Positions 1 through 64,000 of a stretch of 64,000 nt of DNA are shown here, piece by piece (the stretch's first letter is position 1; each line of letters starts with the position of its first letter). The notes beneath the pieces were generated by a model. That model had not been told where the DNA came from. It searched no databases and saw nothing but the letters and a program-made list of their open reading frames with translations. This DNA is from Archangium primigenium (GTDB lineage: Bacteria; Myxococcota; Myxococcia; Myxococcales; Myxococcaceae). Where the stretch lies: contig NZ_JADWYI010000001.1 of assembly GCF_016904885.1 (NCBI RefSeq), positions 1,488,001 through 1,552,000 on the forward strand. The letters are read 5' to 3'. Made by a program: the position numbers and the translations under genes.

Positions 1-1156
1 AGCCCGTCAGCTCCACGTAGCCCTGGCCCTTCACGGGCGCGCCGCCGTGCGTGCCCGTGAGGCCCACCGCGCCCTCCCAGTAGCGCACGCTCACCGGCAG
101 CTCCTGGTCGGCGAGCGCGGGCACGACGTCGAGGGCCAGCCCCTGGGCGGGCACCTCGAGCCGCCAGCGCGCGGGGTACTCCACCGCGCTGCGCGGACTC
201 TTCCACGTGCCCTTCACCTCCAGGCGCACGTCCTCCCGGGTCAGGTGCACGGGCTCGCCCCGGGCGGGGACATAGGTGCCCGCGGTGAAGGGGTCCACCG
301 TGCCGTCCCGGTGGCGCAGTTGGTAGTACATGAGCTCGCTCCCGTCCGAGAGCTGGAGCGAGAACCAGTCCCAGCCCACCTGCTCCCGGCCGAGCGACGA
401 CGTGCTCCACTCGCGGTCCATCCAGCTCTCGCCGGTGACGTCGTACGCGCGGCCCTCCACCGTCACCTGTCCGTGCGTGGGCATGCGGGTGAGCGAGTAG
501 TAGTAGGAGGCCTGGCCCGGCCTGGCGCCCTTCTGGCTCAACCCCCGGTCGCCCTGAAGCACGGGCGGCTTGCCCGGCTCCAGCACGAGCGACAGCGCGA
601 TGTCCCCACGCCGTGCGGTGAGCCGCAGGGGCGGGGTGCCCTCGCCCACGGCCTCCGCGCTCCAGTCCTCCAGCCACACCCGGAAGGGCTCGGCCCGCGC
701 GCCCGCGAGCCCCAGGGCGCTCCGGCTGAAGCGCTCGAAGGCGTGAAAGCGCCCGGTGGCGAGGTCCGACAGCGTCAGGTGCCCCATGTAGATCTGCCGC
801 GCGCTCCACGCGGAGCTTCCCTGGGGCGCGCCGGGGGCCAGCGCGGTGCGGAACAGGGTGAACTGGTAGCCGAAGCCGTGGCCGTCCGCCGTGGCCAGGT
901 GGCCCGTCCAGTACCACCACTCGGTGCGGAAGTCCGGGTGGGGGCCGTGGTCCTCGGGGAAGTGGAACGTCCGGGGCCCGAGGGCGCGCGCGTAGCCTTC
1001 CAGCGCGAGCGCGGGGTCGCCGAGCGCGTCCGCCACCGTCATCGTCGGGGCCGGAGCGGGGGGCGGGGCGGCCTCCCGCGTCACCCAGGCGGCGCCCGCG
1101 CCGAGCGCGCCGAGCACCATCCCCACGCCGAGAATCAGACCGAGGCCTTGTCGCAT
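1..1156 (-). CDS. AttH/CrtC-family lipocalin-like protein (C-terminus cut by window edge)
   Basis: The reading frame starts at ATG 1156 and runs off the left edge, so only about 385 residues are visible. The N-terminus is a hydrophobic signal or anchor segment (about residues 4-24) followed by a Pro/Ala linker. The rest is typical of the AttH/CrtC lipocalin-like family (old name DUF2006): an FHFPEDHGPH then EWWYWTGHL motif near residues 65-83, a SYYYSLTRM motif, and GESWMDREWS then GWDWFSLQLSDG further on. The start overlaps the permease stop by 1 nt, so the two are translationally coupled. In other Gram-negatives this family is encoded with an ABC transporter (AttEFGH). I infer a periplasmic or membrane-anchored partner of the exporter encoded just upstream. 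The carotenoid-hydratase activity of CrtC should not be assumed. Confidence 0.85.
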   Translation of the reverse strand, partial: MRQGLGLILGVGMVLGALGAGAAWVTREAAPPPAPAPTMTVADALGDPALALEGYARALGPRTFHFPEDHGPHPDFRTEWWYWTGHLATADGHGFGYQFTLFRTALAPGAPQGSSAWSARQIYMGHLTLSDLATGRFHAFERFSRSALGLAGARAEPFRVWLEDWSAEAVGEGTPPLRLTARRGDIALSLVLEPGKPPVLQGDRGLSQKGARPGQASYYYSLTRMPTHGQVTVEGRAYDVTGESWMDREWSTSSLGREQVGWDWFSLQLSDGSELMYYQLRHRDGTVDPFTAGTYVPARGEPVHLTREDVRLEVKGTWKSPRSAVEYPARWRLEVPAQGLALDVVPALADQELPVSVRYWEGAVGLTGTHGGAPVKGQGYVELTG

Positions 1157-3699
1157 CACTCCTCCCTCAACGCCCGCGCGGGGTTGGCGCGCGACATCTT
1201 CCAGGACGGGTACAGGCCCGCGAGCGCCGCGGCCAGCAGGGCGAGGCCCAGCGCCTGGAGCAGCACCTCGGGGGCGACCACCAACTGCAAGGACCAGCCG
1301 AAGGAGCGCTGGTTGATGACGTGCACGAGCACGTACGCGAGCGCCACGCCCAGGGGCAGCGCGAACAGGCCCGCGAGCACCCCGAGCAGGCCCGTCTGCA
1401 AGGACACGAGCGCCCAGAGCTGGCGCGGGGTGAGCCCGGTGGCGCGCAGCACGGCGAACTCCCGGGCGCGCTCGAGCTGCAGGGCCATGAGCGCGCTGAG
1501 CACGCCCACGAAGGCCACGCCGATGGCGAGCAGCCGCAGCACGTGGGTGATGGTGAAGGTGCGATCGAACACCTCCAGGCTCGTGGCGAGCAGCGCGCGG
1601 TTGGAGCGCAGGGTGAGCTCCTGCTCGCCCGCGACGCGCTCGCGCACCCGGGCGATCAGCGCATCCACGTCCTCGCCCGGCGCGGCGTACAGGGCCACGC
1701 CACTCACGCGCCCGTCCTCGAAGTGCGCGAGCCACGTGGCGCGCGTCATCAGCACCGTGCCCGCGTCCGAGCCATAGTCGTAGTACACGCCCACCACCCG
1801 GAAGGACGCGGGGCCTTTGTCCGTGGCCAGCTCCACCCGGCCCCCCACACCCACGCGGCGATGGAAGGAGAAGGGCTCGGAGACGATGACGGCGTCGGGT
1901 GCGTCCAATTCCTTCCACACGGTGGCGGGGTCGCCCGCCTTGAAGCGGTAGGGCCGCGCCGTCGTGCCCCCGAAGTCCACCGCGCGCACGTCCGTGAGGA
2001 TGCCGCCCACGCGCACCTGGGCCGAGCGCAGCGTGCTGCTGCTGGCCACGCCCGGGGTGTCGCGCACGCGCTCGGCCAGGCCGGGCAGGAAGGCCGCGCC
2101 CCCGCGCCGGGCCACGAGCGAGGGCGGGGACACGTACACGTCCGCCATGAGCGACGAGCCGAGCCAGTCCGCCACCGTGCCCCGGAAGCTCGTCACCATC
2201 AGCCCCACGCCCACGGTGGTGGCCACCGCCACCATCAGCGCCGCGAGCGCCACGGCGGTGCGGCTCAGGCTCGCCGTCACGCCCCGCGCCGCCATGCGCC
2301 CGAGCAGCCCGAAGGCCCGGCCCAGCGGCCCGGCCGCGCCGTGGGCCAGGAGCGCCGTGAGCCCGGGCACCAGGAGCGACGCGCCGAGCAACACGGAGAA
2401 GAGGCCCGCGTAGGCGGGAAGCAGCTCGGGCGTGGGCAGCAGCAACAAGCCCGTGCCGACGAGCAGCACGAGCCCGCCCGCGAGCGCGAGGCGGGGCGCC
2501 CGGCCGCGCGTCACGTCCTCCAGGGTGGAGCGGCGCAGGGTGATGGCGGGGGCGGAGCGGGCCGCCTCCCACGCGGGCCGCAACGCGGCGGCGAGCGTGG
2601 CGCCCAGGCCGAGCAGCAGCCCCTTGCCCAGGGTGAAGGGCTCCAGGGCGAGCCCGCGCACGCTCACGGCCATGTAGAGGTCGTTGATCGTCTGGGTGAC
2701 GAGCACCACCAGGCCCCGCCCGAGCAGGATGCCCAAGAGCAGGCCGCCCACGGTGCCCACCAGGCCCAGCACGCCGGCCTCGCCGAGCACCAGCGTGAAC
2801 AGCTCGCCCCGGGTGACGCCGAGCGCGCGCAGTCGACCGAGCTGCTCGCGCCGCTGCACCACGGAGAACGTCATGGTGTTGTAGATGAGGAAGGTGCCCA
2901 CCACGAGCGCCAGCAGCGACAAGGCCGTGAGGTTGGTGCGAAACGCGCGGGTCATCTGCGCCACGGCGTTGCCCCGCGCCTGGGCGCGGGCGACCTCCAC
3001 GCCCTCGGGCAGCCGGAGGCCCGCGAGCGTGGCCTCGGCCGTGGCCTCCGGCAGGAGGAGGTCGATGCGCGTGAGGCGCCCCTCCTGTCCGAGCAGTTCC
3101 TGCGCGGTGGACACGTCCGTGAGGATGAGGCCCTCCATGGCCCGCGCGGTGCCCTCGTCCCCGGGCTCCAGCACGGCGAGCACCCGCAGCCGCTTCGCCA
3201 CGCCCTCCACGCTCACCTCCAGCGCGTCGCCGGCCTTCACCTCGAGGGCCCGCGCGGTGCGTTGGGTGAGCAGGGTGGCGCCGGGCTCGGTGAGGAAGGC
3301 GCCCAGGTCCACCTGGGCCTGGGACTGGGGCACGTAGGCGCGGAAGGGCGCCTCGGCGAGCGGATCCACGCCCAGCACCGTGAGCGAGCGCCGGTCCCCG
3401 CCAAGCGCGCGCACGCTGCCCTCCAGCACGGGCGCGGCCACGGGGGCGTCGGGCCGCAGCCGCAGGTCGCGGTACACCGACTCGGGCAGTCCCGTGGGGC
3501 CGCCGATGAGCTGGTGCGTGGCCCGGCCCGTCACCGTGTCCGTGGAGCGCTCGAAGGCCCGGAGCGCGCTCGCGTTGGCCAGGTCGATGGACACCACCAC
3601 CGCCACGCCCAGCGCGATGCCCAACAGCGACAGCGCGGTGAGCCACGGGTGGGCGCCCAGGTGGCGCAGGCTCGCGCGCGCGAGCAGCCGCCGGCTCAC
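1156..3699 (-). CDS. ABC transporter permease, FtsX/MacB-type, two FtsX domains
   Basis: 847 residues. An N-terminal TM helix (about 20-40) precedes a periplasmic MacB-PCD-like domain. A three-helix FtsX domain (about 265-395) follows, then a central pair of hydrophobic segments, a second periplasmic domain, and a C-terminal FtsX domain (about 725-840) containing LRATGLTPRQLW. The first FtsX domain carries the matching LRALGVTRGELF. This double-FtsX layout is usual for exporters of the LolC/MacB type that extract lipids or lipoproteins or export peptides. It overlaps the upstream ATPase gene by 4 nt (ATGA) and the downstream AttH-like gene by 1 nt, so the three form one transcription unit. 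AttF and AttG are often separate permeases; here one long chain does both jobs. The substrate is unknown. Confidence 0.9.
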   Translation of the reverse strand: MSRRLLARASLRHLGAHPWLTALSLLGIALGVAVVVSIDLANASALRAFERSTDTVTGRATHQLIGGPTGLPESVYRDLRLRPDAPVAAPVLEGSVRALGGDRRSLTVLGVDPLAEAPFRAYVPQSQAQVDLGAFLTEPGATLLTQRTARALEVKAGDALEVSVEGVAKRLRVLAVLEPGDEGTARAMEGLILTDVSTAQELLGQEGRLTRIDLLLPEATAEATLAGLRLPEGVEVARAQARGNAVAQMTRAFRTNLTALSLLALVVGTFLIYNTMTFSVVQRREQLGRLRALGVTRGELFTLVLGEAGVLGLVGTVGGLLLGILLGRGLVVLVTQTINDLYMAVSVRGLALEPFTLGKGLLLGLGATLAAALRPAWEAARSAPAITLRRSTLEDVTRGRAPRLALAGGLVLLVGTGLLLLPTPELLPAYAGLFSVLLGASLLVPGLTALLAHGAAGPLGRAFGLLGRMAARGVTASLSRTAVALAALMVAVATTVGVGLMVTSFRGTVADWLGSSLMADVYVSPPSLVARRGGAAFLPGLAERVRDTPGVASSSTLRSAQVRVGGILTDVRAVDFGGTTARPYRFKAGDPATVWKELDAPDAVIVSEPFSFHRRVGVGGRVELATDKGPASFRVVGVYYDYGSDAGTVLMTRATWLAHFEDGRVSGVALYAAPGEDVDALIARVRERVAGEQELTLRSNRALLATSLEVFDRTFTITHVLRLLAIGVAFVGVLSALMALQLERAREFAVLRATGLTPRQLWALVSLQTGLLGVLAGLFALPLGVALAYVLVHVINQRSFGWSLQLVVAPEVLLQALGLALLAAALAGLYPSWKMSRANPARALREE

Positions 3700-4394
3700 G
3701 GGCGCACCGCCTGCTCCACGAGCCGCCCCGCCTCCAGCCGCAGCACCCGGTGGGCGCGCGCCATCAGGCCCGGATCATGGGTGACGATGAGCGCGCACAC
3801 CCGCTCGCGGCGCGTGAGGTCCTCCAGGAGGTCCAACACCTTGCGCCCCGTGACCTCGTCGAGGTTGCCCGTGGGCTCGTCCGCCAGCAGCAGGGGCGGG
3901 GCATGGGCGAGCGCGCGCGCCACCGCCACGCGCTGCTGCTCGCCGCCGGACAGCCGGTCCGGGAAGCTCGCGGCGCGGGTGTCCAGGCCCACCGTGGTCA
4001 AGAGCGCGCGCACCCGCTCGCGCGCGTCCGGGCCCGTGCGCCCCGTGAGCTCCAAGGGCAGGAGGATGTTCTCCTCCACCGTGAGCGTGGGCAGCAGGTT
4101 GAAGGCCTGGAAGATGAAGCCGACGCGCTCACGGCGCAGCAGCGTGCGCGCGTGCTCGCTCATGCCGCCCAGGTCCCGCCCCGCCACCTTCACCGTGCCG
4201 CGCGTGGGCGAGTCGATGCCGCTGATGAGGTTGAGCAGGGTGGACTTGCCCGAGCCACTTCGGCCGAGCAGCACGGTGAATTCTCCCTCGCGCAGGGTGA
4301 GGTTCGTGCCCGCGAGCACCTCGCGCACGGCATCACCCTCGGCGTAGGACTTGGAGACCTCGTGGAGCTCGACGACGGGGGCGGAGGCGGACAT
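3696..4394 (-). CDS. ABC transporter ATP-binding protein (LolD/MacB-like)
   Basis: 232 residues from ATG 4394; an in-frame upstream start at 4427 would add 11 residues that do not belong to the family. All ABC ATPase motifs are present: Walker A GRSGSGKST, Q-loop FIFQAFNLLP, signature LSGGEQQRVAVARAL, Walker B LLLADEPTGNLD, and the switch histidine in IVTHDP. The length and the ALAHAPPLLLADEPTGNLD context are typical of the o228/LolD subfamily that powers FtsX-type permeases. It is the first gene of the exporter operon and overlaps the permease by 4 nt. It sits just downstream of the Crp-family gene on the same strand (51 nt gap), so some read-through is possible. Confidence 0.93.
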   Translation of the reverse strand: MSASAPVVELHEVSKSYAEGDAVREVLAGTNLTLREGEFTVLLGRSGSGKSTLLNLISGIDSPTRGTVKVAGRDLGGMSEHARTLLRRERVGFIFQAFNLLPTLTVEENILLPLELTGRTGPDARERVRALLTTVGLDTRAASFPDRLSGGEQQRVAVARALAHAPPLLLADEPTGNLDEVTGRKVLDLLEDLTRRERVCALIVTHDPGLMARAHRVLRLEAGRLVEQAVRP

Positions 4395-4445
4395 TCCGGG
4401 AAGTGCTAACGCGGATGCCCGCCGCATGCACGCGCCGTGTGGGAT

Positions 4446-5156
4446 TCAGGCCTCCGGGGGCGTGCTCAGCGCGCGCAGCTTCTCCACGTCGAGGATCTCG
4501 ATCTCCCCGTAGCGCAGCTGGATGGCTCCCTGGGCCTCCAGGTTCTTGAGGAGCTGGTTGGTCGTCTGCCGGGAGATGCCGAGCATCATCGCGAGCTGCT
4601 CCTGGCTCACCCCGATGACCCGGCTGCCGGGGCCGTGCCGGTCCCCGTAGTTCTGGAGGATGTGTAGCAGGCGTCGGGAGAGCCGGATGGACACGGGCAG
4701 GAGCGCCGTCTCGTCCACTCCCAGGAGCACCGTGCGCATCTGCTGGGCCATGAGCCGGCCGAACTCGAACCAATAGGCGGGCTCCTGCTGGAGCAGCGTG
4801 TCCAGCGCGGGCTTCGGCACGTGCACGACGACACAGGGCCCGTCCGCGATGGCGTCATGCGTGCGGGGCAGGTTGTCGAACAGGGAGATCTCCCCGCTCC
4901 ACGAGGGCGGCTCCAACAGCAGGAGCAGGGCCTCCTTGCCCGAGGGCCCCACGCTGCGCAGTTGCAGCGCCCCGTCCACCATGCCGTGCAGGCCGTTGGG
5001 CGCGTCTCCCCGGGAGAACAGGTGCTGGCCCGCCTTGAGGGTCCGGACCCCCGCCGCGCGCAGCAGCTTCTCCTGGAGCGGCGGGGGCATGGCGCGAAAC
5101 CAGCTGCCGGTGCGGAACAGCTCCAGGTAGTCGATTGCCGAGCGTTCGGGCTTCAT
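4446..5156 (-). CDS. Crp/Fnr-family transcriptional regulator
   Basis: 236 residues from ATG 5156; a longer in-frame start at 5303 would run into the P450 promoter and is rejected. Residues about 20-135 form a cyclic-nucleotide-binding-type beta-barrel (GEISLFDNLPRTHDA corresponds to the phosphate-binding cassette region). A dimerisation helix follows, and about 185-225 is a Crp-type helix-turn-helix (VSQEQLAMMLGISRQTTNQL). There is no Fnr-style N-terminal cysteine cluster. The gene is divergent from the P450 gene, and a perfect inverted repeat with Crp-box geometry lies between them. I infer it controls the P450 gene and probably itself. The ligand is unknown. Confidence 0.9.
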   Translation of the reverse strand: MKPERSAIDYLELFRTGSWFRAMPPPLQEKLLRAAGVRTLKAGQHLFSRGDAPNGLHGMVDGALQLRSVGPSGKEALLLLLEPPSWSGEISLFDNLPRTHDAIADGPCVVVHVPKPALDTLLQQEPAYWFEFGRLMAQQMRTVLLGVDETALLPVSIRLSRRLLHILQNYGDRHGPGSRVIGVSQEQLAMMLGISRQTTNQLLKNLEAQGAIQLRYGEIEILDVEKLRALSTPPEA

Positions 5157-5190
5157 GTCGGACGGCGGCCTTTCCGGGCACTGTTTGACG

Positions 5191-5214
5191 ACTCTGTCGC
5201 GACGGCGACAGAGT
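5191..5214. promoter_or_regulatory. Candidate Crp-family operator (perfect inverted repeat)
   Basis: Two 10-nt arms, ACTCTGTCGC and GCGACAGAGT, are separated by GACG. The core reads TGTCG-N6-CGACA, the same geometry as the E. coli Crp box TGTGA-N6-TCACA with one changed base per half-site. It lies in the 112-nt gap between the divergent Crp-family gene (start 5156) and the P450 fusion (start 5269). Binding by the adjacent regulator is an inference. Confidence 0.7.
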
Positions 5215-5268
5215 TCTGGGTGGGGCGTTCCCATGATTCTCCCCGGATCCGAGCCCGCAGGAGAAGCG

Positions 5269-8200
5269 ATGAGCAAGCCCCAGCGTTCACCCGAAGTGAT
5301 CATCCCTCAGCCCCGTGTGCGTCCCATCGTGGGCAACGCGCCGGACCTGGGCTTCGAGACGCCCATGCAGAACCTGATGAAGCTGGCGCGCGAGCTCGGC
5401 TCCATCTTCCGGCTGTCGATGCCGGGGGGCCGCGACGTGCTGGTGATCAGCTCCCACGAGCTGGTGGCCGACGCGTGCGACGAGAGCCGCTTCGACAAGA
5501 AGGTGAGCGCCTCGCTCACGCAGATCCGCGAGTTCGCCGGGGACGGCCTCTTCACCGCGCACACGAGCGAGCCCAACTGGGGCAAGGCGCACCGGCTGCT
5601 GATGCCGGCCTTCGGCCCCGCGGCGATGCGCGACTACCACGACGCGATGCTCGACGTGGCGGACCAGATGCTCACGCGCTGGGAGCGCTTCGGCCCCGAC
5701 GAGGTGCTCGACGTGCCGGACAACATGACGCGGCTCACGCTGGACACCATCGCGCTGTGTGGCTTCGGCTACCGCTTCAATTCCTTCTACCGCGAGGAGC
5801 AGCACCCCTTCGTCGAGTCCATGGTGCGCGCGCTGGCCGAGGCGGGGGCCCGCACGCGCCGCGTGCCCCTGCAGAACCAGCTGATGCTGCGCACCCAGCG
5901 CCAGTTCAAGGCGGACGCCCACCACATGCACGAGGTGACGCGCGAGCTCATCGCCCAGCGCCGCAAGCTGCCCCCCGAGCAGGCGCCGAGGGATCTGCTC
6001 GGGCTGATGCTCACCGCGAAGGATCCGCTCACGGGCGAGGGCCTGGACGACGACAACATCCGCAACCAGCTGGTGACGTTCCTCATCGCGGGGCACGAGA
6101 CCACGAGCGGCCTCTTGTCCTTCGCGCTCTACTTCCTCCTGCGCCACCCGGAGGTGCTCGAGAAGGCCACCGCGGAGGTGGACCGGGTGCTGGGCACGGA
6201 GACGCCGCGCTTCGAGCAGGTGACCCAGCTGCGCTACATCGATCAGATTTTGCGCGAGACCCTGCGCCTGTGGCCCACCGCGCCCGCCTTCACCCTCCAA
6301 GCCAAGGAGGACACGCTGCTCGGGGGCCTCTACCCGGTGGGGCCGGAGGACATGCTCATCGTGCTGAGCCCCTCGCTGCACCGCGACCCCGCGGTGTGGC
6401 GCGACCCCGAGCGCTTCGACCCCGAGCGCTTCGCCCCCGAGGTGCGCGACCGCATCCCCACGCATGCGTGGAAGCCGTTCGGCAATGGCCAGCGCTCGTG
6501 CATCGGCCGGGCGTTCGCGCTCCAGGAGGCCACGCTGGTGCTGGGCATGCTCCTGCAGCGCTTCCACGTCACCGAGCCCGCGCCCTACGCGCTGCACGTG
6601 CGCGAGACGCTCACGCTCAAGCCCGAGGGCCTGAGGATCCGCGCGCGCGTGCGCCAGAACGTCTCGCGCTCGCTCACCACGAGGGCCGCGCCCGCGCCCG
6701 CGGCGACGCCCGCCCAGGGCCCCGGGCGCGGGGCCGCGCACGGCACGCCGCTGCTCCTGCTCTACGGCTCCAACTCGGGGGCCTCGGAGGCCTTCGCCCG
6801 GCGCATCGCGAGTGACGGGCTCGCGCGCGGGTACGCCGCCCGGGTGGCGCCGCTGGACGAGGCCACGGGCAAGCTGCCCAAGGAGGGCGCGGTGGTGCTG
6901 GTGACGGCCTCCTACAATGGCCAGCCGCCGGACAACGCGCGGGGCTTCCACGCCTGGATCTCCCACGTGCCCGCGGGCTCGCTGCTCGGCGTGCGCTACG
7001 CGGTGTTCGGCTGCGGCAACCGGGACTGGGCGGCCACCTACCAGGCCATTCCCACGCACTTCGACGAGCGGCTGCACGCGGCCGGCGCCGAGGCGCTGCT
7101 CGCGCGGGGCGAGGCGGACGCGCGGGGGGACTTCTTCGGCGACTTCGAGCAGTGGTACGCGCCCTTCTGGACCCGGGTGGGCGAGGCGCTCGGGGTGAGC
7201 GCGGGCACGGTGGACGCGGGCCCGCTCTACCACGTGGAGGTGGTGCCCTCGGCGAGCCTGGAGCTGGTGGCGCAGAACCAGCTCGGCATGTCCACGCTGC
7301 TGGAGAACCGGGAGCTGGTGGACATGACGTCGCCGCTCGGCCGCTCCAAGCGCCACCTGACGTTCCGCCTGCCCGAGGGCGTGACGTACGCGGCCGGGGA
7401 CTACCTGGCGGTGCTGCCGGAGAACCCCCCGGCGCTCGTGGAGCGCGCGGCGCGGCGCTTCGGCGTGCGTCCGGACGCGGCCGTGGTGCTGCGCTCCACG
7501 CGCGGGGCCATGGCGGCGTCCCTGCCCACCGAGCGCCCCGTGTCCGTGCAGGAATTGCTGGGCCGCCACGTGGAGCTGTCCGCCCCCGCCACGCGCAAGG
7601 ACCTGGAGCGGCTCGCGGCGGTGAACCCGTGCCCGCCGCACGCCCAGCACCTGCTCGCGCTCGCCCGGGACCCCGCGCGCTACACGGCCGAGGTGCTCGA
7701 CAAGCGCGTGAGCGTGTTGGACCTGTTGGAGCAGTACGCGTCCTGCCTGCTGCCCTTCGCGGACTTCCTCGAACTCTTGCCCGCCATGCGCGTGCGCCAG
7801 TACTCGGTGTCCTCCTCTCCGCGGGCGGACCCCACCCAGTGCTCGCTCACGGTGGCGGTGGTGGACGCGGAGGCCTGGAGCGGCCAGGGGCGCTTCCACG
7901 GCACGTGCTCGAGCTACCTGGCGCGGCTGCGGCCGGGCGACGCGGTGGCCGTGGCGGTGCGCACGCCCAACGCGCCCTTCCACCCGCCGGCCTCCAACGC
8001 CACGCCCGTGGTGATGATCGGCGCGGGCACGGGGCTCGCGCCCTTCCGGGGCTTCATCCAGGAGCGCGCCCTGCGGCACGCGAGCGGCGAGCCGTGCGGC
8101 CCGGCGCTGTTCTTCTTCGGCTGCGATCACCCGGACGTGGACTTCCTCTACCGCGAGGAGCTGGCCACCTGGGAGCGCGAGGGCGTGGTGAAGGTGCTGC

Positions 8201-8460
8201 CGGCCTTCTTCCGCCAGCCGGAGGGCGAGGTGCTGTTCGTGCAGCACCGGCTGTGGCGGGAGCGCGAGCAGGTGAAGGCGCTGCTGGCCCAGGGCGCCAC
8301 GGTGTTCCTGTGCGGGGATGGCCGGCGCATGGCGCCCGCGGTGCGCGAGACGCTGGCGCGCATCCGCCAGGAGACGGTGAACGGCTCGCCCGAGGAGGCC
8401 GCGCACTGGCTCGGGGAGATGGAGAAGCAGGGGCGGCTGGTGGCGGACGTGTTCGCCTGA
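5269..8460 (+). CDS. Self-sufficient cytochrome P450/NADPH-P450 reductase fusion (CYP102-like)
   Basis: 1063 residues, close to Bacillus P450 BM3 (1049). The start ATG 5269 has an AGGAG site 5 nt upstream. Residues 1-470 are the P450 domain: I-helix AGHETT at about 274, ExxR in ETLR, and heme loop FGNGQRSCIG with Cys411. A Pro/Ala linker leads to an FMN flavodoxin domain (LLYGSNSGASEAF, about 495-640). The FAD/NADPH reductase follows (RQYSVSSSP, then IGAGTGLAPFRGF) and ends in VADVFA. CYP102 enzymes hydroxylate medium and long-chain fatty acids near the omega end using NADPH, in the cytoplasm without partner proteins. Substrate specificity cannot be read here. Regulation by the divergent Crp-family protein is likely. 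It converges with the esterase gene 15 nt downstream. Confidence 0.95.
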   Translation: MSKPQRSPEVIIPQPRVRPIVGNAPDLGFETPMQNLMKLARELGSIFRLSMPGGRDVLVISSHELVADACDESRFDKKVSASLTQIREFAGDGLFTAHTSEPNWGKAHRLLMPAFGPAAMRDYHDAMLDVADQMLTRWERFGPDEVLDVPDNMTRLTLDTIALCGFGYRFNSFYREEQHPFVESMVRALAEAGARTRRVPLQNQLMLRTQRQFKADAHHMHEVTRELIAQRRKLPPEQAPRDLLGLMLTAKDPLTGEGLDDDNIRNQLVTFLIAGHETTSGLLSFALYFLLRHPEVLEKATAEVDRVLGTETPRFEQVTQLRYIDQILRETLRLWPTAPAFTLQAKEDTLLGGLYPVGPEDMLIVLSPSLHRDPAVWRDPERFDPERFAPEVRDRIPTHAWKPFGNGQRSCIGRAFALQEATLVLGMLLQRFHVTEPAPYALHVRETLTLKPEGLRIRARVRQNVSRSLTTRAAPAPAATPAQGPGRGAAHGTPLLLLYGSNSGASEAFARRIASDGLARGYAARVAPLDEATGKLPKEGAVVLVTASYNGQPPDNARGFHAWISHVPAGSLLGVRYAVFGCGNRDWAATYQAIPTHFDERLHAAGAEALLARGEADARGDFFGDFEQWYAPFWTRVGEALGVSAGTVDAGPLYHVEVVPSASLELVAQNQLGMSTLLENRELVDMTSPLGRSKRHLTFRLPEGVTYAAGDYLAVLPENPPALVERAARRFGVRPDAAVVLRSTRGAMAASLPTERPVSVQELLGRHVELSAPATRKDLERLAAVNPCPPHAQHLLALARDPARYTAEVLDKRVSVLDLLEQYASCLLPFADFLELLPAMRVRQYSVSSSPRADPTQCSLTVAVVDAEAWSGQGRFHGTCSSYLARLRPGDAVAVAVRTPNAPFHPPASNATPVVMIGAGTGLAPFRGFIQERALRHASGEPCGPALFFFGCDHPDVDFLYREELATWEREGVVKVLPAFFRQPEGEVLFVQHRLWREREQVKALLAQGATVFLCGDGRRMAPAVRETLARIRQETVNGSPEEAAHWLGEMEKQGRLVADVFA

Positions 8461-8475
8461 CGGACGGCCCGCGGC

Positions 8476-9294
8476 TCAGAGCGCCTGGGCCGCGGCGGCC
8501 GCGTGGGCGTCGTCTTCCTGGCGCACGCCATCGAAGAAGTCGCCGATCTCCGCGAGCAGCCGGGGCGCTTCCACGTCCCTCGGCATGATGTGGTAGCCCG
8601 TGGCCATGGACAGCAGCCGCACCTTGGGCGCGGCGGTGAGGCCCTCGGCCACGAGCCGTCCGCCCGCGGGGTCCACCACGTGGTCCTGCTGGGACATGGC
8701 CACGAGCGTGGGGCAGCGCACCCGGGCCAGGGCCGCCAGGGCCAGGTCCTGCAAGGACCACAGGTCCTGCAGGCGCGCGGACGGGAAGGCGGGCAGGATG
8801 GGCGCCTCGGCGAGCGCCGCCGGGTCCGACAGGTCCGTGCTCTCCTTGAGGATCCACGGCTTGAAGCGCTCGAGCAGGCCGTGGCGCCGCAGCCGCTTGA
8901 GCAGCCACATGTGCGCGCCGGTGAAGTGGATGGCCGGGGCCATGAGCGCCAGGCCGTGCACGTGCGCGGGGTGGCTCGCCGCGAGCAGCAGCGAGAGCAG
9001 GGCGCCCATGGACAGGCCCGCCACGAAGACGCGCCGGTGGCCGCGCAGCGACAGCAGGGCCTCGCTCGCCGCCCGGGTCCAGTCCTCGTGGGTGACGTCC
9101 AGCAGGGCCTCCGGGGTGGTGCAGTGTCCCGGCAGCTGGATGGCGCGCACGAACAGCCCCCGCGCCGCGAGCGCCTCGCCCAGGGGGCGGATCTCCCAGG
9201 GACTTCCCGTGAAGCCATGCAGGAGCAGACAGGCATCCTCGCCCGAGCCCAGGTCGAATGGCGCTGTCTTCAGGGCATCCATCCGCGCGTGCAT
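8476..9294 (-). CDS. Alpha/beta hydrolase, carboxylesterase/monoacylglycerol-lipase type
   Basis: 272 residues. LLLHGFTGSPWEI near residue 25 gives the oxyanion HG motif. The nucleophile elbow is GLSMG near residue 95. An Asp of the triad probably lies in SQQDHVVDP and the His in ATGYHIMPRD near the C-terminus. The overall layout matches the Est30/YvaK-type carboxylesterases of about 245-270 residues. The start may be Met1 (9294) or Met5 (9282); both lie in the same short leader. No signal peptide, so it is probably cytoplasmic. It is monocistronic and converges on the P450 gene; a link to fatty-acid ester turnover is only suggested by the neighbourhood. Confidence 0.85.
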   Translation of the reverse strand: MHARMDALKTAPFDLGSGEDACLLLHGFTGSPWEIRPLGEALAARGLFVRAIQLPGHCTTPEALLDVTHEDWTRAASEALLSLRGHRRVFVAGLSMGALLSLLLAASHPAHVHGLALMAPAIHFTGAHMWLLKRLRRHGLLERFKPWILKESTDLSDPAALAEAPILPAFPSARLQDLWSLQDLALAALARVRCPTLVAMSQQDHVVDPAGGRLVAEGLTAAPKVRLLSMATGYHIMPRDVEAPRLLAEIGDFFDGVRQEDDAHAAAAAQAL

Positions 9295-9342
9295 GTGCTG
9301 ACCAGTCTAGTCACGCGGGCCGCGCGGCGGTATGCCTCCCCC

Positions 9343-9633
9343 ATGGCGGATGCCCCCAAACCCCCGGAAGCCTCCCTGGAGATTCAACTGGATGACGATG
9401 TGGCCAACGGTCAGTACGTGAACATGGCCCTCGTGAACCACACGGAGACGGAGTTCACCCTGGACTTCATCCACGTGCCCCCGCACCAGCCGCGCGCCAA
9501 GGTGCGCTCGCGCGTCATCCTCAACCCCAAGCACCTCAAGCGCCTGCTGGTGGCGCTCCAGGCCGGCGTGGCCAATTACGAGGCGCGCTATGGCCCCATC
9601 ACCATGTCGGATGATGGCTCCTCCATGAATTGA
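9343..9633 (+). CDS. DUF3467 family protein
   Basis: 96 residues from ATG 9343. The segment VNMALVNHTETEFTLDFI followed by KVRSRVILNPKHLKRLLVAL and NYEARYGPI is the hallmark of DUF3467, a short conserved protein found across proteobacteria and other phyla with no assigned biochemical role. No signal peptide or membrane segment, so it is cytoplasmic. It is separated by 66 nt from the secreted-protein gene downstream and diverges from the esterase gene upstream (48 nt gap). Confidence 0.9.
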   Translation: MADAPKPPEASLEIQLDDDVANGQYVNMALVNHTETEFTLDFIHVPPHQPRAKVRSRVILNPKHLKRLLVALQAGVANYEARYGPITMSDDGSSMN

Positions 9634-9699
9634 GAAGGTTCGCGGGAATGACGGGAAGGCTGGCCTCTCGGCCCGGGTCGTCGCACACTCGCGGGTTTC

Positions 9700-10458
9700 G
9701 TGCGCTCCGCCGTCCTGCTCCTCGTCCTCTCCTGGCTCTTCGTGCCGCGCGTCCACGCGGCCTGTCCGTCGGAGGGCGTCAACGTCTTCCCGGCTCCGGG
9801 CTCGGTCGTTCCCACCAACACGCGCTTCCTGCTCGAGGGGGTGGGCGACCTGGCCAGCAAGGTGGGCACGCTGCCCGGGCGCATCCTGCGCATGCAGGGC
9901 CGCGGGCACGAGGTGGAGGTGCGCATCCAGCGCGGCTGGACGAGCGCCCTGGGCCGCAGCACCGTCATCCTCAAGCTGGCGGGGCCCCTGAGGGCCGGCC
10001 TGTCCTACACCCTGCGGCTGGATGACGTGTTGCCCGGCGTGAAGGTGCTCAACGGCGGGGGTGGCTCCACGCCGGAGTGGATCAGCGGCCGGGGGCAGGA
10101 CGTGGCGCGCCCGCGCTGGCTCAAGCGTCCCGCGGTGCGCGAGGGCCTGTCGCGCCGGACCCGGGATGGAAGTGAGCGGTTCGTGAAGTTGAGCATGTCA
10201 CTGCTGGAGGACAGTCCGGCCTATGTGCTGGTGACCCTGTCCCACCGGCAGGGCGACATGGCGGCGCAGCACTACGTGACCCCCCTGCAGAACGGCGTGG
10301 CCCTGGTGGGGCATGACGCCTGCGGCGGGGCGTTCGCCCTGGAGGAGGGCAAGAGCTACCGGGCCCAGCTCGAGGTCTTCGATGCCGCGGGGAACACGGC
10401 GCCCGCGGTCCCTCCTCTGATATTCGAGGCGCCCGTGGCCCCCCTGGAGAACCGATGA
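9700..10458 (+). CDS. Secreted protein of unknown function
   Basis: 252 residues starting at GTG 9700. The first 20 residues form a clear Sec signal peptide (hydrophobic LLLVLSWLF, cleavage after VHA). The mature protein starts ACPSEGVNVFPAPGSVVPTNTRF and looks like two Ig-like or fibronectin-like beta domains: a Pro/Gly-rich beginning, then alternating beta segments, with a second unit starting near residue 165 (AYVLVTLSHRQ). Two further cysteines lie near residues 23 and 208. I do not recognise a named family. It overlaps hemF by 4 nt (ATGA), so it is co-translated with it, although no functional link is evident. Confidence 0.75.
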   Translation: MRSAVLLLVLSWLFVPRVHAACPSEGVNVFPAPGSVVPTNTRFLLEGVGDLASKVGTLPGRILRMQGRGHEVEVRIQRGWTSALGRSTVILKLAGPLRAGLSYTLRLDDVLPGVKVLNGGGGSTPEWISGRGQDVARPRWLKRPAVREGLSRRTRDGSERFVKLSMSLLEDSPAYVLVTLSHRQGDMAAQHYVTPLQNGVALVGHDACGGAFALEEGKSYRAQLEVFDAAGNTAPAVPPLIFEAPVAPLENR

Positions 10459-11354
10459 CGGTGGACGTGGAGTCGTTGAAGCAGCGGATGGTGACGCACC
10501 TGCACGCGCTGCAGGACGAGATTTGCGGAGCGCTGGAGCGGCTGGACGGCCAGGGGCGCTTCCGCGAGGACCCCTGGCAGCGTCCGGGCGGGGGCGGGGG
10601 TCGCAGCCGGGTGATGGAGGAGGGCGCCGTCCTGGAGAAGGGCGGGGTGAGCACGTCGGTGGTGTTCGGCGAGCTCGACGAGGCCTTCGCGGGCAAGCTC
10701 CAGGGCGAGGGGCGGACGTTCTGGGCCGGGGGCCTGTCGCTGGTGCTCCACCCGCGCAACCCCCACGTGCCCACGGTGCACGCCAACTACCGCTTCATCC
10801 ATCAGGGCGGCAAGGCGTGGTTCGGCGGCGGCGCGGACCTGACGCCCTACTACCTGGTGGACGCGGACGCGGAGCACTTCCACCGCGTGCACAAGGAGGC
10901 GTGTGACCGGCACGACCCCACGTACTACCCGCGCTTCAAGCCGGCGTGCGACACGTACTTCCACCTGCGCCACCGCGACGAGGCCCGGGGCGTGGGCGGC
11001 ATCTTCTTCGAGAACATGGGCGGCGACCTGGAGCGCGAGTTCGCCTTCGTGCGCGACGTGAGCCAGGCCTTCCTGCCCGCCTACCTGCCCATCGCCGAGC
11101 GGCGCAAGGACACGCCCTACACCGAGGCCCAGCGCGACTGGCAGGAGGTGCGGCGCGGGCGCTACGTGGAGTTCAACCTCGTCTGGGACCGGGGCACCAC
11201 CTTCGGCCTGGAGACCAAGGGGCGCACCGAGTCCATCCTCATGTCGCTGCCGCCGCGGGTGCGCTGGCGCTACGACTACCACCCCCAGCCGGGGACCGAG
11301 GAGGCGCGCCTGATCGAGGTGCTCCGCCATCCCCGCGCCTGGGCGGGGGTCTGA
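10455..11354 (+). CDS. hemF: Coproporphyrinogen III oxidase, aerobic (HemF)
   Basis: 299 residues, the same length as E. coli HemF. Hallmarks include GGGGGRSRVMEEGAVLEKGG near residue 45, HANYRFI near 110, WFGGGADLTPYY near 123, GGIFFENM near 180, GRYVEFNLVWDRGT near 235 and a C-terminal PPRVRWRYDY. The enzyme oxidatively decarboxylates coproporphyrinogen III to protoporphyrinogen IX with O2 in heme synthesis, in the cytoplasm. The start ATG overlaps the stop of the secreted-protein gene by 4 nt, and the stop overlaps the next gene's start by 1 nt. This is an O2-dependent form, in keeping with an aerobic lifestyle. Confidence 0.97.
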   Translation: MTVDVESLKQRMVTHLHALQDEICGALERLDGQGRFREDPWQRPGGGGGRSRVMEEGAVLEKGGVSTSVVFGELDEAFAGKLQGEGRTFWAGGLSLVLHPRNPHVPTVHANYRFIHQGGKAWFGGGADLTPYYLVDADAEHFHRVHKEACDRHDPTYYPRFKPACDTYFHLRHRDEARGVGGIFFENMGGDLEREFAFVRDVSQAFLPAYLPIAERRKDTPYTEAQRDWQEVRRGRYVEFNLVWDRGTTFGLETKGRTESILMSLPPRVRWRYDYHPQPGTEEARLIEVLRHPRAWAGV

Positions 11355-11839
11355 TGGCCCCGGGTGGCAAGCGGGGGCCGCGCTGGGGCGTGCTCGCGGG
11401 CGCGGGGGCCCTGGTGGGCCTCGTGGGCGGCGGCCTGTTCCTCGCCGCGGGGTCCCGGCCGGATCCCGCGCTCGTGGCCCAGGAGCTCGCGCGCGAGGCC
11501 CGGGTCAACGTGCTGCGCCTGTGCGGGGACGTCCAGGCCTGGCGGGACGAGCATGGCCAGTTCCTCGCGGCGGGCCCGGTGCCGGCCCAGGTGCCACGCG
11601 GGGGCGAGGCGGTGGCGTTCGTGCCGGATGAGAACCTGGGGAAGATCGGCTTCGCGCCGGGCGAGCGCGTGCGCTGCCAGTACGAGGTCCGCGTGCACGA
11701 GTCGCCCCTGGGCGAGGCGGAGGTCACCTGCTTCGCGCGCGGCGACCTGGACGGAGACGGCCAGGTGTCGGTGTACAGCGTCACCCTGGACGCCAATGGC
11801 ATGACGTCGGAGGTCAAAGCGGAGCGCGAGGGCGAGTGA
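11354..11839 (+). CDS. Membrane-anchored pilin-like or periplasmic protein, unknown function
   Basis: 161 residues from ATG 11354, which overlaps the hemF stop by 1 nt. A basic N-terminus precedes one TM helix (about 11-33). The following periplasmic domain has VNVLRLCGDVQAWRDEHGQF near residue 55 and a late DLDGDGQVSVYSVTLD segment. That arrangement (helix, then a two-cysteine beta part and a D-rich loop) resembles pilin-like proteins of myxobacteria, but there is no prepilin peptidase site (G before F/M-x4-E), so it is not a classical type IV pilin. Function unknown. A GC-rich hairpin follows 1 nt after the stop. Confidence 0.75.
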   Translation: MAPGGKRGPRWGVLAGAGALVGLVGGGLFLAAGSRPDPALVAQELAREARVNVLRLCGDVQAWRDEHGQFLAAGPVPAQVPRGGEAVAFVPDENLGKIGFAPGERVRCQYEVRVHESPLGEAEVTCFARGDLDGDGQVSVYSVTLDANGMTSEVKAEREGE

Positions 11840-11840
11840 T

Positions 11841-11866
11841 CCGGGGGAGGTCTCGCAACTCCCCGG
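11841..11866 (+). terminator. GC hairpin after the hemF operon
   Basis: CCGGGGGAG (11841-11849) pairs with CTCCCCGG (11859-11866) with one bulged G and a 9-nt loop. It begins 1 nt after the stop of the preceding gene. No U-tract follows, so intrinsic termination is uncertain. Confidence 0.35.
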
Positions 11867-11890
11867 CCAGATGGGCGACAATCCCGGGTG

Positions 11891-13771
11891 ATGAGTCAAT
11901 CCGGAAACATCAAGGGGCCGCCTGGGGGAGCCATCGGGTTCGTCCCGACACGTGTTTCCGACGGAGGCGTGCAGGGCCGCGGCGATCGGCAGCAGGGCGG
12001 GGGCGATGGCATGGAGCGCGAGGAGCGCACGCGCATCGGCCGCTCGCCCCTGGACACCCGGCCCGGTGGCGCGGGCAGGGGTCCGGGCATGGAGCGCGAG
12101 GAGCGCCCGCGCATCGGCCGCTCGCCCCAGGAGCCCGCGCCGGCGGCGCCCTCCGGCCGAGGCGAGCCGCAGACGCTTCCCGGGGGCCCGCGCGACAGCA
12201 CCCCGCGCGACACCGTGAAGCCCAACCGGATGCGCTTCGCCCAGGACGGACTGGAGACGCGCGAGCCGCAGCGGCCCGTGCGGACCCGGGAGGCCGTGAC
12301 GTCCGCCGAGCTCTTCGAGAAGCCCGCCGCCCCGCGTCCCACGAGCGAGCGGCCCCGCCCGCAGGGCACCGAGGGCGCGGCGTCCAGCAACTTCGAGACC
12401 CCCGACCTGGAGCCGGCCCCGGCCCCGGAGCGGGCGTCCTCCCCGGCGGACTCCCTCGAGGTCCCGTCCCCGACCTCCTCCGCGCCGGTGGAGCGGGCCG
12501 AGACCCGGCCGGACGCGCCCGACGTCTCGTTCGAGGAGCCCGCGCCGACGCCGTCCCGCGCGCCGTCCGCCCCGCGCACCGAGGGCAAGCCCACGCCCGA
12601 CGCGCTGGAGACCCGGGCGCCGGAGCAGGCCGAGCGGCCCGCGCCCACCGAGGGCGAGACGCCCGCGGACACCGGCTTCGAGACGCCCGAGGGCAAGCCG
12701 CTCCCGTCGCGCGCGCCGAGGCCGCAGGAGCCCCGGGGCGAGACGCGCTTCGAGCCGCCGCCTCCTCCCACCGACGCCGAGCCGCCCGTCGCCGGCCACC
12801 CCGTGCCGCCGGGTGTTCCCGGCCCGCCCCGGCGGATCGAGGACCTGCTGCCGAAGTTCGACGAGTCCATCGGCCAGGAGTCGCTCGCCCACCACTTCTC
12901 GGAAGAGGTCGCCTTCCTGGGCGCGGAGCTGCGGCCCTCGCGGATGCCGCCGGGGGAGCGGGCCCTGCGGCTCTGGGCCTTCTTCGCCGCCTATGCCCGG
13001 GCGAACGCGAAGGATCCCGAGGGGCAGTCGCCCGCCGGACGCGCCCGCTTTGAGCAGGCCCTCGTGAAGAACGGCTTCGGGGGCCTGCGTGACGCGGCCA
13101 CCGGCAAGAATGGCGTGGAGACGGCGCTGGTGATGCTGGCGTCGCGCTCGCCGGAGGAGCTGCAGTCGCGGCTCGCCGAGGTCCGCATCGAGCCGGGTCC
13201 CGAGCACCTGCCCTCGGAGGTCTTCCTGCCCGTCGTCGACGAGCGCGCGCCGGAGAAGCCCGCCAAGGCGGCGCCGGAGAAGCCCGCCAAGGCCGCCGCG
13301 CCCGAGGCCCCCGTGGCCAGGAAGGCCGAGCCGGCCGTGGATCCGGACGACATCACCCAGCCCGAGGAGCTTCCGGGCACGCCCGCCAAGGCCCCCGCCG
13401 AGGCCAAGACCGCCGCCGAGGCCAAGGCGCGTCCGGCCGGGGCGGAGGCGGCGCCCTTCGATCAGCAGGAGCCCAAGGCCGTGGTGCCCCAGGGCCTGAG
13501 CGCGAGCGTGCCCAACCCGGCGCTGGTGCCTCCCCGGGTGGCCCTGTCCCCGCGCGACGCGCTCAAGGACGGCGCGGAGCCGGTGGTCGATCGCCGCGGC
13601 GGCACGAACAAGCGCCTGGGGCCCCACATGTTGTGGAACGCCCTGCACGGCCTGCGCGACCCGGCCGAGGACAGTGCGGTGCTCAAGGAAAAATGGAGCC
13701 AGCTCGCATTCGGCTCCATCGTGGCCCTGGTGGGCGCGGCGCTGCTGGTGGCCATGCTCGCCAGCCTGTAG
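11891..13771 (+). CDS. Pro/Ala/Glu-rich tail-anchored protein, unknown function
   Basis: 626 residues from ATG 11891 (GTG 11888 is an alternative). The N-terminal 300 residues are low-complexity, rich in Pro, Ala, Arg and Glu. They contain a direct duplication of MEREERxRIGRSP near residues 41 and 66, and scattered FETP motifs. A compact, probably alpha-helical domain lies at about 320-440 (LPKFDESIGQESLAHHF, then RLWAFFAAYARANAKD). A second Pro/Ala linker leads to a single C-terminal TM segment (SIVALVGAALLVAMLASL) ending at the last residue. The layout suggests a tail-anchored cytoplasmic protein with a long disordered spacer. No family recognised; a long opposite-strand frame here has shadow-like composition. 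Confidence 0.7.
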   Translation: MSQSGNIKGPPGGAIGFVPTRVSDGGVQGRGDRQQGGGDGMEREERTRIGRSPLDTRPGGAGRGPGMEREERPRIGRSPQEPAPAAPSGRGEPQTLPGGPRDSTPRDTVKPNRMRFAQDGLETREPQRPVRTREAVTSAELFEKPAAPRPTSERPRPQGTEGAASSNFETPDLEPAPAPERASSPADSLEVPSPTSSAPVERAETRPDAPDVSFEEPAPTPSRAPSAPRTEGKPTPDALETRAPEQAERPAPTEGETPADTGFETPEGKPLPSRAPRPQEPRGETRFEPPPPPTDAEPPVAGHPVPPGVPGPPRRIEDLLPKFDESIGQESLAHHFSEEVAFLGAELRPSRMPPGERALRLWAFFAAYARANAKDPEGQSPAGRARFEQALVKNGFGGLRDAATGKNGVETALVMLASRSPEELQSRLAEVRIEPGPEHLPSEVFLPVVDERAPEKPAKAAPEKPAKAAAPEAPVARKAEPAVDPDDITQPEELPGTPAKAPAEAKTAAEAKARPAGAEAAPFDQQEPKAVVPQGLSASVPNPALVPPRVALSPRDALKDGAEPVVDRRGGTNKRLGPHMLWNALHGLRDPAEDSAVLKEKWSQLAFGSIVALVGAALLVAMLASL

Positions 13772-13821
13772 CACTCAAGAATGCTTGGGACGACGGGGCG
13801 GCGTGTTAGGGTAGCGCCCCC

Positions 13822-14436
13822 TTGGCCACCGACGACCTCACTCTCGTCAAACGCGTGCGTGATGGAGATCAGCGCGCCTTCAAGCTCCTCGTCGAGCGCT
13901 ACCAGCGCAAGGTGTACGCGGTCGCGCTCGGCATGCTCAAGGACAAGGAGGAGGCGATGGACGTCTCGCAGGAGGCGTTCGTCAAGGTCTACAAGTACCT
14001 GGACCACTTCAAGGGCGACTCTTCCTTCTATACGTGGCTCTACCGCATCACGACGAACATCTGCATCGACGTGATCCGCCGCCGGGGCACCGCGGGCGGG
14101 CCCATGGAGGAGTTCGACGAGTCCATGACGGACCTGTCCGAGACCCGGATTGGCGCCCTGGGCAGCCGCCTGGGGACCAACCCCCAGAAGAGCGCCCTGC
14201 GCCGCGAGCTGGCGGAGAAGATCCAGGAAGCCCTGGCCACCGTGCCGGAGAAGCACCGCGCCATCCTCCTGCTGCGCGAGGTGGAGGGCATGTCCTACGA
14301 GGACCTGTCCCGCACCCTGGACATTCCCAAGGGCACCGTCATGAGCCGGCTCTTCCACGCCCGGGCCAAGGTGCAGAAAATCCTCAGTGAATACCTGGAG
14401 TTGGACGAGGCCAAGAGCGGAGTGGGCAGTGAGTGA
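13822..14436 (+). CDS. ECF-type RNA polymerase sigma factor (RpoE-like)
   Basis: 204 residues starting at TTG 13822. Region 2 is clear at about 10-80: FKLLVERYQRKVYAVALGML, the core DVSQEAFVKVYKYL and FYTWLYRITTN. Region 4 at about 135-190 includes LREVEGMSYEDLSRTLDIPKGTVMSRLFHAR. A variable linker with SRLGTNPQKSALRREL lies between. Such factors direct RNA polymerase to stress or envelope promoters and are usually held by a membrane anti-sigma. The next gene encodes a zinc-finger anti-sigma-like protein, which fits. It resembles RpoE1 of Myxococcus xanthus in general form, but I cannot assign orthology. Confidence 0.92.
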   Translation: MATDDLTLVKRVRDGDQRAFKLLVERYQRKVYAVALGMLKDKEEAMDVSQEAFVKVYKYLDHFKGDSSFYTWLYRITTNICIDVIRRRGTAGGPMEEFDESMTDLSETRIGALGSRLGTNPQKSALRRELAEKIQEALATVPEKHRAILLLREVEGMSYEDLSRTLDIPKGTVMSRLFHARAKVQKILSEYLELDEAKSGVGSE

Positions 14437-14440
14437 GGGC

Positions 14441-14455
14441 GGCTGGAATATTGCT
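14441..14455 (+). promoter_or_regulatory. Possible sigma-54 promoter before the anti-sigma gene
   Basis: GGCTGGaataTTGCT has GG and GC elements exactly 10 nt apart and a perfect TTGCT, but the -24 half matches only GGC and the final G of the consensus TGGCACG. Predicted start is near 14466, about 40 nt before ATG 14507. It lies in the 70-nt gap between sigma and anti-sigma genes. Confidence 0.4.
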
Positions 14456-14506
14456 TTTCCCTTTCCGTCCAAGCCCGCAGACACCCTTTTCCGCAACGGG
14501 TAGAAC

Positions 14507-15178
14507 ATGGCCACGAACTCCGCATGTGAGCGTTTCATCCCGTTGTTGTCCCCGTACATCGACGGGGAGGTGTCGCCCGCGGACCGGGTCAACGTGGAGC
14601 GGCACATGGCCGCCTGCCGGGACTGCGCCAGCCGGGCGGCGGACCTGAGGGCCGAGTCCGCGCTCCTGCGCGTGGGCCTCGAGATGGCCGTGGACGACGT
14701 GGACTTCAAGGACTTCACCCAGAAGGTGATGGCCCGGGTCACGCCGGACCGCCCGCCGCTCTGGGAGCGCGTGCGCATCACGCTCTCGGAGATGTTCCTC
14801 TACCACCGCACCGCCATGGTCTCGTCGCTGGCCACCGCGGCCCTGGTGGTGCTGGTGGCCGTGCCCGTGGTGCTCAACAACCAGCGCGCCGCACCCCTGG
14901 GCTACGGGGCGGAGCGGATGCGCGTGCAGCAGGTGGTGGCCAGCGAGGGCGCCAAGACCCGGCCCCTGGTCCTGGAGTCCGATGACGGAAACACCATCAT
15001 CTGGACGGTGGACCAGGACGCGTCCACGCCGCACGATGCCACGCCGGCCGGCTCCGCGGCGGGGGACCGGGGCGAGGACGCGGACGAGCTCGACGGGGAG
15101 TCGCCCCAGGACGTGCCGGGTCGTCGGCCGGTGAAGCCCGCGACGCCGGACAAGCCCCCCAAGGGAGGAGAGCTGTGA
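14507..15178 (+). CDS. Membrane-bound zinc-finger anti-sigma factor
   Basis: 223 residues. The N-terminus carries a zf-HC2/ZAS motif: Cys7, then HMAACRDC (H-x3-C-x2-C) near residues 33-40, the zinc-binding signature of anti-ECF factors. One TM helix (TAMVSSLATAALVVLVAVPVV, about 104-124) is followed by a periplasmic tail rich in Asp, Glu and Pro. It would bind the ECF factor encoded 70 nt upstream on the cytoplasmic side and sense an envelope signal outside. The stop overlaps the next start by 4 nt (GTGA). Confidence 0.88.
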   Translation: MATNSACERFIPLLSPYIDGEVSPADRVNVERHMAACRDCASRAADLRAESALLRVGLEMAVDDVDFKDFTQKVMARVTPDRPPLWERVRITLSEMFLYHRTAMVSSLATAALVVLVAVPVVLNNQRAAPLGYGAERMRVQQVVASEGAKTRPLVLESDDGNTIIWTVDQDASTPHDATPAGSAAGDRGEDADELDGESPQDVPGRRPVKPATPDKPPKGGEL

Positions 15179-15642
15179 CGATGATGACGCGCACGCCGAT
15201 GATCCCGGTGCTCCTGGTGCTGGGGTTGCTGCTTCCCGGAGGGGTGAGGGCCCAGGCACCCGCGGGGCCCCAGAAGCTCAACGTGGAGGTGGAGGTGGTG
15301 CTCGTCTCCCGCGAGGGCAACGAGGTGTCCCCCGCGCGGCTGCAGAAGATGAAGGACACGTTCAGCAAGCAGAACCTGAACTTCACCTCCTTCAAGAGCC
15401 TCTCGCAGCAGTCCGTGGTGGTGAGCAACCAGTCGCCCACCGAGGTGAAGCTGCCCAACGGCGTGACGGCCTCGATCAAGCTCCAGTCCCTGCAGGCCGG
15501 CACCGCCACCCTGCGGGTGGACGTGCCCCAGCAGACCGCCGCCTCCGTGCAGCTGGGCCGCGAGGGCGCCGTCTACCAGCGCGCCGGCAAGCACCAGGGG
15601 GGCGAGCTCATCCTCGTGCTCTCCTCGCCTCCCGGGAAGTAG
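15175..15642 (+). CDS. Secreted protein in the ECF sigma/anti-sigma operon, unknown function
   Basis: 155 residues from GTG 15175 (ATG 15181 also possible). A Sec signal peptide is obvious (MIPVLLVLGLLLPGGVRA, cleavage before QAPAG). The mature part is mainly beta: LNVEVEVVLVSREGNEV, then ASIKLQSLQAGTATLRVDVPQQ. There are no cysteines and no recognised family. The 4-nt overlap with the anti-sigma gene suggests that it belongs to the same envelope-stress unit, perhaps as a periplasmic sensor or effector; that is inference. Confidence 0.8.
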   Translation: MTMMTRTPMIPVLLVLGLLLPGGVRAQAPAGPQKLNVEVEVVLVSREGNEVSPARLQKMKDTFSKQNLNFTSFKSLSQQSVVVSNQSPTEVKLPNGVTASIKLQSLQAGTATLRVDVPQQTAASVQLGREGAVYQRAGKHQGGELILVLSSPPGK

Positions 15643-15842
15643 CGCCCGGTTTCACTCCACGTCCTCCTCGTGCCCGCCTGGCCCCGCCCGGCGGGCACGT
15701 CGCGTCTCAGGCCCCACCCGGTCATCCGGTCATTCGTTCCGGGGGGTTTTCCCTCCCGAGCGGTAGAAATGTCAGTCCCTGGCATGGCCTTTTCCCCTCC
15801 CCCCTCCCCCCCGCTGTAAGGAATTCCAAGGGGTTACGTCCA

Positions 15843-15857
15843 GGCACGCCGGTTGCT
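15843..15857 (+). promoter_or_regulatory. Sigma-54 (RpoN) promoter, near consensus
   Basis: GGCACGccggTTGCT matches the consensus TGGCACG-N4-TTGCW at every position except the leading T. The predicted start is near 15868, about 64 nt before the small basic protein gene (ATG 15932). The 289-nt gap 15643-15931 holds this and C/T-rich sequence, with no other gene seen. Confidence 0.75.
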
Positions 15858-15931
15858 AAGGGATCAGGCACGGGCGGCGGCGGCGGTTGGCGGGAACGAA
15901 CGACACAGCGGCACAAGGGACGGGGTGGATC

Positions 15932-16168
15932 ATGGCGAAGGCCCAGCGGAGTGGTGGTCGGGTGGTGCGGGTGGCGGGTCAGGTGAAGAAGTCGGCGAAC
16001 CGCGCGGTGGCCAAGGCCCGCAAGCCGGTGGAGCAGGTGCAGGTGACGCTGGGAGACCTCATCGCCGCGGCGTTCGACGTCGCCGGGGAGACGAAGGCCG
16101 CCGCCAAGCTGGTGGCCTCGCGCTCCATGGAGCAGCTCACCGGCCGCCACATCGTCGTCGTCGGCTGA
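15932..16168 (+). CDS. Small basic protein of unknown function
   Basis: 78 residues from ATG 15932. A longer in-frame start at 15887 would overlap sequence just downstream of the sigma-54 promoter and is less likely. The N-terminal 35 residues are strongly basic (RVAGQVKKSANRAVAKARKP), like a nucleic-acid-binding or histone-like tail. The rest is a short helical region (LGDLIAAAFDVAGETKAAAKLV) ending in HIVVVG. No named family recognised. It is a stand-alone gene. The upstream sigma-54 promoter suggests activation by an enhancer-binding protein, common for developmental or starvation genes in myxobacteria. Confidence 0.7.
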   Translation: MAKAQRSGGRVVRVAGQVKKSANRAVAKARKPVEQVQVTLGDLIAAAFDVAGETKAAAKLVASRSMEQLTGRHIVVVG

Positions 16169-16233
16169 AGGCCCACACGCCAACGGTGTGCAGGGTCGGT
16201 TGTTCGCTGTTCGTGGAGACAAGGTGCACTTCT

Positions 16234-16255
16234 GTCCGAGCAGGTCCTGCCGGAC
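16234..16255. repeat. Inverted repeat between two + strand genes
   Basis: GTCCGaGCAGG (16234-16244) and CCTGCCGGAC (16246-16255) are complementary apart from one extra A. It lies 33 nt before ATG 16288 and may be an operator or a 5' UTR hairpin. Confidence 0.45.
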
Positions 16256-16287
16256 GAAGCGCCCGGAGGGGATTAAAATGACGGGCC

Positions 16288-17628
16288 ATGATCGGTGCCC
16301 TTCTCCTTGCCTCCGTGCTCCATCAGGCCCCTCGGGCCTTCGTTGAAAACCCCGCTCTGGCGGAAGAAGGCATCCATTTCCATGCCGCCCTGGAAGTCGA
16401 GGCGCTCGCGCTGCCCTCGGGCTCCCTGGGCGCCAACGGGATGGATGGCTATGCCGTGGTGTTCCCCCGCATGGGTGTGCGCGGTGGGAGTGAATTCGAG
16501 TTCGAACTGGGTGCGCCCCTGCGGCTGAGGCTGCTGGATCGCGAGCCGGTGGCGGACACGTCGGACTTCGGCGGCTTCCTGCGCTACCAGGACTGGGACG
16601 AGCGCAGTGATCTGGGTCAGCTCGTGCGCACGCTCCGGGTGGGCCGCGACGACGGCGCCTTCCTGCTGCGCGCCGGGGCGTACTCCACCTGGTCGCTCGG
16701 CGCGGGCTGGCTCGTCAACCGCTACAACAACAACCTCAACCCGGACTACCACCCGGCGGGCGCCAACGTCGTGGCGTACCTCGGGCCCACGCGCGTGGAG
16801 CTGTTCGCCAGCGACGTGCTGGCCGGACGCCTGTTCGCGGGCGAGTTCCGCCTGGACCTGGGCCGGGTGCTCAGTGACGACCCGGAGGCCTCGGACCGCT
16901 TCCTCTTGTCGCTGGACGTGGCGCACGACTTCGGCCGCGCGGGCCTGCGCGCCCAGGAGTTGTCCGCGGCGAGCATCGGCTTCCAGGCGGGGGTGGTGCG
17001 CTCGGACACGCTGCAATTGTGGTTGCAGGCGGCCGCGGGCGCGCGCGCGGACACGCTCATCGAGTCGGTGCCGGACTTCGGCGCGGCCTTTGGTGTGGTG
17101 GCCCGGGGCCTGCCCTCGGAGAACGTGGACATCACCGGGCGGCTGGAGGCGCGGCGCCAGGGCGGCCGCTTCCGCTTCGGCTTCTTCGGCCCGAGCTACG
17201 AGCTGGCGCGCTTCTCCGGCGTGGGCCTGCGCGAGGCGCCGCTGGCCGAGGAGCTCTTGCCCGCGACGTTCTCCGGCTATGGCGAGGTGGCGGCGAGCGT
17301 GCGCCCCCTGGCGGACGGGGACCTGAACCTGAGCGCGAGCGCCAGCGGCGAGTACTTCGTCGCCACGGGCCGGGTGGACGCGGACGCCGCGGTGCAGGTG
17401 ACGCTGCCCGGCAAGCAGACGGTGGGCGAGCTGCGCGTCATCCTCACCGACGTCACCGGCCGGCCGCGCTACGCGGTGGCCACCGAGCTGCGCCAGCGCA
17501 TCCTGCCCGCGCTCTACGGCGTGGCCTCGGTGGGCACGGTGCACTTCCCCGTGGTGGACGGGGCGTCGGTGCGGCTCGTGCGCGGCTTCACCGCCGGCCT
17601 GGGCGTGGGCGTGGACTTCGATCGCTAG
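16288..17628 (+). CDS. Putative outer-membrane beta-barrel protein
   Basis: 446 residues. A short hydrophobic N-terminus (MIGALLLASVLHQAPRA) probably acts as signal peptide. The remainder is a long run of alternating amphipathic beta strands separated by acidic turns: GGFLRYQDWDERSDLGQL, LVNRYNNNLNPDYHPAGANV, ARADTLIESVPDFGAAF, ending in VGVDFDR. This is typical of large outer-membrane barrels; no specific family recognised. It ends convergently with the RCK/cNMP gene, with the two stop codons overlapping at 17625-17628. Confidence 0.7.
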   Translation: MIGALLLASVLHQAPRAFVENPALAEEGIHFHAALEVEALALPSGSLGANGMDGYAVVFPRMGVRGGSEFEFELGAPLRLRLLDREPVADTSDFGGFLRYQDWDERSDLGQLVRTLRVGRDDGAFLLRAGAYSTWSLGAGWLVNRYNNNLNPDYHPAGANVVAYLGPTRVELFASDVLAGRLFAGEFRLDLGRVLSDDPEASDRFLLSLDVAHDFGRAGLRAQELSAASIGFQAGVVRSDTLQLWLQAAAGARADTLIESVPDFGAAFGVVARGLPSENVDITGRLEARRQGGRFRFGFFGPSYELARFSGVGLREAPLAEELLPATFSGYGEVAASVRPLADGDLNLSASASGEYFVATGRVDADAAVQVTLPGKQTVGELRVILTDVTGRPRYAVATELRQRILPALYGVASVGTVHFPVVDGASVRLVRGFTAGLGVGVDFDR

Positions 17629-18758
17629 CGGCTGAAGAGGCCCTTGCGCTTCTGCGGCGGGGTGTCCTGCTTGGCCATGCGCGAGAGGCGCTGGCCGAGG
17701 ATGCGGCTCATCTCCAGGGCGATGGCGGGGTTGGCCATCACCACCCCGCGGAAGTCCTCGCGGCCCACGCTCGCCAGCTCGCACGCGGTGGCGGCCGAGG
17801 CGTGGGTGGCGCGCGGCTCGCCGGTGAGCAGGGCGATCTCCCCGAAGAAGCCCCCGGGGCCCACCGTCTCCACGACGCGGCCCCCGTCCGCCTTCAGGTT
17901 CACCTGGCCGGAGACGACGACGTAGAACGTCTCGCCCGCGTCGCCCTTCTTGAAGATGGGCTCGCCGGCCTGCTTGCGCAGGTACTCGGCGCCGTGCGCC
18001 ACCTTGCGCAGCTCCTCGCCGCTCAGGGGCGCCAGGAAGTCCAGCTTGCGCAGCAGCTCCGCGAGTGGCGTCTCGGAGTCCTGGGGCGGCTCCTCGGTGA
18101 GGCACTCCACGGCGCGGGCGAGCTCCGCGCGGCGCGCCACGAGGATGAGCGTGTGCTCGGCGCGCAGCTGCGTGTTGCCGTCCGGCAGGGTGATGCGGCC
18201 CTCGGGATCCAGGATGCCGATGAAGACGCACTCGCGGGGGAAGCCGGGCAGCGAGCGCACCTGGGCCACGGTGCGGCCGGCCACGAGCGCCTGGGGGCTC
18301 ACCTTGAGCTCGAAGAGGATGGCGTCCCCGGCGGCCAGGGGCAGCGAGCCCGCCACCTCGGGGAAGTCGATGGCCGTGGTCATCTTGGCCACCACCACCT
18401 CGGCCTCCTCCACCAGTTCGCGCACACCGGCCAGGCGGTAGGGCTCGCGGTAGCGGCTGTCCAGCATGCGCACCATGACGCGCGCGGGGCTCACCGCGCG
18501 CACCAGCGTGGCGAACGCCAGGTTCTCCGCGTCGCGCGCGAGCACCCCCGCCGCCACGTCCGCCTGGGTGATGCCCGCGGTCTCCAGCACCCGGGGGTCC
18601 GTGGCGTCCCCGCACACCGTCACCACGCCAATCTCCTCGAAGAGCTTGTGGCAGATGAGCGGATCTCGCTCCACCACCGTCACCTGGTGCTGCTCGCTCA
18701 CGAGCCGCGCCGCCAGCGTGCCGCCCACCCGTCCGCCTCCGGCGATGACAATCTTCAT
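17625..18758 (-). CDS. RCK (TrkA-N/TrkA-C) protein with C-terminal cyclic-nucleotide-binding domain
   Basis: 377 residues from ATG 18758; frames further upstream belong to the antiporter. A Rossmann NAD-binding RCK_N domain starts at residue 1 (MKIVIAGGGRVGGTLA) and includes VCGDATDP near 56. A TrkA_C domain lies at about 135-215. The last part (about 245-365) is a cNMP-binding barrel: IFKKGDAGETFYVVVSGQVNL, then phosphate-binding cassette FFGEIALLTGEPRATHASA, with the E and R expected for cAMP/cGMP contact. RCK_C-containing subunits gate K+ channels and antiporters. The gene overlaps the upstream CPA1 antiporter by 4 nt (ATGA), so it is very probably its cytoplasmic regulatory subunit, combining nucleotide and cNMP sensing. 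Confidence 0.88.
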   Translation of the reverse strand: MKIVIAGGGRVGGTLAARLVSEQHQVTVVERDPLICHKLFEEIGVVTVCGDATDPRVLETAGITQADVAAGVLARDAENLAFATLVRAVSPARVMVRMLDSRYREPYRLAGVRELVEEAEVVVAKMTTAIDFPEVAGSLPLAAGDAILFELKVSPQALVAGRTVAQVRSLPGFPRECVFIGILDPEGRITLPDGNTQLRAEHTLILVARRAELARAVECLTEEPPQDSETPLAELLRKLDFLAPLSGEELRKVAHGAEYLRKQAGEPIFKKGDAGETFYVVVSGQVNLKADGGRVVETVGPGGFFGEIALLTGEPRATHASAATACELASVGREDFRGVVMANPAIALEMSRILGQRLSRMAKQDTPPQKRKGLFSR

Positions 18759-20353
18759 GACACCTTCCTCCCGCTGCCCGTATCGGCGTCGGGCACGTCC
18801 GACAACACGTGTTCCAGCTCGAGCGTGCGCTCGTCCAGCCGCGCGAGCTGGGCCTCGGCCGTGGCGTCGGGGATGAGGCCCGCGCGCCGGGCCGACAGGA
18901 GCGCGGTGCGCTCGGCGTCCACCAGGTGCCGCCGCGTGGTCAGCACCAGCCGCGCCGCCTGCGCCAGGTGCTGCTCGCTCAAGCGGCGCAGCTCGCGCTC
19001 GGCGTGCGCGATGCCCACCTGGTAGTCGCTGCGCAGGTGCTCGTAGGCCGCGCGGGGGATGACGCCCTGCTCGTGCAGCCGCTCCAACTCCTGGCGCGCC
19101 GCGCGGCTGGCGATGAGCCGCGCCTGCTGCTCGCCCACCGCGTGCGCCACCGGATCGTCCCGGAACAGGCCCAGGCGCTTGAGGAAGCCGGTGAGCAGGA
19201 GCCCCTGGCCCACGAGCGACAGGAACGTCACCCCGAAGGCGATGGACACCAGCTGCTCGCGCGCGGGCGTGCTCTCGGGCAGGCCCAGGGCCAGGCCGAT
19301 GGACAGCGCGCCCTTGATGTTGCCGAAGATGAAGACGTGCTGCCAGCGGAAGGGCACGGACTCGGAAGGGCGCACCCAGCGCAACAGCAGGAAGGGCACG
19401 TAGATGGCCACCGCGCGCCCGAGGAAGACACACGCCACGGCGAGCAGCGTGAGCGGCAGGTGGCGCACGAGCGAGCCCGGCTTGGTGGCGAGCCCCACCG
19501 ACAGGAACAGGAAGGTGTTCACCCCGAAGGTGGCGTACTCCCAGAAGGTGTGGATGGCCACCTGGCTCTGCGCCGCCACGTGCCGGCGCAGGGTGATGCC
19601 CATGCTCAGCCCGGCCGTCACCGCGGCGATGGCGCCGGACATGTGCACCGTCTCGCCCACCACGTACGCGGAGAAGGCGAGCGCCGTCGTCACCATGATC
19701 TCCGCGAGCGGATCGCGCGTGTGGCGGATGATGACGCCGGCCACGAGCGCCAGCGCCAGGCCGATGGCCAGCCCTCCGAGGGTGGCCATCACCACCTGGG
19801 CGCCGAGCAGCGGCAGCGAGAAGGACGTCTGCCCGCGCGTCACCACGCCGGCGATGGCCGCGTAGGCCACCAGGGCGGTGCCGTCATTGAAGAGGCTCTC
19901 GCCCTGCATGATGCCCGACAGGCGCCGGGGCACGGGCGCGTGGCGGAAGGCATAGAGGATGGAGACCGTGTCCGTGACGGACAGCATGGCGCCCAGCAAC
20001 ATGGCGGGCCCCCACGCGAGCGCGAGCGCGACGTGCAGGGCCGTGCCGGTGGCGGTGATGGCCAGCACCATGCCCAACGAGGCCAGGGTGGCGATGGGCA
20101 CCAGGTTGGCGCGCACGTTGGCCACGTCCGCGGTGATGCCGCCCTCGAACAGGAGCAGGGGCAGACACACCAGGAAGACGACGTCCGGATTGAGGGGCGG
20201 CACCCCCGGCAACAGCCCTCCCACCGAGATGAGCAGGCCGCCCACCACCAGCGCGACACTGTAGGAGATGCTCACGCGCTTGGCGGCGATCGCGAGCGTG
20301 CTGGCGGCCACCATCAGGCCGATGAGGAGGTTCATTTCAAGGTGCACGGGCAC
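18755..20353 (-). CDS. CPA1-family Na+(K+)/H+ antiporter
   Basis: 532 residues; Met7 (20335) is an alternative start. The first 400 residues form about 12-13 TM helices. Conserved CPA1 motifs: LPLLLFEGGI near residue 65, the core GESLFNDGTALV (ion-binding ND pair) near 150, and FGNIKGALSIGLALGLP near 345. The final 120 residues are charged and helical (ERELRRLSEQHLAQAARLVL), a cytoplasmic regulatory tail. It exchanges Na+ or K+ for H+ at the inner membrane for pH and ion homeostasis. The following gene encodes an RCK plus cNMP-binding subunit overlapping by 4 nt, which suggests ligand gating. Confidence 0.9.
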   Translation of the reverse strand: MPVHLEMNLLIGLMVAASTLAIAAKRVSISYSVALVVGGLLISVGGLLPGVPPLNPDVVFLVCLPLLLFEGGITADVANVRANLVPIATLASLGMVLAITATGTALHVALALAWGPAMLLGAMLSVTDTVSILYAFRHAPVPRRLSGIMQGESLFNDGTALVAYAAIAGVVTRGQTSFSLPLLGAQVVMATLGGLAIGLALALVAGVIIRHTRDPLAEIMVTTALAFSAYVVGETVHMSGAIAAVTAGLSMGITLRRHVAAQSQVAIHTFWEYATFGVNTFLFLSVGLATKPGSLVRHLPLTLLAVACVFLGRAVAIYVPFLLLRWVRPSESVPFRWQHVFIFGNIKGALSIGLALGLPESTPAREQLVSIAFGVTFLSLVGQGLLLTGFLKRLGLFRDDPVAHAVGEQQARLIASRAARQELERLHEQGVIPRAAYEHLRSDYQVGIAHAERELRRLSEQHLAQAARLVLTTRRHLVDAERTALLSARRAGLIPDATAEAQLARLDERTLELEHVLSDVPDADTGSGRKVS

Positions 20354-20496
20354 CCGCGAGTCTCGCAGATGCCCGCCACCGCCGCACGGGCCCGTTGCGA
20401 CTCTCCGTGTGATTTTTCCCCGCGGAAGCAGGGGGCCGGGCTGGACTGGGAGTGGAGGGGGATGGCGAGGGTGGGGGCTCCGGGTTTCGCGCCTCC

Positions 20497-22257
20497 ATGA
20501 AACACATTCTCCTGTCCCTGGCCCTCGTGGGGGCCGTGGCGTGTGGTCCCGCCATGCCCGGTGCGGACGCGCCGGAAGAATCCCAGACCTCCCTGGACTC
20601 CCGAGCCTCCGGGCTCGTCACGCCCGCGCAGGGCCCGATTCCCGCAGGGCTGCCCGCCCGCCTGCTCGTCGGCCTGTTCGAGGACAATGGCCAGACGTGG
20701 ATGAAGAACAGCGGGGTGCCCTGGGACGTGCGCTACCGCTATCTCACCAAGGGCTGGGTGAACAACTGGGGCTGGTCCCCGGCGGATGGCTCGTTCGCGC
20801 TGCAGTACATGAACGAGTCCGCCGCCCAGGGCGCCCTGCCCGCGGTGCAGTTCTACCAGGTCAACGCCGAGCCGGGCGGGGGCGAGGATCAATTCCTCTC
20901 CAAGGTCCAGAACGCCACCACCATGCGCGGCTACTTCTCCGACTTCAAGCTGCTCATGCAGCGGGCCAAGGACCACGGCAAGCCCGTGCTCGTGCTGCTC
21001 GAGGCGGATGGCTATGGGCTCTTGCAAAAACAGACGGGGAGCAACCCCCACGCCCCCGCGGCCGTGGCCTCCACCGGCCTGCCCGAGCTCGCGGGCCTGC
21101 CCAACACCGTGGCCGGCTGGGGCCTCGCCTTCCTCCAACTGCGCAAGGCCGTGGGCGCGAGCAACGCCGTCCTCGGCATCCACGTCTCCGCCTGGGCGAG
21201 CGACAAGGACGTCGCCTACTTCTCCGTGACGGATCCCCTCCAGCCGGAGGTGGACCGGGTGCACGCCTTCCTCAAGCCGCTGGGGCTCGGCGCCAACGTC
21301 ACCGGCGCCACCTACGACGTGCTGGTGGGCGACCCGCTCGACCGGGACTCGGACTTCTACGCGCGCGTGCAGGGGCAGAACCGCTGGTGGAACGCGAGCG
21401 ACTCGGCCTCCGTGTCCTCGGCGAGCTTCAACCGCTACGCCGAGTGGCTGCGGCTGTGGAACGTGACGGCCGGCAAGCGCTGGGTGCTCTGGCAGATCCC
21501 CGAGGGCAACTCGAACCACCTCAACGTGGACAACGCGGGCGGGGCGCGCCAGGGCTACAAGGACAACCGCGCCGAGTACTTCTTCGGCACGGGGAGCGCC
21601 GCGCACCGCGAGAAGTTCGCGAGCGCCGGCGTCATCGCCCTGCTCTTCGGCCGGGGCGAGGGCCGACAGGCCTCGCACACCAATGACGTCTATTCGGACG
21701 GCCAGCCCTTCCTCAAGAGCCGCGCGGGCGCCTTCCTCCAGGCCGGTGGGCTGCCCCTGCCGGGCGGGAGCACCCCGCCCCCCACGACGCCCCCGCCCAC
21801 CACGCCCCCGCCCGCCACGGGGGACACGGCGCCCTACCACTTCGAGGACGGGACGCAGGGCTGGGTCGCCTCGGGCGCCAGCGTGGCGTCGTCCCCCGCC
21901 AAGGCCTACGCGGGCAGCCGCTCGCTCGCGGTGGCGGTGGCGGCGAGCGGCGCGGGCCTCACGCGCGTGTCCGTGCCGAACCCCACGGTGGCCGCCGGCA
22001 AGACGGTGTCCTTCCAGGTGTGGGTGCCCGCGGGCAGCCGCCTCACGGGCGTGCAGCCCTATGTGCAGGAGGGCGCCGCGGGCAACTGGCGGTGGACGGG
22101 CGCGTGGGCGGGCGTGGGCTCGCTCCAGGCCGGTGGGTGGAGCCCCGTGCGGGTGACGGTGCCCCCGGGCGCGGCGGCCCTGTCCCAGCTCGGCCTGGAG
22201 CTGTTCACCAGCGGCGCCTGGTCCGGCACCGTCTACGTGGACGCCGTGGCCTGGTGA
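20497..22257 (+). CDS. Secreted lipoprotein, glycosidase-like with C-terminal carbohydrate-binding-like domain
   Basis: 586 residues from ATG 20497 (an upstream in-frame start at 20452 lacks a signal). The N-terminus is a lipoprotein signal peptide with lipobox AVAC at Cys18. Residues about 45-420 look like a TIM-barrel hydrolase: LLVGLFEDNGQTWM, VNNWGWSPADGSFALQYM, KPVLVLLEADGYG, ending in a strand with RWVLWQIPEGNSNHLN. A Pro/Thr linker (PPTTPPP repeats, about 430-446) joins a C-terminal jelly-roll of about 135 residues (YHFEDGTQGWVASGA) like CBM4/9-type modules. I infer polysaccharide degradation at the cell surface. The glycoside-hydrolase family cannot be named with confidence. Confidence 0.75.
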   Translation: MKHILLSLALVGAVACGPAMPGADAPEESQTSLDSRASGLVTPAQGPIPAGLPARLLVGLFEDNGQTWMKNSGVPWDVRYRYLTKGWVNNWGWSPADGSFALQYMNESAAQGALPAVQFYQVNAEPGGGEDQFLSKVQNATTMRGYFSDFKLLMQRAKDHGKPVLVLLEADGYGLLQKQTGSNPHAPAAVASTGLPELAGLPNTVAGWGLAFLQLRKAVGASNAVLGIHVSAWASDKDVAYFSVTDPLQPEVDRVHAFLKPLGLGANVTGATYDVLVGDPLDRDSDFYARVQGQNRWWNASDSASVSSASFNRYAEWLRLWNVTAGKRWVLWQIPEGNSNHLNVDNAGGARQGYKDNRAEYFFGTGSAAHREKFASAGVIALLFGRGEGRQASHTNDVYSDGQPFLKSRAGAFLQAGGLPLPGGSTPPPTTPPPTTPPPATGDTAPYHFEDGTQGWVASGASVASSPAKAYAGSRSLAVAVAASGAGLTRVSVPNPTVAAGKTVSFQVWVPAGSRLTGVQPYVQEGAAGNWRWTGAWAGVGSLQAGGWSPVRVTVPPGAAALSQLGLELFTSGAWSGTVYVDAVAW

Positions 22258-22296
22258 GGCGTCTGTCCGCTACGGCCGGGCGGACGTGGACAACAT

Positions 22297-22701
22297 CTAG
22301 GTCCGGGGCTTGGGGCCTGGGCGGGTGAGGAGCAATTCTTCCGGCAGCGGTATCCGGACGAGCTTCAGCCCCTTCAGGCCGTGGTCCACCACCGTGAAGC
22401 CCTGGCCGGCGACCCTGACGAGCTGGCCATCCTTCGCGGTTCCGCTCGAAAGCCACGCGTCCGCCTCTTCCCGGGAGGCGAACGTGTGGGCGACCTGGAT
22501 GCCCTCTGTCGCCGGGGTTGTGATTTTTCGGAAGAATTCGCGCAGCTCCGCGAGTTTCTTGGGGTCGTCGCGGATGAGGAGCAGCGCGGCCGAACAGACG
22601 CGGAGCGCTTCGTCCTCGGACGTTCCTCGGGCATGGTGTCTGCTCAAGGCCTCCATGGTTCGGAGGATGGCATCGGCATCGAAGTCCTGGGTGTATGTCA
22701 T
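22297..22701 (-). CDS. Conserved hypothetical protein
   Basis: 134 residues, no signal peptide. A helical N-terminal half (DADAILRTMEALSRHHARGTSED, AELREFFRKI) is followed by a small beta part (VAGQGFTVVDHGLKGLKLVRIP). I do not recognise a family. It lies 13 nt downstream of the six-cysteine lipoprotein gene on the same strand, so the two probably form one unit. Base composition is a little lower in GC than the surroundings, a weak sign of accessory origin. Confidence 0.7.
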   Translation of the reverse strand: MTYTQDFDADAILRTMEALSRHHARGTSEDEALRVCSAALLLIRDDPKKLAELREFFRKITTPATEGIQVAHTFASREEADAWLSSGTAKDGQLVRVAGQGFTVVDHGLKGLKLVRIPLPEELLLTRPGPKPRT

Positions 22702-22714
22702 TGGGAGCGAGGGC

Positions 22715-23254
22715 CTAGAGGGCGAGGGGGAGGAGAATCAGCGCGCCGCTTCCGCCGGTGGCGAGGACGAAGGCGACGCCCGCGACGACGACGACCGTCC
22801 CGAGTGCGAGCTCGGTTTTGTGTGACCGAATCCAGTCTCGCGCCTTGTCGAAGCTCGAGAACTCAAGCGGAGGACGTTTCTTCACCCGCTCCGCTTCCTC
22901 CTGCTCCATCGCGTCGACACACTGCATGTACTGCTTGCGGCACTCCCTCGTGCAGTGCTCGTAGTACCACTCGTTGTGTTCAACGTGCGGGTAGGGCTGC
23001 TGAATGGACTCCCAGCAGCGGGTAAAGCACGTGTTGAGCACGTCATCGCATTCGTACCCGGAGCCGCCTGTCCCAAGCGCACTGCCCACTCCGCTCGCAT
23101 CCTCGTCAATGACGTAGGCCCGAGCATTCAAGTCCCGTGCGGGTCGCGCATGCCCACAACTGGCGCAAGCCACCATCGCGGCGCTCAGCAGCACCAGCAG
23201 CCGGCGGGCCCCTCCCTCATCGACACGAGGGGGTCTGACCCCGCCACTACCCAT
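22715..23254 (-). CDS. Small lipoprotein with a mirror-symmetric six-cysteine hairpin and C-terminal TM
   Basis: 179 residues from ATG 23254; an in-frame extension further upstream would translate a poly-G/C tract into poly-proline and is rejected. A signal peptide with lipobox AMVAC (Cys30) is present. Six cysteines at 69, 76, 80, 101, 105 and 112 follow the spacing C-x6-C-x3-C-x20-C-x3-C-x6-C, perfectly symmetric, as expected for a disulfide-stapled helical hairpin. A charged helix and a C-terminal hydrophobic stretch (VVVVAGVAFVLATGG) follow. Function unknown. It is probably cotranscribed with the 134-residue gene downstream. Confidence 0.7.
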   Translation of the reverse strand: MGSGGVRPPRVDEGGARRLLVLLSAAMVACASCGHARPARDLNARAYVIDEDASGVGSALGTGGSGYECDDVLNTCFTRCWESIQQPYPHVEHNEWYYEHCTRECRKQYMQCVDAMEQEEAERVKKRPPLEFSSFDKARDWIRSHKTELALGTVVVVAGVAFVLATGGSGALILLPLAL

Positions 23255-23256
23255 GG

Positions 23257-23279
23257 GGTTGGTATCAGTCCTTCCAACC
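23257..23279 (-). promoter_or_regulatory. Hairpin enclosing the Shine-Dalgarno of the six-cysteine lipoprotein
   Basis: On the - strand GGTTGG pairs with CCAACC around an 11-nt loop that contains AAGGA (23269-23273), the only plausible ribosome binding site for ATG 23254. It could modulate translation. Confidence 0.4.
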
Positions 23280-23331
23280 ATCTCTCGAATCCCCAGTGAA
23301 ATCCCGAATGATTTCGGTGGTTTAGAGCGCC

Positions 23332-23378
<47 letters not shown>

Positions 23379-23667
23379 CTGTACGGATGTGCAGCTCCCC
23401 TGTCCTCGCCGACTGCTCTTCCGCCCATTTCGTCCGCATGGATCTTACGGACCGACGCGATACACCCTACGAGGTTGGGCCGTTGAGTGACAACGTCCGA
23501 CAGACCCACTCAGGTAGGCAGTCAACGTTCTCGGCTCCGGGCGATGTCCTCGCCCCACGACCCCACGGAGCCCTGAGTCTTTCCGAGGCGAAGGGGGGGA
23601 CACGCCGCCTCGCGAACAGGAGTGCTCCTGCTCAGCGCGGACGGTGTGTCGTGGAGTTTTCGGGCGC

Positions 23668-25911
23668 TCAGGGCTGGGGCATCAGGACGCGCCGGGGCTT
23701 GCGGTCCCGGATGAGCCAGCCATCGCCCAGGAGCGAGCCGTCGTTGCCGCCCCAGGCCCGCGTCCCGCCCTGGGCGAGGCTCGCATGGGACACCGCCCGG
23801 CCCGCCGAGATGGACACCACGCCCGTGAGCCCGGGAATGGCCGTGGGCGTGGACGAGGAGACCACGCCGGGCCGTCCCAGTTCGCCGCGGATGTTATTGC
23901 CCCAACTCCAGACGGTGCCATCGTCGCGCAGCGCCAGGGCATGCAGGTCGCCCGTCGCCACCGCCACGACGTCCGTCAGTCCAGGGACGGGCGCGGGGCT
24001 GTTGCGGGACGCGGGCGTGTCGACGCCGAGCACGCCCGCGAAGCTCTCGCCCCAACTCCAGACGGTGCCATCGGCGCGCAGGGCCAGGGCATGGGACGCC
24101 GAGGTCGCGAGCGCCACGACCTGGGTGAGGCCCGTCACCAGCACGGGGATGAGCCGGTCGGTGTTCGTTCCATCCCCGAGCTGGCCCTGGGCATTGCCGC
24201 CCCAGGCCCAGACGCGGCCATTGCCGTCCAGCGCGAACGACTGGGAGCGCTGGGCCGAGCCGGTGGCCACGGCCACGATGCCCGCGAGGCCCGGGATGGG
24301 GGCGGGCGTGCGTCGGGGCGTGGTCGTCCCATCCCCGAGCTGGCCGGCATGGTTGTGGCCCCAGGCCCAGACCCGGCCATCACCGCCGAGGGCCAGCACG
24401 TGGCCCGCGGATCCATAGGAGCGCGCGCTCGCCACGGCCACGATGCCCGAGAGGCCCGGGATGGGGGCGGGCGCGAGCCGAGGCGTGGTCGTCCCGTCCC
24501 CGAGCAGACCCTCGTGATTGGTACCCCAGGCCCAGACCGAGCCGTCCGAGCGCACGACGAGGGAGCTGCCGCGCACGGTGGTGACGGACACCGCGTCCGC
24601 GAAGCCCGGCACCTGGGCGGGCGGACGGTGGTCGGCGCCCGGAGGTTCGCCCGGCAGGAACGCGCCGGCGCCCCAGGCCCAGACGGAGCCATCCGCATGG
24701 AGCGCGAGGGCGCTCGCCCAGTCGAAGACCGCCGTCACCTCCCCCTGGCCGTGCGGCAAGGGCACGGGGGTGACGCGCTGCTCGGAGCCCGTTCCCGCCG
24801 CCCAGCTGTCGTTGTCACCCCAGGCCCAGAGCGTGCCCTCCTTCGTGCGGGCCAGGGTGTGGTACTTGCCCATCGACACCTCCACGGGCCGGATCGTCAG
24901 GGACACCGGGGCGGGCGTCAGGGGCATCGGGGACGGGACGTCGCCGAGCTTCCCGCTGAAGTCGAGGCCCCAGCTCCAGAGCGTTCCGTCCCGCCGCCGC
25001 GCGAACGAGGCCTGGTCGCTCGCGCCGATGGACACCACGCCGGAGATCGCCGTGACGCGGTGGGGCGTGGCGTAGCTGGGCTCCGTCTCGGCGTGCCCCG
25101 TCCCAATGCTCTCGCCCCACGCCCAGAGCGTCCCATCCCGCCGCAGGGCCAGCGAGTGCATCGAGCCCGCGGCCACCGCCACCACCTGGGTGATGCCGGG
25201 CACCCGCGCGGGAGCCGGGCTCGGCTCGCCGCTCCACCCGCGGCCCAGCTGTCCCACGAAGTTGGCGCCCCAGGACCACAGCGAGCCATCCCGGTGCACC
25301 GCCAGGCTGTGCGTCTCGCCGGTGGCGATGGAGACGATGCCCGTGAGTCCTGGCACCTGCGTGAAGGTGGGGTTGAAGTAGTCCTCGAGTCCGAGCTGAC
25401 CGTTGTCGTTCTGTCCCGCCGCCCACACCGTGCCATCGCGGCGCAGCAGCAGGGTGTGCCACGCACTGGTGGCCAGGGCGACCACGTCCGTGATGCCCGG
25501 CACGAGCGTGGGCGTCTCCTGCTCCCAGACCCACCCCAGGCCCAGGCTCCCGCTTGCGTTGTCGCCCCAGCCCCAGACGCGGCCATCCGCGCCCAGGGCG
25601 AGGCTGTGGTCTCTGCCCGCCGCCACGGTGACCATCCCCGTGAGCTGTCCGACCCGCAGGGGCCGGGAGCGGGACATCTGGCTGGAGGGCACGCCGAGCT
25701 CGCTCCAGTCGTTGCTTCCCCAGGCCCAGACACTGCCTCCGGGCCCGAGCGCGAGGGAATGGGTCTCCGCCGCCGCCAGCGTCGGGCCTCGGCGAGAGAG
25801 AGGCCCTGGCGCGAGGGGGTTCGCCTCGAATTCCTCCAGGGGTTGGGCCCAGGCCAGGGAGCCCAGGAGTGAGAGCAACAGGACACAGCATGAGGGGAGG
25901 ATTCGTCGCAT
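23668..25911 (-). CDS. Secreted RCC1-repeat beta-propeller protein, 14 units (copy 2)
   Basis: 747 residues from ATG 25911. A Sec signal peptide (ILPSCCVLLLSLLGSLAWA) is followed almost entirely by RCC1-type repeats. I count 14 copies of the W[ASG]WG core (for example VWGWGDN, VWAWGHN), with spacing of about 50 residues, and typical GQLGDGTTT and HSLAL parts. RCC1 itself has seven blades, so 14 suggests two propellers in one chain. Repeats 9-11 are the most regular. The protein is exported; the role is unknown, though RCC1 propellers usually bind protein partners. It is the downstream member of a tandem pair (131 nt after the other RCC1 gene). Confidence 0.88.
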   Translation of the reverse strand: MRRILPSCCVLLLSLLGSLAWAQPLEEFEANPLAPGPLSRRGPTLAAAETHSLALGPGGSVWAWGSNDWSELGVPSSQMSRSRPLRVGQLTGMVTVAAGRDHSLALGADGRVWGWGDNASGSLGLGWVWEQETPTLVPGITDVVALATSAWHTLLLRRDGTVWAAGQNDNGQLGLEDYFNPTFTQVPGLTGIVSIATGETHSLAVHRDGSLWSWGANFVGQLGRGWSGEPSPAPARVPGITQVVAVAAGSMHSLALRRDGTLWAWGESIGTGHAETEPSYATPHRVTAISGVVSIGASDQASFARRRDGTLWSWGLDFSGKLGDVPSPMPLTPAPVSLTIRPVEVSMGKYHTLARTKEGTLWAWGDNDSWAAGTGSEQRVTPVPLPHGQGEVTAVFDWASALALHADGSVWAWGAGAFLPGEPPGADHRPPAQVPGFADAVSVTTVRGSSLVVRSDGSVWAWGTNHEGLLGDGTTTPRLAPAPIPGLSGIVAVASARSYGSAGHVLALGGDGRVWAWGHNHAGQLGDGTTTPRRTPAPIPGLAGIVAVATGSAQRSQSFALDGNGRVWAWGGNAQGQLGDGTNTDRLIPVLVTGLTQVVALATSASHALALRADGTVWSWGESFAGVLGVDTPASRNSPAPVPGLTDVVAVATGDLHALALRDDGTVWSWGNNIRGELGRPGVVSSSTPTAIPGLTGVVSISAGRAVSHASLAQGGTRAWGGNDGSLLGDGWLIRDRKPRRVLMPQP

Positions 25912-26042
25912 GAAGACCTTTCTTGAATGAGGTGCCGATGCACAGCGGGCCCGGGTGCGCACCGGCGTGGGAGACGGGGCGCCACCCACCCGGTCGCGGG
26001 AGCGCCGGGCGGTGGACGCGGCGGGGCTTCACCCCGGAGGGC

Positions 26043-28268
26043 TCAGGGCCGGGGCAGGAGCGACAGGACGCGCCGGGGGACGGGGTCGATGATGGGCACG
26101 CCATCGCCCAGCATGGACAGCGGATTGGCACCCCAGGCGTAGACGGAGCCGTCCGCGAGCACCGCCTGGCTCGACAGCGCTCCCGCGGAGAAGGACACCA
26201 CGCCGCTCAGGCCCGGCACGGGGGCGGGGGGCAGGAAGCCTTGGTCTTGCGTGCCCCGGCCCAGTTGCCCCGAGGCGTTGATGCCCCAGGCCCAGAGGCG
26301 GCCATCCGTGCGCAGCGCCAGCACGTGGTTGGCGGAGACCGCGGCCCGCACCACGTTCGTCATGCCGGTGATGGGCGCGGGGCTCGTGAGCAGGTCGGGG
26401 CCGGGGGGCAATTGGGGGTCGACGATGCTCCGCACGCCCCAGCCCCAGAGCGTGCCGTCCGTGCGCCGCGCCAGCGCGAGCGTGGTGCCCGCATGGATGT
26501 GGGTGACGTCGGTGAGGCCCGGCACGAGCAGGGGGCTGAGGCGGCGCGTGGTCGTGCCATCACCGAGCAGGCCCCGGTAGTTGGCGCCCCAGGCCCAGAC
26601 GCGGCCGTCCTGGCCGAGCGCGAGCGCGTACTCTCTGTCCGCCGCGATGGCCACGATGCCACTCAGGCCCGGCACGAGCGCGGGCGTGGCGCGGGCGGTG
26701 GTGGTGCCATCACCCAGCTGGCCCTGGGTGTTGTCGCCCCAGGCCCACACCCGGCCGTCCTGGCCGAGCGCGAGCGTGAACGGGCCGTTTCCGGAGACGG
26801 CCCGGAGCGCGCTCAGGCCCGGCACGGCATGGGGCGCCTCCCTGGGCTGACCGTCGGCGTTACCGGTGGTGTTGCCCCAGGTCCACAGCGAGCCGTCGGT
26901 GCGCACGGCGTAGGGGTGCGTGGTGAAGGCCAGGGAGGTGACGCCCGTGAGGCCGGGAACGGGGGCGGGCTGGGGGCTGTAGCGTCCCGCGTCGCGGCCC
27001 AACTGTCCCCGGGTGTTGTCACCCGAGGCCCACACCGTGCCGTCCTGACGCAGGGCGAAGGTGTTCTGGAGGGCGAGCACGGAGGTCGTCACGCCCTGGA
27101 GGCCGGGCAGACGGACCGGCGCGGGGTGGAAGGCGAGCCCGCGGCCCACGGCGCCACTGCTGTCATTGCCCCAGCTCCACACCGCGCCGTCCAGGCGGCG
27201 CATCAGCCCATGCTCGTCGCCGAGCGCGAGGTCCACCGCGCCGCGGAACGCCGGGAGCTCGACGGGCGTGGCGTGCACGGTCGAGGGCGCTTGCGTGACG
27301 CCCCAGCCCCAGACCGAGCCGTCGCGCCGCATCGCGAAGACGCGCAGGGGACTCACCGCCAGGGCGCGCACCTGGGTGAGCCCGGGGATGCGCGCGGGCG
27401 TCGTCTGGATGTCGATGCCAGTCCCCAGGCCCAACACGCTCACGGGGTCGGGCCCCCAGCCCCACTCCGTGTTCCGGCCCCAGGCCCAGACCGTTCCCTG
27501 CCGGGACAGGGCCAGCGAGGAGAACTTGCCCGCCTTGACGGCCACGATGTCCGTGAGGCCGGGGACGGGCGCCGGCAGCGCGCGATCCTCCTGGGTGCCA
27601 TCCCCCAGCTGGCCGACCCAATTGCTCCCCCAGCTCCACACCGTCCCGTCCTCGCGCAGGGCGAGGGAGTGCTCCTCGCCGACCGCGATGGCCGTGACCG
27701 AGGAGAGGCCCGGAATCGCGGTGGGCGTGGAGACCACCGGCTCGCCCGGGCCGAGCTGTCCATTGCCGTTGAGCCCCCAACCCCAGACGTGGCCATCCGC
27801 GCGCAGGGCCAGCGCGTGGTAGTTGCCCAGCGCGGTGGCGACCATCCGGGTGAGGGTGGGAATGGGCGTGAAGGTGTATTGGGGCGCTTGGGTGCCCAGG
27901 CCCAACATCCAGCCCATGGCGCCACACGTCCAGACGCGGCCGTCCACGCCCAGGGCCAGGCTCTGGTAGTCACTCATGGACACCGAGACGATGTGCTTCA
28001 GCCCGGGCACCTGGACGGGAGCGCGCCTGTCCAGGACATCGCCCGTGCCGAGCAGCAGCTGGAACGAGGAGCCCCAACCCCAGACGGTCCCGTCCGCCGC
28101 CAGCGCCAGGGAATTCTCGGAGGACGCGGCGAGCGTGCTCCACGACCTGGGCAGCAGCCCCTGGCGCTCGGGGTCGTCCGCCCCGGCGTCCTCGGGCGGC
28201 CAGGCCCAGGCGAGGGGAGAGCAGAGGGTGAGCAGCAGGGCCATTCTCGAGAAGGTGCGTCGTCGCAT
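26043..28268 (-). CDS. Secreted RCC1-repeat beta-propeller protein, 14 units (copy 1)
   Basis: 741 residues from ATG 28268, after a GC-rich leader. Signal peptide: MALLLTLCSPLAWAW. The mature protein again shows 14 RCC1-type cores (VWGWGSS at the start, VYAWGAN at the end), one of which is degenerate (VWTCGAM, second unit). The fourth unit has GQLGDGTQE and units 10-11 have GDGTTT. It is clearly paralogous to the next gene but well diverged. A near-consensus sigma-54 promoter lies about 175 nt upstream on the same strand, so the pair may be one sigma-54-controlled unit. Exported; partner unknown. Confidence 0.88.
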   Translation of the reverse strand: MRRRTFSRMALLLTLCSPLAWAWPPEDAGADDPERQGLLPRSWSTLAASSENSLALAADGTVWGWGSSFQLLLGTGDVLDRRAPVQVPGLKHIVSVSMSDYQSLALGVDGRVWTCGAMGWMLGLGTQAPQYTFTPIPTLTRMVATALGNYHALALRADGHVWGWGLNGNGQLGPGEPVVSTPTAIPGLSSVTAIAVGEEHSLALREDGTVWSWGSNWVGQLGDGTQEDRALPAPVPGLTDIVAVKAGKFSSLALSRQGTVWAWGRNTEWGWGPDPVSVLGLGTGIDIQTTPARIPGLTQVRALAVSPLRVFAMRRDGSVWGWGVTQAPSTVHATPVELPAFRGAVDLALGDEHGLMRRLDGAVWSWGNDSSGAVGRGLAFHPAPVRLPGLQGVTTSVLALQNTFALRQDGTVWASGDNTRGQLGRDAGRYSPQPAPVPGLTGVTSLAFTTHPYAVRTDGSLWTWGNTTGNADGQPREAPHAVPGLSALRAVSGNGPFTLALGQDGRVWAWGDNTQGQLGDGTTTARATPALVPGLSGIVAIAADREYALALGQDGRVWAWGANYRGLLGDGTTTRRLSPLLVPGLTDVTHIHAGTTLALARRTDGTLWGWGVRSIVDPQLPPGPDLLTSPAPITGMTNVVRAAVSANHVLALRTDGRLWAWGINASGQLGRGTQDQGFLPPAPVPGLSGVVSFSAGALSSQAVLADGSVYAWGANPLSMLGDGVPIIDPVPRRVLSLLPRP

Positions 28269-28454
28269 ACACGTGTGTCCTTGCCGGCCGGGAGTGGGGC
28301 AGTGGGAGACGACGCGGGCACGCGACGAGGACACACCTCGGGCCGGGCTCGCGTTGTCTGGGATTGAATGTGGGGTGGGAAGGGTGGGACGCGGCGCCCA
28401 CGCGGTCAGGGGGACTTCTCCCTTCCGCGCGAGCGCCACGTCGTGGGAAATCAA

Positions 28455-28470
28455 AGCATGCGGCGTGCCA
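28455..28470 (-). promoter_or_regulatory. Sigma-54 (RpoN) promoter upstream of the RCC1 pair
   Basis: Read on the - strand the site is TGGCACGccgcATGCT: 15 of 16 match to TGGCACG-N4-TTGCW with the exact 10-nt GG-GC spacing. The predicted start near 28444 gives a leader of about 175 nt before ATG 28268. Confidence 0.65.
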
Positions 28471-28530
28471 GGGATGGGCCCGGGGCCAAACGCGCGGAAT
28501 CACGCACGGGGGGCGCGCGACATCCGCGCC

Positions 28531-28551
28531 CGGTGACATTCTTTGTCACCG
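28531..28551. repeat. Perfect inverted repeat CGGTGACA-N5-TGTCACCG
   Basis: Eight-nt arms with a 5-nt spacer, starting 10 nt past the stop of the 110-residue protein (- strand). It may terminate that transcript or serve as an operator (TGACA-N5-TGTCA geometry) for the RCC1 promoter region 60 nt away. Confidence 0.6.
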
Positions 28552-28561
28552 CGCTGACGAA

Positions 28562-28894
28562 TCAGGGCAGGGCGCGGAACCAGTCGGCGTAGGGGGTGTT
28601 CTGCACCTTGTGGCGATTGAAGTCCGGGGCGCCGTCGGTCCACCACGGGGGGCCGCGCTCGCCGAGCGCCACCTTCGCCTTGTGCACCCGGGCCCGCGCG
28701 GCGCGCTCGGCCAGGGCATTGCCCTCGCGCAGGGCCCGGCCCACGTCCCGCCGCGCGTGCATGAGCGCCTCCACCAGGAGCGCGCGCTGCTTGGGGCCGA
28801 GCGCGGGATCCGAGCGGCGCCAGAGCACGCCGTCCACCACCAGGTAGCGGCCATCCGGCGTCACCGGGGCAGGGCGGGTCGCGCGGCGGCTCAT
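28562..28894 (-). CDS. Conserved hypothetical protein (110 residues)
   Basis: A widespread short proteobacterial protein of unknown role. N-terminal beta strands (PDGRYLVVDGVLWRRSDPAL) are followed by a helical middle (LVEALMHARRDVGRAL, then RARVHKAKVALGERGP). It ends in the conserved WWTDGAPDFNRHKVQNTPYADWF. No signal peptide. The stop of the upstream EamA gene at 28899 is 4 nt from its start, so the two are cotranscribed. Confidence 0.85.
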   Translation of the reverse strand: MSRRATRPAPVTPDGRYLVVDGVLWRRSDPALGPKQRALLVEALMHARRDVGRALREGNALAERAARARVHKAKVALGERGPPWWTDGAPDFNRHKVQNTPYADWFRALP

Positions 28895-28898
28895 GGTC

Positions 28899-29822
28899 TC
28901 AGCCCCGGGCCCGGGTGATGAGCACCACCGCGCCCAGGATGGCGCCCATGGCGAGCAGGCCCACGGGGCTCATGGCCTCGCCCGCCAGCGCGACGCCCAG
29001 GAGCACCGCCACCACCGGGTTGACGTAGGCGTAGCTCATCGCCACGGACGGCCGCGCGTTGCGCAGCAGGTAGCCATAGGCGCTGAACGCCACGAGCGAG
29101 CCGAACGTCACCAGGTAGCCGAACGCCACCAGGGCGCGCGTCGTGGGCAGGTGCGCCAGGTGCTCGCCCTTCACGGCGCTCGCCGCGAGGAAGAGCCCGC
29201 TCGCCACGAGCATCTGCGTGGCGCTGGACATGAAGCCCGGGGCCTGGGGCACCCGGCGCGACCACACCGAGCCGAACGCCCAGCTCACCGGGCCGAGCAG
29301 CAGGGCGAACGCCGCCCAGGGGTTGCCCCCGAAGCTCCCGCCCACGTTGAGCAGCCCCAGGCCACAGAAGCCCAGCACCAGCCCCCAGCGCTCCGAGCGC
29401 CCCGGCCACTGGCCGAAGAGCCCCCCGAAGAGCGCCGCCCACAGCGGCATGCTGCCCACCGCCAGCGCCACGAGCCCCGAGGACACCCACTGCTGCGCCA
29501 CCACCACCGAGCCGTTGCCCAGCACCAAGAGGAGCAGCCCCAGCACCCCCCCGCCCAGCCACTGCCGGGCGCTCGGGTGGGGCGCGCCGCGCAGGCGCAG
29601 CACGACGTACAGCACCGCCCCCGCCAGCCCGTAGCGCGCCCCCGCCATGCGCAACGGGGGAAAACCCCCCTCCAGCGCGAAGCGGATGGCCAGGTAGGTG
29701 GAGCCCCAAATGATGTACAGCGCGAAGAGGGAGAAGAGCAGGGGGGCGCGGCCGCGCTCGGGCGCGGAGAGGCCCACGGACGGCGCCGCGGCGGGCGTCG
29801 AGGACGAAATCGAAGGAGACAA
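28899..29822 (-). CDS. EamA/DMT-family transporter (YedA-like)
   Basis: 307 residues with ten predicted TM helices in two EamA halves. Markers: LYIIWGSTYLAIRFALEGGFPPL near residue 35 (first half) and VSWAFGSVWSRR near 180 starting the second half. SYAYVNPVVAVLLGVALAGE near 265 is the classical end of the second half. The family exports small metabolites such as amino acids or drugs by proton exchange; no substrate can be named. It overlaps no gene but lies 4 nt before the 110-residue gene. Confidence 0.9.
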   Translation of the reverse strand: MSPSISSSTPAAAPSVGLSAPERGRAPLLFSLFALYIIWGSTYLAIRFALEGGFPPLRMAGARYGLAGAVLYVVLRLRGAPHPSARQWLGGGVLGLLLLVLGNGSVVVAQQWVSSGLVALAVGSMPLWAALFGGLFGQWPGRSERWGLVLGFCGLGLLNVGGSFGGNPWAAFALLLGPVSWAFGSVWSRRVPQAPGFMSSATQMLVASGLFLAASAVKGEHLAHLPTTRALVAFGYLVTFGSLVAFSAYGYLLRNARPSVAMSYAYVNPVVAVLLGVALAGEAMSPVGLLAMGAILGAVVLITRARG

Positions 29823-29955
29823 GGCGGCGGGCTTTTAGCGTCCCCGTCTCCGCCCCGCGATGTGCGTCGTGGGCGTACCCGGCGCGCCAGGGTCAGGGGG
29901 CGTGCGAGCGAGGGGTGAGCGTCTCGGATGCGTCGCGCGCCCCGTCCCTCGGGGT

Positions 29956-29974
29956 GGAGGGGATTGAACCCTCC
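29956..29974. repeat. Small hairpin upstream of hrcA
   Basis: GGAGGG (29956-29961) and CCCTCC (29969-29974) flank a 7-nt loop, followed 9 nt later by five T (29983-29987). It lies about 85 nt before hrcA in the 235-nt gap 29823-30057. It could be an attenuator or a weak terminator. No CIRCE element was seen in this gap. Confidence 0.35.
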
Positions 29975-30057
29975 GCGCCGACTTTTTAGAATTTCAGCTC
30001 CCATGGATTCTCGGCGCCCCCGCCGGTGCCAAGTCCATCGGCGGAGCGTGAGGCCGG

Positions 30058-31089
30058 ATGTCCGAGGAGCTGGGAGAGCGAGAGAAGGAAGTGCTCCGCG
30101 CGGTCGTGCAGGAGTACATCTCCACGGGCGGCCCGGTGGGCAGCCACCACCTGGCGCGCAAGCCCGAGTTCGATGTCTCCTCCGCCACGCTGCGCAACGT
30201 GCTGGCGGACCTGGAGGAGCTGGGCTTCCTGGAGAAGCCGCACACGTCCGCGGGCCGGGTGCCCACGGATCGCGGCTACCGCTTCTACGTGGACACGCTG
30301 GTGCGGCTCAAGGACCCGGGGCCGAGGGACCGGGAGCTCATCCACGCGGGGCTCACGCACGAGGCGGGCCTGGACGAGCTGCTCGGCGAGGCGTCGCGCC
30401 TGCTCCACGCGCTCAGCCGCCACGCGGGCGTGGTCGTCCCGCCGCGGCCCGACGCCGCCGTGTTCCACCGGATCGAGTTCGTGCGGCTGCGCGAGGACCG
30501 GGTGCTCGCCATCCTCGTGGGGCAGAGCGGCCAGGTGCAGAACAAGCTCCTGTCCGTGGACTTCCCCATCACCTCGGACGAGCTGCTCAAGGCGAGCAAC
30601 TACCTGTCCGAGCTGTTGCACGAGGTGACGCTCGAGGAAGCGCGCGAGCGCATCCGCAACGAGCTGGACCAGGAGCAGGCGCTCTACAACGCGCTCACGT
30701 CCAAGGCGCTCAAGCTGGGCGCGGCGGCCACGGATCTGCAGACGGGCGAGCGCGTGCTCATCGAGGGCACGGGCTCGTTCTTCGAGCAGCCCGAGTTCGC
30801 CGACGTGGAGCGCATGCGCGCGCTCTTCAAGACGCTGGGCGAGAAGAACAAGCTCCTGTCCCTGCTGGACCGGGTGCAGCGCGCGCGCGAGATGCAGATC
30901 TTCATCGGCACCGAGAGCGACTTCTCCTCGGCCGGGGACGTGACGGTCATCGCCAGCCCCTACGGCAGCCGCGAGCAGGTGCTGGGCACGGTGGGCGTCA
31001 TCGGGCCCACGCGCATGAACTACCAGCGCATCATCCCGCTGGTGAGCTTCACCGCGCAGGCCCTCTCCCTGGCGCTCGACAAGGTCTAG
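30058..31089 (+). CDS. hrcA: Heat-inducible transcription repressor HrcA
   Basis: 343 residues from ATG 30058. The N-terminal winged helix-turn-helix is diagnostic: VLRAVVQEYISTGGPVGS, DVSSATLRNVLADLEELGFL and the HTSAGRVPTDRGYRFYVD stretch near residues 60-80. A GAF-like middle part and a C-terminal segment follow, with GDVTVIASPYG and GVIGPTRMNYQRIIPLV. HrcA binds CIRCE operators (TTAGCACTC-N9-GAGTGCTAA) and represses groESL/dnaK. The usual neighbours grpE, dnaK and dnaJ are absent: on the + strand it is alone and converges 6 nt before the lipid kinase gene. No CIRCE element was seen upstream, so autoregulation is not evident. Confidence 0.96.
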   Translation: MSEELGEREKEVLRAVVQEYISTGGPVGSHHLARKPEFDVSSATLRNVLADLEELGFLEKPHTSAGRVPTDRGYRFYVDTLVRLKDPGPRDRELIHAGLTHEAGLDELLGEASRLLHALSRHAGVVVPPRPDAAVFHRIEFVRLREDRVLAILVGQSGQVQNKLLSVDFPITSDELLKASNYLSELLHEVTLEEARERIRNELDQEQALYNALTSKALKLGAAATDLQTGERVLIEGTGSFFEQPEFADVERMRALFKTLGEKNKLLSLLDRVQRAREMQIFIGTESDFSSAGDVTVIASPYGSREQVLGTVGVIGPTRMNYQRIIPLVSFTAQALSLALDKV

Positions 31090-31095
31090 CCCGGC

Positions 31096-32127
31096 TCAGG
31101 CGCTCTCGGCCTGGGGCTCCTCGGGCGTCTCGGGCTCGGCCTGGCGCAGGGGCGCGTAGACGCGCAGGGCGCCGGGCAGCAGCTCGAAGCGCACGGGCGT
31201 CTGGCCGATCATCTCCCCGTCCGCGTTGACGTCCTGGGGCGGGGTGGCGTCCACGCGGATGCGCGTGCCGCTCACCGCCTTGACGGCCGGGTGGCTCAGG
31301 TGCTCGCCCGAGCGCAGCGTGAGCGCCACGCGCGCGAGCGTGGACAGGTCCTGCATGTGGCCCAGGCCCGTGCCCTCGCGGCCGGACTCGTGCGAGGGGG
31401 CGACGATGGTGTAGGCGTCCAAGAGCTGGTCATCCAGCGTGGCGTCCGGCGTCACCATGTTGCCCGCGCCGTGGTAGCGGCCATTGCCCACCACGAGCTG
31501 CAGCACGTCCACCTCCAGCGTCTCGTGCTCGGTCTCCAGGCGCACGCGGAAGGGCTGGTGCTCCCACAGCTCGGCGAAGGCGGCCACGGGGTAGGCGAGC
31601 TTGCCCACGCGGCGCTTGAGCTCGGGGGTGAGGCGGCGGGCGATGGCGGAGGCCAGGCCCAGGCTCACCGCGTTGAGGAAGGGCCGGCCGTTGGCGAGCC
31701 CCACGTCCACGTGCACGGTGCGGCCCTCGGCGATGGCGTCGCAGGCGGCCTCCAGCGTGGGCGCGATGCCGAGCGAGCGCGCGAAGTCGTTGCCCGTGCC
31801 CAGGGGCAGCACGCCCAGGGACACGTCCCGGCCGAGCAGGTGCTTGATGGCGTGGTTGAGCGTGCCGTCCCCGCCGCCGAGGATGAAGCGCCGCACGCCA
31901 CCCTCGAGCGCCTGGAGGATGAGCCGGTCCATGTGCTCAGGGTCGGTGACGGCGTGGCTCTCCAGCACGGGGATGCCGCGGTTGGCGAGCGCCTCGCGCG
32001 TGGCGGGCAGCGCCTCGGCGCCCATGCGCGAGTTGGGGTTGATGAGCACCAGGGCCGGGCCCTCGTCGAGGGCGATGCGCTCCGGGGTGGCCCGGAGCGC
32101 GATGTCGGAGATGGGTTCGGGATTCAT
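31096..32127 (-). CDS. Diacylglycerol/lipid kinase (YegS/DagK family)
   Basis: 343 residues. The DAGK catalytic domain shows LVLINPNSR near residue 30, the nucleotide-binding GGGDGTLNHAI near 85, and PLGTGNDFARSL near 107. The C-terminal beta-domain includes VVGNGRYHGAGNMVTPDATLDD with the late acidic residues of the family. These enzymes phosphorylate diacylglycerol or related lipids with ATP at the inner membrane. No signal peptide. It starts 11 nt downstream of the HAD phosphatase stop, so the two are probably cotranscribed. Confidence 0.92.
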   Translation of the reverse strand: MNPEPISDIALRATPERIALDEGPALVLINPNSRMGAEALPATREALANRGIPVLESHAVTDPEHMDRLILQALEGGVRRFILGGGDGTLNHAIKHLLGRDVSLGVLPLGTGNDFARSLGIAPTLEAACDAIAEGRTVHVDVGLANGRPFLNAVSLGLASAIARRLTPELKRRVGKLAYPVAAFAELWEHQPFRVRLETEHETLEVDVLQLVVGNGRYHGAGNMVTPDATLDDQLLDAYTIVAPSHESGREGTGLGHMQDLSTLARVALTLRSGEHLSHPAVKAVSGTRIRVDATPPQDVNADGEMIGQTPVRFELLPGALRVYAPLRQAEPETPEEPQAESA

Positions 32128-32138
32128 GGCCGCCGCCC

Positions 32139-32855
32139 TCAGCGCGACTCGTCGTCCTTGGAGGTGAGCGACTCGGCCGTCCAGGGCCAGGTGTCGGGCG
32201 CGGACTCGTACTGGGCCAGGAGCTGGGAGGGGTCCTGGTAGATGGCGCGGCAGCCGGCCGTGCGCAGGTCGTCCTCGGGGAAGCCGCCGCAGCGCACGCC
32301 CACGCTCATGATGCCGAGCTTGCCGGCCGCCAGGGCGTCATAGGGCGTGTCCCCCACGACGACCACGGTGTGCGGCTGCGGGCGGCCGAGCCGCTCCAGG
32401 GCCGCGCTGAAGATGTCCGGGTGGGGCTTGCTCTTGGCGGCGTCGTCCTTGGTGGTCTCGCCGTCGGTCATGCCCTCGATGCGGCACAGGCGCAGGTAGC
32501 GCTCCAGCTCCTCGTCCTTGCAGGAGGAGGCCACGGCGACCCGCATGCCGTCCGCGCGCAGGCGCTGGAACAGCTCGCGCACCTCCGGGAAGGGGCGCAG
32601 CTTGGGCATGAACTCCCGCTGGAAGAGCGCGGAGCGGTAGTCCTCCAGCTCCTGGCCGAACTTCTCCAGCTCGTCCTCGGTGAAGAAGACGGGCAGCAGT
32701 TGATCCGCGCCCTTGCCAATCTGGCTGCGCACATGGGCGAAGGGCACATCCCGGCCGAACTCCAGGAACGCGCGCCGCCAGGCCTCGGCGTGCTCGTCCA
32801 CGGAGTCCACCAACGTGCCGTCCACATCGAAGATGACGTTCTGAACCAGCGCCAT
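32139..32855 (-). CDS. HAD-superfamily phosphatase (phosphoglycolate phosphatase-like)
   Basis: 238 residues from ATG 32855. All HAD motifs: I FDVDGTLVDS near residue 9, II VASSCKDE near 113, III SKPHPDIF near 150, IV VVGDTPYDALAA near 175. A helical cap between motifs I and II places it in subfamily IA with phosphoglycolate phosphatases and beta-phosphoglucomutase-like enzymes. The substrate cannot be fixed. Probably cotranscribed with the lipid kinase downstream. Confidence 0.9.
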   Translation of the reverse strand: MALVQNVIFDVDGTLVDSVDEHAEAWRRAFLEFGRDVPFAHVRSQIGKGADQLLPVFFTEDELEKFGQELEDYRSALFQREFMPKLRPFPEVRELFQRLRADGMRVAVASSCKDEELERYLRLCRIEGMTDGETTKDDAAKSKPHPDIFSAALERLGRPQPHTVVVVGDTPYDALAAGKLGIMSVGVRCGGFPEDDLRTAGCRAIYQDPSQLLAQYESAPDTWPWTAESLTSKDDESR

Positions 32856-32920
32856 ACCGTCGCACTCCTTCCTTCCCAAGGTGTGGACGGTCCGGGCGGG
32901 CTTCAACCCGGAAGGGCTCG

Positions 32921-33691
32921 CTAGGGCGTCTGCTCCCCCGCGAATGTCTTCTGTCCAACGGTGTAGCCCGCGGGCGGCGTGAGGGTGAAGGTCTCCGCGG
33001 GCAGCGCGGGGTTGAGCTCCGTGCGGGTGAGCACCGTCTGGGCCACGCGCTGGCCCCCGGCCCACTGCGTCAGCGTGCGGGGGACACACAGCGACAGGGC
33101 GGCCTCGCAGTGCTCGGCTTCCACGCGCACCTCGGAGGTGTCCGCGCCGCTGCGCATGCGCTTGGCGAGGAAGTCCATGGCGGGCCAGCGCAGCACGTAC
33201 GTCACCTCCACGTCGCTGCCCGGGGGGCGCACCGTGAGCTCCACCGCCTCGGGGGCGAGCGCGTGGGTGGCGCGGCGGGCGCTCACGCCCTCCCCGGGCA
33301 GCAGCGGGGCGCGGAAGCCCTCGGGCGCGAAGGGGTTGAAGAGCGCCGTGAGCGCGCCCACGCGCCGCTCCGGGGTGAGGTCGTCCTGGTAGGTGTAGAA
33401 GGCGCGCGCCGCGTCATCGCGCTCGACCAGGCGCGTGCCGTCCCAGGCCCAGGTGCGCTGGAGCGGGGCGCCGAGCGTGCCCAGCATCTTCTGGGGGGCG
33501 CGCCAGGCGAACTGGAAGCGCATCGTCTGCTCTCCCTCCTGGGCGCTGCCCTCCAGCACGTAGCTGGTGAGCCGGGTGTCCCGCGCCGCCAGGCGCTGCC
33601 GGGCGCCCGCGAGCAGGGCGGCGGGATCCTCGCCCTTGGGACAGCCGGTGAGCAGCACGAGCGACAGCGGGAGCAGGGCACGAGGGCGCAT
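32921..33691 (-). CDS. Lipoprotein, LolA/LolB-like fold suspected
   Basis: 256 residues. The lipoprotein signal LLPLSLVLLTGC places Cys17 as the lipidated residue. The mature part begins with a helix (DPAALLAGARQRLAARDTRL) and continues as antiparallel beta (TSYVLEGSAQEGEQTMRFQF, RTWAWDGTRLVERD). This resembles the single-sheet LolA/LolB lipoprotein-carrier fold, but no family can be named. Two cysteines near residues 210 and 217 may pair. It starts 91 nt downstream of the next lipoprotein's stop, with a hairpin between them. Confidence 0.75.
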   Translation of the reverse strand: MRPRALLPLSLVLLTGCPKGEDPAALLAGARQRLAARDTRLTSYVLEGSAQEGEQTMRFQFAWRAPQKMLGTLGAPLQRTWAWDGTRLVERDDAARAFYTYQDDLTPERRVGALTALFNPFAPEGFRAPLLPGEGVSARRATHALAPEAVELTVRPPGSDVEVTYVLRWPAMDFLAKRMRSGADTSEVRVEAEHCEAALSLCVPRTLTQWAGGQRVAQTVLTRTELNPALPAETFTLTPPAGYTVGQKTFAGEQTP

Positions 33692-33728
33692 GGGACTCGG
33701 GGGGAGCGAGGGGGCTGGAAACGACGAA

Positions 33729-33751
33729 GGCCCCGCTGTCGCCAGGGGGCC
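33729..33751 (-). terminator. Hairpin between two lipoprotein genes
   Basis: On the - strand GGCCCC and GGGGCC form a GC stem with an 11-nt loop, followed by TTCGTCGTTT. It lies 32 nt after the stop of the 116-residue lipoprotein gene. A plausible terminator although the T run is interrupted. Confidence 0.5.
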
Positions 33752-33782
33752 CTCGGGACTCCACGGGAAGTGGAGGGGACGA

Positions 33783-34133
33783 CTACTTCACCGCCACGCC
33801 GGTGGCCTGGGAGATGGGGAAGCCGATGATGGTGCCGCCCAGCGCGAAGATGCCGTGGCGGGGGGTGGTGCCGGCGGTGAGGATCTGCACCTTGTTGCCG
33901 CCCATGGCCTTGGCCTCGGTCACCAGCAGGCGGTTGACCACGGTGTCCAGGTCGCTCTGGACCAGGTCGATCACGTGGAAGATGGCGGTCAGGCCGAGCG
34001 CCGTGCCCTGGATCACCGCGATGGGGTCGCCACCGGAGGCGGAGACCTCGTTGTTGGAGACGATCGCCGTCTCCACGCTGGTGCACGCCACGAGACCGCT
34101 CGCCAGAATCGCCGAAACAATCGCCTTCTTCAT
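33783..34133 (-). CDS. Small lipoprotein of unknown function
   Basis: 116 residues. MKKAIVSAILASGLVAC is a classical lipoprotein signal (lipobox LVAC, Cys17). The mature part contains a helix (HVIDLVQSDLDTVVNRLLV) and a short beta segment (NKVQILTAGTTP), and ends in GGTIIGFPISQATGVAVK. This is similar in style to TRL-like small lipoproteins, though I cannot assign a family. It is transcribed alone, towards the hairpin at 33729-33751. Confidence 0.75.
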   Translation of the reverse strand: MKKAIVSAILASGLVACTSVETAIVSNNEVSASGGDPIAVIQGTALGLTAIFHVIDLVQSDLDTVVNRLLVTEAKAMGGNKVQILTAGTTPRHGIFALGGTIIGFPISQATGVAVK

Positions 34134-34351
34134 AGTGTGTTGCCTCCCAGAAGCGTTTGACGCCGACCGTCAGGCGGAGAACCAACCTCTCGTCCCCTCG
34201 TCTGGCCCGCGCGTTGCGCGGCGGTCGTAGCAAAGGCATCCCTCAAGTCAAGCAATGATGGCGCCGGGTGCGGGGCAGTCATCAGTGCGGCCCCCTTGCG
34301 CCGCGCATCCATTGAAATGCGCCCCGGGCGTTGCTACCCCGTGGCCTGCCC

Positions 34352-35338
34352 ATGGAGAGCGCCCCCGTTCGTTCCGCCCCCCGCCTCTGGCTGCACCTGC
34401 TGCTCTTCGTGCTGACCGTGGGGACGACGTCCTTCACCTTCGATCAGGCGTTTCCCAGTGGGCCCCTGCCGGAGCCGGAGCGACTGCGGCACGCGCTGGC
34501 CTTCAGCGCGGCGCTGCTGGCCATCCTCGGCGCGCACGAGATGGGGCACTACGTGCTCGCGCGCCTGCACGGGGTGGACGTGTCCCTGCCGTACTTCATC
34601 CCGCTGCCCTACCTGGGCATTGGCACCCTGGGCGCCGTCATCCGCATCCGCGATCGCATCCCCACGCGCAACGCCCTGGTGGACATCGGGGCGGCGGGCC
34701 CGCTCGCGGGACTCGTGGTGGCGCTGCCCCTGCTCGTCTGGGGCCTGGGCCACTCCACCTGGGTGGCCGCGCCCCCGGACACCGGGCTGTCGTTTCCCGG
34801 GGACACCTCGCTCTGGAACCTCGGGCGGCACGCGGGCGGGTGGGCCCTGGAGTCGCTCGGCCTCGTGGACCCGCCCCGGGAGGAGCCCCGGCTCTTCGGC
34901 TACCAGGCCCTCATCTTCAGCGACAGCCTGCTCATGCGCGGCCTCAAGGCGCTGGTGCTGGGCCCCCTGCCCGCGGGTCGCGACATCCAGGAGCACCCGG
35001 TGGTCATCGCCGGCTGGTTCGGCCTGCTGGTGACCCTGCTCAACCTCATGCCGGTCGGCCAGTTCGATGGTGGACACCTCGCGTACGCCCTGTGGGGGCG
35101 GCACGCGCGTCGCGTCGGTCAGGCCATGGCCCTGGTGCTGCTTTTCCTCACCCTCTTCTACACCTTCACCTGGGTCGTCTGGCTGCTGGTGGCCAGCAAG
35201 CTGGTGGGCTTCGGCCATCCGGAGGTCACCCGGCCATCCGAGCCATTGGGACTCGGGCGAAAGCTGGTATGCGGGCTATGCTTCCTCGCCTTGGCGGGGT
35301 GTGCCATGCCCGTGCCCATCCGAATGGTGATCTGGTGA
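34352..35338 (+). CDS. Site-2 protease family (M50) intramembrane metalloprotease
   Basis: 328 residues from ATG 34352; TTG 34331 would add 7 residues. The zinc motif HEMGH lies at residues 62-66 inside a TM helix (SAALLAILGAHEMGHYVLA). A GAAGPLAGL motif sits near 118. The third zinc ligand lies in LMPVGQFDGGHLAYAL near 240, the M50 NPDG-type site. About six TM helices in total. These proteases cut TM anchors of regulators such as anti-sigma factors or sterol-type transcription factors. The stop overlaps the next start by 4 nt (GTGA), so the zinc-ribbon membrane protein that follows is translationally coupled and might be partner or substrate. Confidence 0.92.
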   Translation: MESAPVRSAPRLWLHLLLFVLTVGTTSFTFDQAFPSGPLPEPERLRHALAFSAALLAILGAHEMGHYVLARLHGVDVSLPYFIPLPYLGIGTLGAVIRIRDRIPTRNALVDIGAAGPLAGLVVALPLLVWGLGHSTWVAAPPDTGLSFPGDTSLWNLGRHAGGWALESLGLVDPPREEPRLFGYQALIFSDSLLMRGLKALVLGPLPAGRDIQEHPVVIAGWFGLLVTLLNLMPVGQFDGGHLAYALWGRHARRVGQAMALVLLFLTLFYTFTWVVWLLVASKLVGFGHPEVTRPSEPLGLGRKLVCGLCFLALAGCAMPVPIRMVIW

Positions 35339-36594
35339 AGTACTTCTGTGAGGCGTGTGAGCGGCTCGTCCCCCCGGCATCCGTCCGGATGGAGGATGGC
35401 CTGCTCGTGGTCAAGTGCTCGCGCTGCAAGGTGGAGATGCGGGGCGAGCCCGAGACGGACGAGCGCCGGGCGCCTCCCCCCGCCGCGGTGGCGGCCGCCA
35501 AGGCGACCGAGCCGGACTCCTCCGTCATCTCCCTCGCCCTGGACGACGCCGAGCTCGACCCCATCCAGAGCGAGCCCACCCGGCGCATGGTGGTGCCCGC
35601 GGAGCTGCTCGCCGCCATCCAGGCCGAGGCCGAGGAGAGCCGCAAGAAGAGCAAGGAGGTCAAGAAGGGGCCCAAGGAGAAGAAGGCGCCCATGCCGGTG
35701 CTCACGCCCGCCCTGGAGTCCAAGCCCCAGCGCGCCCCGGAGCCCGTGCGGACGCCCGAGCCGATGCCGGCCGTGGTGGAGCCGGCCCCCAAGGCCCCCG
35801 AGCGCACGTACACGCCCGCGCCCGTGCGCGCGGCCGAGCCGGTGAAGCCGCGCGAGCGCGAGCGCGAGCGGGAGAAGTCTCCCCGCGCGGCCGCCGAGCC
35901 CGCGGCGGCCCCGAGCCTGACGGTGCTCAAGCTCTCGGAGGCGAAGTCGCGCGTTCCCTGGCCCGAGGGCGCCCCGGCCGCCGAGCCCACGCCGGCGCCC
36001 GTCGCGGCGGCGCCCGAGCCCACGCCGGCGCCCGAGCCCGAGCGCGCGCCGGGCCCCAACCTGCGCGTGGTGCGCGACAGCGGCTCGGCGCCCACGGTGG
36101 CCCCGGCCGCCGCGGCGGGGCCGGAAGATCCCTTCATGCCGCCCTCGGGCTTCTGTCCCAAGTGCATCGGCACGCGCAAGGAAGGCAGCGCGGTGTGCCC
36201 GCACTGCGGCCTGGACTTCTCGCGCTTCAAGCCGGACGAGCTGCGGCCCTCGCCGCTCGTGGCCTCCACGTGGCTGGGCGTGGTGGAGCTGTGGGAGACG
36301 AGGAGCGCGCACGACAAGGTGCTGGCGCTGGCGTCCGAGCGCGGGGAGTTGCCGGCGCTCGGGCGGCTCTACCGCATCCGCCTGGCGCGCCACCCGGAGG
36401 ATCCCATCGCCCAGCGCGGGCGCGAGGAGGTGGTGCGGCTGGCCTCGGCGGGCTCGCTGCTCATCCCCTCGGCGCCGCCGGACAAGCGCATGAAGATGCG
36501 CATGGCGGGTCTGGGCGTGGCCTTCCTCGTCCTGCTCGTCATCGCCGTGAGCATTGGCATGAAGGTGCGCCAGATGCTGGCGGGCTCGCCCTAG
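35335..36594 (+). CDS. Zinc-ribbon, Pro/Ala-rich protein with a C-terminal TM helix
   Basis: 419 residues from GTG 35335, overlapping the protease stop by 4 nt. A first zinc ribbon occupies residues 5-35: CEAC near 6 and CSRC near 31. A long Pro/Ala/Glu-rich linker (about 45-255) contains a RERERERE run. A second ribbon has CPKC near 279 and CPHC near 293. A helical domain of about 90 residues follows (WLGVVELWETRSAHDKVLALA). A single TM helix (LGVAFLVLLVIAVSIGM) ends the protein. Cytoplasmic sensor or scaffold with a membrane anchor is inferred. The position between an intramembrane protease and a redox kinase makes it a candidate substrate or adaptor. Confidence 0.8.
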   Translation: MKYFCEACERLVPPASVRMEDGLLVVKCSRCKVEMRGEPETDERRAPPPAAVAAAKATEPDSSVISLALDDAELDPIQSEPTRRMVVPAELLAAIQAEAEESRKKSKEVKKGPKEKKAPMPVLTPALESKPQRAPEPVRTPEPMPAVVEPAPKAPERTYTPAPVRAAEPVKPREREREREKSPRAAAEPAAAPSLTVLKLSEAKSRVPWPEGAPAAEPTPAPVAAAPEPTPAPEPERAPGPNLRVVRDSGSAPTVAPAAAAGPEDPFMPPSGFCPKCIGTRKEGSAVCPHCGLDFSRFKPDELRPSPLVASTWLGVVELWETRSAHDKVLALASERGELPALGRLYRIRLARHPEDPIAQRGREEVVRLASAGSLLIPSAPPDKRMKMRMAGLGVAFLVLLVIAVSIGMKVRQMLAGSP

Positions 36595-36607
36595 GCCGGT
36601 GCCTCCC

Positions 36608-37906
36608 ATGCGGGACGCCCAGGCCATCAACCTGTCCTGGCTCATGCGGCTGCGCTGGGGCGCGCTCCTGGGCCAGGTGGCCGTCATCCTCGGCGTGCAC
36701 CTGGGGCTGGGGCTCTCCCTGCGGCTCGGGCCGCTGTTCGCCACCGTGGCGGTGGGGGCCGTGAGCAACGCGCTGCTCGTGCCGTGGATGCGGCGGCGGC
36801 GCGGGCGGCCCGTCCCCGAGGCGCTCACCTGGGCGGTGATGGCGCTGGACGTGGGGCTGCTCACGGTGCTCCTGGAGCTGAGCGGCGGGGCCTCCAACCC
36901 CTTCAGTGCGCTGTACCTGGTGCACATCGCGCTCGCGGCGGTGGTGTTGCGCGCGGGGGGGTCCTGGGCGCTCACGGTGCTGGCCATCGGGTGCTTCGGC
37001 GAGCTGTTCGTGGGCGCGCCGGCGCACCACCACATCCACGACATGCGCATGCACCTGGAGGGCATGTGGGCGGCGTTCGCGCTGGCCGCGGCCTTCATCG
37101 TCTACTTCGTGCAGCGGGTGACGCGGGCGCTGGCGGCGCGCGAGGCGGAGCTGGTGGAGGCGCGCGCGGCGGCGGCGCGGCACGACAAGCTCACCGCCCT
37201 GGCCACGCTGGCCGCGGGCGCCGCGCACGAGCTGTCCACGCCCCTGTCCACCATCGCCGTGGTGGCGCGCGAGCTGGAGCGCCAGCTGGCGCGCGCGGGG
37301 CAGGATCCCTCGTCCCTGGAGGACGCGCGGCTCATCCGCGAGCAGGTGGCGCGCTGCCGGGACATCCTCGCGCGCATGGCCTCCGACGCGGGCGCCAGCC
37401 AGGGCGAGTCCCTGGTGTGGCTGGCCCCCGCGGACCTGGTGGCGCGCGCGCTGGAGGGGCTGCCCGGCGGCGAGCGGGTGCGCCCGGAGGTGGACGCGCG
37501 CGCGCGGCAGGAGCGGGAGCTGGTGTCGGCGCACGCCTTCACCCAGGTCATCCGGGGCGTGGTGAAGAACGCCCTGCAGGCCTCGCCCGCGGAGGCGCCC
37601 GTGCGGCTCGGGCTCGTGCGCGAGCCCCAGGCCTGGCGGCTCACGGTGGAGGACGCGGGCCCGGGCATGGCGCCCGAGGTGCTCGCGCGCGCGGGCGAGC
37701 CCTTCTTCACGACCAAGGCGCCCGGCGAGGGCATGGGCCTGGGGCTGTTCCTCACCCGCGCGCTGCTCGACCAGCTCGGGGGCCAGCTCGTGCTCGACTC
37801 CGGGCCGGGCCGGGGCACGCGCGTGGTGCTGACGTGGCCGGCCGGAGGGCCGCGACAATCCGCCACGTTGTCTCCGGAGGGCTCCCGGGTGCAAGTGGCG
37901 TCATGA
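36608..37906 (+). CDS. regB: RegB/PrrB-type redox sensor histidine kinase
   Basis: 432 residues from ATG 36608 (GTG 36599 would add 3). Six TM helices occupy about 12-170. The quinone-binding motif GGASNPF at residues 93-99 matches the GGxxNPF site of RegB. The H-box LATLAAGAAHELSTPLSTIA contains His207. A cysteine at 250 in EQVARCRDIL sits at the place of the redox-active Cys265 of Rhodobacter RegB (H+43 here, H+40 there). N, F and G boxes: VVKNALQAS, EPFFTTKAPGEGMGLGLFL. It should autophosphorylate according to quinone pool redox state. It overlaps the response regulator by 4 nt. No fused receiver. Confidence 0.88.
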   Translation: MRDAQAINLSWLMRLRWGALLGQVAVILGVHLGLGLSLRLGPLFATVAVGAVSNALLVPWMRRRRGRPVPEALTWAVMALDVGLLTVLLELSGGASNPFSALYLVHIALAAVVLRAGGSWALTVLAIGCFGELFVGAPAHHHIHDMRMHLEGMWAAFALAAAFIVYFVQRVTRALAAREAELVEARAAAARHDKLTALATLAAGAAHELSTPLSTIAVVARELERQLARAGQDPSSLEDARLIREQVARCRDILARMASDAGASQGESLVWLAPADLVARALEGLPGGERVRPEVDARARQERELVSAHAFTQVIRGVVKNALQASPAEAPVRLGLVREPQAWRLTVEDAGPGMAPEVLARAGEPFFTTKAPGEGMGLGLFLTRALLDQLGGQLVLDSGPGRGTRVVLTWPAGGPRQSATLSPEGSRVQVAS

Positions 37907-38457
37907 CGAGCCCGTTATCCGGCTCCGCGCCCACGCTCCTGCTCGTGGACGACGAGAGCGTGTTCCGCGAGCGCCTGGCCCGGGCCTTCCGCGAGCGGGG
38001 CTACGAGGTGACCACCGCCGGCTCCTACGAGGAGGGCCTCGCCCTGGCCTCGCGCGAGTCGCCGGAGATGGCGGTGGTGGACCTGCGCATGCCCGGGCGC
38101 GGCGGCCTGGAGCTGGTGCGGGACCTGCACGCGCTCGACGGCTCCACGCGCATCATCGTCCTCACCGGCTACGGCAGCATCTCCACGGCGGTGGAGGCGG
38201 TGAAGCTGGGCGCCTTCAACTACCTGCCCAAGCCCGCGGACGTGGATGATCTGCTGCTCGCCTTCTCGCGGGGGGCGGGCGAGTCCTCCCAGGTGACCGA
38301 GGACTTCCAGCCTCCCTCGCTCGCACGCGCGGAGTGGGAGCACATCCAGCGCGTGCTCACCGACTGTGGGGGCAACATCTCCGAGGCCGCCCGGCGCCTG
38401 GGCCTGCACCGCCGGTCCTTGCAGCGCAAACTCCAGAAGTACCCACCGGCCCAGTAG
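37903..38457 (+). CDS. regA: RegA/PrrA-type response regulator
   Basis: 184 residues from ATG 37903, overlapping the kinase stop by 4 nt. A receiver domain has the DDE acidic pair near 16, the phosphoacceptor Asp60 in VVDLRMPG, and FNYLPKPAD with its Lys near 107. The linker contains the family's WEHIQRVLTDCGGNISEAARRLGLHRRSLQRKLQK, a Fis-type helix-turn-helix (about 145-180). This combination is diagnostic of RegA/PrrA/ActR, global regulators of respiration, photosynthesis and redox metabolism in alphaproteobacteria. A GC hairpin follows directly after the stop. Confidence 0.92.
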   Translation: MTSPLSGSAPTLLLVDDESVFRERLARAFRERGYEVTTAGSYEEGLALASRESPEMAVVDLRMPGRGGLELVRDLHALDGSTRIIVLTGYGSISTAVEAVKLGAFNYLPKPADVDDLLLAFSRGAGESSQVTEDFQPPSLARAEWEHIQRVLTDCGGNISEAARRLGLHRRSLQRKLQKYPPAQ

Positions 38458-38477
38458 CGTCCGGCGCTCCACGGACG
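38458..38477 (+). terminator. Hairpin after regA
   Basis: CGTCCG and CGGACG separated by 8 nt start at the first base after the regA stop codon. There is no U-tract, so termination is only suggested. Confidence 0.35.
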
Positions 38478-38542
38478 TCGGGAGAACAGGTTGTGCCCGG
38501 CGGGGGGGGTTGATACGTCCGCTGCCAGGAGTGGCGCGCACC

Positions 38543-40963
38543 ATGATGCAAGAGCGGGAACGGCAGGCCGTCGAGCGCATGTTTCCGGGCGGCGGCGAGA
38601 TGGGCGCCCGGATGCGTGCCCACGACTGGTCCGCCACGCCCCTGGGCCCGGTGAGCACCTGGCCCCGGGAATTGCGCACCGTGGTGGGCATGGTGCTCGC
38701 CAATCACTTCCCCATGAACCTGTTGTGGGGCCCGGACCTCCTCCAGCTCTACAACGACGCCTACGTCCCGCTCATGGGGGACAAGCACCCGCATCACCTG
38801 GCCCAGCCGTGCCGCGTGACGTGGGCGGAGATCTGGCCCCAGGTGGGCCCCCGCTTCGATCGCGTGCTCACCACGGGCATCTCCGCCACGCACCAGCAGA
38901 CGCAACTGTTCCTGCACCGCCACGGCTTCCTCGAGGAGAGCTACTTCACCGACTCCTACGCGCCCCTGTGGGGCGAGAGCGGCCAGGTGGAGGGCGTGCT
39001 CGTCACCGTGGTGGAGAACACGGAGACCCTGCTCGCCGAGCGGCGGCTGCGCGCCCTCAAGGACCTGGCGGCGGAGACCGTGGGCGTGCGCACCTGGAGC
39101 GAGGCCCGTGGCCGCGTGGGCGAGGTGCTCGGGCGCAACCCCTTGGACGTGCCCTTCGCGCTGCTGTACCTCGTGGAGGACGCGGGCCGGAGCGCCGAGC
39201 TGTCCCTGGCGGTGGGGATGAGCCCCGGCGAGCGGGCGAGCCCCGCGCGGGTCGCCCTGGAGGCGCCCCCCCCCGGAGAGCCCTGGCCCCTGGCCGATGT
39301 CCTCCTGGGCGGCGAGGTGCGTCTGGAAAACCTGGAGGCCCGGCTGGGTCCCTTGCCCGGAGGCCCCTGGCCGGAGACCCCGCGCGAGGCGCTGGTGCTG
39401 CCGCTGCGGGATGGCGAGCGGTCGTGTTGCTCGGGGGTGCTCGTGCTGGGCGCCTCGCCCCGGCTGCGCCTGGACGCGGCCTACCAGGACTACTTGCGGC
39501 TGATGGCCCGGCAGGTGTCCACCGTGCTCGCGCGGTGCGTGGCGGAGGAGGCCCGGAGCGCGGCCCACCAGCGCGCCACCGACATCCTCGAGTCCCTGGG
39601 CGATGCCTTCCTCGCGGTGGACCGTGACTGGCGGCTCACGCACGTGAACTCCAACCTGGAGCGGCTCACGAAGCTCGACCGCGAGCGGATGCTGGGCCAG
39701 CGGCTGTGGGACCTCTGGCCGGGCCTGGAGCAGCCTCCGCTCAACTTCTGGTCGGAGTACCAGCGGAGCATGCGCGAGCGCGTGCCCGTGCGCTTCCTCG
39801 ATGCCTTCGCCGGCCACGACATCTGGACGGAGACGCGGGGCTTTCCCACGCCGGACGGCGGGCTGTCCGTGTTCATCCGCGACGTGAGCGAGCAGAAGCG
39901 CGCCGAGGCCGAGCGCGACCGCATCTTCAACCGCTCGAGGGATCTGCTGTGCGAGGTGGACTTCACCGGGCTCTTCCGGCGCGTCAACCCCGCGTGGAGC
40001 CAGGTGCTCGGCTGGAGCGAGGCGGAGCTCTTGCGCATGGGCTACCAGGACATCCTGCACCCCGAGAGCCTGGACACGTGCGCGGAGCACATGCGCACGC
40101 TGGGCCGGGGCGAGGCGGTGATGAACGTGGACGTGCGCCTGCGGCACGTAGATGGCTCCTACCGCTGGCTGTCCTGGAACGTCACGCCCGAGCCGAACAA
40201 GGAATTGGTGTCCGCGGTGGGCCGGGACGTGACCGAGGCCCGGCGCGCGGCCGAGGCGCAGCGCCAGCGCTCGGACTTCGAGAAGCAGCTCATCGGCATC
40301 GTCAGCCACGACCTGCGCAACCCCCTGGGCGCCATCTCCCTGGGGGCCCAGGCGCTGCTGCGGCGCGAGGTGCTGGACGCGGCGGCCACGCGGGCCGTGG
40401 TGCGCATCCTCTCCGTCTCCGAGCGCGCCACGCGCCTGGTGCGCGACCTGCTCGACTTCACCCAGGCCCGGCTCGGGGGCGGGCTGCCCATCCAGGTCCG
40501 GACACTGGACTTCCACGTCCTCACCCGTCAGGCGCTCGACGAGGTGCAGATGGGCTTTCCCGAGCGGGACTTCCGCCTGGAGCAGCGGGGGGACGGGCGC
40601 GGCGAGTGGGATGGCGATCGCATCTCCCAGCTGCTCACCAACCTGGTGACCAACGCGGCGAAGTACAGCCCCGCGCCCTCCTCCGTCTCGGTGAGCACGC
40701 GGGGCGAGGGGGACGGCATGGTGCTCGAGGTGCACAACCAGGGCATGCCCATCGCCCCGGAGCTCCGGACGCGGCTCTTCCAACCCCTGCAGCGCGGCCA
40801 GGGCCAGAACGCGTCGGCCGCGCGCAGCGTGGGGCTCGGGCTCTACATCGTGAAGCACATCGTGGACGCCCACGGCGGCGCCATCGAGGTGCGCTCCACG
40901 GACGAGGAGGGGACGACCTTCACCGTCCGTCTGCCCCGGCACCCGCCCGGCAAGTCGCCCTGA
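38543..40963 (+). CDS. Multi-PAS/GAF sensor histidine kinase
   Basis: 806 residues from ATG 38543; a longer in-frame start at 38366 lies inside regA. No TM segment, so it is a cytoplasmic sensor. In order: an N-terminal PAS-like domain (ATPLGPVSTWPRELRTVV, then FTDSYAPLWGESGQVEGVLV) at about 20-160, and a GAF domain at about 165-340. A PAS follows at about 350-455 (DILESLGDAFLAVDRDWRLTH), then a PAS/PAC at about 460-570. HisKA with His589 in IVSHDLRNPLGAI and an HATPase_c with NLVTNAAKYS and GLGLYIVKHIVDAHGG complete it. No response regulator gene is adjacent, so it is an orphan kinase. It converges with the SDR gene (3 nt gap). Signal unknown. Confidence 0.93.
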   Translation: MMQERERQAVERMFPGGGEMGARMRAHDWSATPLGPVSTWPRELRTVVGMVLANHFPMNLLWGPDLLQLYNDAYVPLMGDKHPHHLAQPCRVTWAEIWPQVGPRFDRVLTTGISATHQQTQLFLHRHGFLEESYFTDSYAPLWGESGQVEGVLVTVVENTETLLAERRLRALKDLAAETVGVRTWSEARGRVGEVLGRNPLDVPFALLYLVEDAGRSAELSLAVGMSPGERASPARVALEAPPPGEPWPLADVLLGGEVRLENLEARLGPLPGGPWPETPREALVLPLRDGERSCCSGVLVLGASPRLRLDAAYQDYLRLMARQVSTVLARCVAEEARSAAHQRATDILESLGDAFLAVDRDWRLTHVNSNLERLTKLDRERMLGQRLWDLWPGLEQPPLNFWSEYQRSMRERVPVRFLDAFAGHDIWTETRGFPTPDGGLSVFIRDVSEQKRAEAERDRIFNRSRDLLCEVDFTGLFRRVNPAWSQVLGWSEAELLRMGYQDILHPESLDTCAEHMRTLGRGEAVMNVDVRLRHVDGSYRWLSWNVTPEPNKELVSAVGRDVTEARRAAEAQRQRSDFEKQLIGIVSHDLRNPLGAISLGAQALLRREVLDAAATRAVVRILSVSERATRLVRDLLDFTQARLGGGLPIQVRTLDFHVLTRQALDEVQMGFPERDFRLEQRGDGRGEWDGDRISQLLTNLVTNAAKYSPAPSSVSVSTRGEGDGMVLEVHNQGMPIAPELRTRLFQPLQRGQGQNASAARSVGLGLYIVKHIVDAHGGAIEVRSTDEEGTTFTVRLPRHPPGKSP

Positions 40964-40966
40964 GCC

Positions 40967-41758
40967 TTAGCTGAGGGTGGTGACGAGGCCGCCCTCGGCC
41001 CGGAGCACCGCCCCGTTCGTCGCGGCGGCCAGGGGGCTGGCCAGGTAGGCCACCAGGCTCGCGATCTCCTGGGGCTCGATCATCCGCTGCAGGAGCGAGG
41101 ACGCGCGGTGCTTGGCGAAGAACTCGGCCACGATCTTCTCGGCCGGGGCCTGGGGCTCGCTGGACACGCTGCGCAGGAAGTCCACGATGCCCTCGGAGTG
41201 CGTGGGGCCCGGCAGCACCGAGTTGACCGTCACCTTCGTGCCCTTGGTCAGATTGGCCAGGCCTCGCGAGATGGACAGCTGCGCCGTCTTGGTCGTCGCG
41301 TAGTGGATCATGTCCGAGGGGATGGTGAGCGCCGACTCGCTGGAGATGAAAATGACGCGGCCCCAGTCGCGCTGGAGCATGCCCGGGAAGTAGGCGCGCG
41401 CCAGCCGCACCCCGCTCATCACGTTGACCTTGAAGAAGGACAGCCAGTCCTCATCCGAGATCTCGGCGAAGGGCTTGCTCTCGTAGATGCCCAGGTTGTT
41501 CACCAGGATGTCGACCGCGCCCACTTCCTTCTGGATGAGGGCCGCGCCCTCGGCGCTCGCCGCGTCCGCGAGCACGCCCCGGATGCGCTGGCCTCCGGAG
41601 GCGCGGATGTCCGCCACCGCCTGGTCGAGCTTGGCCCGCGCGCGGCCGGTGATGAGCACCTCGGCGCCCTCCACCGCGAGCGTGCGCGCGATCTCCAGGC
41701 CGATGCCCGCCGTGGCGCTGGTGACGAGCGCGGTCTTCTGGGTCAGTTGCAGGTCCAT
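40967..41758 (-). CDS. SDR-family NAD(P)-dependent oxidoreductase
   Basis: 263 residues from ATG 41758. The Rossmann motif TSATAGIG is at about 13-20 (TGxxxGIG with the first G replaced by S). LVNNLGIY near 88 is the NNAG-equivalent. The catalytic Ser in VIFISSES and the Tyr-x3-Lys in HYATTKTAQL are near 140-157. The C-terminal part ends with GAVLRAEGGLVTTLS, the usual substrate loop end. These enzymes oxidise or reduce alcohols and ketones; the substrate cannot be read. Divergent from a LysR regulator with a T-N11-A dyad between them, so it is likely a LysR target. Confidence 0.9.
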   Translation of the reverse strand: MDLQLTQKTALVTSATAGIGLEIARTLAVEGAEVLITGRARAKLDQAVADIRASGGQRIRGVLADAASAEGAALIQKEVGAVDILVNNLGIYESKPFAEISDEDWLSFFKVNVMSGVRLARAYFPGMLQRDWGRVIFISSESALTIPSDMIHYATTKTAQLSISRGLANLTKGTKVTVNSVLPGPTHSEGIVDFLRSVSSEPQAPAEKIVAEFFAKHRASSLLQRMIEPQEIASLVAYLASPLAAATNGAVLRAEGGLVTTLS

Positions 41759-41871
41759 GTGCGTTCTCCGTTCGGGAGGGAAAGGGGCGGCGTCCGCCGT
41801 GCCGTGACGTGACGTGACTGGAATAGCCCTTGCCCGTCGGGCGGAACATCCCCAGGATGGTTGCAATCCTT

Positions 41872-41886
41872 GTGAATGGGATTCAC
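41872..41886. promoter_or_regulatory. LysR-type operator candidate (T-N11-A dyad)
   Basis: GTGAAT-GGG-ATTCAC is a perfect inverted repeat; T41873 and A41885 give the T-N11-A pattern of LysR boxes. It ends 2 nt before the LysR ATG (41889) and lies 114 nt from the SDR start, consistent with autoregulation and control of the SDR gene. Confidence 0.6.
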
Positions 41887-41888
41887 GA

Positions 41889-42797
41889 ATGACACGCATC
41901 CTCATGGAGCGTTCGGGTGAGCTGGAGGTCTTCCTGCGGGTGGTCCAGGAGGGAGGCTTCTCCGCGGCGGCCCGGAGCGTGGGCCTCACTCCCTCGGCGG
42001 TCAGCAAGCTCATCACCCGGCTGGAGAAGCGGCTCGGGGCCCGCCTCTTCATGCGCACGACCCGCGCCCTGAGCCTCACCGAGGAAGGGGAGGCCTACCA
42101 CCGGGCGGGCCAGCGCATCCTGCGGGAACTGGACGACGCCGATCAGGCCGCCGCCGCCGGCGCGGTCCGGGGCCGCCTGCACGTCAACGCGTCCATTCCG
42201 TTCGGCTCCCAGTACGTCGTGCCCGCCCTGCCGGGCTTCCTCGCGCGCTACCCCGACGTCCTCGTCGACCTGAGCTTGACCGATGACGTGGTGGACCTGC
42301 TCGCGCAGAAGACCGACGTGGCCATCCGCACCGGAGACCTGCCCGACAGCGCGCTGCTCGCGCACAAGCTCGGGCAGAGCCGGCGCGTCCTCTGTGCCTC
42401 GCCCGCCTACCTCCAGGCCCGGGGCACCCCGAGGACGCCGGACGAGTTGGGGAAACACGACTGCCTGACGTTCAACTTCCGGCGCGCGCGCAGCGGCTGG
42501 CCCTTCCGGGAGGGGGGCGGCATCGCGCCGCGGGTCGTCTCGGGCGGCGTGCAGGTGAACAACGGCGAGACGATGAAGCACCTGCTGTTGCAGGGCGTGG
42601 GCATCGGCCGCCTGGCGATGTGGCACGTGGCCGCGGAGCTCAAGGCGGGTCGGCTCGTCGCCGTGCTGGAGAAGTACAACCCGGGGGACGTGGAGCAGAT
42701 CCACGCCGTGCATGTGGGCGGCGGTCAGGTGCCCCACCGCGTGCGCGCCTTCATCCGCCACATGGTGGACGCGATGAAGGCCTCGCCGCTGCCCTAG
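41889..42797 (+). CDS. LysR-family transcriptional regulator
   Basis: 302 residues from ATG 41889 (ATG 41904 is an alternative). Winged helix-turn-helix at about 8-65: FLRVVQEGGFSAAARSVGLTPSAVSKLITRLEKRLGA (read in pieces). The co-inducer-binding domain starts near 95 (GRLHVNASIPFGSQ) and has the typical VDLSLTDDVVDLLAQKTDVAIRTG. This type is close to the CrgA/PbaR-like LysR group. It is divergent from the SDR gene, the usual arrangement for a regulator and its target. Confidence 0.9.
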   Translation: MTRILMERSGELEVFLRVVQEGGFSAAARSVGLTPSAVSKLITRLEKRLGARLFMRTTRALSLTEEGEAYHRAGQRILRELDDADQAAAAGAVRGRLHVNASIPFGSQYVVPALPGFLARYPDVLVDLSLTDDVVDLLAQKTDVAIRTGDLPDSALLAHKLGQSRRVLCASPAYLQARGTPRTPDELGKHDCLTFNFRRARSGWPFREGGGIAPRVVSGGVQVNNGETMKHLLLQGVGIGRLAMWHVAAELKAGRLVAVLEKYNPGDVEQIHAVHVGGGQVPHRVRAFIRHMVDAMKASPLP

Positions 42798-42884
42798 CCT
42801 GTCAGGAAGCTGGAAAAGCGAGCGTGACGGGGCGTGAAGTCCTGGGCGTGTGCCTTGTCCTGGCTACACGCCACCGCGCCGTGA

Positions 42885-42901
42885 TTATGCCATGGGCATA
42901 A
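42885..42901. repeat. Inverted repeat before the oxygenase operon
   Basis: TTATGCC-ATG-GGCATAA is a perfect 7-nt dyad in the 143-nt gap before the MpaB-like gene, 40 nt ahead of its start. The flanking TTTGACC stretch is AT-rich compared with the window; it may be an operator overlapping the promoter. Confidence 0.5.
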
Positions 42902-42940
42902 ATTTGACCTTTCCCTGAAGAAAATGGTGTTCTTTGTTGC

Positions 42941-44116
42941 ATGATGAACACACGCTGGACAGATGGGCTTCTCGACCAGATGAGGACAGAGGGGGACCCT
43001 CACGCCGACGCAGTCTACGCCCAGATCCTCGAGAATACCGAGGGGCAGGAGCTCAACCAGCTCTTCAGGACGCTGGCCAACAATCAGGAAGTCCCCCCGG
43101 CCACGACCTTCGCGCCCTTCAATCAGTACTTCGACGAGACCCATGACGTGCCGCAGGACCCTTCCGTGCTGGCGCGCCTCCAGCGGGGCCAGGACGCGTT
43201 CATGCGCCGCGGCCAGGTGGGCGTCATCATCCTGCTGACGAAGGGCCTGCCCACCGGCTACTGCATGCCGTGCCTCACCCAGGTACTGATGATGTCGGAG
43301 GCGCTCAAGAAGCGCCCCTTCCACCGGCTGCTCGGCGTGGCCCAACTCCTGCTCAATGTCTGCTCACCGGGGAGCTTCAAGCCCAAAGGCGCCGCCGTCA
43401 TCACCGCGCAGAAGGTGCGTCTGCTGCACGCGGGCCTGCGTCGTATCGCGGACCAGGTCATACCGGACTACCGCCCTCGCTACGGCGTCGCCGTGAATCA
43501 GGAGGATCTCCTGGCGACGCTGATGGGCTTCTCCCTGCTGGTCATTCAGGGCTTCCGCCAACTCGGCGCTGGGCTCAGTTCTCAGGAGGAGGAGGACTAC
43601 CTCTACCTCTGGAACCAGTACGGCCTCGTCATGGGCATCAAGCCGGAGTACCTGCCCACGGACGTCGAGGACGCCGAGGCCTTCTTCGAGGCCTATGAGC
43701 GGCGCCATGCCGCCCCGCCGGAGCAGAATCCGGACGGTGTCGAACTCGCTCGAGCGCACCTGGACATGTTCACGCGGCTGATGGGCGCCTGGGGCCACCT
43801 GCTGGGCAACGACATCGTCCCGCTCATGTACCTCAACCACCTCATGGGACCCGAGCGCTGCGAGCGCCTGACCTACCCCATGGTTGAGGGACACGAAGTG
43901 CTCAAGCTCCTCCTGCACCGGCTCCCGCCGAATCCCCTTCGGCACCTCATCGTGCTCGGCCAGCTCGACCGCATCGTGCACGAGCAACTCGCCGAGGACA
44001 TCGTCCAGAAGCTCATCAGCGACAACTACAGCGGCCGCCCAAGCTTCTGGATGCCCATGGACCTGGACAATCTGCGCTCGCTGGTCAACGCCGCGGCCGT
44101 CCTGGCCAAGGCGTAG
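42941..44116 (+). CDS. MpaB/Lcp-type heme oxygenase (DUF2236 family)
   Basis: 391 residues. No good Shine-Dalgarno precedes ATG 42941 or the adjacent ATG 42944. The DUF2236 core is clear: AQKVRLLHAGLRR with the expected heme-ligand His163, then YGVAVNQEDLLATLMGFS and VIQGFRQLGAGLSSQEEEDYLYLWNQYGLVMGI. Two cysteines near 108-111 (CMPC) could bind metal or form a disulfide. Relatives are the rubber oxygenase Lcp, which cleaves polyisoprene, and fungal MpaB', which cleaves a farnesyl chain. I infer oxidative cleavage of an isoprenoid side chain. First of three closely packed genes; GC content slightly lower than in surrounding genes. Confidence 0.87.
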   Translation: MMNTRWTDGLLDQMRTEGDPHADAVYAQILENTEGQELNQLFRTLANNQEVPPATTFAPFNQYFDETHDVPQDPSVLARLQRGQDAFMRRGQVGVIILLTKGLPTGYCMPCLTQVLMMSEALKKRPFHRLLGVAQLLLNVCSPGSFKPKGAAVITAQKVRLLHAGLRRIADQVIPDYRPRYGVAVNQEDLLATLMGFSLLVIQGFRQLGAGLSSQEEEDYLYLWNQYGLVMGIKPEYLPTDVEDAEAFFEAYERRHAAPPEQNPDGVELARAHLDMFTRLMGAWGHLLGNDIVPLMYLNHLMGPERCERLTYPMVEGHEVLKLLLHRLPPNPLRHLIVLGQLDRIVHEQLAEDIVQKLISDNYSGRPSFWMPMDLDNLRSLVNAAAVLAKA

Positions 44117-44153
44117 GGCGGACACGGACCGCGTTCCAACAGAGATACCTGCC

Positions 44154-44843
44154 ATGCTCGAGCACATCCTCAATCTCAAGGACTACACCCCCACCGAGTT
44201 GTTCTTCTTCGTCGGAGGCTGCTCCCTCTGGGTGGTCGTCTACATCATCTACATCCGAAACCTCGCGCGCCTGAAGTTCGCCGAGGCACCCCTCTTCGGT
44301 ACCTGCGCGAACTTCGGTTGGGAATTCACCTGGGGAATGCTCTGCAAGACCGACATGGGCTTGCTCTTGCAGTGGTGTTACCGGATCTGGTTCTTGCTCG
44401 ACCTCTACATCTTCTCCAGGGTGGTCCGCTTCGGAAAGGACCAGGTCCAGACGGCGGCGGTGCGCAGGTATTACGTCCCCGTCATGCTGGCCACTGCGGT
44501 CGCCTGGGCCGTGGGGGTCTACTGCATGGTGAAGTCAGGGCTCGACACCCCCATCGGTGCGACCTCGGCGTACCTCAACAATCTCGCGCTCTCCGTTACG
44601 TACCTGTTGGTCATGCTCCGGCGCGAGAGCGTCGCGGGGTACTCCCTCACCGTGGCGTTTTGCAAGATGATCGGGACGGGGATGAACACCGTCTTCATGA
44701 ACATCCACGCCGCCTACGCGCACAACTACTTCCTCCATTTCATCTCGATCCTCACCACCAGCATCGACTGCCTGTACATCTACGCCCTGTGGAGACGGAT
44801 GCGCGTCCCCAGTGTGGCGCTCGGTGCGGAGACAGCGACGTAG
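44154..44843 (+). CDS. Seven-TM protein resembling transmembrane terpene cyclases (PaxB/Pyr4 type)
   Basis: 229 residues from ATG 44154, almost entirely hydrophobic with about seven TM helices; the size fits the 230-245 residue Pyr4/PaxB/AtmB cyclases. Two acidic positions match that family's catalytic pair (Glu63 and Asp218 in Pyr4): Glu57 in CANFGWEFTWG and Asp205 in LTTSIDCLYIYAL. Pyr4-type enzymes protonate an epoxide or double bond to cyclise a prenyl chain of meroterpenoids in the membrane. The family call rests on length, topology and these two motifs. A different small 7-TM family remains possible. It begins 37 nt after the oxygenase stop and ends 3 nt before the hybrid kinase. Confidence 0.55.
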   Translation: MLEHILNLKDYTPTELFFFVGGCSLWVVVYIIYIRNLARLKFAEAPLFGTCANFGWEFTWGMLCKTDMGLLLQWCYRIWFLLDLYIFSRVVRFGKDQVQTAAVRRYYVPVMLATAVAWAVGVYCMVKSGLDTPIGATSAYLNNLALSVTYLLVMLRRESVAGYSLTVAFCKMIGTGMNTVFMNIHAAYAHNYFLHFISILTTSIDCLYIYALWRRMRVPSVALGAETAT

Positions 44844-44846
44844 GCC

Positions 44847-47800
44847 ATGGCTCAAAGGGCACTCTCCAACTGGGACACGCTGACATCGGCCGGGTTTGTC
44901 GCGTTGGAGTACCTGTCCGGAGATGAATCGAGCGCGCTGCTGCGCGCCCGCCGGCAGGGTTCTGACACGCCCGCGCTGCTCCAAGTGCTGTGCGCCGAGT
45001 CGCCCTCGGAGGAAGAGCGCGAGCGCCTCCAATACGACTTCGAGCTTTCGTGCATCCTCGCGGGTCAGCACGTCCTCCAGCCACTCGAGCGCCTGGCGGG
45101 TGGACGGGCCATCCTCTACGGGTCCGTTGAAGGAGTGCCGCTCCACGCCTTCGCGAGGACGGCCAGCGCGGACCTCGCCGCGCTCCTCCGTGTCGCGCTC
45201 TCCTTGGTGGACGCACTCGCCGCCATCCATGCGCGGGGATTCATCCATTGTCGCCTGGAGCCGCGCCACGTGCTCGTCGCGCCCGCGACCTCGGCGGTGA
45301 AGCTCGTGGGCTTTGGCGCCGCTTTGCGCCTGTCGCAAGAGACTCCCTCGCCGGACGCGACCGGGTTGAGGGGTACGCTCACCTACATCGCGCCGGAGCA
45401 GACCGGCAGGATGAACCGGAGCGTCGACCATCGCAGCGACTTCTACTCGCTGGGAGTGCTCCTCTACGAGCTCTTCGTCGGCGAGCCGCCATTCGTCGCG
45501 CGGGATCCGTTGGAACTCGTGCATGCGCACTTTGCGCGCCGTCCGCGGCCCCCGCACGAGGTGGCGCAGAGCGTGCCGCTCGCCCTGTCCAGCGTCGTGC
45601 TCAAGCTGCTCGCCAAGGACGCCGAGGAGCGCTACCAGAGTCACCTCGGCCTGCGCGCGGACCTCTCCTCCTGCCTCGCGGCGCTCACGGGGGGCGAGCC
45701 CCTCCGTGACTTCACCCCAGGCCTCCAGGATGTCGTGGCGCGCTTCCACATCCCACAGCGGCTCTATGGCCGGGAGCGCGAAGTGGAGGTGTTGCTCGCC
45801 GCGTGCGAGCGCGTGGGGTCGGGGACCACCGAGGTCGTCTCTGTCGCGGGGTATGCGGGAATCGGCAAGTCGGCGCTGGTGCGCGAACTGCGTCGGCCTG
45901 TCGCGGCGCGGGGCGGCTATTTCGTTAGTGGCAAGTTCGATCAGCTCCGTCGTGGCACCCCGTACTCGGCGCTCCTCGAGGCGCTCCGAGACCTCACCCG
46001 ACAGGTGCTCACGGAGCACGAGGATGCGCTCGCTGCATGGCGCGCATGCCTGCACGACGCGATCGGCGACAGTGGACGCTTGCTGACGGACATCGCGCCG
46101 GAGGTGGAAGCACTCCTCGGGCTGCAGCCTCCCGTCCAGAACCAGCCCCCCGTGGAGGCGCAAAACCGTTTCAACCGCGTGCTCGGAGCATTCATTGGCG
46201 CGTTCTGCCGTCCCGGGCGCCCGCTCGCGCTCTTCTTGGACGATCTGCAATGGGCCGATGCGGCGTCGCTCGACTTCCTCGAGCAGTTCATCGCGCAGCG
46301 CCACACCCATAACCTGCTCCTTGTCGCGGCTTTCCGCGACAATGAGGTCGACGCCGCTCACCCACTGGCGGGCGTGTTCGAGACGTTCCGCGACGCGGGC
46401 GTCCCGCTTCTGCGGGTGGAACTCGCGCCGCTTGATATGGCGCCGGTGACGCGGCTCGTCGCCGACACGGTCCACGCGGTCCCCGAGCAGTGCGCCGAGC
46501 TGGCCGAGTTGGCACAGGCGAAGACGGGCGGCAATCCCTTCTTCGTCATCGAGTTCCTGAAGACGCTGCATCAGGAGGGTGCGCTCACCTTCGACGCCGT
46601 CGCGGGCCGCTTCCGGTGGGACCTTGCCGCCATCGGTGCCATGCAGGTGACCGACAATGTGGTCGACCTGGTGTGCCGCAGAATGGCCCGCCTCTCAGAG
46701 GCGACACGTGAGGTGCTCAAGCAAGCCGCGTGCATCGACAACACGTTCGACCTGGAGACGCTCGGCATCGCCTGTTCCCGGCTTCCGGCCGAACTGCTCC
46801 CGGCGCTCCGGGAGGCGGTGGAGGCGGGTCTCCTGCAGTCCGTGGGTAATTCCTTCCCCTCCGTTTCTGAGGGCGCCAACCTGGGGGCCGCGCGGTACCA
46901 GTTCCTGCATGACCGTGTCCAGCAGGCGGCCTACTCGCTCATCCCCGAGGAAGCTCGCGCGGCCACTCACCTGCGCATCGGGCGGCGACTGCGTGGTGGA
47001 CAGGCCGATGACGCGTTCGGCGAGCGACTTTTCGACGTCGTGGACCACCTCGACCGAGGCCGGGCGCTCATCATCGACTCAGAAGAGCGCCTTGGCCTCG
47101 TGCGCCTCAACCTGCACGCGGGACTCAAGGCCAAGGCCTCGGTCGCCTTCGCGCCGGCATACCGCTATCTGGACGTCGGTCTCGAACTGCTCGGTGCGCG
47201 GCGCTGGGAACATCCCGAGCTCGCGGCGGTGCTCCTCCAAGAGCGGGGCGAGTGCGGCGCCCTGACCGCCCAGTTCGCCCAGGCTGAATGCGACTTCGAT
47301 GAACTCCTCGCACATGTGCGCCTGCCCCTGGAGCGCGCACGTGTCTACGATGCCAAACTCCGGATGCATGTGCGTCACGGCCAGATGGAGCAGGCGGTCA
47401 GCGCGGGGCTCGCGGCGCTCAAGTTCCTCGGCGTGCACCTCGTTCCGAAGCCCACGATGGCGGCTGTCTCCGCGGAGATGCTGAAGGTCCGGTGGCTGAT
47501 GCGCAAGACGCGCATCCAGGAGTTGCCCGAACTCGGTACCATCACTCGGCCCGAGTCGGCGCTCACGCTGCGCGTGATGCTCACAATGAGCACCCCTGCC
47601 TACTACTCCAGCCAGAACCTGCTCGCGCTCGTGATCTTGAAGGGCATGGGGATCACTCTTCGGCACGGCAACTCGGTGGACAGCTGCGGCCTCTACGGGC
47701 CCTTCGGCCTTCTTCTTGTCGAGGGATTTGGCGCCTACGAGGATGGCTATGAGCTTGGACAGGCGAGCATTCGTCTCGCCGAGTCGATGGGCAGTACCCT

Positions 47801-50198
47801 GGCTTTGGGGCGCGCGCAGTTCTCGGCTGCGGCTACGCTGCACCACTGGCGCGCGCCGCTTCGTGAGAACGTCACGCTCCTGAACGCCGCCTGTCGCAAC
47901 TGCCTGGACGTGGGCGATCAGTCCTACGCGACCTGGTGCTACCAGTTTCTCACCAGCATCCGCTTCTCGCTCGGAGACTCACTCGAAGAACTCCGCAAAG
48001 TCATCGGTGATTGGATGAACACCGTGCGCCGGTGGGGGTGGAACGAGTATGCCCTCACCCTGGCCGCGTACATCGGCTTCTTGCGGTGCTTGATGGGCGA
48101 GTCTCCAATGTCAACGCGCTTCGAGGGAGACGGCTTCGACGAAGATGCCTACCGCATCAACCGCGAAGCGCCCCATAACAGCGTTTTGCGCGCCTTCTAC
48201 CCGCTCTTGAAGTTGCAGGCGTGCTACCTGGCTGATGACCGCGAAGGCGCGCTTGCCTCCGCTCATGACGCCGTCGAGACCCAGGGTGGCGTTCTCGGCC
48301 AGTACGTCGTTGCGGATTATCACTTCTACGCGGCCCTCACGCGCGCCGGGCTCCTCGTCGACGCGCGTGGCACCGAGCGTGTCGAGCTGCGCATCGCCAT
48401 TGAAAAGCACCTCTTCAAGCTGCGTGGCTGGGTGAAGGGCTGCCCCGAGAACTTCCTCCACAAGCAGGAACTCGTCGAAGCGGAGCTGGCGCGCGCGCTC
48501 GGCAAGCCGGATCGGGCCGCCACGATGTACGAGCGCGCCCAGCGCTCCGCGCGCGCGGCGGGCTTCCCTCACATTGAGGCGCTCGCCCACGAACTCGCGG
48601 GTCGCTTTCACCTCGCCGCTGGACGTGAGCGCATCGCCGCCGACCACCTGCACAGCGCGCGTGACGGCTACGCGCGCTGGGGCGCACGGGCGAAAGTGCG
48701 GGCACTCGAAATCGCTCACCCTGCCGTCTTTCCGGCGGAGTCCTCGGGTGCGACGGTGCGGCGCGATCCGAGCGCCCAGGCGCACCTCGCCTCCACGGAG
48801 GCGCTTGACCTCGCCGCGGTCACCCGGGCCGCGCAGGCCATCTCCGGTGAGATCCAGCTTGGCAACCTCCTCCAGAACCTCATGCGGCTGGTCGTGGAGA
48901 GCGCGGGCGCCGAGCGGGCCTTTCTCCTCCTGCCCAAGGCCCACGCGCTGGTCATCGAGGCCGCGATCGACGGCGACACGGTGACCATCCAGCCCCAGAC
49001 GCCGCTCGACACGCAGGAGGAACTCTCGACCGCCATCCTGCACTACGTGGCCCGCGCGCGCGCGCCGGTGGTCCTCGCGGACGCCGCCGCCGAGGGTTCT
49101 TTCACCGAGGACCCCTACGTGCGGCGCCGACGGCCCCGGTCCCTCTTGTGTGCGCCGCTGCTCAAGCAGGGCACGCTTGTGGGCGTGCTCTATCTGGAGA
49201 ACAACGCGGTGCCGGGCGCCTTCACCCCCGCGCGCCTTGAAGTGCTCCAAATGCTCTCGTCCCAAGCGGCCATCTCCATCGAGAACGCGCTCCTGTACCA
49301 GGACCTCGCTGAGCACAGCCAGACCCTGGAGACGAAGGTCACCGCCCGCACCGCCGAGCTCTCGGCCAAGAACGCCGAGCTTGGCGCCACGCTCGCGCGC
49401 TTGCGAGAGACCCAGGCGCAGCTTGTCGCGCAGGAGAAGCTCGCGTCGCTGGGCGCGCTCATGGCCGGCATCGCCCACGAGCTGAAGAACCCGCTGAACT
49501 TCATCAACAACTTCGCCGAACTCTCGACGGAGCTCGCGGACGAGCTCGCCCAGGAACTCGAGCCGGTGCGCGCGCAGCTCGGCGACGAGGCGCGGAGCGC
49601 CCTCGCAAATCTGTGCAAGAACGCCACTGCCATCCGCGTCCATGGTCAGCGCGCCGACGGCATCATCACCACCATGCTGCAGCACTCCTGGGGCGCGGGG
49701 GGTGACCGCGCCCATGCCGACCTGAACGCGTTGGTGGCGGAGACGGTGAAGCTCACGACCCTCGACCTGCGCGACCGGAGGCCGGGCCTCGACCTGACGC
49801 TCACCGAGGACTATGACCCGGCGGTGGGGATGCAGATGTTCGTCGTCAGCGAGCTCACACGGGTGTTCATCAACCTCGTCGACAACGCGCTCTACGCGAT
49901 GGCCGCGCGGCACCACACCGGGGAGCCGGGCTACCGTCCGGAACTCACCGTGCGCACGCAGCGGGTGGACGGGCGCGTCCTGGTGCGCATCCGCGACAAT
50001 GGCACCGGCATCCCCGCGGACATCGTGGAGCGGATCTTCAATCCCTTCTTCACGACCAAATCGCCGGGCGAGGGCACGGGGCTCGGCCTCTCCATCAGCT
50101 ACGACATCGTGAAGCGCCACCAGGGCGAGCTGCGCGTCGCCTCGGTGCCCGGTCAGTTCACCGAGTTCCTCATCACGCTGCCGACGCCCGCCGCTTGA
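44847..50198 (+). CDS. Giant hybrid sensor: pseudokinase, AAA ATPase, TPR-like region, GAF, histidine kinase
   Basis: 1783 residues, the trifunctional kinase/ATPase/histidine-kinase layout. Residues 1-275: a kinase fold that lacks its catalytic residues (HRDLKPxN is HCRLEPRH near 134, DFG is GFG, and the VAIK lysine seems absent), although [10 protein letters not shown] is kept. About 305-650: AAA ATPase with RLYGRE, Walker [11 protein letters not shown] near 335 and Walker [13 protein letters not shown]. About 700-1300: TPR-like helices. About 1320-1480: GAF. A coiled coil precedes HisKA ([11 protein letters not shown], His1544) and HATPase with [22 protein letters not shown]. Starts 3 nt after the 7-TM gene; no response regulator nearby. 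Its role as sensor for the oxygenase/cyclase pair is inferred. Confidence 0.9.
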
Positions 50199-50217
50199 GG
50201 GAGCGCGGTCCGCGCGC

Positions 50218-50772
50218 TCAGGCCTTGGCCAGCTCCGCCTCGAGGGCCTGCTTGAAAGTGGGATCCTCGGGCGTGGTGTCCGGCGAGAAGCGGCCCACCA
50301 CCTCGCCCTCGCGGCTCACCAGGAACTTCTCGAAGTTCCAGTGCACCTCGTGCATCGCCTCGCGCTTCATGCCGTACTTCTCCATGCGCGCGCGGAACTG
50401 GCTGTGCTCGGGGAACCACGCGTCCGGCCGGGTGTGCGTCAGGTAGTGGTAGAGCGGGTGCTGGCCCGGGCCCTTCACGACAATCTTGGAGAACATGGGG
50501 AAGGCCACCCCGAAGTTCGAGCGGCAGAACTCCTGGATCTCCGCGTCGCTGCCCGGCTCCTGCGCGCCGAACTCGTTGGCGGGAAAGCCCATCACCACCA
50601 GCCCCTGGCCCTGGTACTGCTCGTGCAGCTTCTCCAGGCCCTCGTACTGGGGCGTCAGGCCGCACTTGGACGCCACGTTGACGAGCAGGAGCACCTTGCC
50701 CTTCCAGGCGCCCAGCGTGGTCTCCGAGCCGTCGATGCGCTTGAGCGGCAGGTTCTCGATGTTCTTGTCCAT
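50218..50772 (-). CDS. Glutathione peroxidase family (thiol peroxidase)
   Basis: 184 residues. Hallmarks: NVASKCGLTPQYEGL with the peroxidatic Cys37 (Cys, not selenocysteine), VMGFPANEFGAQEPGSD near 60-75 with the Gln, and WNFEKFLVSREG near 145 with the Trp and Asn of the active site. No signal peptide. It reduces hydrogen and organic peroxides, probably with thioredoxin. It lies 28 nt after the DUF6986 gene stop and may be the last gene of the purine operon, where H2O2 is a by-product if a flavin oxygenase is leaky; that link is inference. Confidence 0.93.
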   Translation of the reverse strand: MDKNIENLPLKRIDGSETTLGAWKGKVLLLVNVASKCGLTPQYEGLEKLHEQYQGQGLVVMGFPANEFGAQEPGSDAEIQEFCRSNFGVAFPMFSKIVVKGPGQHPLYHYLTHTRPDAWFPEHSQFRARMEKYGMKREAMHEVHWNFEKFLVSREGEVVGRFSPDTTPEDPTFKQALEAELAKA

Positions 50773-50800
50773 GGGGGTTCTCCAGGGGAGGGGAAAGGGG

Positions 50801-52144
50801 TCAACCGCGGCGCTGCTCGATGATGCGGGTGAAGGAGCGCTCGTGCAGCTCCGCCACCGTCAGGTCCGTGGCGCGGACCTCCTCGGCAGTGATAGCGCCA
50901 CACGCGAGCCCGCGCAGGAAGGAATTGAGCAGCCCCTGTCCCGTGGCGGCGTCATCGAACACTCCGCCCAGGCGCGTGGCCTGGGCCGCCTGGGCCACGA
51001 AGGACTTGAGCCGCAGCGTGGCGGCCTCCAGGCCCTCCAGGAAGAAGGCGTACACGCTCGCGTAGCGGATGGGGAGCTGGGCCGGGTGCAGGTCCCACCC
51101 CTGGTAGAAGCCCCGCGCGAGCGCATGGCGGACGTTGGCGTGCATCAGCCGCCACGCGCGGTGCACGGCCTGGCGGTTCTTCTCGCGCTGGGCCTCCGTG
51201 AGGGGCGCCTCGCCCGGCTTGTGGGGGCCCACGGGCAAGAGGCTCGTGGGGCCGTCCACCAGCGCCAGGCCCCGGCCCGCAAGCGCCACCTGCATCACGT
51301 CCCGGGCGAAGTCGCACGCCGGGTGGGTGAGCCGCTGGTGCTCGGCGGTGATGTCCATGCTGGCCGTGTAGTCGTAGGGGCCCAGGTGCACGCCCACGCA
51401 CCGGCCCCGGGCCGCCTCCACCAGCGCGGGCAGCACCAGCCGTCCGTCCGGGCCGTACAGCGCGTGGGACGACTCCACCATCAGCTCCACCTGGATGCTG
51501 CCCGGGCGCAGGCCGTGGTGCGTCTCCACGAGCTCGAGCAGGTGCGCCAGGGCGGCGGGCTCCTCGGGCGTGGTCACCTTGGGCAGGGTGACGATGAAGG
51601 GCTGGGGCAGCCGGCCCCCGGTGGTGGCGATGAGCGTGGTGAAGAACCGGTCCAGGGTGCGGGTGCTCCGCTCGAAGCGCGCCGGGTGCAGGGGCTTCAC
51701 GCGGATGCCGAGGAAGGGCGGCAGGCCGCCGTCGGACAGTCCCCGGGCCACCTCGCGCGCGGCGGCCTCGGCGTGGGAGTCCTCCTCCGCGTCCGTCCGA
51801 GGGCCATAGCCGTCCTCGAAGTCGATGCGGAGGTCCTCCACGGGCTCGTGCCGCAGCTTGGCGACGACCCGGGCGTGGACCCGCGCGGCGAGGGCCTCGT
51901 CCAGTTCCAGGCACTGGGCGAGCGCGTGCGGATCCGGCGCGTACGTGCTCATGGCCTCCAGGGCGCGCTGGCCCATCTTGCGCGCCGTGTCCGCCTTGAA
52001 CAGGTGGGCCCCGCCGTACAGCGTGTGCACGGGCTGGCGGCCCGGCACGGTGTGGGGCGTGTGCCGGGCGAGCTCCCGGTGGGCATGCTCCAGGGTCGCC
52101 CGGACGGTGGCGAGGTGCGTGGGGCCGAAGGCGGGGCTCGTCAT
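50801..52144 (-). CDS. DUF6986 family protein (HpcH/HpaI aldolase-like)
   Basis: 447 residues, no signal peptide. A TIM-barrel fold of the HpcH/HpaI or malate-synthase-like type is suggested by DLRIDFEDGYGPRTDAEED near 110 (metal-binding acids), FIVTLPKVTTPEE, IQVELMVESSHAL near 222 and HLGPYDYTASM near 255. In actinobacteria this family occurs beside allantoin and malate-synthase genes, and the neighbours here are uraH and uraD. I infer a role in handling glyoxylate or another two-carbon product from ureide breakdown. Gap to uraH is 10 nt, so the operon is continuous. Confidence 0.72.
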   Translation of the reverse strand: MTSPAFGPTHLATVRATLEHAHRELARHTPHTVPGRQPVHTLYGGAHLFKADTARKMGQRALEAMSTYAPDPHALAQCLELDEALAARVHARVVAKLRHEPVEDLRIDFEDGYGPRTDAEEDSHAEAAAREVARGLSDGGLPPFLGIRVKPLHPARFERSTRTLDRFFTTLIATTGGRLPQPFIVTLPKVTTPEEPAALAHLLELVETHHGLRPGSIQVELMVESSHALYGPDGRLVLPALVEAARGRCVGVHLGPYDYTASMDITAEHQRLTHPACDFARDVMQVALAGRGLALVDGPTSLLPVGPHKPGEAPLTEAQREKNRQAVHRAWRLMHANVRHALARGFYQGWDLHPAQLPIRYASVYAFFLEGLEAATLRLKSFVAQAAQATRLGGVFDDAATGQGLLNSFLRGLACGAITAEEVRATDLTVAELHERSFTRIIEQRRG

Positions 52145-52154
52145 GGCGGGGGCC

Positions 52155-52496
52155 TCAGCTTCCCCGGTAAGTGGAGTAGCCGAAGGGGCTGAGCAGCAGG
52201 GGCACGTGGTAGTGCTCCTCGGGCGCGGCGAGCTCGAACACCACGGCGACGTACGGGTAGAAGCCCTTCGTTTGCTGGGCCCGGAAGTACTCGGCGGTGT
52301 GGAACGTCATCCGGTAGATGCCGGGCTCCAGGCGCGTGCTGGCCGGGAGGAAGTCGCGCACGCGGCCGTCCGGGTTGGTGGTGCCCCGGGCCAGCTCCCG
52401 CCAGCCGTCGGCGGCCTGGTGCTCCAGGGTGATGGGGACGCCCGCGGCGGGGCGGCCCCACTGCGTGTCGAGGACGTGGGTGGACAGGGTGCTCAT
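52155..52496 (-). CDS. uraH: 5-hydroxyisourate hydrolase (transthyretin-like)
   Basis: 113 residues from ATG 52496, the canonical size. Signature motifs are complete: STHVLDTQWGRPAAGVPI near 5-20, the active-site region PEEHYHVPLLLSP, and the C-terminal YRGS. The enzyme opens 5-hydroxyisourate to OHCU in urate breakdown. The start overlaps the uraD stop by 4 nt (ATGA), so the two are translationally coupled in the order uraD-uraH. Confidence 0.97.
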   Translation of the reverse strand: MSTLSTHVLDTQWGRPAAGVPITLEHQAADGWRELARGTTNPDGRVRDFLPASTRLEPGIYRMTFHTAEYFRAQQTKGFYPYVAVVFELAAPEEHYHVPLLLSPFGYSTYRGS

Positions 52497-53002
52497 GGCG
52501 CGAGGAGCTTCTCCAGTCGGATGCGGGTGATTTTCGCCTGCTCGCCCGCCGCGATGCGCAGCTCCTGCTCGGGCGGGTTGTCCAGCCGCGCGCGCAACAG
52601 GCCGAGCATCTCCCCGGCGCTCTTGCCCGTGGCGCACACGAGGAAGATGAAGCCGAAGCGCGCCTCGTAGTCGCGGTTGCCGTCGGCGAGCGCTTGAATG
52701 ACGTCCTCGCCCGCGCCCTGCATGCCGCGCTGCTCCTGCTCGCTCCAGGCCCCGGTGGCCTTGTACTTCTCGCGCAGCCGCGACACGTCGCCGATGCGCG
52801 GGTGGTGCTCCATCGCCTCGCGCCACTCAGCGGGCCCCGTGGCGGCCCAGTGCGCGTCGGCCTGCTGGTACAGCGCGGCGTCGCTCGCGAAGGGCCGCGC
52901 CCGGGCCATGGCCTCGGCCCAGGTGCGCACGCCACAGCAGCGCAGGAACTCCGCCCGGGCCTCCTCGGCGGACAGCCCGTTGAGCCACGCGAGCCGGCTC
53001 AC
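52493..53002 (-). CDS. uraD: OHCU decarboxylase
   Basis: 169 residues from GTG 53002, which overlaps the allantoicase stop by 4 nt. Active-site hallmarks are HHPRIGD near 69 (catalytic His), SEQEQRGM near 90, and the helix NRDYEARFGFIFLVCATGKSA near 115-135, all typical of UraD. It decarboxylates 2-oxo-4-hydroxy-4-carboxy-5-ureidoimidazoline to S-allantoin, preventing racemic product. It works in tandem with uraH, which it overlaps. Confidence 0.96.
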   Translation of the reverse strand: MSRLAWLNGLSAEEARAEFLRCCGVRTWAEAMARARPFASDAALYQQADAHWAATGPAEWREAMEHHPRIGDVSRLREKYKATGAWSEQEQRGMQGAGEDVIQALADGNRDYEARFGFIFLVCATGKSAGEMLGLLRARLDNPPEQELRIAAGEQAKITRIRLEKLLAP

Positions 53003-54021
53003 GCGACCCGCCCGTTCACCCGCAGGCGGCTGATGCCTCCGTCCGGGAAGATGTTGAGCCGCACGTGGGTGAAGGGGCCCCGGGCACGCAGCGCCTCGCC
53101 CTCGAAGTGGTGTTGATGGCTCGCCTGGAGCTTCGTCTTGGGGAGGATCTCCGTCCACGCGATGTCGCGCGCGTTGGCGAAGTCGAGCACCTCCTCGGTG
53201 AGGGTGCAGCCCTCCAGCGAGCACATGTCGGGGAAGTTGCCCTTGAAGTGGTTGGTGTCCACCTCCAGGTGCTCGATGTGGCCGGGCACGGCGAGCTTCA
53301 CGACGATCCAGTCGAAGCCCGGCACGCGCTTGCGGCGCGTCTCCCAACCGTCACCCATGGTGGCCGCGCGACCGGGGAGGATGAGGTTGTCCTTGGGGCC
53401 GAAGAAGGAGTCGTTGCAGGTGACGACGGTGCCGCCGTTCTCCGCCGCCGCCAGGTCCACGCGCTGGCCCGCGCGCAGCTTCACCAGGTCTGGCCGCACC
53501 ACGCCGTGCACCTTGAAGCGCGCCACGCCGCCGTCCGGGAAGATGTTGAGCCGCAGGTGCGTCCAGCGCTGCTCGCTGCCCACGGGGATGTAGTTCTGCG
53601 TGCCGCCCACGAGCCTGGTGCGCGGGACGATGGGCGTCCACGTGGCGCCGAGCAGCGAGTCCACCGTCACGTCCCCGTGGACCTCCAGGGCATCCACCGA
53701 GGCGTACTCGGGGAAGTTGCCGAGGAAGTGGTTGGTGTCCACGTTCACGCCGCGGATGGTGCCCGGCAGGCCGAGCTGGAGGATGCAGAAGTCATGGCCC
53801 GGCAGCGCGCGCTTGCGGCGCGTCTCCCAGCCGTCCATCCACTTGCCGAACTCCGTGTACTTGTCCGGGATGAAGACGCCACGGCCGGGCTTGAGCAGGT
53901 TCTCCTTGCCGGCGAAGAACTCGTCGTTGGCGTACAGGGCGCGGCCACCCACCTTCTCGGCGGCCAGGTCGATGAGCTCGGCGAAGGCGACGCGGACCTT
54001 GCCTTCCTCGGGTGCGTTCAT
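52999..54021 (-). CDS. alc: Allantoicase
   Basis: 340 residues in two internally repeated domains of about 165 residues. Both repeats carry a VDTNHFxGNFP motif (first near 94, second near 260), a WETRRKR motif (near 65 and 223) and an HLRLNIFPDGG or HVRLNIFPDGG motif. It hydrolyses allantoate to ureidoglycolate and urea. The start ATG 54021 lies 30 nt after the allB stop; the stop overlaps uraD by 4 nt. Confidence 0.96.
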   Translation of the reverse strand: MNAPEEGKVRVAFAELIDLAAEKVGGRALYANDEFFAGKENLLKPGRGVFIPDKYTEFGKWMDGWETRRKRALPGHDFCILQLGLPGTIRGVNVDTNHFLGNFPEYASVDALEVHGDVTVDSLLGATWTPIVPRTRLVGGTQNYIPVGSEQRWTHLRLNIFPDGGVARFKVHGVVRPDLVKLRAGQRVDLAAAENGGTVVTCNDSFFGPKDNLILPGRAATMGDGWETRRKRVPGFDWIVVKLAVPGHIEHLEVDTNHFKGNFPDMCSLEGCTLTEEVLDFANARDIAWTEILPKTKLQASHQHHFEGEALRARGPFTHVRLNIFPDGGISRLRVNGRVA

Positions 54022-54051
54022 GGGGTCGGGTTCTCCTTGGGGAGGACTGCT

Positions 54052-55413
54052 TTATTTCACGGGCCGCGCCGTCTGGGGGCGGCGAATCCATTGGCCGGTG
54101 GGGGCGGGGGCGGGGGCGCCGCGCTCGTGGACCTTCTGGCCGCGCACCCACGTCTGCTCCACCACGCCCACGAGTGGCCGACCGGCGTAGGGGGTGAGCT
54201 TGTGGCGGTGCAGCACGCCCGAGGCGTCCGGGGTGAAGGGGGCGTCCGGGTCGAAGACGAGGAAGTCCGCGTCCGCGCCCGGGGTGAGCGAGCCCTTCTG
54301 GCCCGTGAGGCCGGTGAGCTTCGCGGGGGCGTGGCACATCCAGCGCACGAGCTGCTCCAGCCCGTGGCCGCGCGCGCGCATGCCCGTCCACACCGCGGGC
54401 AGGCTGAACTGGAGCGAGGCGATGCCGCCCCACGCCTTGCCGAAGTCGCCGTGCTCCAGGTGCTTGAGCGCGGGCGTGCAGGGCGAGTGATCCGACACCA
54501 CCATGTCGATGTGGCCGCGCGCGAGGCCCTCCCACAGCCGCTCGCGGTTCTCCGACTCGCGGATGGGCGGGGCGCACTTGAACCAGGTGGCGCCGTCGGG
54601 GATGTGCTCCGCGTCGAAGGTGAGGTAGTGCGGGCACGTCTCCACGGTGAAGGGCAGGCCCTCGGCCTTGGCGGCGGCGATGTCCTTCAGCGCGTCCGAG
54701 GACGACAGGTGCACGATGTGCACGGGGCCCCGGTGCCTGCGGCACAGCTCCACCATCATGCGGATGGCGTCGTCCTCCCACTGGCGCGGGCGCGAGGCGA
54801 GGTAGCTCTGGTAGGTGCGCGTGTCTCCCTCGGGCTGGCCCTCCGCGTCCGTCATCTCCGCGTGGACGATGAGCGGCACGCCCCGGCGCGCGAGCACCGG
54901 CATGGCGCGCTCCAGGTCCTCGCGCGTCACGTGGGGGAACTCGTCCACGCCGGACTGGATGAGGAAGCACTTGAAGCCGGTGACGCCGGCGTCGATCATC
55001 GCCTCCAGCTCGTCCGTGTTGCCGGGGATGACGCCGCCCCAGAAGCCGTGGTCGATGGCGCAGTGGCCCTCGGCGGCGGCGGTCTTGGTGCGCAGCGCCG
55101 CGAGCGACGTGGTGGCGGGAATGGAGTTGAGCGGCATGTCCACCACGGTGGTGATGCCGCCGGCGGCCGCCGCGCGGGTAGCCGTCTCGAAGCCCTCCCA
55201 CTCGGTGCGGCCGGGCTCGTTGATGTGCGCGTGGCTGTCCACCACGCCGGGCATGAGGACCTTGGGGCCCACGTCCGTCACCGGCAGTCCCGAGGGAATC
55301 TCCGTGGGGCCCACCACCGCGGCCACCTTGCCGCCGCGCACCACCACCGCCGCGGGGCGCACGCCCGTGTCCGTCACGACGCGCTCGCCGCGCAGCACCT
55401 GGTCCTGGCTCAT
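54052..55413 (-). CDS. allB: Allantoinase
   Basis: 453 residues. Amidohydrolase metal site: VVDSHAHINEPGRTEWEGF near 58-76 gives the first two His, GVTGFKCFL near 150 holds the carbamylated Lys, HAE near 185 and HLSSSDAL near 242 the further ligands, and DHSPC near 315 the Asp. The family-typical GTPGLETM motif is not evident in this copy, but overall length and motif spacing fit AllB. It opens S-allantoin to allantoate. The start overlaps the FAD-monooxygenase stop by 4 nt. Confidence 0.95.
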   Translation of the reverse strand: MSQDQVLRGERVVTDTGVRPAAVVVRGGKVAAVVGPTEIPSGLPVTDVGPKVLMPGVVDSHAHINEPGRTEWEGFETATRAAAAGGITTVVDMPLNSIPATTSLAALRTKTAAAEGHCAIDHGFWGGVIPGNTDELEAMIDAGVTGFKCFLIQSGVDEFPHVTREDLERAMPVLARRGVPLIVHAEMTDAEGQPEGDTRTYQSYLASRPRQWEDDAIRMMVELCRRHRGPVHIVHLSSSDALKDIAAAKAEGLPFTVETCPHYLTFDAEHIPDGATWFKCAPPIRESENRERLWEGLARGHIDMVVSDHSPCTPALKHLEHGDFGKAWGGIASLQFSLPAVWTGMRARGHGLEQLVRWMCHAPAKLTGLTGQKGSLTPGADADFLVFDPDAPFTPDASGVLHRHKLTPYAGRPLVGVVEQTWVRGQKVHERGAPAPAPTGQWIRRPQTARPVK

Positions 55414-56828
55414 GGCTCGAACTCCTTCAAATCGAACTTCATCAGGGAAGCGAAGTGGGCGTCCTTGTCCTCGACGTAGAGCTGCCGGGTGATGCCCGAC
55501 ACGAGCCGCGGCAGGCTGTACTTCATGCCGGAGATGCTCGCGCCGCCCAGGCCCAACGAGACGAAGCCGCCAAAGGTGTAGTTGAAGACCGACGCGAGCC
55601 AGGGCGCCTGGCCGGGCTGCTTCGCCTGGAACTCGAACGCCGGGCCCAGGTAGGGGTGGCGGCCCAGGTCCTCATGGGCCTCGGCGGGCGGAGGCGTGTA
55701 GCGGTCCTTCCACAGCGCGATGTCCTCCACCAGGTTCGCCAATTCCGGCCGCAGCCGCAGGTCCGTCACCGTGCCGCTGCCGATGATGAGCTTGTCGAAG
55801 GTGAAGGTGCCCTGAGGCGTGGTCACCTCGGCGGCGTCGCCCACGGCGCGCGTGCTCAGCCAGGGGCTCTCCGGGTGCAGGTGGAACTGGGGGAAGGCGC
55901 GCGCCCGGCGGTACGTGTCGGTGGGCGGCAACTGCCCCATCTCCATGATGCGGCGGATGAAGCGCCAGCGGTCCGCGTCCGGCAGGTCGCCGTGGTGCTT
56001 GAGGAAGCCCACGAACTCGGCCCAGCGGTAGGCGTTCACCGTGGGCAGCGTCTTGCGGCGGTAGAACAGGTGCACCGCGCCCGCGCCCCGCTCGAGCGCC
56101 ACCGAGGCGTTGTCGAACGCCGAGGCGCCCGCGCCCAGCACGCCCACGCGCTTGCCACGCAGCGCCTCGAAGTCGATGGCCTCCTGGGTGTGGGCCCACA
56201 GCGCGCGCGGCAGGTGCGTCACCGCGGACGGCGCCTCCCAGCGCCCCGAGCCGTCGATGCCCATGGCGAGCACCACCTTGCGCGCCAGCAGCGTCTCCCC
56301 GGCGCCCTCGCCCCGCGAGGGCTTCACCGGCACGGCGAAGCAGCCCTCCTCGGGCAGCCAGGTGAGCGCGCCCACCCGCGTCTCGTGGCGCACGGGGATG
56401 CCCAGCAGGCGGTGGTACCAGTGCAGGTAGTCCGCCCACAGCTCCTTGGGGATGAGGCCGAGCGACTTCCAGGCCTCCTCGCCGTACTGCGCCTCGTACC
56501 AGCTCTGGATGCAGAGGTTGGGCAGGTTGTGGTCCGGGCCGGTGACGTGCTTGGGGGTGCGCAGGGTGATCATCCGCGCGAACGTCTTCCAGGGACCGGC
56601 GAGGCCCGCGGGGCTGTCGTCCACGACGAGCAGGTTCGTCACCTTCTCGCGCATCAGGCCGAACGCGGCGGCCAGGCCACTCTGCCCGCCGCCCACGACG
56701 AGCACGTCCAGCACCGCACGGCCCTCCCGGGTCTGGCGGGGGAGGACCCAGGAGCGCTTGGGGTAGTCCAGGTGCTCCAGGTCCCGGCGAATCGAGGCTT
56801 CCAGCGCGGCGAGGGTCGAGGACGACAT
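55410..56828 (-). CDS. FAD-dependent monooxygenase, candidate urate hydroxylase
   Basis: 472 residues, first gene of the purine operon. An FAD Rossmann motif VVGGGQSGLAAAFGL starts near 44 and an NADPH motif VGVLGAGASAFDNASVALE near 228, as in class B flavin monooxygenases (FMO type). The late GGFVSLGLGGASISGMKYSLPRL part ends the FAD domain. No signal peptide. The operon supplies every later step from 5-hydroxyisourate to ureidoglycolate but no uricase (PuuD, cofactor-free or HpxO type). I infer that this enzyme hydroxylates urate, possibly as an HpyO-like isofunctional flavoprotein; that is not shown directly. Confidence 0.82.
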   Translation of the reverse strand: MSSSTLAALEASIRRDLEHLDYPKRSWVLPRQTREGRAVLDVLVVGGGQSGLAAAFGLMREKVTNLLVVDDSPAGLAGPWKTFARMITLRTPKHVTGPDHNLPNLCIQSWYEAQYGEEAWKSLGLIPKELWADYLHWYHRLLGIPVRHETRVGALTWLPEEGCFAVPVKPSRGEGAGETLLARKVVLAMGIDGSGRWEAPSAVTHLPRALWAHTQEAIDFEALRGKRVGVLGAGASAFDNASVALERGAGAVHLFYRRKTLPTVNAYRWAEFVGFLKHHGDLPDADRWRFIRRIMEMGQLPPTDTYRRARAFPQFHLHPESPWLSTRAVGDAAEVTTPQGTFTFDKLIIGSGTVTDLRLRPELANLVEDIALWKDRYTPPPAEAHEDLGRHPYLGPAFEFQAKQPGQAPWLASVFNYTFGGFVSLGLGGASISGMKYSLPRLVSGITRQLYVEDKDAHFASLMKFDLKEFEP

Positions 56829-56918
56829 GGGCGATAGAAATCATGCCCCGCCCTCGCGCGCCACAGGTCGTCCCCCCGCTTGACCCTCCCCGGAGCGTGT
56901 GGTGCGGTCCGTCGGACG

Positions 56919-58148
56919 ATGAACAAGCTCACGACGCTCAGCATCGACAAGTTCCGCAACGTGGCGCCCACCACCCTGGAGTTCCGCCCGGGCCTCAACG
57001 TGGTGCTCGGCCGCAACGGGACAGGCAAGAGCACCCTCCTGCGCCTGCTGTCGGCCACCCTGGGCGCCGAGGAGGGGCTGCGCGACGACGCCCTGGAGGT
57101 GCGCTGCCGCATCGCCGGCACCGCGCTCGAGGTCGAGCACACCCTGTCCTGCTCGCGCGTGGAGCAGCCCTCGGTGTCCATGGTGTCCGGCGAGTTCGTG
57201 AGCGAGACGCTGTCGGTGCTCCAACGGGCCGACACGTTCTTCATCGAGAAAAAGGGCCAGCCGACGCGGCGCTTCCGGGTGCTCCCCAACGACATCTTCC
57301 TGGACGGCGAGGAGCCCCAGAGCCGCGTGGATCGGGTCTTCCCGGGAGATCCCATCTGGTCGCTGGGCCTGGCGCTGATGATGGCCCGCCCGGACGCGGA
57401 GTCCAAGGCGCTGGCCCAGGAGATCCTCGCCACGCGCATCGTGGGGGCGTACCGGCTGGACGAGGGCACCGAGCGCCTGCAGCGCCTGATGGAGCTGGAG
57501 TTCGAGCTGGTGCGCGCGGGCTACCGCGTCAAATCCCCCCGGGGTCCCGAGGAATTCCCCCAGTCCTTCTTCACCATCCTCCGGGGCCCGGTGCCCGAGG
57601 GCACGTCGGAGACCTCGCCGCTGGCCTTCCTGGACCGGGCGGCGGCCATCCTTGGCTACGAGTCCGCCGCGGCGCGCTTCGACGTCGAGCGCCTGGGCCC
57701 CGCGCCGGGCCAGCAGGTGGTGCGCTTGAACAACCTGCGCTTCTTCTTCAAGAAGCCCGGCGAGGAGGTGTCCCATGACCTGCTCGGCCATGGGCAGAAG
57801 CGGCTCCTGTCCTTCCTCGCCTACGCGGACGCCTCGCGGGACATCATCATCGCGGATGACCTGGTGGCGGGCCTGCACCCGGAATGGATTCCCGCCTGCC
57901 TCCAGGAAGTGGGCGAGCGCCAGGCCTTCCTCACCAGCCAGAATCCCCTGCTGCTCGATGCCCTGCGTTTCGACAGCGTGGAAGATGTCCGCCGGGCCTT
58001 CATCCTGTGCGAGCGCGCCTCGGGCGACTCCGGCACCCAGCTGCTCTGGCGCAATCCCACACACGCCCAGGCCAGTGCCTTCTTCGCCGCGTACGAGAAG
58101 CGCATGCAGCGCGTGTCGGACATCCTGCTCACGCAAGGCTTCTGGTAG
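56919..58148 (+). CDS. AAA/ABC-type ATPase (RecF/OLD-like fold), unknown role
   Basis: 409 residues from ATG 56919. Walker A GRNGTGKST near 32, D-loop and signature-like HDLLGHGQKRLLSFLAYA near 285, Walker B RDIIIADDLVAGLHPE near 308 and a late switch in LTSQNPLLLD. N-terminal LSIDKFRNVAPTTLEF is the start of RecF/SMC-like ATPases. It may be a predicted ATPase of the DUF2813/OLD group. It stands alone, divergent from the purine operon (90 nt gap) with no obvious partner such as a nuclease or TA module. Confidence 0.75.
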   Translation: MNKLTTLSIDKFRNVAPTTLEFRPGLNVVLGRNGTGKSTLLRLLSATLGAEEGLRDDALEVRCRIAGTALEVEHTLSCSRVEQPSVSMVSGEFVSETLSVLQRADTFFIEKKGQPTRRFRVLPNDIFLDGEEPQSRVDRVFPGDPIWSLGLALMMARPDAESKALAQEILATRIVGAYRLDEGTERLQRLMELEFELVRAGYRVKSPRGPEEFPQSFFTILRGPVPEGTSETSPLAFLDRAAAILGYESAAARFDVERLGPAPGQQVVRLNNLRFFFKKPGEEVSHDLLGHGQKRLLSFLAYADASRDIIIADDLVAGLHPEWIPACLQEVGERQAFLTSQNPLLLDALRFDSVEDVRRAFILCERASGDSGTQLLWRNPTHAQASAFFAAYEKRMQRVSDILLTQGFW

Positions 58149-58293
58149 GCCGAGAGCGGCTCACACTTTTTCGGGTTTAATTTTGAATTACTGTTTAAAC
58201 ACGTTTTCCTCTTCCTGAGAGAGGAGGCGTGCTGTACCTTGCCGCGGCTTGGACCTGGGGCGTGGCCGCCCCTCCGCGGAGAAGGGGACAGAC

Positions 58294-60177
58294 ATGCGCG
58301 TTGCTCGGGATGTGAGAGGGATTGCTGGGGGCTTCCGGAAGGCCCTGGGGCTGACGTTGGGCCTGGCGTTGGGGTGCTCGGGCGCGCAGGAGGCGCGGCC
58401 GGTGTACGAGGGCGAGCTGCGCATGTTCTCCGTGGACCACGCGGACGGCTCGCACCGCATGGGCTATGGCCTGCAGACGGCGGACGGGCGGAGCTTCGAG
58501 CTGTCGTTCGACGGCGAGCCGACGGCCCACCCCGGCGACCGCGTCATCATCCAGGCCGAGCGCGCGGATGCGCTCGCGAGCGGCCAGCCCGGTCAGGTGG
58601 GTGAGCGGCTGCAGGTGCACGCACTCGAGGTGGTGAAGTCCACGTCGGACCTGGTGACGTCCCAGGACGCGCTGGTGAGTGGCACGCCCCGCACGGTGCG
58701 CGTGGCCATCCTCCCGCTGGTGTTCCCCGGCACCACGGCGCGCATCGACACGACCACGTCGCGCCAGCGCCTGGACACGGTGGCCGCGTACTACAAGGAA
58801 CTGTCCTACGGCGCGTGGACGGTGCAGGGCGACGCGCTGGCGCCGCTGAACGTGGCCAAGCCGGCCAACTGCAACCTGGACACCATCGCCAACGCCGCGC
58901 GGGCGGCGGCCAAGGCCGCGGGCCGGGACCTCAGCGTCTACGCGCACGTGGGCTTCGTCATCCCCAACAACCCGGGCTTCACCGACTGTGCCTGCGGCCT
59001 CGCCTGGGTGGGCCGGCCCCCGGCGGCGGGCAACGCGTTCGGTGACGGCAGCCTCTACACCTGCACGGACCCCAACGCCTTCGCGCACGAGTTCGGCCAC
59101 GGCTTCGGCCTGGGGCACGCGTCCACGGCGCGCTGTGGCACGGGCTCGGCCTACAAGGCCAACCCCTACTCGGCCTGTCCTCCGGACGAGTACGGCAACG
59201 CCTTCAACACCATGGGCGGCGGCCTGGGGCACATGAACGCCTTCCAGAAGTCCACCATGCTGTGGCTGGACAAGTGCAACAACGTGCGCGTCTCGCGCGA
59301 TGCCACGTATGACCTGGTGCCCATCCAGAGCGCGTCCAACGGCATCCAGTCCCTGCAGGTCCCCACGGGCGACACGGTGGACGGCAAGCCCCTGTACTTC
59401 TGGGTGGAGTACCGCAACCCGGCGCGCGCCTCGTTCAACGCGGGCCCGAGCGGCGCTCCCGAGAAGGACACCGGCGTGCACATCGACGTGGCGCAGGACT
59501 TCCGCTCCACCTCCGGCAACCGCAACCCGCTGCTCCTGGACATGGCGCCCAACTACCCCAACACCCACCGCGATCCCCGCCTCACCGCGGGCCGCACCTT
59601 CCAGGATCCCAACGGCCGCGTGAGCATCTCCGTGCTGTCGCAGTCGGCGGACAAGGCCTCCGTGCGCGTCACCTTCCCGGGCGGCGGCTCCGGCACCAAC
59701 ACGTGCAGTGACGGCACGGTGCCCGGCGGCGGCACGACGCCTCCGCCCTCGGGTCCCCAGGACGGCAGCATCGTGAGCCTGACCGCGCAGCACAGCGGCC
59801 GGTGCATGGACGTGCCGGGCTCCAACACCGCCAGCGGCACGCAGCTGCAGCAGTGGGCCTGCAACGGCACCACCGCCCAGTCCTTCCGCCTCCAGGCGGC
59901 CAGCAACGGCGCCTTCAGCCTGGTCAACGTCAACAGCGGCAAGTGCCTGGACATCTCCAACTCCAGCACGGCGGACTTCGGCATCGTGCAGCAGTGGGAC
60001 TGCAACGGCACCGCCGCCCAGGCCTTCCGCCTGAACAGCAGCAATGGCGGCTACGCGCTGGCCAACGTCAACAGCGGCAAGTGCATCGACGTGCAGAACT
60101 CCTCGGTCGACGACGGCGCCAAGCTGGTCCAGTACGCCTGCCACGGCGGCGGCAACCAGACCTGGAACTTGCGGTAG
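58294..60177 (+). CDS. Secreted metzincin metalloprotease (M11-like) with ricin-type lectin domain
   Basis: 627 residues from ATG 58294. An N-terminal signal peptide resembles a lipoprotein (LGLALGCSG, Cys near 28). The protease domain has a full HExxHxxGxxH zinc motif, HEFGHGFGLGH at 265-275, and a Met-turn in FNTMGGGLGHM, so it is a metzincin of the gametolysin (M11) type. A Pro/Thr linker near 478 leads to a ricin-B/CBM13 beta-trefoil with three repeats (GRCMDVPGSN, GKCLDISNSS, GKCIDVQNSS) and QxW parts. The target is probably glycan-rich surfaces or prey cells. The upstream 145 nt is notably AT-rich for this window. It converges with the epoxide hydrolase gene across a strong hairpin. Confidence 0.9.
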   Translation: MRVARDVRGIAGGFRKALGLTLGLALGCSGAQEARPVYEGELRMFSVDHADGSHRMGYGLQTADGRSFELSFDGEPTAHPGDRVIIQAERADALASGQPGQVGERLQVHALEVVKSTSDLVTSQDALVSGTPRTVRVAILPLVFPGTTARIDTTTSRQRLDTVAAYYKELSYGAWTVQGDALAPLNVAKPANCNLDTIANAARAAAKAAGRDLSVYAHVGFVIPNNPGFTDCACGLAWVGRPPAAGNAFGDGSLYTCTDPNAFAHEFGHGFGLGHASTARCGTGSAYKANPYSACPPDEYGNAFNTMGGGLGHMNAFQKSTMLWLDKCNNVRVSRDATYDLVPIQSASNGIQSLQVPTGDTVDGKPLYFWVEYRNPARASFNAGPSGAPEKDTGVHIDVAQDFRSTSGNRNPLLLDMAPNYPNTHRDPRLTAGRTFQDPNGRVSISVLSQSADKASVRVTFPGGGSGTNTCSDGTVPGGGTTPPPSGPQDGSIVSLTAQHSGRCMDVPGSNTASGTQLQQWACNGTTAQSFRLQAASNGAFSLVNVNSGKCLDISNSSTADFGIVQQWDCNGTAAQAFRLNSSNGGYALANVNSGKCIDVQNSSVDDGAKLVQYACHGGGNQTWNLR

Positions 60178-60185
60178 TTGGAGGG

Positions 60186-60234
60186 GAGGGGGACGCGGGG
60201 GTCCGCTCGGAGACGGGGCCCCCGCCGTCCTCTC
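60186..60234. terminator. Long GC hairpin between convergent genes
   Basis: A 16-nt arm at 60186-60201 and a 16-nt arm at 60219-60234 are complementary except two central positions, with a 17-nt loop. It sits between the protease stop (60177) and the epoxide hydrolase stop (60235), suited to terminate both transcripts, though no T tract is present. Confidence 0.5.
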
Positions 60235-61371
60235 CTACCGGAGCGCGCGGAAGAACGCGCGCACGTCGTCGAGGAAGAGCTGCGGCTCCTCGACGGCGGC
60301 GAAGTGCCCGCCCCGCGGCATTTCCGTGTAGCGCCGCAGGTCGTAGCGGTGCTCCAGCCAGGAGCGCGGGGCCTGGAGGATTTCCTTGGGGAAGAGGGCG
60401 GCGGCCGTGGGCACGCGCACCGGCTCGGTCAGGCCCGGCAGGCCCGCGCCAAAGGTCTCGTAGTAAAGGTTGGCGGCGCTCGCGATGCTGTTGGGCGCCC
60501 AGTAGAACATCAGGTTCGTCAGCAGCCAGTCCTTGGTGAAGCGGCGCTCCACGTCGCCGTCGCAGTCGCTCCAGGTGCGGAACTTCTCGACGATCCACGC
60601 CGCGAGCCCCGCCGGGGAGTCCGCCTGGGCGATGGCGAGCGACTGCGGCTTGGTGCCCTGCACGTGGGAATAGCCGGCCTCGTTCGCCTGGTGCGCGGCC
60701 ATGCGCTGGCCATACGCCTGGGCCTCGGCGCTCCGCTCCTGTCCCGGAGGCGGCCCGGCGAGCGGCATGTTGAGGTGGATGCCCGCCAGGTGGGCGCCAT
60801 GGTTGCGGCCCAGCTCCATGGTGACGATGGCGCCCCAGTCCCCGCCCTGCGCGCCGTAGCGCCCGTAGCCGAGCTCCCGCGTCATGAGCTGGTCGAACGC
60901 CGCCGCCACGCGCGTGGCGTTCCACCCGGGCTCGCGCGGCTTGCCGCCGAAGCCGTAGCCGGGCAGGGCGGGAATCACCACGTCGAAGGCATCCGCCGCG
61001 TCGCCTCCATGCGCGGCGGGGTCCGTCAGGGGGCCGATGAGGTGGTGGAACTCCAGGAGGGAGCCGGGCCACCCGTGGGTGAGCAGCAGCGGCAGGGGCG
61101 AGGGCCCCGTGCCGCGCACATGCCAGAAGTGGAGGTCCACCCCGTCCACCTCGCACAGGAACTGAGGCCAGCGGTTGAGCGCCGCCTCGTGCACGCGCCA
61201 GTCGTACTTGTGGCGCCAGTGCGCGCACAGCTCGCGCACGTAGGTGACGTCGGCGCCATGGGCCCAGGAGGCGCCAGGCAGCGGCTCCGCATAGCGCGTG
61301 GCGTCCAGACGGCGGTGGAGATCCGTGAGGACCTCCGGAGCGACCTCGATGCGATACGGGCGGGGCGGCAT
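60235..61371 (-). CDS. Epoxide hydrolase (microsomal type, alpha/beta hydrolase)
   Basis: 378 residues without a signal peptide. An N-terminal EHN domain (FLCEVDGVDLHFWHV region) is followed by the alpha/beta core: LLLTHGWPGS near 98 (oxyanion HGWP), and nucleophile Asp178 in GAQGGDWGA. Conserved Tyr and Trp in the cap and a late His in PRGGHFAAVEEPQLFLDDV near 357 complete the triad. It hydrolyses epoxides to diols. It is monocistronic, separated by 34 nt from the adenosine-deaminase-like gene upstream on the same strand. Confidence 0.92.
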   Translation of the reverse strand: MPPRPYRIEVAPEVLTDLHRRLDATRYAEPLPGASWAHGADVTYVRELCAHWRHKYDWRVHEAALNRWPQFLCEVDGVDLHFWHVRGTGPSPLPLLLTHGWPGSLLEFHHLIGPLTDPAAHGGDAADAFDVVIPALPGYGFGGKPREPGWNATRVAAAFDQLMTRELGYGRYGAQGGDWGAIVTMELGRNHGAHLAGIHLNMPLAGPPPGQERSAEAQAYGQRMAAHQANEAGYSHVQGTKPQSLAIAQADSPAGLAAWIVEKFRTWSDCDGDVERRFTKDWLLTNLMFYWAPNSIASAANLYYETFGAGLPGLTEPVRVPTAAALFPKEILQAPRSWLEHRYDLRRYTEMPRGGHFAAVEEPQLFLDDVRAFFRALR

Positions 61372-61405
61372 GGCGCGACTCCTCCTGAGCGACTGCGGGG
61401 TGGGG

Positions 61406-63010
61406 CTACTTCACGAACTGACTCTCGAAGGTGACCAGCTGCGTCTCCAGCTTCCACTGCAGCGCGGCGCGCTTGTGGGCCGAGAGGAACGCCTGGCAGC
61501 CGGCCGACGTGGCCTCCTGGCCGAGCGTGTCCTGGGCGCAGGCGCCCACCGGCTTGGTGAAGTCGTCGCGCTGGGCCCAGAGGCTGTCGCCCTCCACGAA
61601 GGCGTGCTGGAGGCTCGCGCGCGCCATGTGCTTGAGCACCGTGTAGTCGAGCTTCTGGTCCGTGAAGGCCGCCAGGTACTCCTGGGTGATGTCGCCGCGC
61701 AGGATGCCCGAGTCATCCGTGGCCAGGGCCACCGGCACCTTGTTGTTCAGGTAGGAGGCGAGCGGGTGCTTGTCTCCCGCCGCGCCGAGCAGCACGCGGT
61801 TGGACGTCAGGCAGATCTCCACCAGCACGCCCAGCTCGTGCATGTCGTTGAGCAGGTCCTGCGCGCCATCGCCGGCGGTCTCGCCCAGCACGTCCACGCC
61901 GTGGCCGATGCGCTCCGCGTGGGCCTTCTCCACGGCCTGGCGGATGTGGAAGCGCAGGTGCTGCTGGTCCTGCGACTTGAGCACCGCGGGGATGAGCTCA
62001 CCGGCGTGCAGCGAGATGTGGACCGTCTTGCGGCCCGCCGTCTGATCGTTGAAGTCGTCGAGCGTGCCCAGGGCGAACATCTCGTCCTCGTAGTAGGCGA
62101 GCGACTTCTCGTTCTCCTCGGGGGACACGAGGTTGACGCCCACCACCTGGGGCACGCGCTGGGCCAGCTCGTAGGCGTGCACCCACTGGCCGAACACGTT
62201 GGCGCGCTCCGCGGTGCGGTTGGCCGAGGACAGCAGGCGCAGCTCCACGTCACAGCCGGGGTCGGCCTGGGCCGTGTCACACTTGAGCAGCTCGCGCATG
62301 CCCTTGATCGTGGCGGCGATGCTGTCGGCCTGGCGGGTGAGGGAGGCCTGGAAGTCGGGCAGGGCGATGAGCTGCTCGCGCTTGGCCAGCAGCGTCGCCT
62401 TGTCCCAGGCGTCGCCGGGGCGGAAGAGCCCCTCGGCGAGCCGGCCGCCCGTGCTCGCGCCAAAGCCCTGCATCAGCTCCACGTACACCTGGTTCTGGTG
62501 CCCGGCGCGCGAGACGATGTCCGCGTAGCTGTCGTCGTTGCGCGAGTCGAGCTGCACCGCGCCGTACTTGCCGAAGGCGTCGAAGAAGTGCTGGTGGGCG
62601 TCGAGCAGCGGCCCCTGGAAGTTCTCCATGGACCAGGCGCCCAGCACGGCGTCGTGGAAGGCCGCGTCCTCCCACGCGCGCGACAGGGGCGTGGTGCCCG
62701 CGGCGCACGGGTTGCTGGCGACGTAGGTCGTCGTGTTCACGCACGCCCCGTCCTCGGCGCCCCACTGGATGAGCTTCTCGGTGGTGATGGCGCCCGAGGT
62801 GTGGCTGTGCAGGTCCGCGCCCTTGGGCATCTCGTAGAAGAAGTTGAGCATCGCCGAGGCGTTGCCGCGCAGCGACTCCAGGTGGTCGCGCACCGCGTCC
62901 TCGCGCACGGGCTCCGGCGCGGGCGCCGGCGGCGTGGGTTTGACATCTCCATTGCAGGCGTTGAGGCCCAGCGCCGCCAGAACTGCGAGTCCCAGGTTCT
63001 TGGTGTTCAT
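61406..63010 (-). CDS. Secreted adenosine deaminase-like lipoprotein (ADGF/CECR1 style)
   Basis: 534 residues from ATG 63010. A lipoprotein signal (LAVLAALGLNAC, Cys19) exports it. The amidohydrolase core has KGADLHSHTSGAI near 65 (two metal His), a HAGE motif near 340, RIGHGVDV near 370 and SNRVLLG near 409, and the catalytic-site ATDDSGI near 435. The large insertion between the N-terminal part and the core is typical of extracellular ADGF/CECR1 deaminases. It probably deaminates adenosine at the cell surface. This complements the intracellular purine-ring operon on the same strand, although they are not one transcript. Confidence 0.88.
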   Translation of the reverse strand: MNTKNLGLAVLAALGLNACNGDVKPTPPAPAPEPVREDAVRDHLESLRGNASAMLNFFYEMPKGADLHSHTSGAITTEKLIQWGAEDGACVNTTTYVASNPCAAGTTPLSRAWEDAAFHDAVLGAWSMENFQGPLLDAHQHFFDAFGKYGAVQLDSRNDDSYADIVSRAGHQNQVYVELMQGFGASTGGRLAEGLFRPGDAWDKATLLAKREQLIALPDFQASLTRQADSIAATIKGMRELLKCDTAQADPGCDVELRLLSSANRTAERANVFGQWVHAYELAQRVPQVVGVNLVSPEENEKSLAYYEDEMFALGTLDDFNDQTAGRKTVHISLHAGELIPAVLKSQDQQHLRFHIRQAVEKAHAERIGHGVDVLGETAGDGAQDLLNDMHELGVLVEICLTSNRVLLGAAGDKHPLASYLNNKVPVALATDDSGILRGDITQEYLAAFTDQKLDYTVLKHMARASLQHAFVEGDSLWAQRDDFTKPVGACAQDTLGQEATSAGCQAFLSAHKRAALQWKLETQLVTFESQFVK

Positions 63011-63302
63011 CCGGTGTGTGCACGCGGCGGGGTCGGTGCCGCGTGGCTCCCCTTTGCGGAAGGCCCCGCACCTTACGGGGCCCACACCGAGGGTCCGGAC
63101 GAATTCGCCAGAAGGATGTTCGGAAGGGGTGGTTCGTGCGCGCGCGACTGGAATTTCCCGTTGGGGATGGAGCGGGAGCGGCCCGCAAAAGAATCGGGGA
63201 GGAGCCGCCCCCAGCGACCCCTCCCCGACGGATGCCCTTTGCTCTCACTTCCCCCGAAGTGGTCCTGCCCCCGTTACAGCTCGGTTCCCGCTCTGAAAAT
63301 GT

Positions 63303-63392
63303 TCGCCCCGTCCCGCCCGTCCAACCCCGCCGCCCGTCCTGCCCCGCCCGTCCCGCCCCGCCCCGCCCGTCTTGCCCCGTCCGACCCGCCCT
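63303..63392. repeat. C-rich low-complexity tract (CCCGTCC-type units)
   Basis: About 90 nt of near-repeats such as CCCGTCCCGCCCCGCC, in the 545-nt gap 63011-63555. No gene supported there; the rest of the gap is GC-rich unique sequence. Confidence 0.6.
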
Positions 63393-63413
63393 GACTTCTT
63401 GCGTGAGTCCTAT

Positions 63414-63429
63414 AGCAGGGCGCGTGCCA
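63414..63429 (-). promoter_or_regulatory. Possible sigma-54 promoter
   Basis: On the - strand TGGCACGcgccCTGCT matches TGGCACG-N4-TTGCW at 15 of 16 positions with 10-nt GG-GC spacing. The nearest - strand gene downstream starts at 63010, giving a leader of about 390 nt containing the C-rich tract, so its target is doubtful. Confidence 0.45.
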
Positions 63430-63555
63430 GGGTCCGCGGGCCTGGCGAGGCTCCTGATTTCAAGGGGTTGGACGCGGCCCGGGCCGGAACCTGCCCCGGA
63501 GGGCAGTAAGAGTTACGGCGGCGGACGTTGGGCGGGGAAGAAGTTTCTCCAGTCT

Positions 63556-64000
63556 TCAGGGTGCGGGCGCGGGAGCGCAGCTGTCCTGGGGCCGGAAGGG
63601 CAGGGACCACAGCTCGTGGCCGTGCACCCCGTCATTGGCGATGAAGAAGACGTCCCAGCTCGAGCGGGCGAACAGGCGGGGCTCGGCGTCCTGCAGGTGG
63701 ATGGCCACCGCGTCGAGCGGCCAGGTGTTCTCCGCCGTGCCGTCGCTCGTCCAGGCCTGGTGGCCGAGGCCCGACACCCGCGCGGAGAAGAACAGGTGGT
63801 TCTGCAGGGCCACGAGGCCGCGGGGCTCGCCGCCTTCCGCGCCCGGCCGCAGGTCCACCACGAGCGTGGTGCCCACGGCGGTGCCGTCGCTCGTCCACAG
63901 CTCCCGGCCGCGCGCCTGGTCGTCCGCGCTGAAGTAGAGCCGCTCCCCGGCGACCACGAGCGACGCGGGCGAGGAGCCGGCCGGGCCCAGGGCGATGTCC
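63556..64000 (-). CDS. ELWxxDGT-repeat protein, C-terminal part (N-terminus beyond window)
   Basis: The open frame continues to the window's right edge and ends at 63556. About 147 residues are visible. It contains ELWTSDGTAVGTTLVVDL near the start and QAWTSDGTAENTW, then HGHELWSLPF, which is the ELWxxDGT repeat of large secreted myxobacterial proteins, usually preceded by several more copies. It probably forms a beta-propeller-like fold on the cell surface. It is cut by the edge, so signal peptide and repeat number are unknown. Confidence 0.85.
   Translation of the reverse strand, partial: DIALGPAGSSPASLVVAGERLYFSADDQARGRELWTSDGTAVGTTLVVDLRPGAEGGEPRGLVALQNHLFFSARVSGLGHQAWTSDGTAENTWPLDAVAIHLQDAEPRLFARSSWDVFFIANDGVHGHELWSLPFRPQDSCAPAPAP

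Follow-up and report, generated by a model that had tools for sequence, protein, structure and literature searches.

A recurring trio of MpaB/Lcp-type, Pyr4-type, and giant AAA_16 genes in Archangium primigenium as a possible isoprenoid signalling module

Three adjoining genes of Archangium primigenium encode an MpaB/Lcp-type haem protein, a Pyr4-type seven-transmembrane (7-TM) protein, and a giant transducer, and the trio recurs in other genomes with the output domain of the giant exchanged. Our leading explanation, which we hold tentatively, is that the operon is a signalling module around a presumed isoprenoid-processing pair wired to the giant.

Operon layout and gene products

All coordinates are positions in the window, the whole 64,000-nt stretch of A. 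primigenium DNA that was analysed, and "giant" denotes a long AAA_16 signalling protein.

42885-42901, no strand: inverted repeat TTATGCC-ATG-GGCATAA, 39 nt upstream of gene 1, possibly an operator
42941-44116, + strand: gene 1, MPAB/Lcp-type haem protein, 391 aa; PF09995 (MPAB_Lcp_cat), E 2.5e-17
44154-44843, + strand: gene 2, homologue of Pyr4-type 7-TM terpene cyclases, 229 aa; PF25129 (Pyr4-TMTC), E 5.6e-20
44847-50198, + strand: gene 3, giant transducer, 1783 aa; Pfam Pkinase, AAA_16, GAF, HisKA, and HATPase_c

These coordinates bear out the layout given by the first-pass annotation, with all three genes on one strand and gaps of 37 nt (gene 1/gene 2) and 3 nt (gene 2/gene 3), and its family assignments agree with Pfam matches for all three genes (64.2 bits against a cut-off of 23 for PF09995 and 72.4 bits against a curated cut-off of 27 for PF25129). 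No NCBIfam family was above cut-off among the matches listed (25 of 88 for gene 3). The inverted repeat, with 0 copies expected in window shuffles, is the sole perfect copy genome-wide; two more places match with two mismatches, the backwards-pattern control gave two per strand, and the genome-wide pattern search revealed no regulon marked by this palindrome. A sigma-70-type promoter scan returned 0 sites, terminator-like sites numbered 3 (3.9 in shuffles), and no tRNA was found in the window.

Judged by its sequence, gene 1 is a divergent MpaB/Lcp subtype. Beyond the profile match, it resembles Lcp by sequence (55.9 bits), its model has the Lcp fold (TM 0.67 to 0.71, E 1.4e-10 to 3.4e-10 versus Lcp structures), the folds closest to it are those of Lcp and t-anethole oxygenase, both of them oxygenases, and it retains equivalents of the proximal haem His198 (H163) and of Arg164 (R129). 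Unlike Lcp, it has Val in place of Thr168, Gly in place of Lys167, and Leu in place of Glu148, and no signal peptide was seen by eye at its N terminus. The Glu148 equivalent is absent from its relatives too. Thr168 occurs in 99.6% of 495 Lcp homologues, according to an excerpt of PMC6311187, and the catalytic Thr is kept in 38 of our 40 MpaB rows; gene 1 and its Baikal relative lack it. In the MpaB tree, the gene 1 protein sits on a long branch, and its placement is uncertain. Because the Thr168 equivalent is missing, Lcp-like chain cleavage by the gene 1 protein is doubtful; the earlier proposal of an oxygenase that cleaves an isoprenoid chain therefore holds for the family but is in doubt for the activity. 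With distal haem-pocket residues missing, cleavage in the manner of Lcp is less likely for this protein than binding of haem or of a prenyl ligand, or altered chemistry. Rubber degradation was rejected, since the Glu148, Lys167, and Thr168 equivalents are all missing.

The profile match also identifies the 7-TM protein as a terpene-cyclase homologue, as had been proposed, and gene 2 is a predicted cyclase of the Pyr4 type. All seven conserved positions important in DmtA1 (W29, Y33, N56, W59, E60, D214, and Y217) have counterparts in gene 2 (W26, Y30, N53, W56, E57, D205, and Y208), mapped by identical local spacing rather than by alignment; D94 and E133 of DmtA1 are found only in DmtA1-3, according to the DmtA1 paper. 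The gene 2 model (pLDDT 93.7) has the KDEL-receptor/SWEET fold. A PDB sequence search with the gene 2 protein alone gave 0 matches, and a 34-row gene 2 profile gave a single weak match (E 0.5). Characterised Pyr4-like cyclases (Pyr4, XiaH, TylF, and DmtA1) share PF25129 with gene 2 but act in biosynthetic clusters, whereas the clade to which gene 2 belongs (clade II, below) adjoins MpaB and signalling giants. Nearby terpenoid genes are customary for the characterised cyclases rather than a strict requirement of the family.

Gene 3 combines, in a single chain, a degenerate Ser/Thr kinase (STK) domain (residues ~16 to 277), AAA_16 (305 to 493), GAF (1339 to 1478), HisKA (1535 to 1577), and HATPase_c (1669 to 1781). 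Its helical region can be aligned with TPR-bearing relatives; Pfam found no TPR match in the protein itself and no receiver domain. The STK domain looks like a pseudokinase: of its catalytic residues, the VAIK Lys, the HRD Asp, the loop Lys and Asn, and the DFG Asp are all replaced. Histidine kinase boxes are present (HELKNP at 1544, NLVDNA at 1676, DNGTG at 1717, and GEGTGLG at 1741), as are Walker motifs. Since the STK domain is apparently dead and a receiver is absent, output probably runs through the histidine kinase. Thus, of the "giant hybrid kinase" described at first, the giant kinase stands and "hybrid" needs qualification. The order of an N-terminal STK-like domain, GAF, and a C-terminal HisKA is that of the cyanobacterial cbSTKIII/HstK dual kinases as described in an excerpt of PMC2176072, which also lists STKs with GAF and a cyclase domain; gene 3 differs in its degenerate STK domain and in being tied to MpaB and Pyr4.

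Recurrence of the trio and exchange of outputs

Pyr4-like proteins fall into two clades on the tree (support 100/99). Flanking DNA carries MpaB and/or a giant in 24 of the 31 clade II rows (both in 12, neither in 7) and in none of the 17 clade I rows; 21 aligned clade II relatives are 24 to 36% identical to the gene 2 protein. Giants occur at 12 of 19 loci with MpaB and Pyr4 versus 0 of 20 MpaB loci without Pyr4 (Fisher P = 1.3e-5; counting four syntenic loci as a single locus gives 1.2e-4), and in Myxococcia alone the counts are 6 of 9 versus 0 of 20. A mere association of MpaB with giants is rejected by the 0 of 20. The giant is absent at 7 of the 19 loci, or at 8 of 20 when an actinobacterial locus found later is included. 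Neighbour labels cluster on the Pyr4 tree (13 changes versus a shuffled mean of 21.4), and the loci are therefore not independent. The control of 20 consists of the best-scoring MpaB matches without an adjoining Pyr4, a non-random sample entirely from the family of the window organism. The first-pass annotation would have been refuted by a lack of co-occurrence in related genomes; the trio does recur there, also in divergent genomes, and its gene order varies.

In the window genome, both Pyr4 homologues lie 3' of an MpaB homologue, and a giant AAA_16 gene is next on one side of the pair. This 9.5-Mb genome has 23 AAA_16 matches above cut-off in open frames longer than 1000 aa, so that a flanking giant would be expected by chance at ~0.6% of pairs, assuming 7000 to 8000 genes. 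No other family recurs widely at MpaB/Pyr4 loci.

Home-made profiles decide most neighbour calls. Pfam recognised AAA_16 in 11 of the 17 giants counted (window, L016, L022, L050/L108, L088, L090, L091, L092, L098, L104, and Baikal via L109). Five others (L018, L019, L023, L102, and L105) were counted by home-made profile, outside the Pfam scan; L018 is 64% identical to the Pfam-scanned L016, and its identity to L019 is 94% and to L023 77%. L099 was called by home-made profile only, Pfam having found nothing in that cut-off ORF, and several contigs end close to genes. A 3-kb contig (G083:C1101) was excluded from the MpaB control. Neither count includes L109 (the Baikal MpaB, with a giant and no Pyr4 on its contig) or L114, the third MpaB of the window genome, which has no AAA_16 giant. 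L096 was rejected as an intact MpaB neighbour, its MpaB being a fragment beside a Peptidase_S37 gene, and is still among the 19 of the Fisher test. Before the Pyr4 tree was built, we dropped duplicate records (L142=L053, L116=L052, L047=L024, L049=L021, L051=L022, L055=L101, L048 and L057=L110, and L050=L108), the fragments L106 and L107, the actinobacterial matches L146 and L147 (below cut-off), and the spurious 52-aa Clostridium match L056.

The giants share the AAA_16 core and differ in output, which is a histidine kinase, a nucleotidyl cyclase, or an STK. Histidine kinase output is found in the window giant and cyclase output in L098 and L109, and the adjacent gene in L098 encodes a cNMP-binding kinase; L016, L022, and L104 are cyclase-AAA_16 giants, and L050/L108, L088, L090, L091, and L092 are STK-AAA_16 giants with intact motifs. 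Such exchange of outputs beside a constant enzyme pair suits a role of the pair on the input side.

A signalling module and its alternatives

In the signalling module that we tentatively prefer, the Pyr4-like membrane protein would make, trim, or capture an isoprenoid-derived lipid, and in most relatives an MpaB-type haem oxygenase whose site is intact would assist it; the MpaB-like protein of the window would more likely bind haem or a prenyl ligand or perform altered chemistry. The adjoining giant would read out this presumed ligand, or the state of the pair, perhaps by physical contact, and pass the signal on through an output that can be exchanged, which would be histidine autophosphorylation in the window and, in relatives, either a cyclic nucleotide or phosphorylation of Ser/Thr residues. 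A sensor-linked isoprenoid module had been suggested from the outset and is also our favoured reading, its isoprenoid chemistry being presumed. Kinase control over the enzymes, the direction suggested at the same time, is just one possibility, and the exchange of histidine kinase, cyclase, and STK outputs around a constant pair disfavours it. The module is supported by the linkage in clade II, by the exchange of outputs, by the DmtA1 positions retained in gene 2, and by L123, in which MpaB and a squalene-hopene cyclase form one fusion protein, an independent case of MpaB joined to a terpene cyclase. Against it stand the clade II rows and MpaB/Pyr4 loci that lack a partner, the dependence among loci, the lack of a prenyl donor gene recurring near clade II, and the long, uncertainly placed branch of the gene 1 protein.

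That direction nevertheless underlies a rather unlikely alternative, in which GAF, AAA_16, or the pseudokinase lets the giant detect some other signal, and the pair produces a terpenoid whose synthesis or activity the giant controls. The close spacing of the three genes on one strand fits such a regulated pathway. Three other long kinase giants of the window genome also adjoin metabolic enzymes, so giants may neighbour enzymes in general, a point that also weighs against the signalling module. It is opposed by the changing outputs beside unchanging enzymes, the absence of a response regulator from the 11 window ORFs that were scanned nearby, and the lack of a prenyl donor gene recurring near clade II loci. 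We consider a non-catalytic complex of an MpaB-like haem gas or redox sensor, a KDEL-receptor-fold 7-TM receptor, and the giant transducer unlikely. The haem His retained beside Val and Gly substitutions for Thr168 and Lys167 suits it, as do the KDEL-receptor and SWEET matches of the gene 2 model and the likening of the Lcp globin fold to globin-coupled sensors in an excerpt of PMC5522427; the seven DmtA1 positions retained in gene 2, the oxygenase folds nearest to gene 1, and the catalytic Thr of 38 of 40 MpaB rows, by which most relatives look like enzymes, argue against it.

A small meroterpenoid or terpenoid biosynthetic locus with the kinase as an ordinary neighbour is very improbable. 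Known bacterial Pyr4-like enzymes do produce meroterpenoids, and the zig cluster contains a UbiA-like prenyltransferase (PMC13307353); some clade I relatives likewise adjoin UbiA or polyprenyl synthase genes. However, no biosynthetic family recurs around clade II, giants recur next to the pair, and a prenyltransferase-type meroterpenoid cluster was rejected because no prenyltransferase was found among the 21 window ORFs scanned beyond genes 1 to 3 or recurring at the loci of relatives. Least probable of all is a chance neighbourhood, such as an acquired island: the operon has a G+C content of 0.666 versus 0.720 in the remaining window, and three other genomes of the genus have no Pyr4 match, but it is disfavoured by the 0 of 20 in the control and by the return of the trio, variously ordered, in divergent genomes.

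Within the preferred signalling module, it is conceivable, if improbable, that the trio represents a new kind of receptor, in which a 7-TM protein of KDEL-receptor/SWEET fold would form or bind an isoprenoid product from its haem partner and signal to a soluble AAA_16 giant with exchangeable output. Opsin works with a carotenoid-cleaving oxygenase and a transducer, and the receptor would resemble that system in layout only (isoprenoid-cleaving oxygenase, 7-TM protein, and transducer), with no homology claimed, given the different 7-TM fold and the AAA_16 giant as transducer.

The recurrence of the trio with varied outputs in distant relatives hints at an undescribed mode of terpenoid sensing or signalling. 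If so, terpene chemistry would be linked to AAA_16 giants, histidine kinases, and nucleotidyl cyclases in socially complex bacteria, and the MpaB and kinase parts would offer natural variants, some intact and some degenerate, for comparison. Among 1107 bacterial Pyr4-like candidates, 264 passed a filter for nearby terpenoid genes (PMC13307353), so most fell outside that analysis, and for part of those left out clade II may offer signalling as a context that can be tested.

Architecture and composition of the three-gene unit

The three genes that the first-pass annotation grouped into one unit are confirmed in position and spacing (gaps of 37 and 3 nt), and so are its family assignments, with Pfam giving MPAB_Lcp_cat for gene 1 and Pyr4-TMTC for gene 2.

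42885-42901, inverted repeat TTATGCCATGGGCATAA, unique, just upstream of gene 1
42941-44116 (+), gene 1, MpaB/Lcp-type haem protein
44154-44843 (+), gene 2, Pyr4-type 7-TM cyclase homologue
44847-50198 (+), gene 3, 1,783-aa giant with (Pfam) Pkinase, AAA_16, GAF, HisKA, and HATPase_c domains

Since a receiver domain was not found in gene 3, the earlier label "hybrid kinase" is strictly inapplicable; "STAND-type" is the label of this analysis for AAA_16 giants. G+C content is 0.666 in the locus versus 0.720 in the remaining window, third-position G+C is 0.85 to 0.90 versus 0.91 to 0.98 in six neighboring genes, and Pyr4 had no match in the three other genomes of the genus; it is fair to infer that the locus was gained by transfer. 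On the opposite strand 3' of the three genes lie DUF6986, allantoicase, and amidohydrolase genes (50801-55413, -), which probably serve purine breakdown.

The gene 1 model matches the polyisoprene-cleaving oxygenase Lcp (TM 0.67 to 0.71) and, more weakly, t-anethole oxygenase (E 0.003 to 0.005). All 40 complete MpaB rows have the Arg164, Arg195, His198, and Arg202 of Lcp, and 38 also have its Thr168; the window and its Baikal relative differ, both carrying Val at 168, with Gly and Leu at positions 167 and 148. The remaining rows likewise lack Glu148 and Lys167, with Glu at position 167 except for one Asp and one Gln. The available text of PMC6311187 puts Thr168 at 99.6% among 495 Lcp homologues and the residual activity of T168A at 2%. 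On the MpaB tree the window and Baikal rows share a stem, 1.63 changes per column in length, and are of uncertain placement; the tree holds one well supported clade in which 16 of 18 rows are Pyr4 linked.

In the cyclase DmtA1, changes at seven conserved positions harmed the enzyme (available text of PMC6173783), and all seven are present in gene 2 with the same local spacing. Across a 49-row alignment, the first acid is Glu in all 48 rows having a letter there, and the second is Asp in 46 of 49 and Asn in the other three. The structure model (pLDDT 93.7) is a 7-TM protein whose top Foldseek matches were SWEET (best E 0.0047) and the KDEL receptor (best E 0.026), with probability 1.00 and no match at E < 0.001. 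VIA-align returned only KDEL receptor, cystinosin, or SWEET in its top 16 rows (Z 14.6 to 9.2; next row, 6.9), and because helical bundles can give such Z values by chance, the coherence of this list outweighs the values. Among the literature matches listed, none was to the point on the KDEL-receptor/PQ-loop fold and terpene cyclases.

Distribution of the trio among relatives

In a profile survey by phylum, PF25129 was found in 10 of 195 genomes for the window's own phylum; for the phyla of a Polyangiaceae, a cyanobacterial, and a Rubrobacter MAG the counts were 21 of 377, 2 of 386, and 11 of 396 (two of the 11 under the cut-off), respectively. It was absent from all 14 well-known control genomes searched. 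The Pyr4 tree (48 rows) split into clade I (17 rows) and clade II (31 rows, including the window) with support of 100/99. Neighborhood ORFs were searched with home-made profiles, with Pfam applied to a selection only. MpaB or an AAA_16 giant accompanied none of the 17 clade I rows in the DNA examined, partly short contigs. Clade II had MpaB in the locus in 19 rows, a giant in 17, and at least one partner in 24; both stood beside Pyr4 in 12 of the 31, and the trio therefore does recur in other genomes, a point that the first-pass annotation had left to be checked. One MpaB-bearing row belongs to the Rubrobacter MAG's phylum; there MpaB overlaps Pyr4, and the locus has no giant.

Arrangement of clade II loci (L-numbers are fetched loci of relatives)
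MpaB-Pyr4-giant: window, L090
Giant-MpaB-Pyr4: L016, L018, L019, L023
Giant convergent with the pair: L050 (same record as L108), L088, L091, L092
MpaB divergent from cyclase-Pyr4: L022, L104
Neither partner (seven): L093, L026, L052, L096 (MpaB fragment only), L020, L021, and one of two L102 Pyr4 genes (the giant counted for the other one lies 1.3 kb away)

Partner labels cluster on the Pyr4 tree (13 changes versus a shuffled mean of 21.4), and therefore the loci are not independent cases. A giant stands at 12 of 19 MpaB+Pyr4 loci versus 0 of 20 MpaB loci without Pyr4, a non-random selection from the window's family with 11 to 16 kb of DNA each (Fisher P = 1.3e-5); with four syntenic loci collapsed to one, the comparison is 9 of 16 (P = 1.2e-4). 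The giant tracks the MpaB+Pyr4 pair, not MpaB alone. When ORFs of at least 100 aa were clustered over the loci (E 1e-15), only the three trio families recurred widely; other large clusters were, judged by their positions, shadow ORFs, and the remainder were syntenic groups of few members or, at six loci, a cluster including dehydrogenases. Among the matches listed for open-licence literature (Pyr4/bacteria, DUF2236/terpene cyclase, MpaB/myxobacteria, squalene-hopene cyclase/DUF2236), no description of the trio was found, and one listed paper names both the squalene-hopene cyclase and DUF2236 families; PMC13307353, as far as its available text goes, maps bacterial Pyr4-like cyclases filtered on terpenoid genes.

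Variable outputs of the giants

Histidine kinase boxes are present in the window giant, and the ATP-binding and catalytic residues of its Ser/Thr kinase domain are replaced. This domain is also degenerate in L101 and L098, the HRD Asp being kept in L101 and the DFG Asp in L098. The residues replaced in the window are kept in the three unlinked giants of the window's genome and in the five linked giants of the other type (L108, L088, L090, L091, and L092). The L098 giant has the window chassis with a cyclase replacing the histidine kinase, and the next gene, a cNMP-binding Ser/Thr kinase, extends to the contig end. Beside the pair at L089 is a protein combining FAD and Fe-S domains with one that binds cyclic nucleotides.

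The closest relative is a Baikal MAG, in which one contig (L101) carries Pyr4 and then a giant truncated where the contig ends, and another (L109) carries a giant that lacks its start and contains AAA_16, GAF, and cyclase domains; behind this giant lies a zinc dehydrogenase, and the MpaB-like gene is convergent. The first giant fragment (L101:2-754) ends at window residue 263 and the second (L109:9750-14297) starts at 265, with one residue between; very likely they are one gene and the trio is one locus.

The second Pyr4 homologue of the window's genome (507137-507709) is placed behind an MpaB homologue, and a 1,371-aa nucleotidyl cyclase-AAA_16 protein precedes this pair; both Pyr4 genes of the genome are therefore trio members, with giants that differ in kind and in side of the pair. 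The genome has three other full-length giant kinases.

L111:7219-14015, adjoins an acyl-CoA dehydrogenase (4-nt overlap)
L112:7604-14724, adjoins a short-chain dehydrogenase with a hydrolase
L113:6177-13214, adjoins an amidohydrolase

Possible roles of the pair

A constant pair with a variable output fits the idea that the pair serves as input, in which case it would make, change, or bind a putative isoprenoid that the giant may report through its histidine kinase, nucleotidyl cyclase, or Ser/Thr kinase domain. The reverse direction, with the giant regulating the pair as the first-pass annotation had it, could hold instead. Against an input role, 7 of 19 MpaB+Pyr4 loci (8 of 20 once the actinobacterial locus is added) have no giant, and the unlinked giants also adjoin metabolic enzymes, so that enzyme neighbors are perhaps a general habit of giants. 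The comparison behind an input role moreover draws on loci with common ancestry, a non-random control set, neighbor calls from home-made profiles, and loci near contig ends.

Terpenoid chemistry is supported indirectly by an MpaB-squalene-hopene cyclase fusion and by UbiA beside clade I Pyr4.

L123:6969-9980 (-), squalene-hopene cyclase followed in the same chain by an MpaB-type domain (Pfam)
L085:6035-9218 and L094:4158-7501, clade I Pyr4-like genes adjoining a UbiA-type prenyltransferase and a histidine kinase

Pfam calls the prenyltransferase in L085 (slightly under cut-off) and L094 and the kinase in L085 and L086; L086 and L095 fall in the same clusters. In clade II, L026:7576-9841 has a cytochrome P450 next to a divergent Pyr4-like gene whose second acid is replaced by Asn. 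In L132:7132-10101 (-) and L133:5296-8376 (+), MpaB sits at the same place in ORFs of ~1,000 aa, and these group with L123 on the tree.
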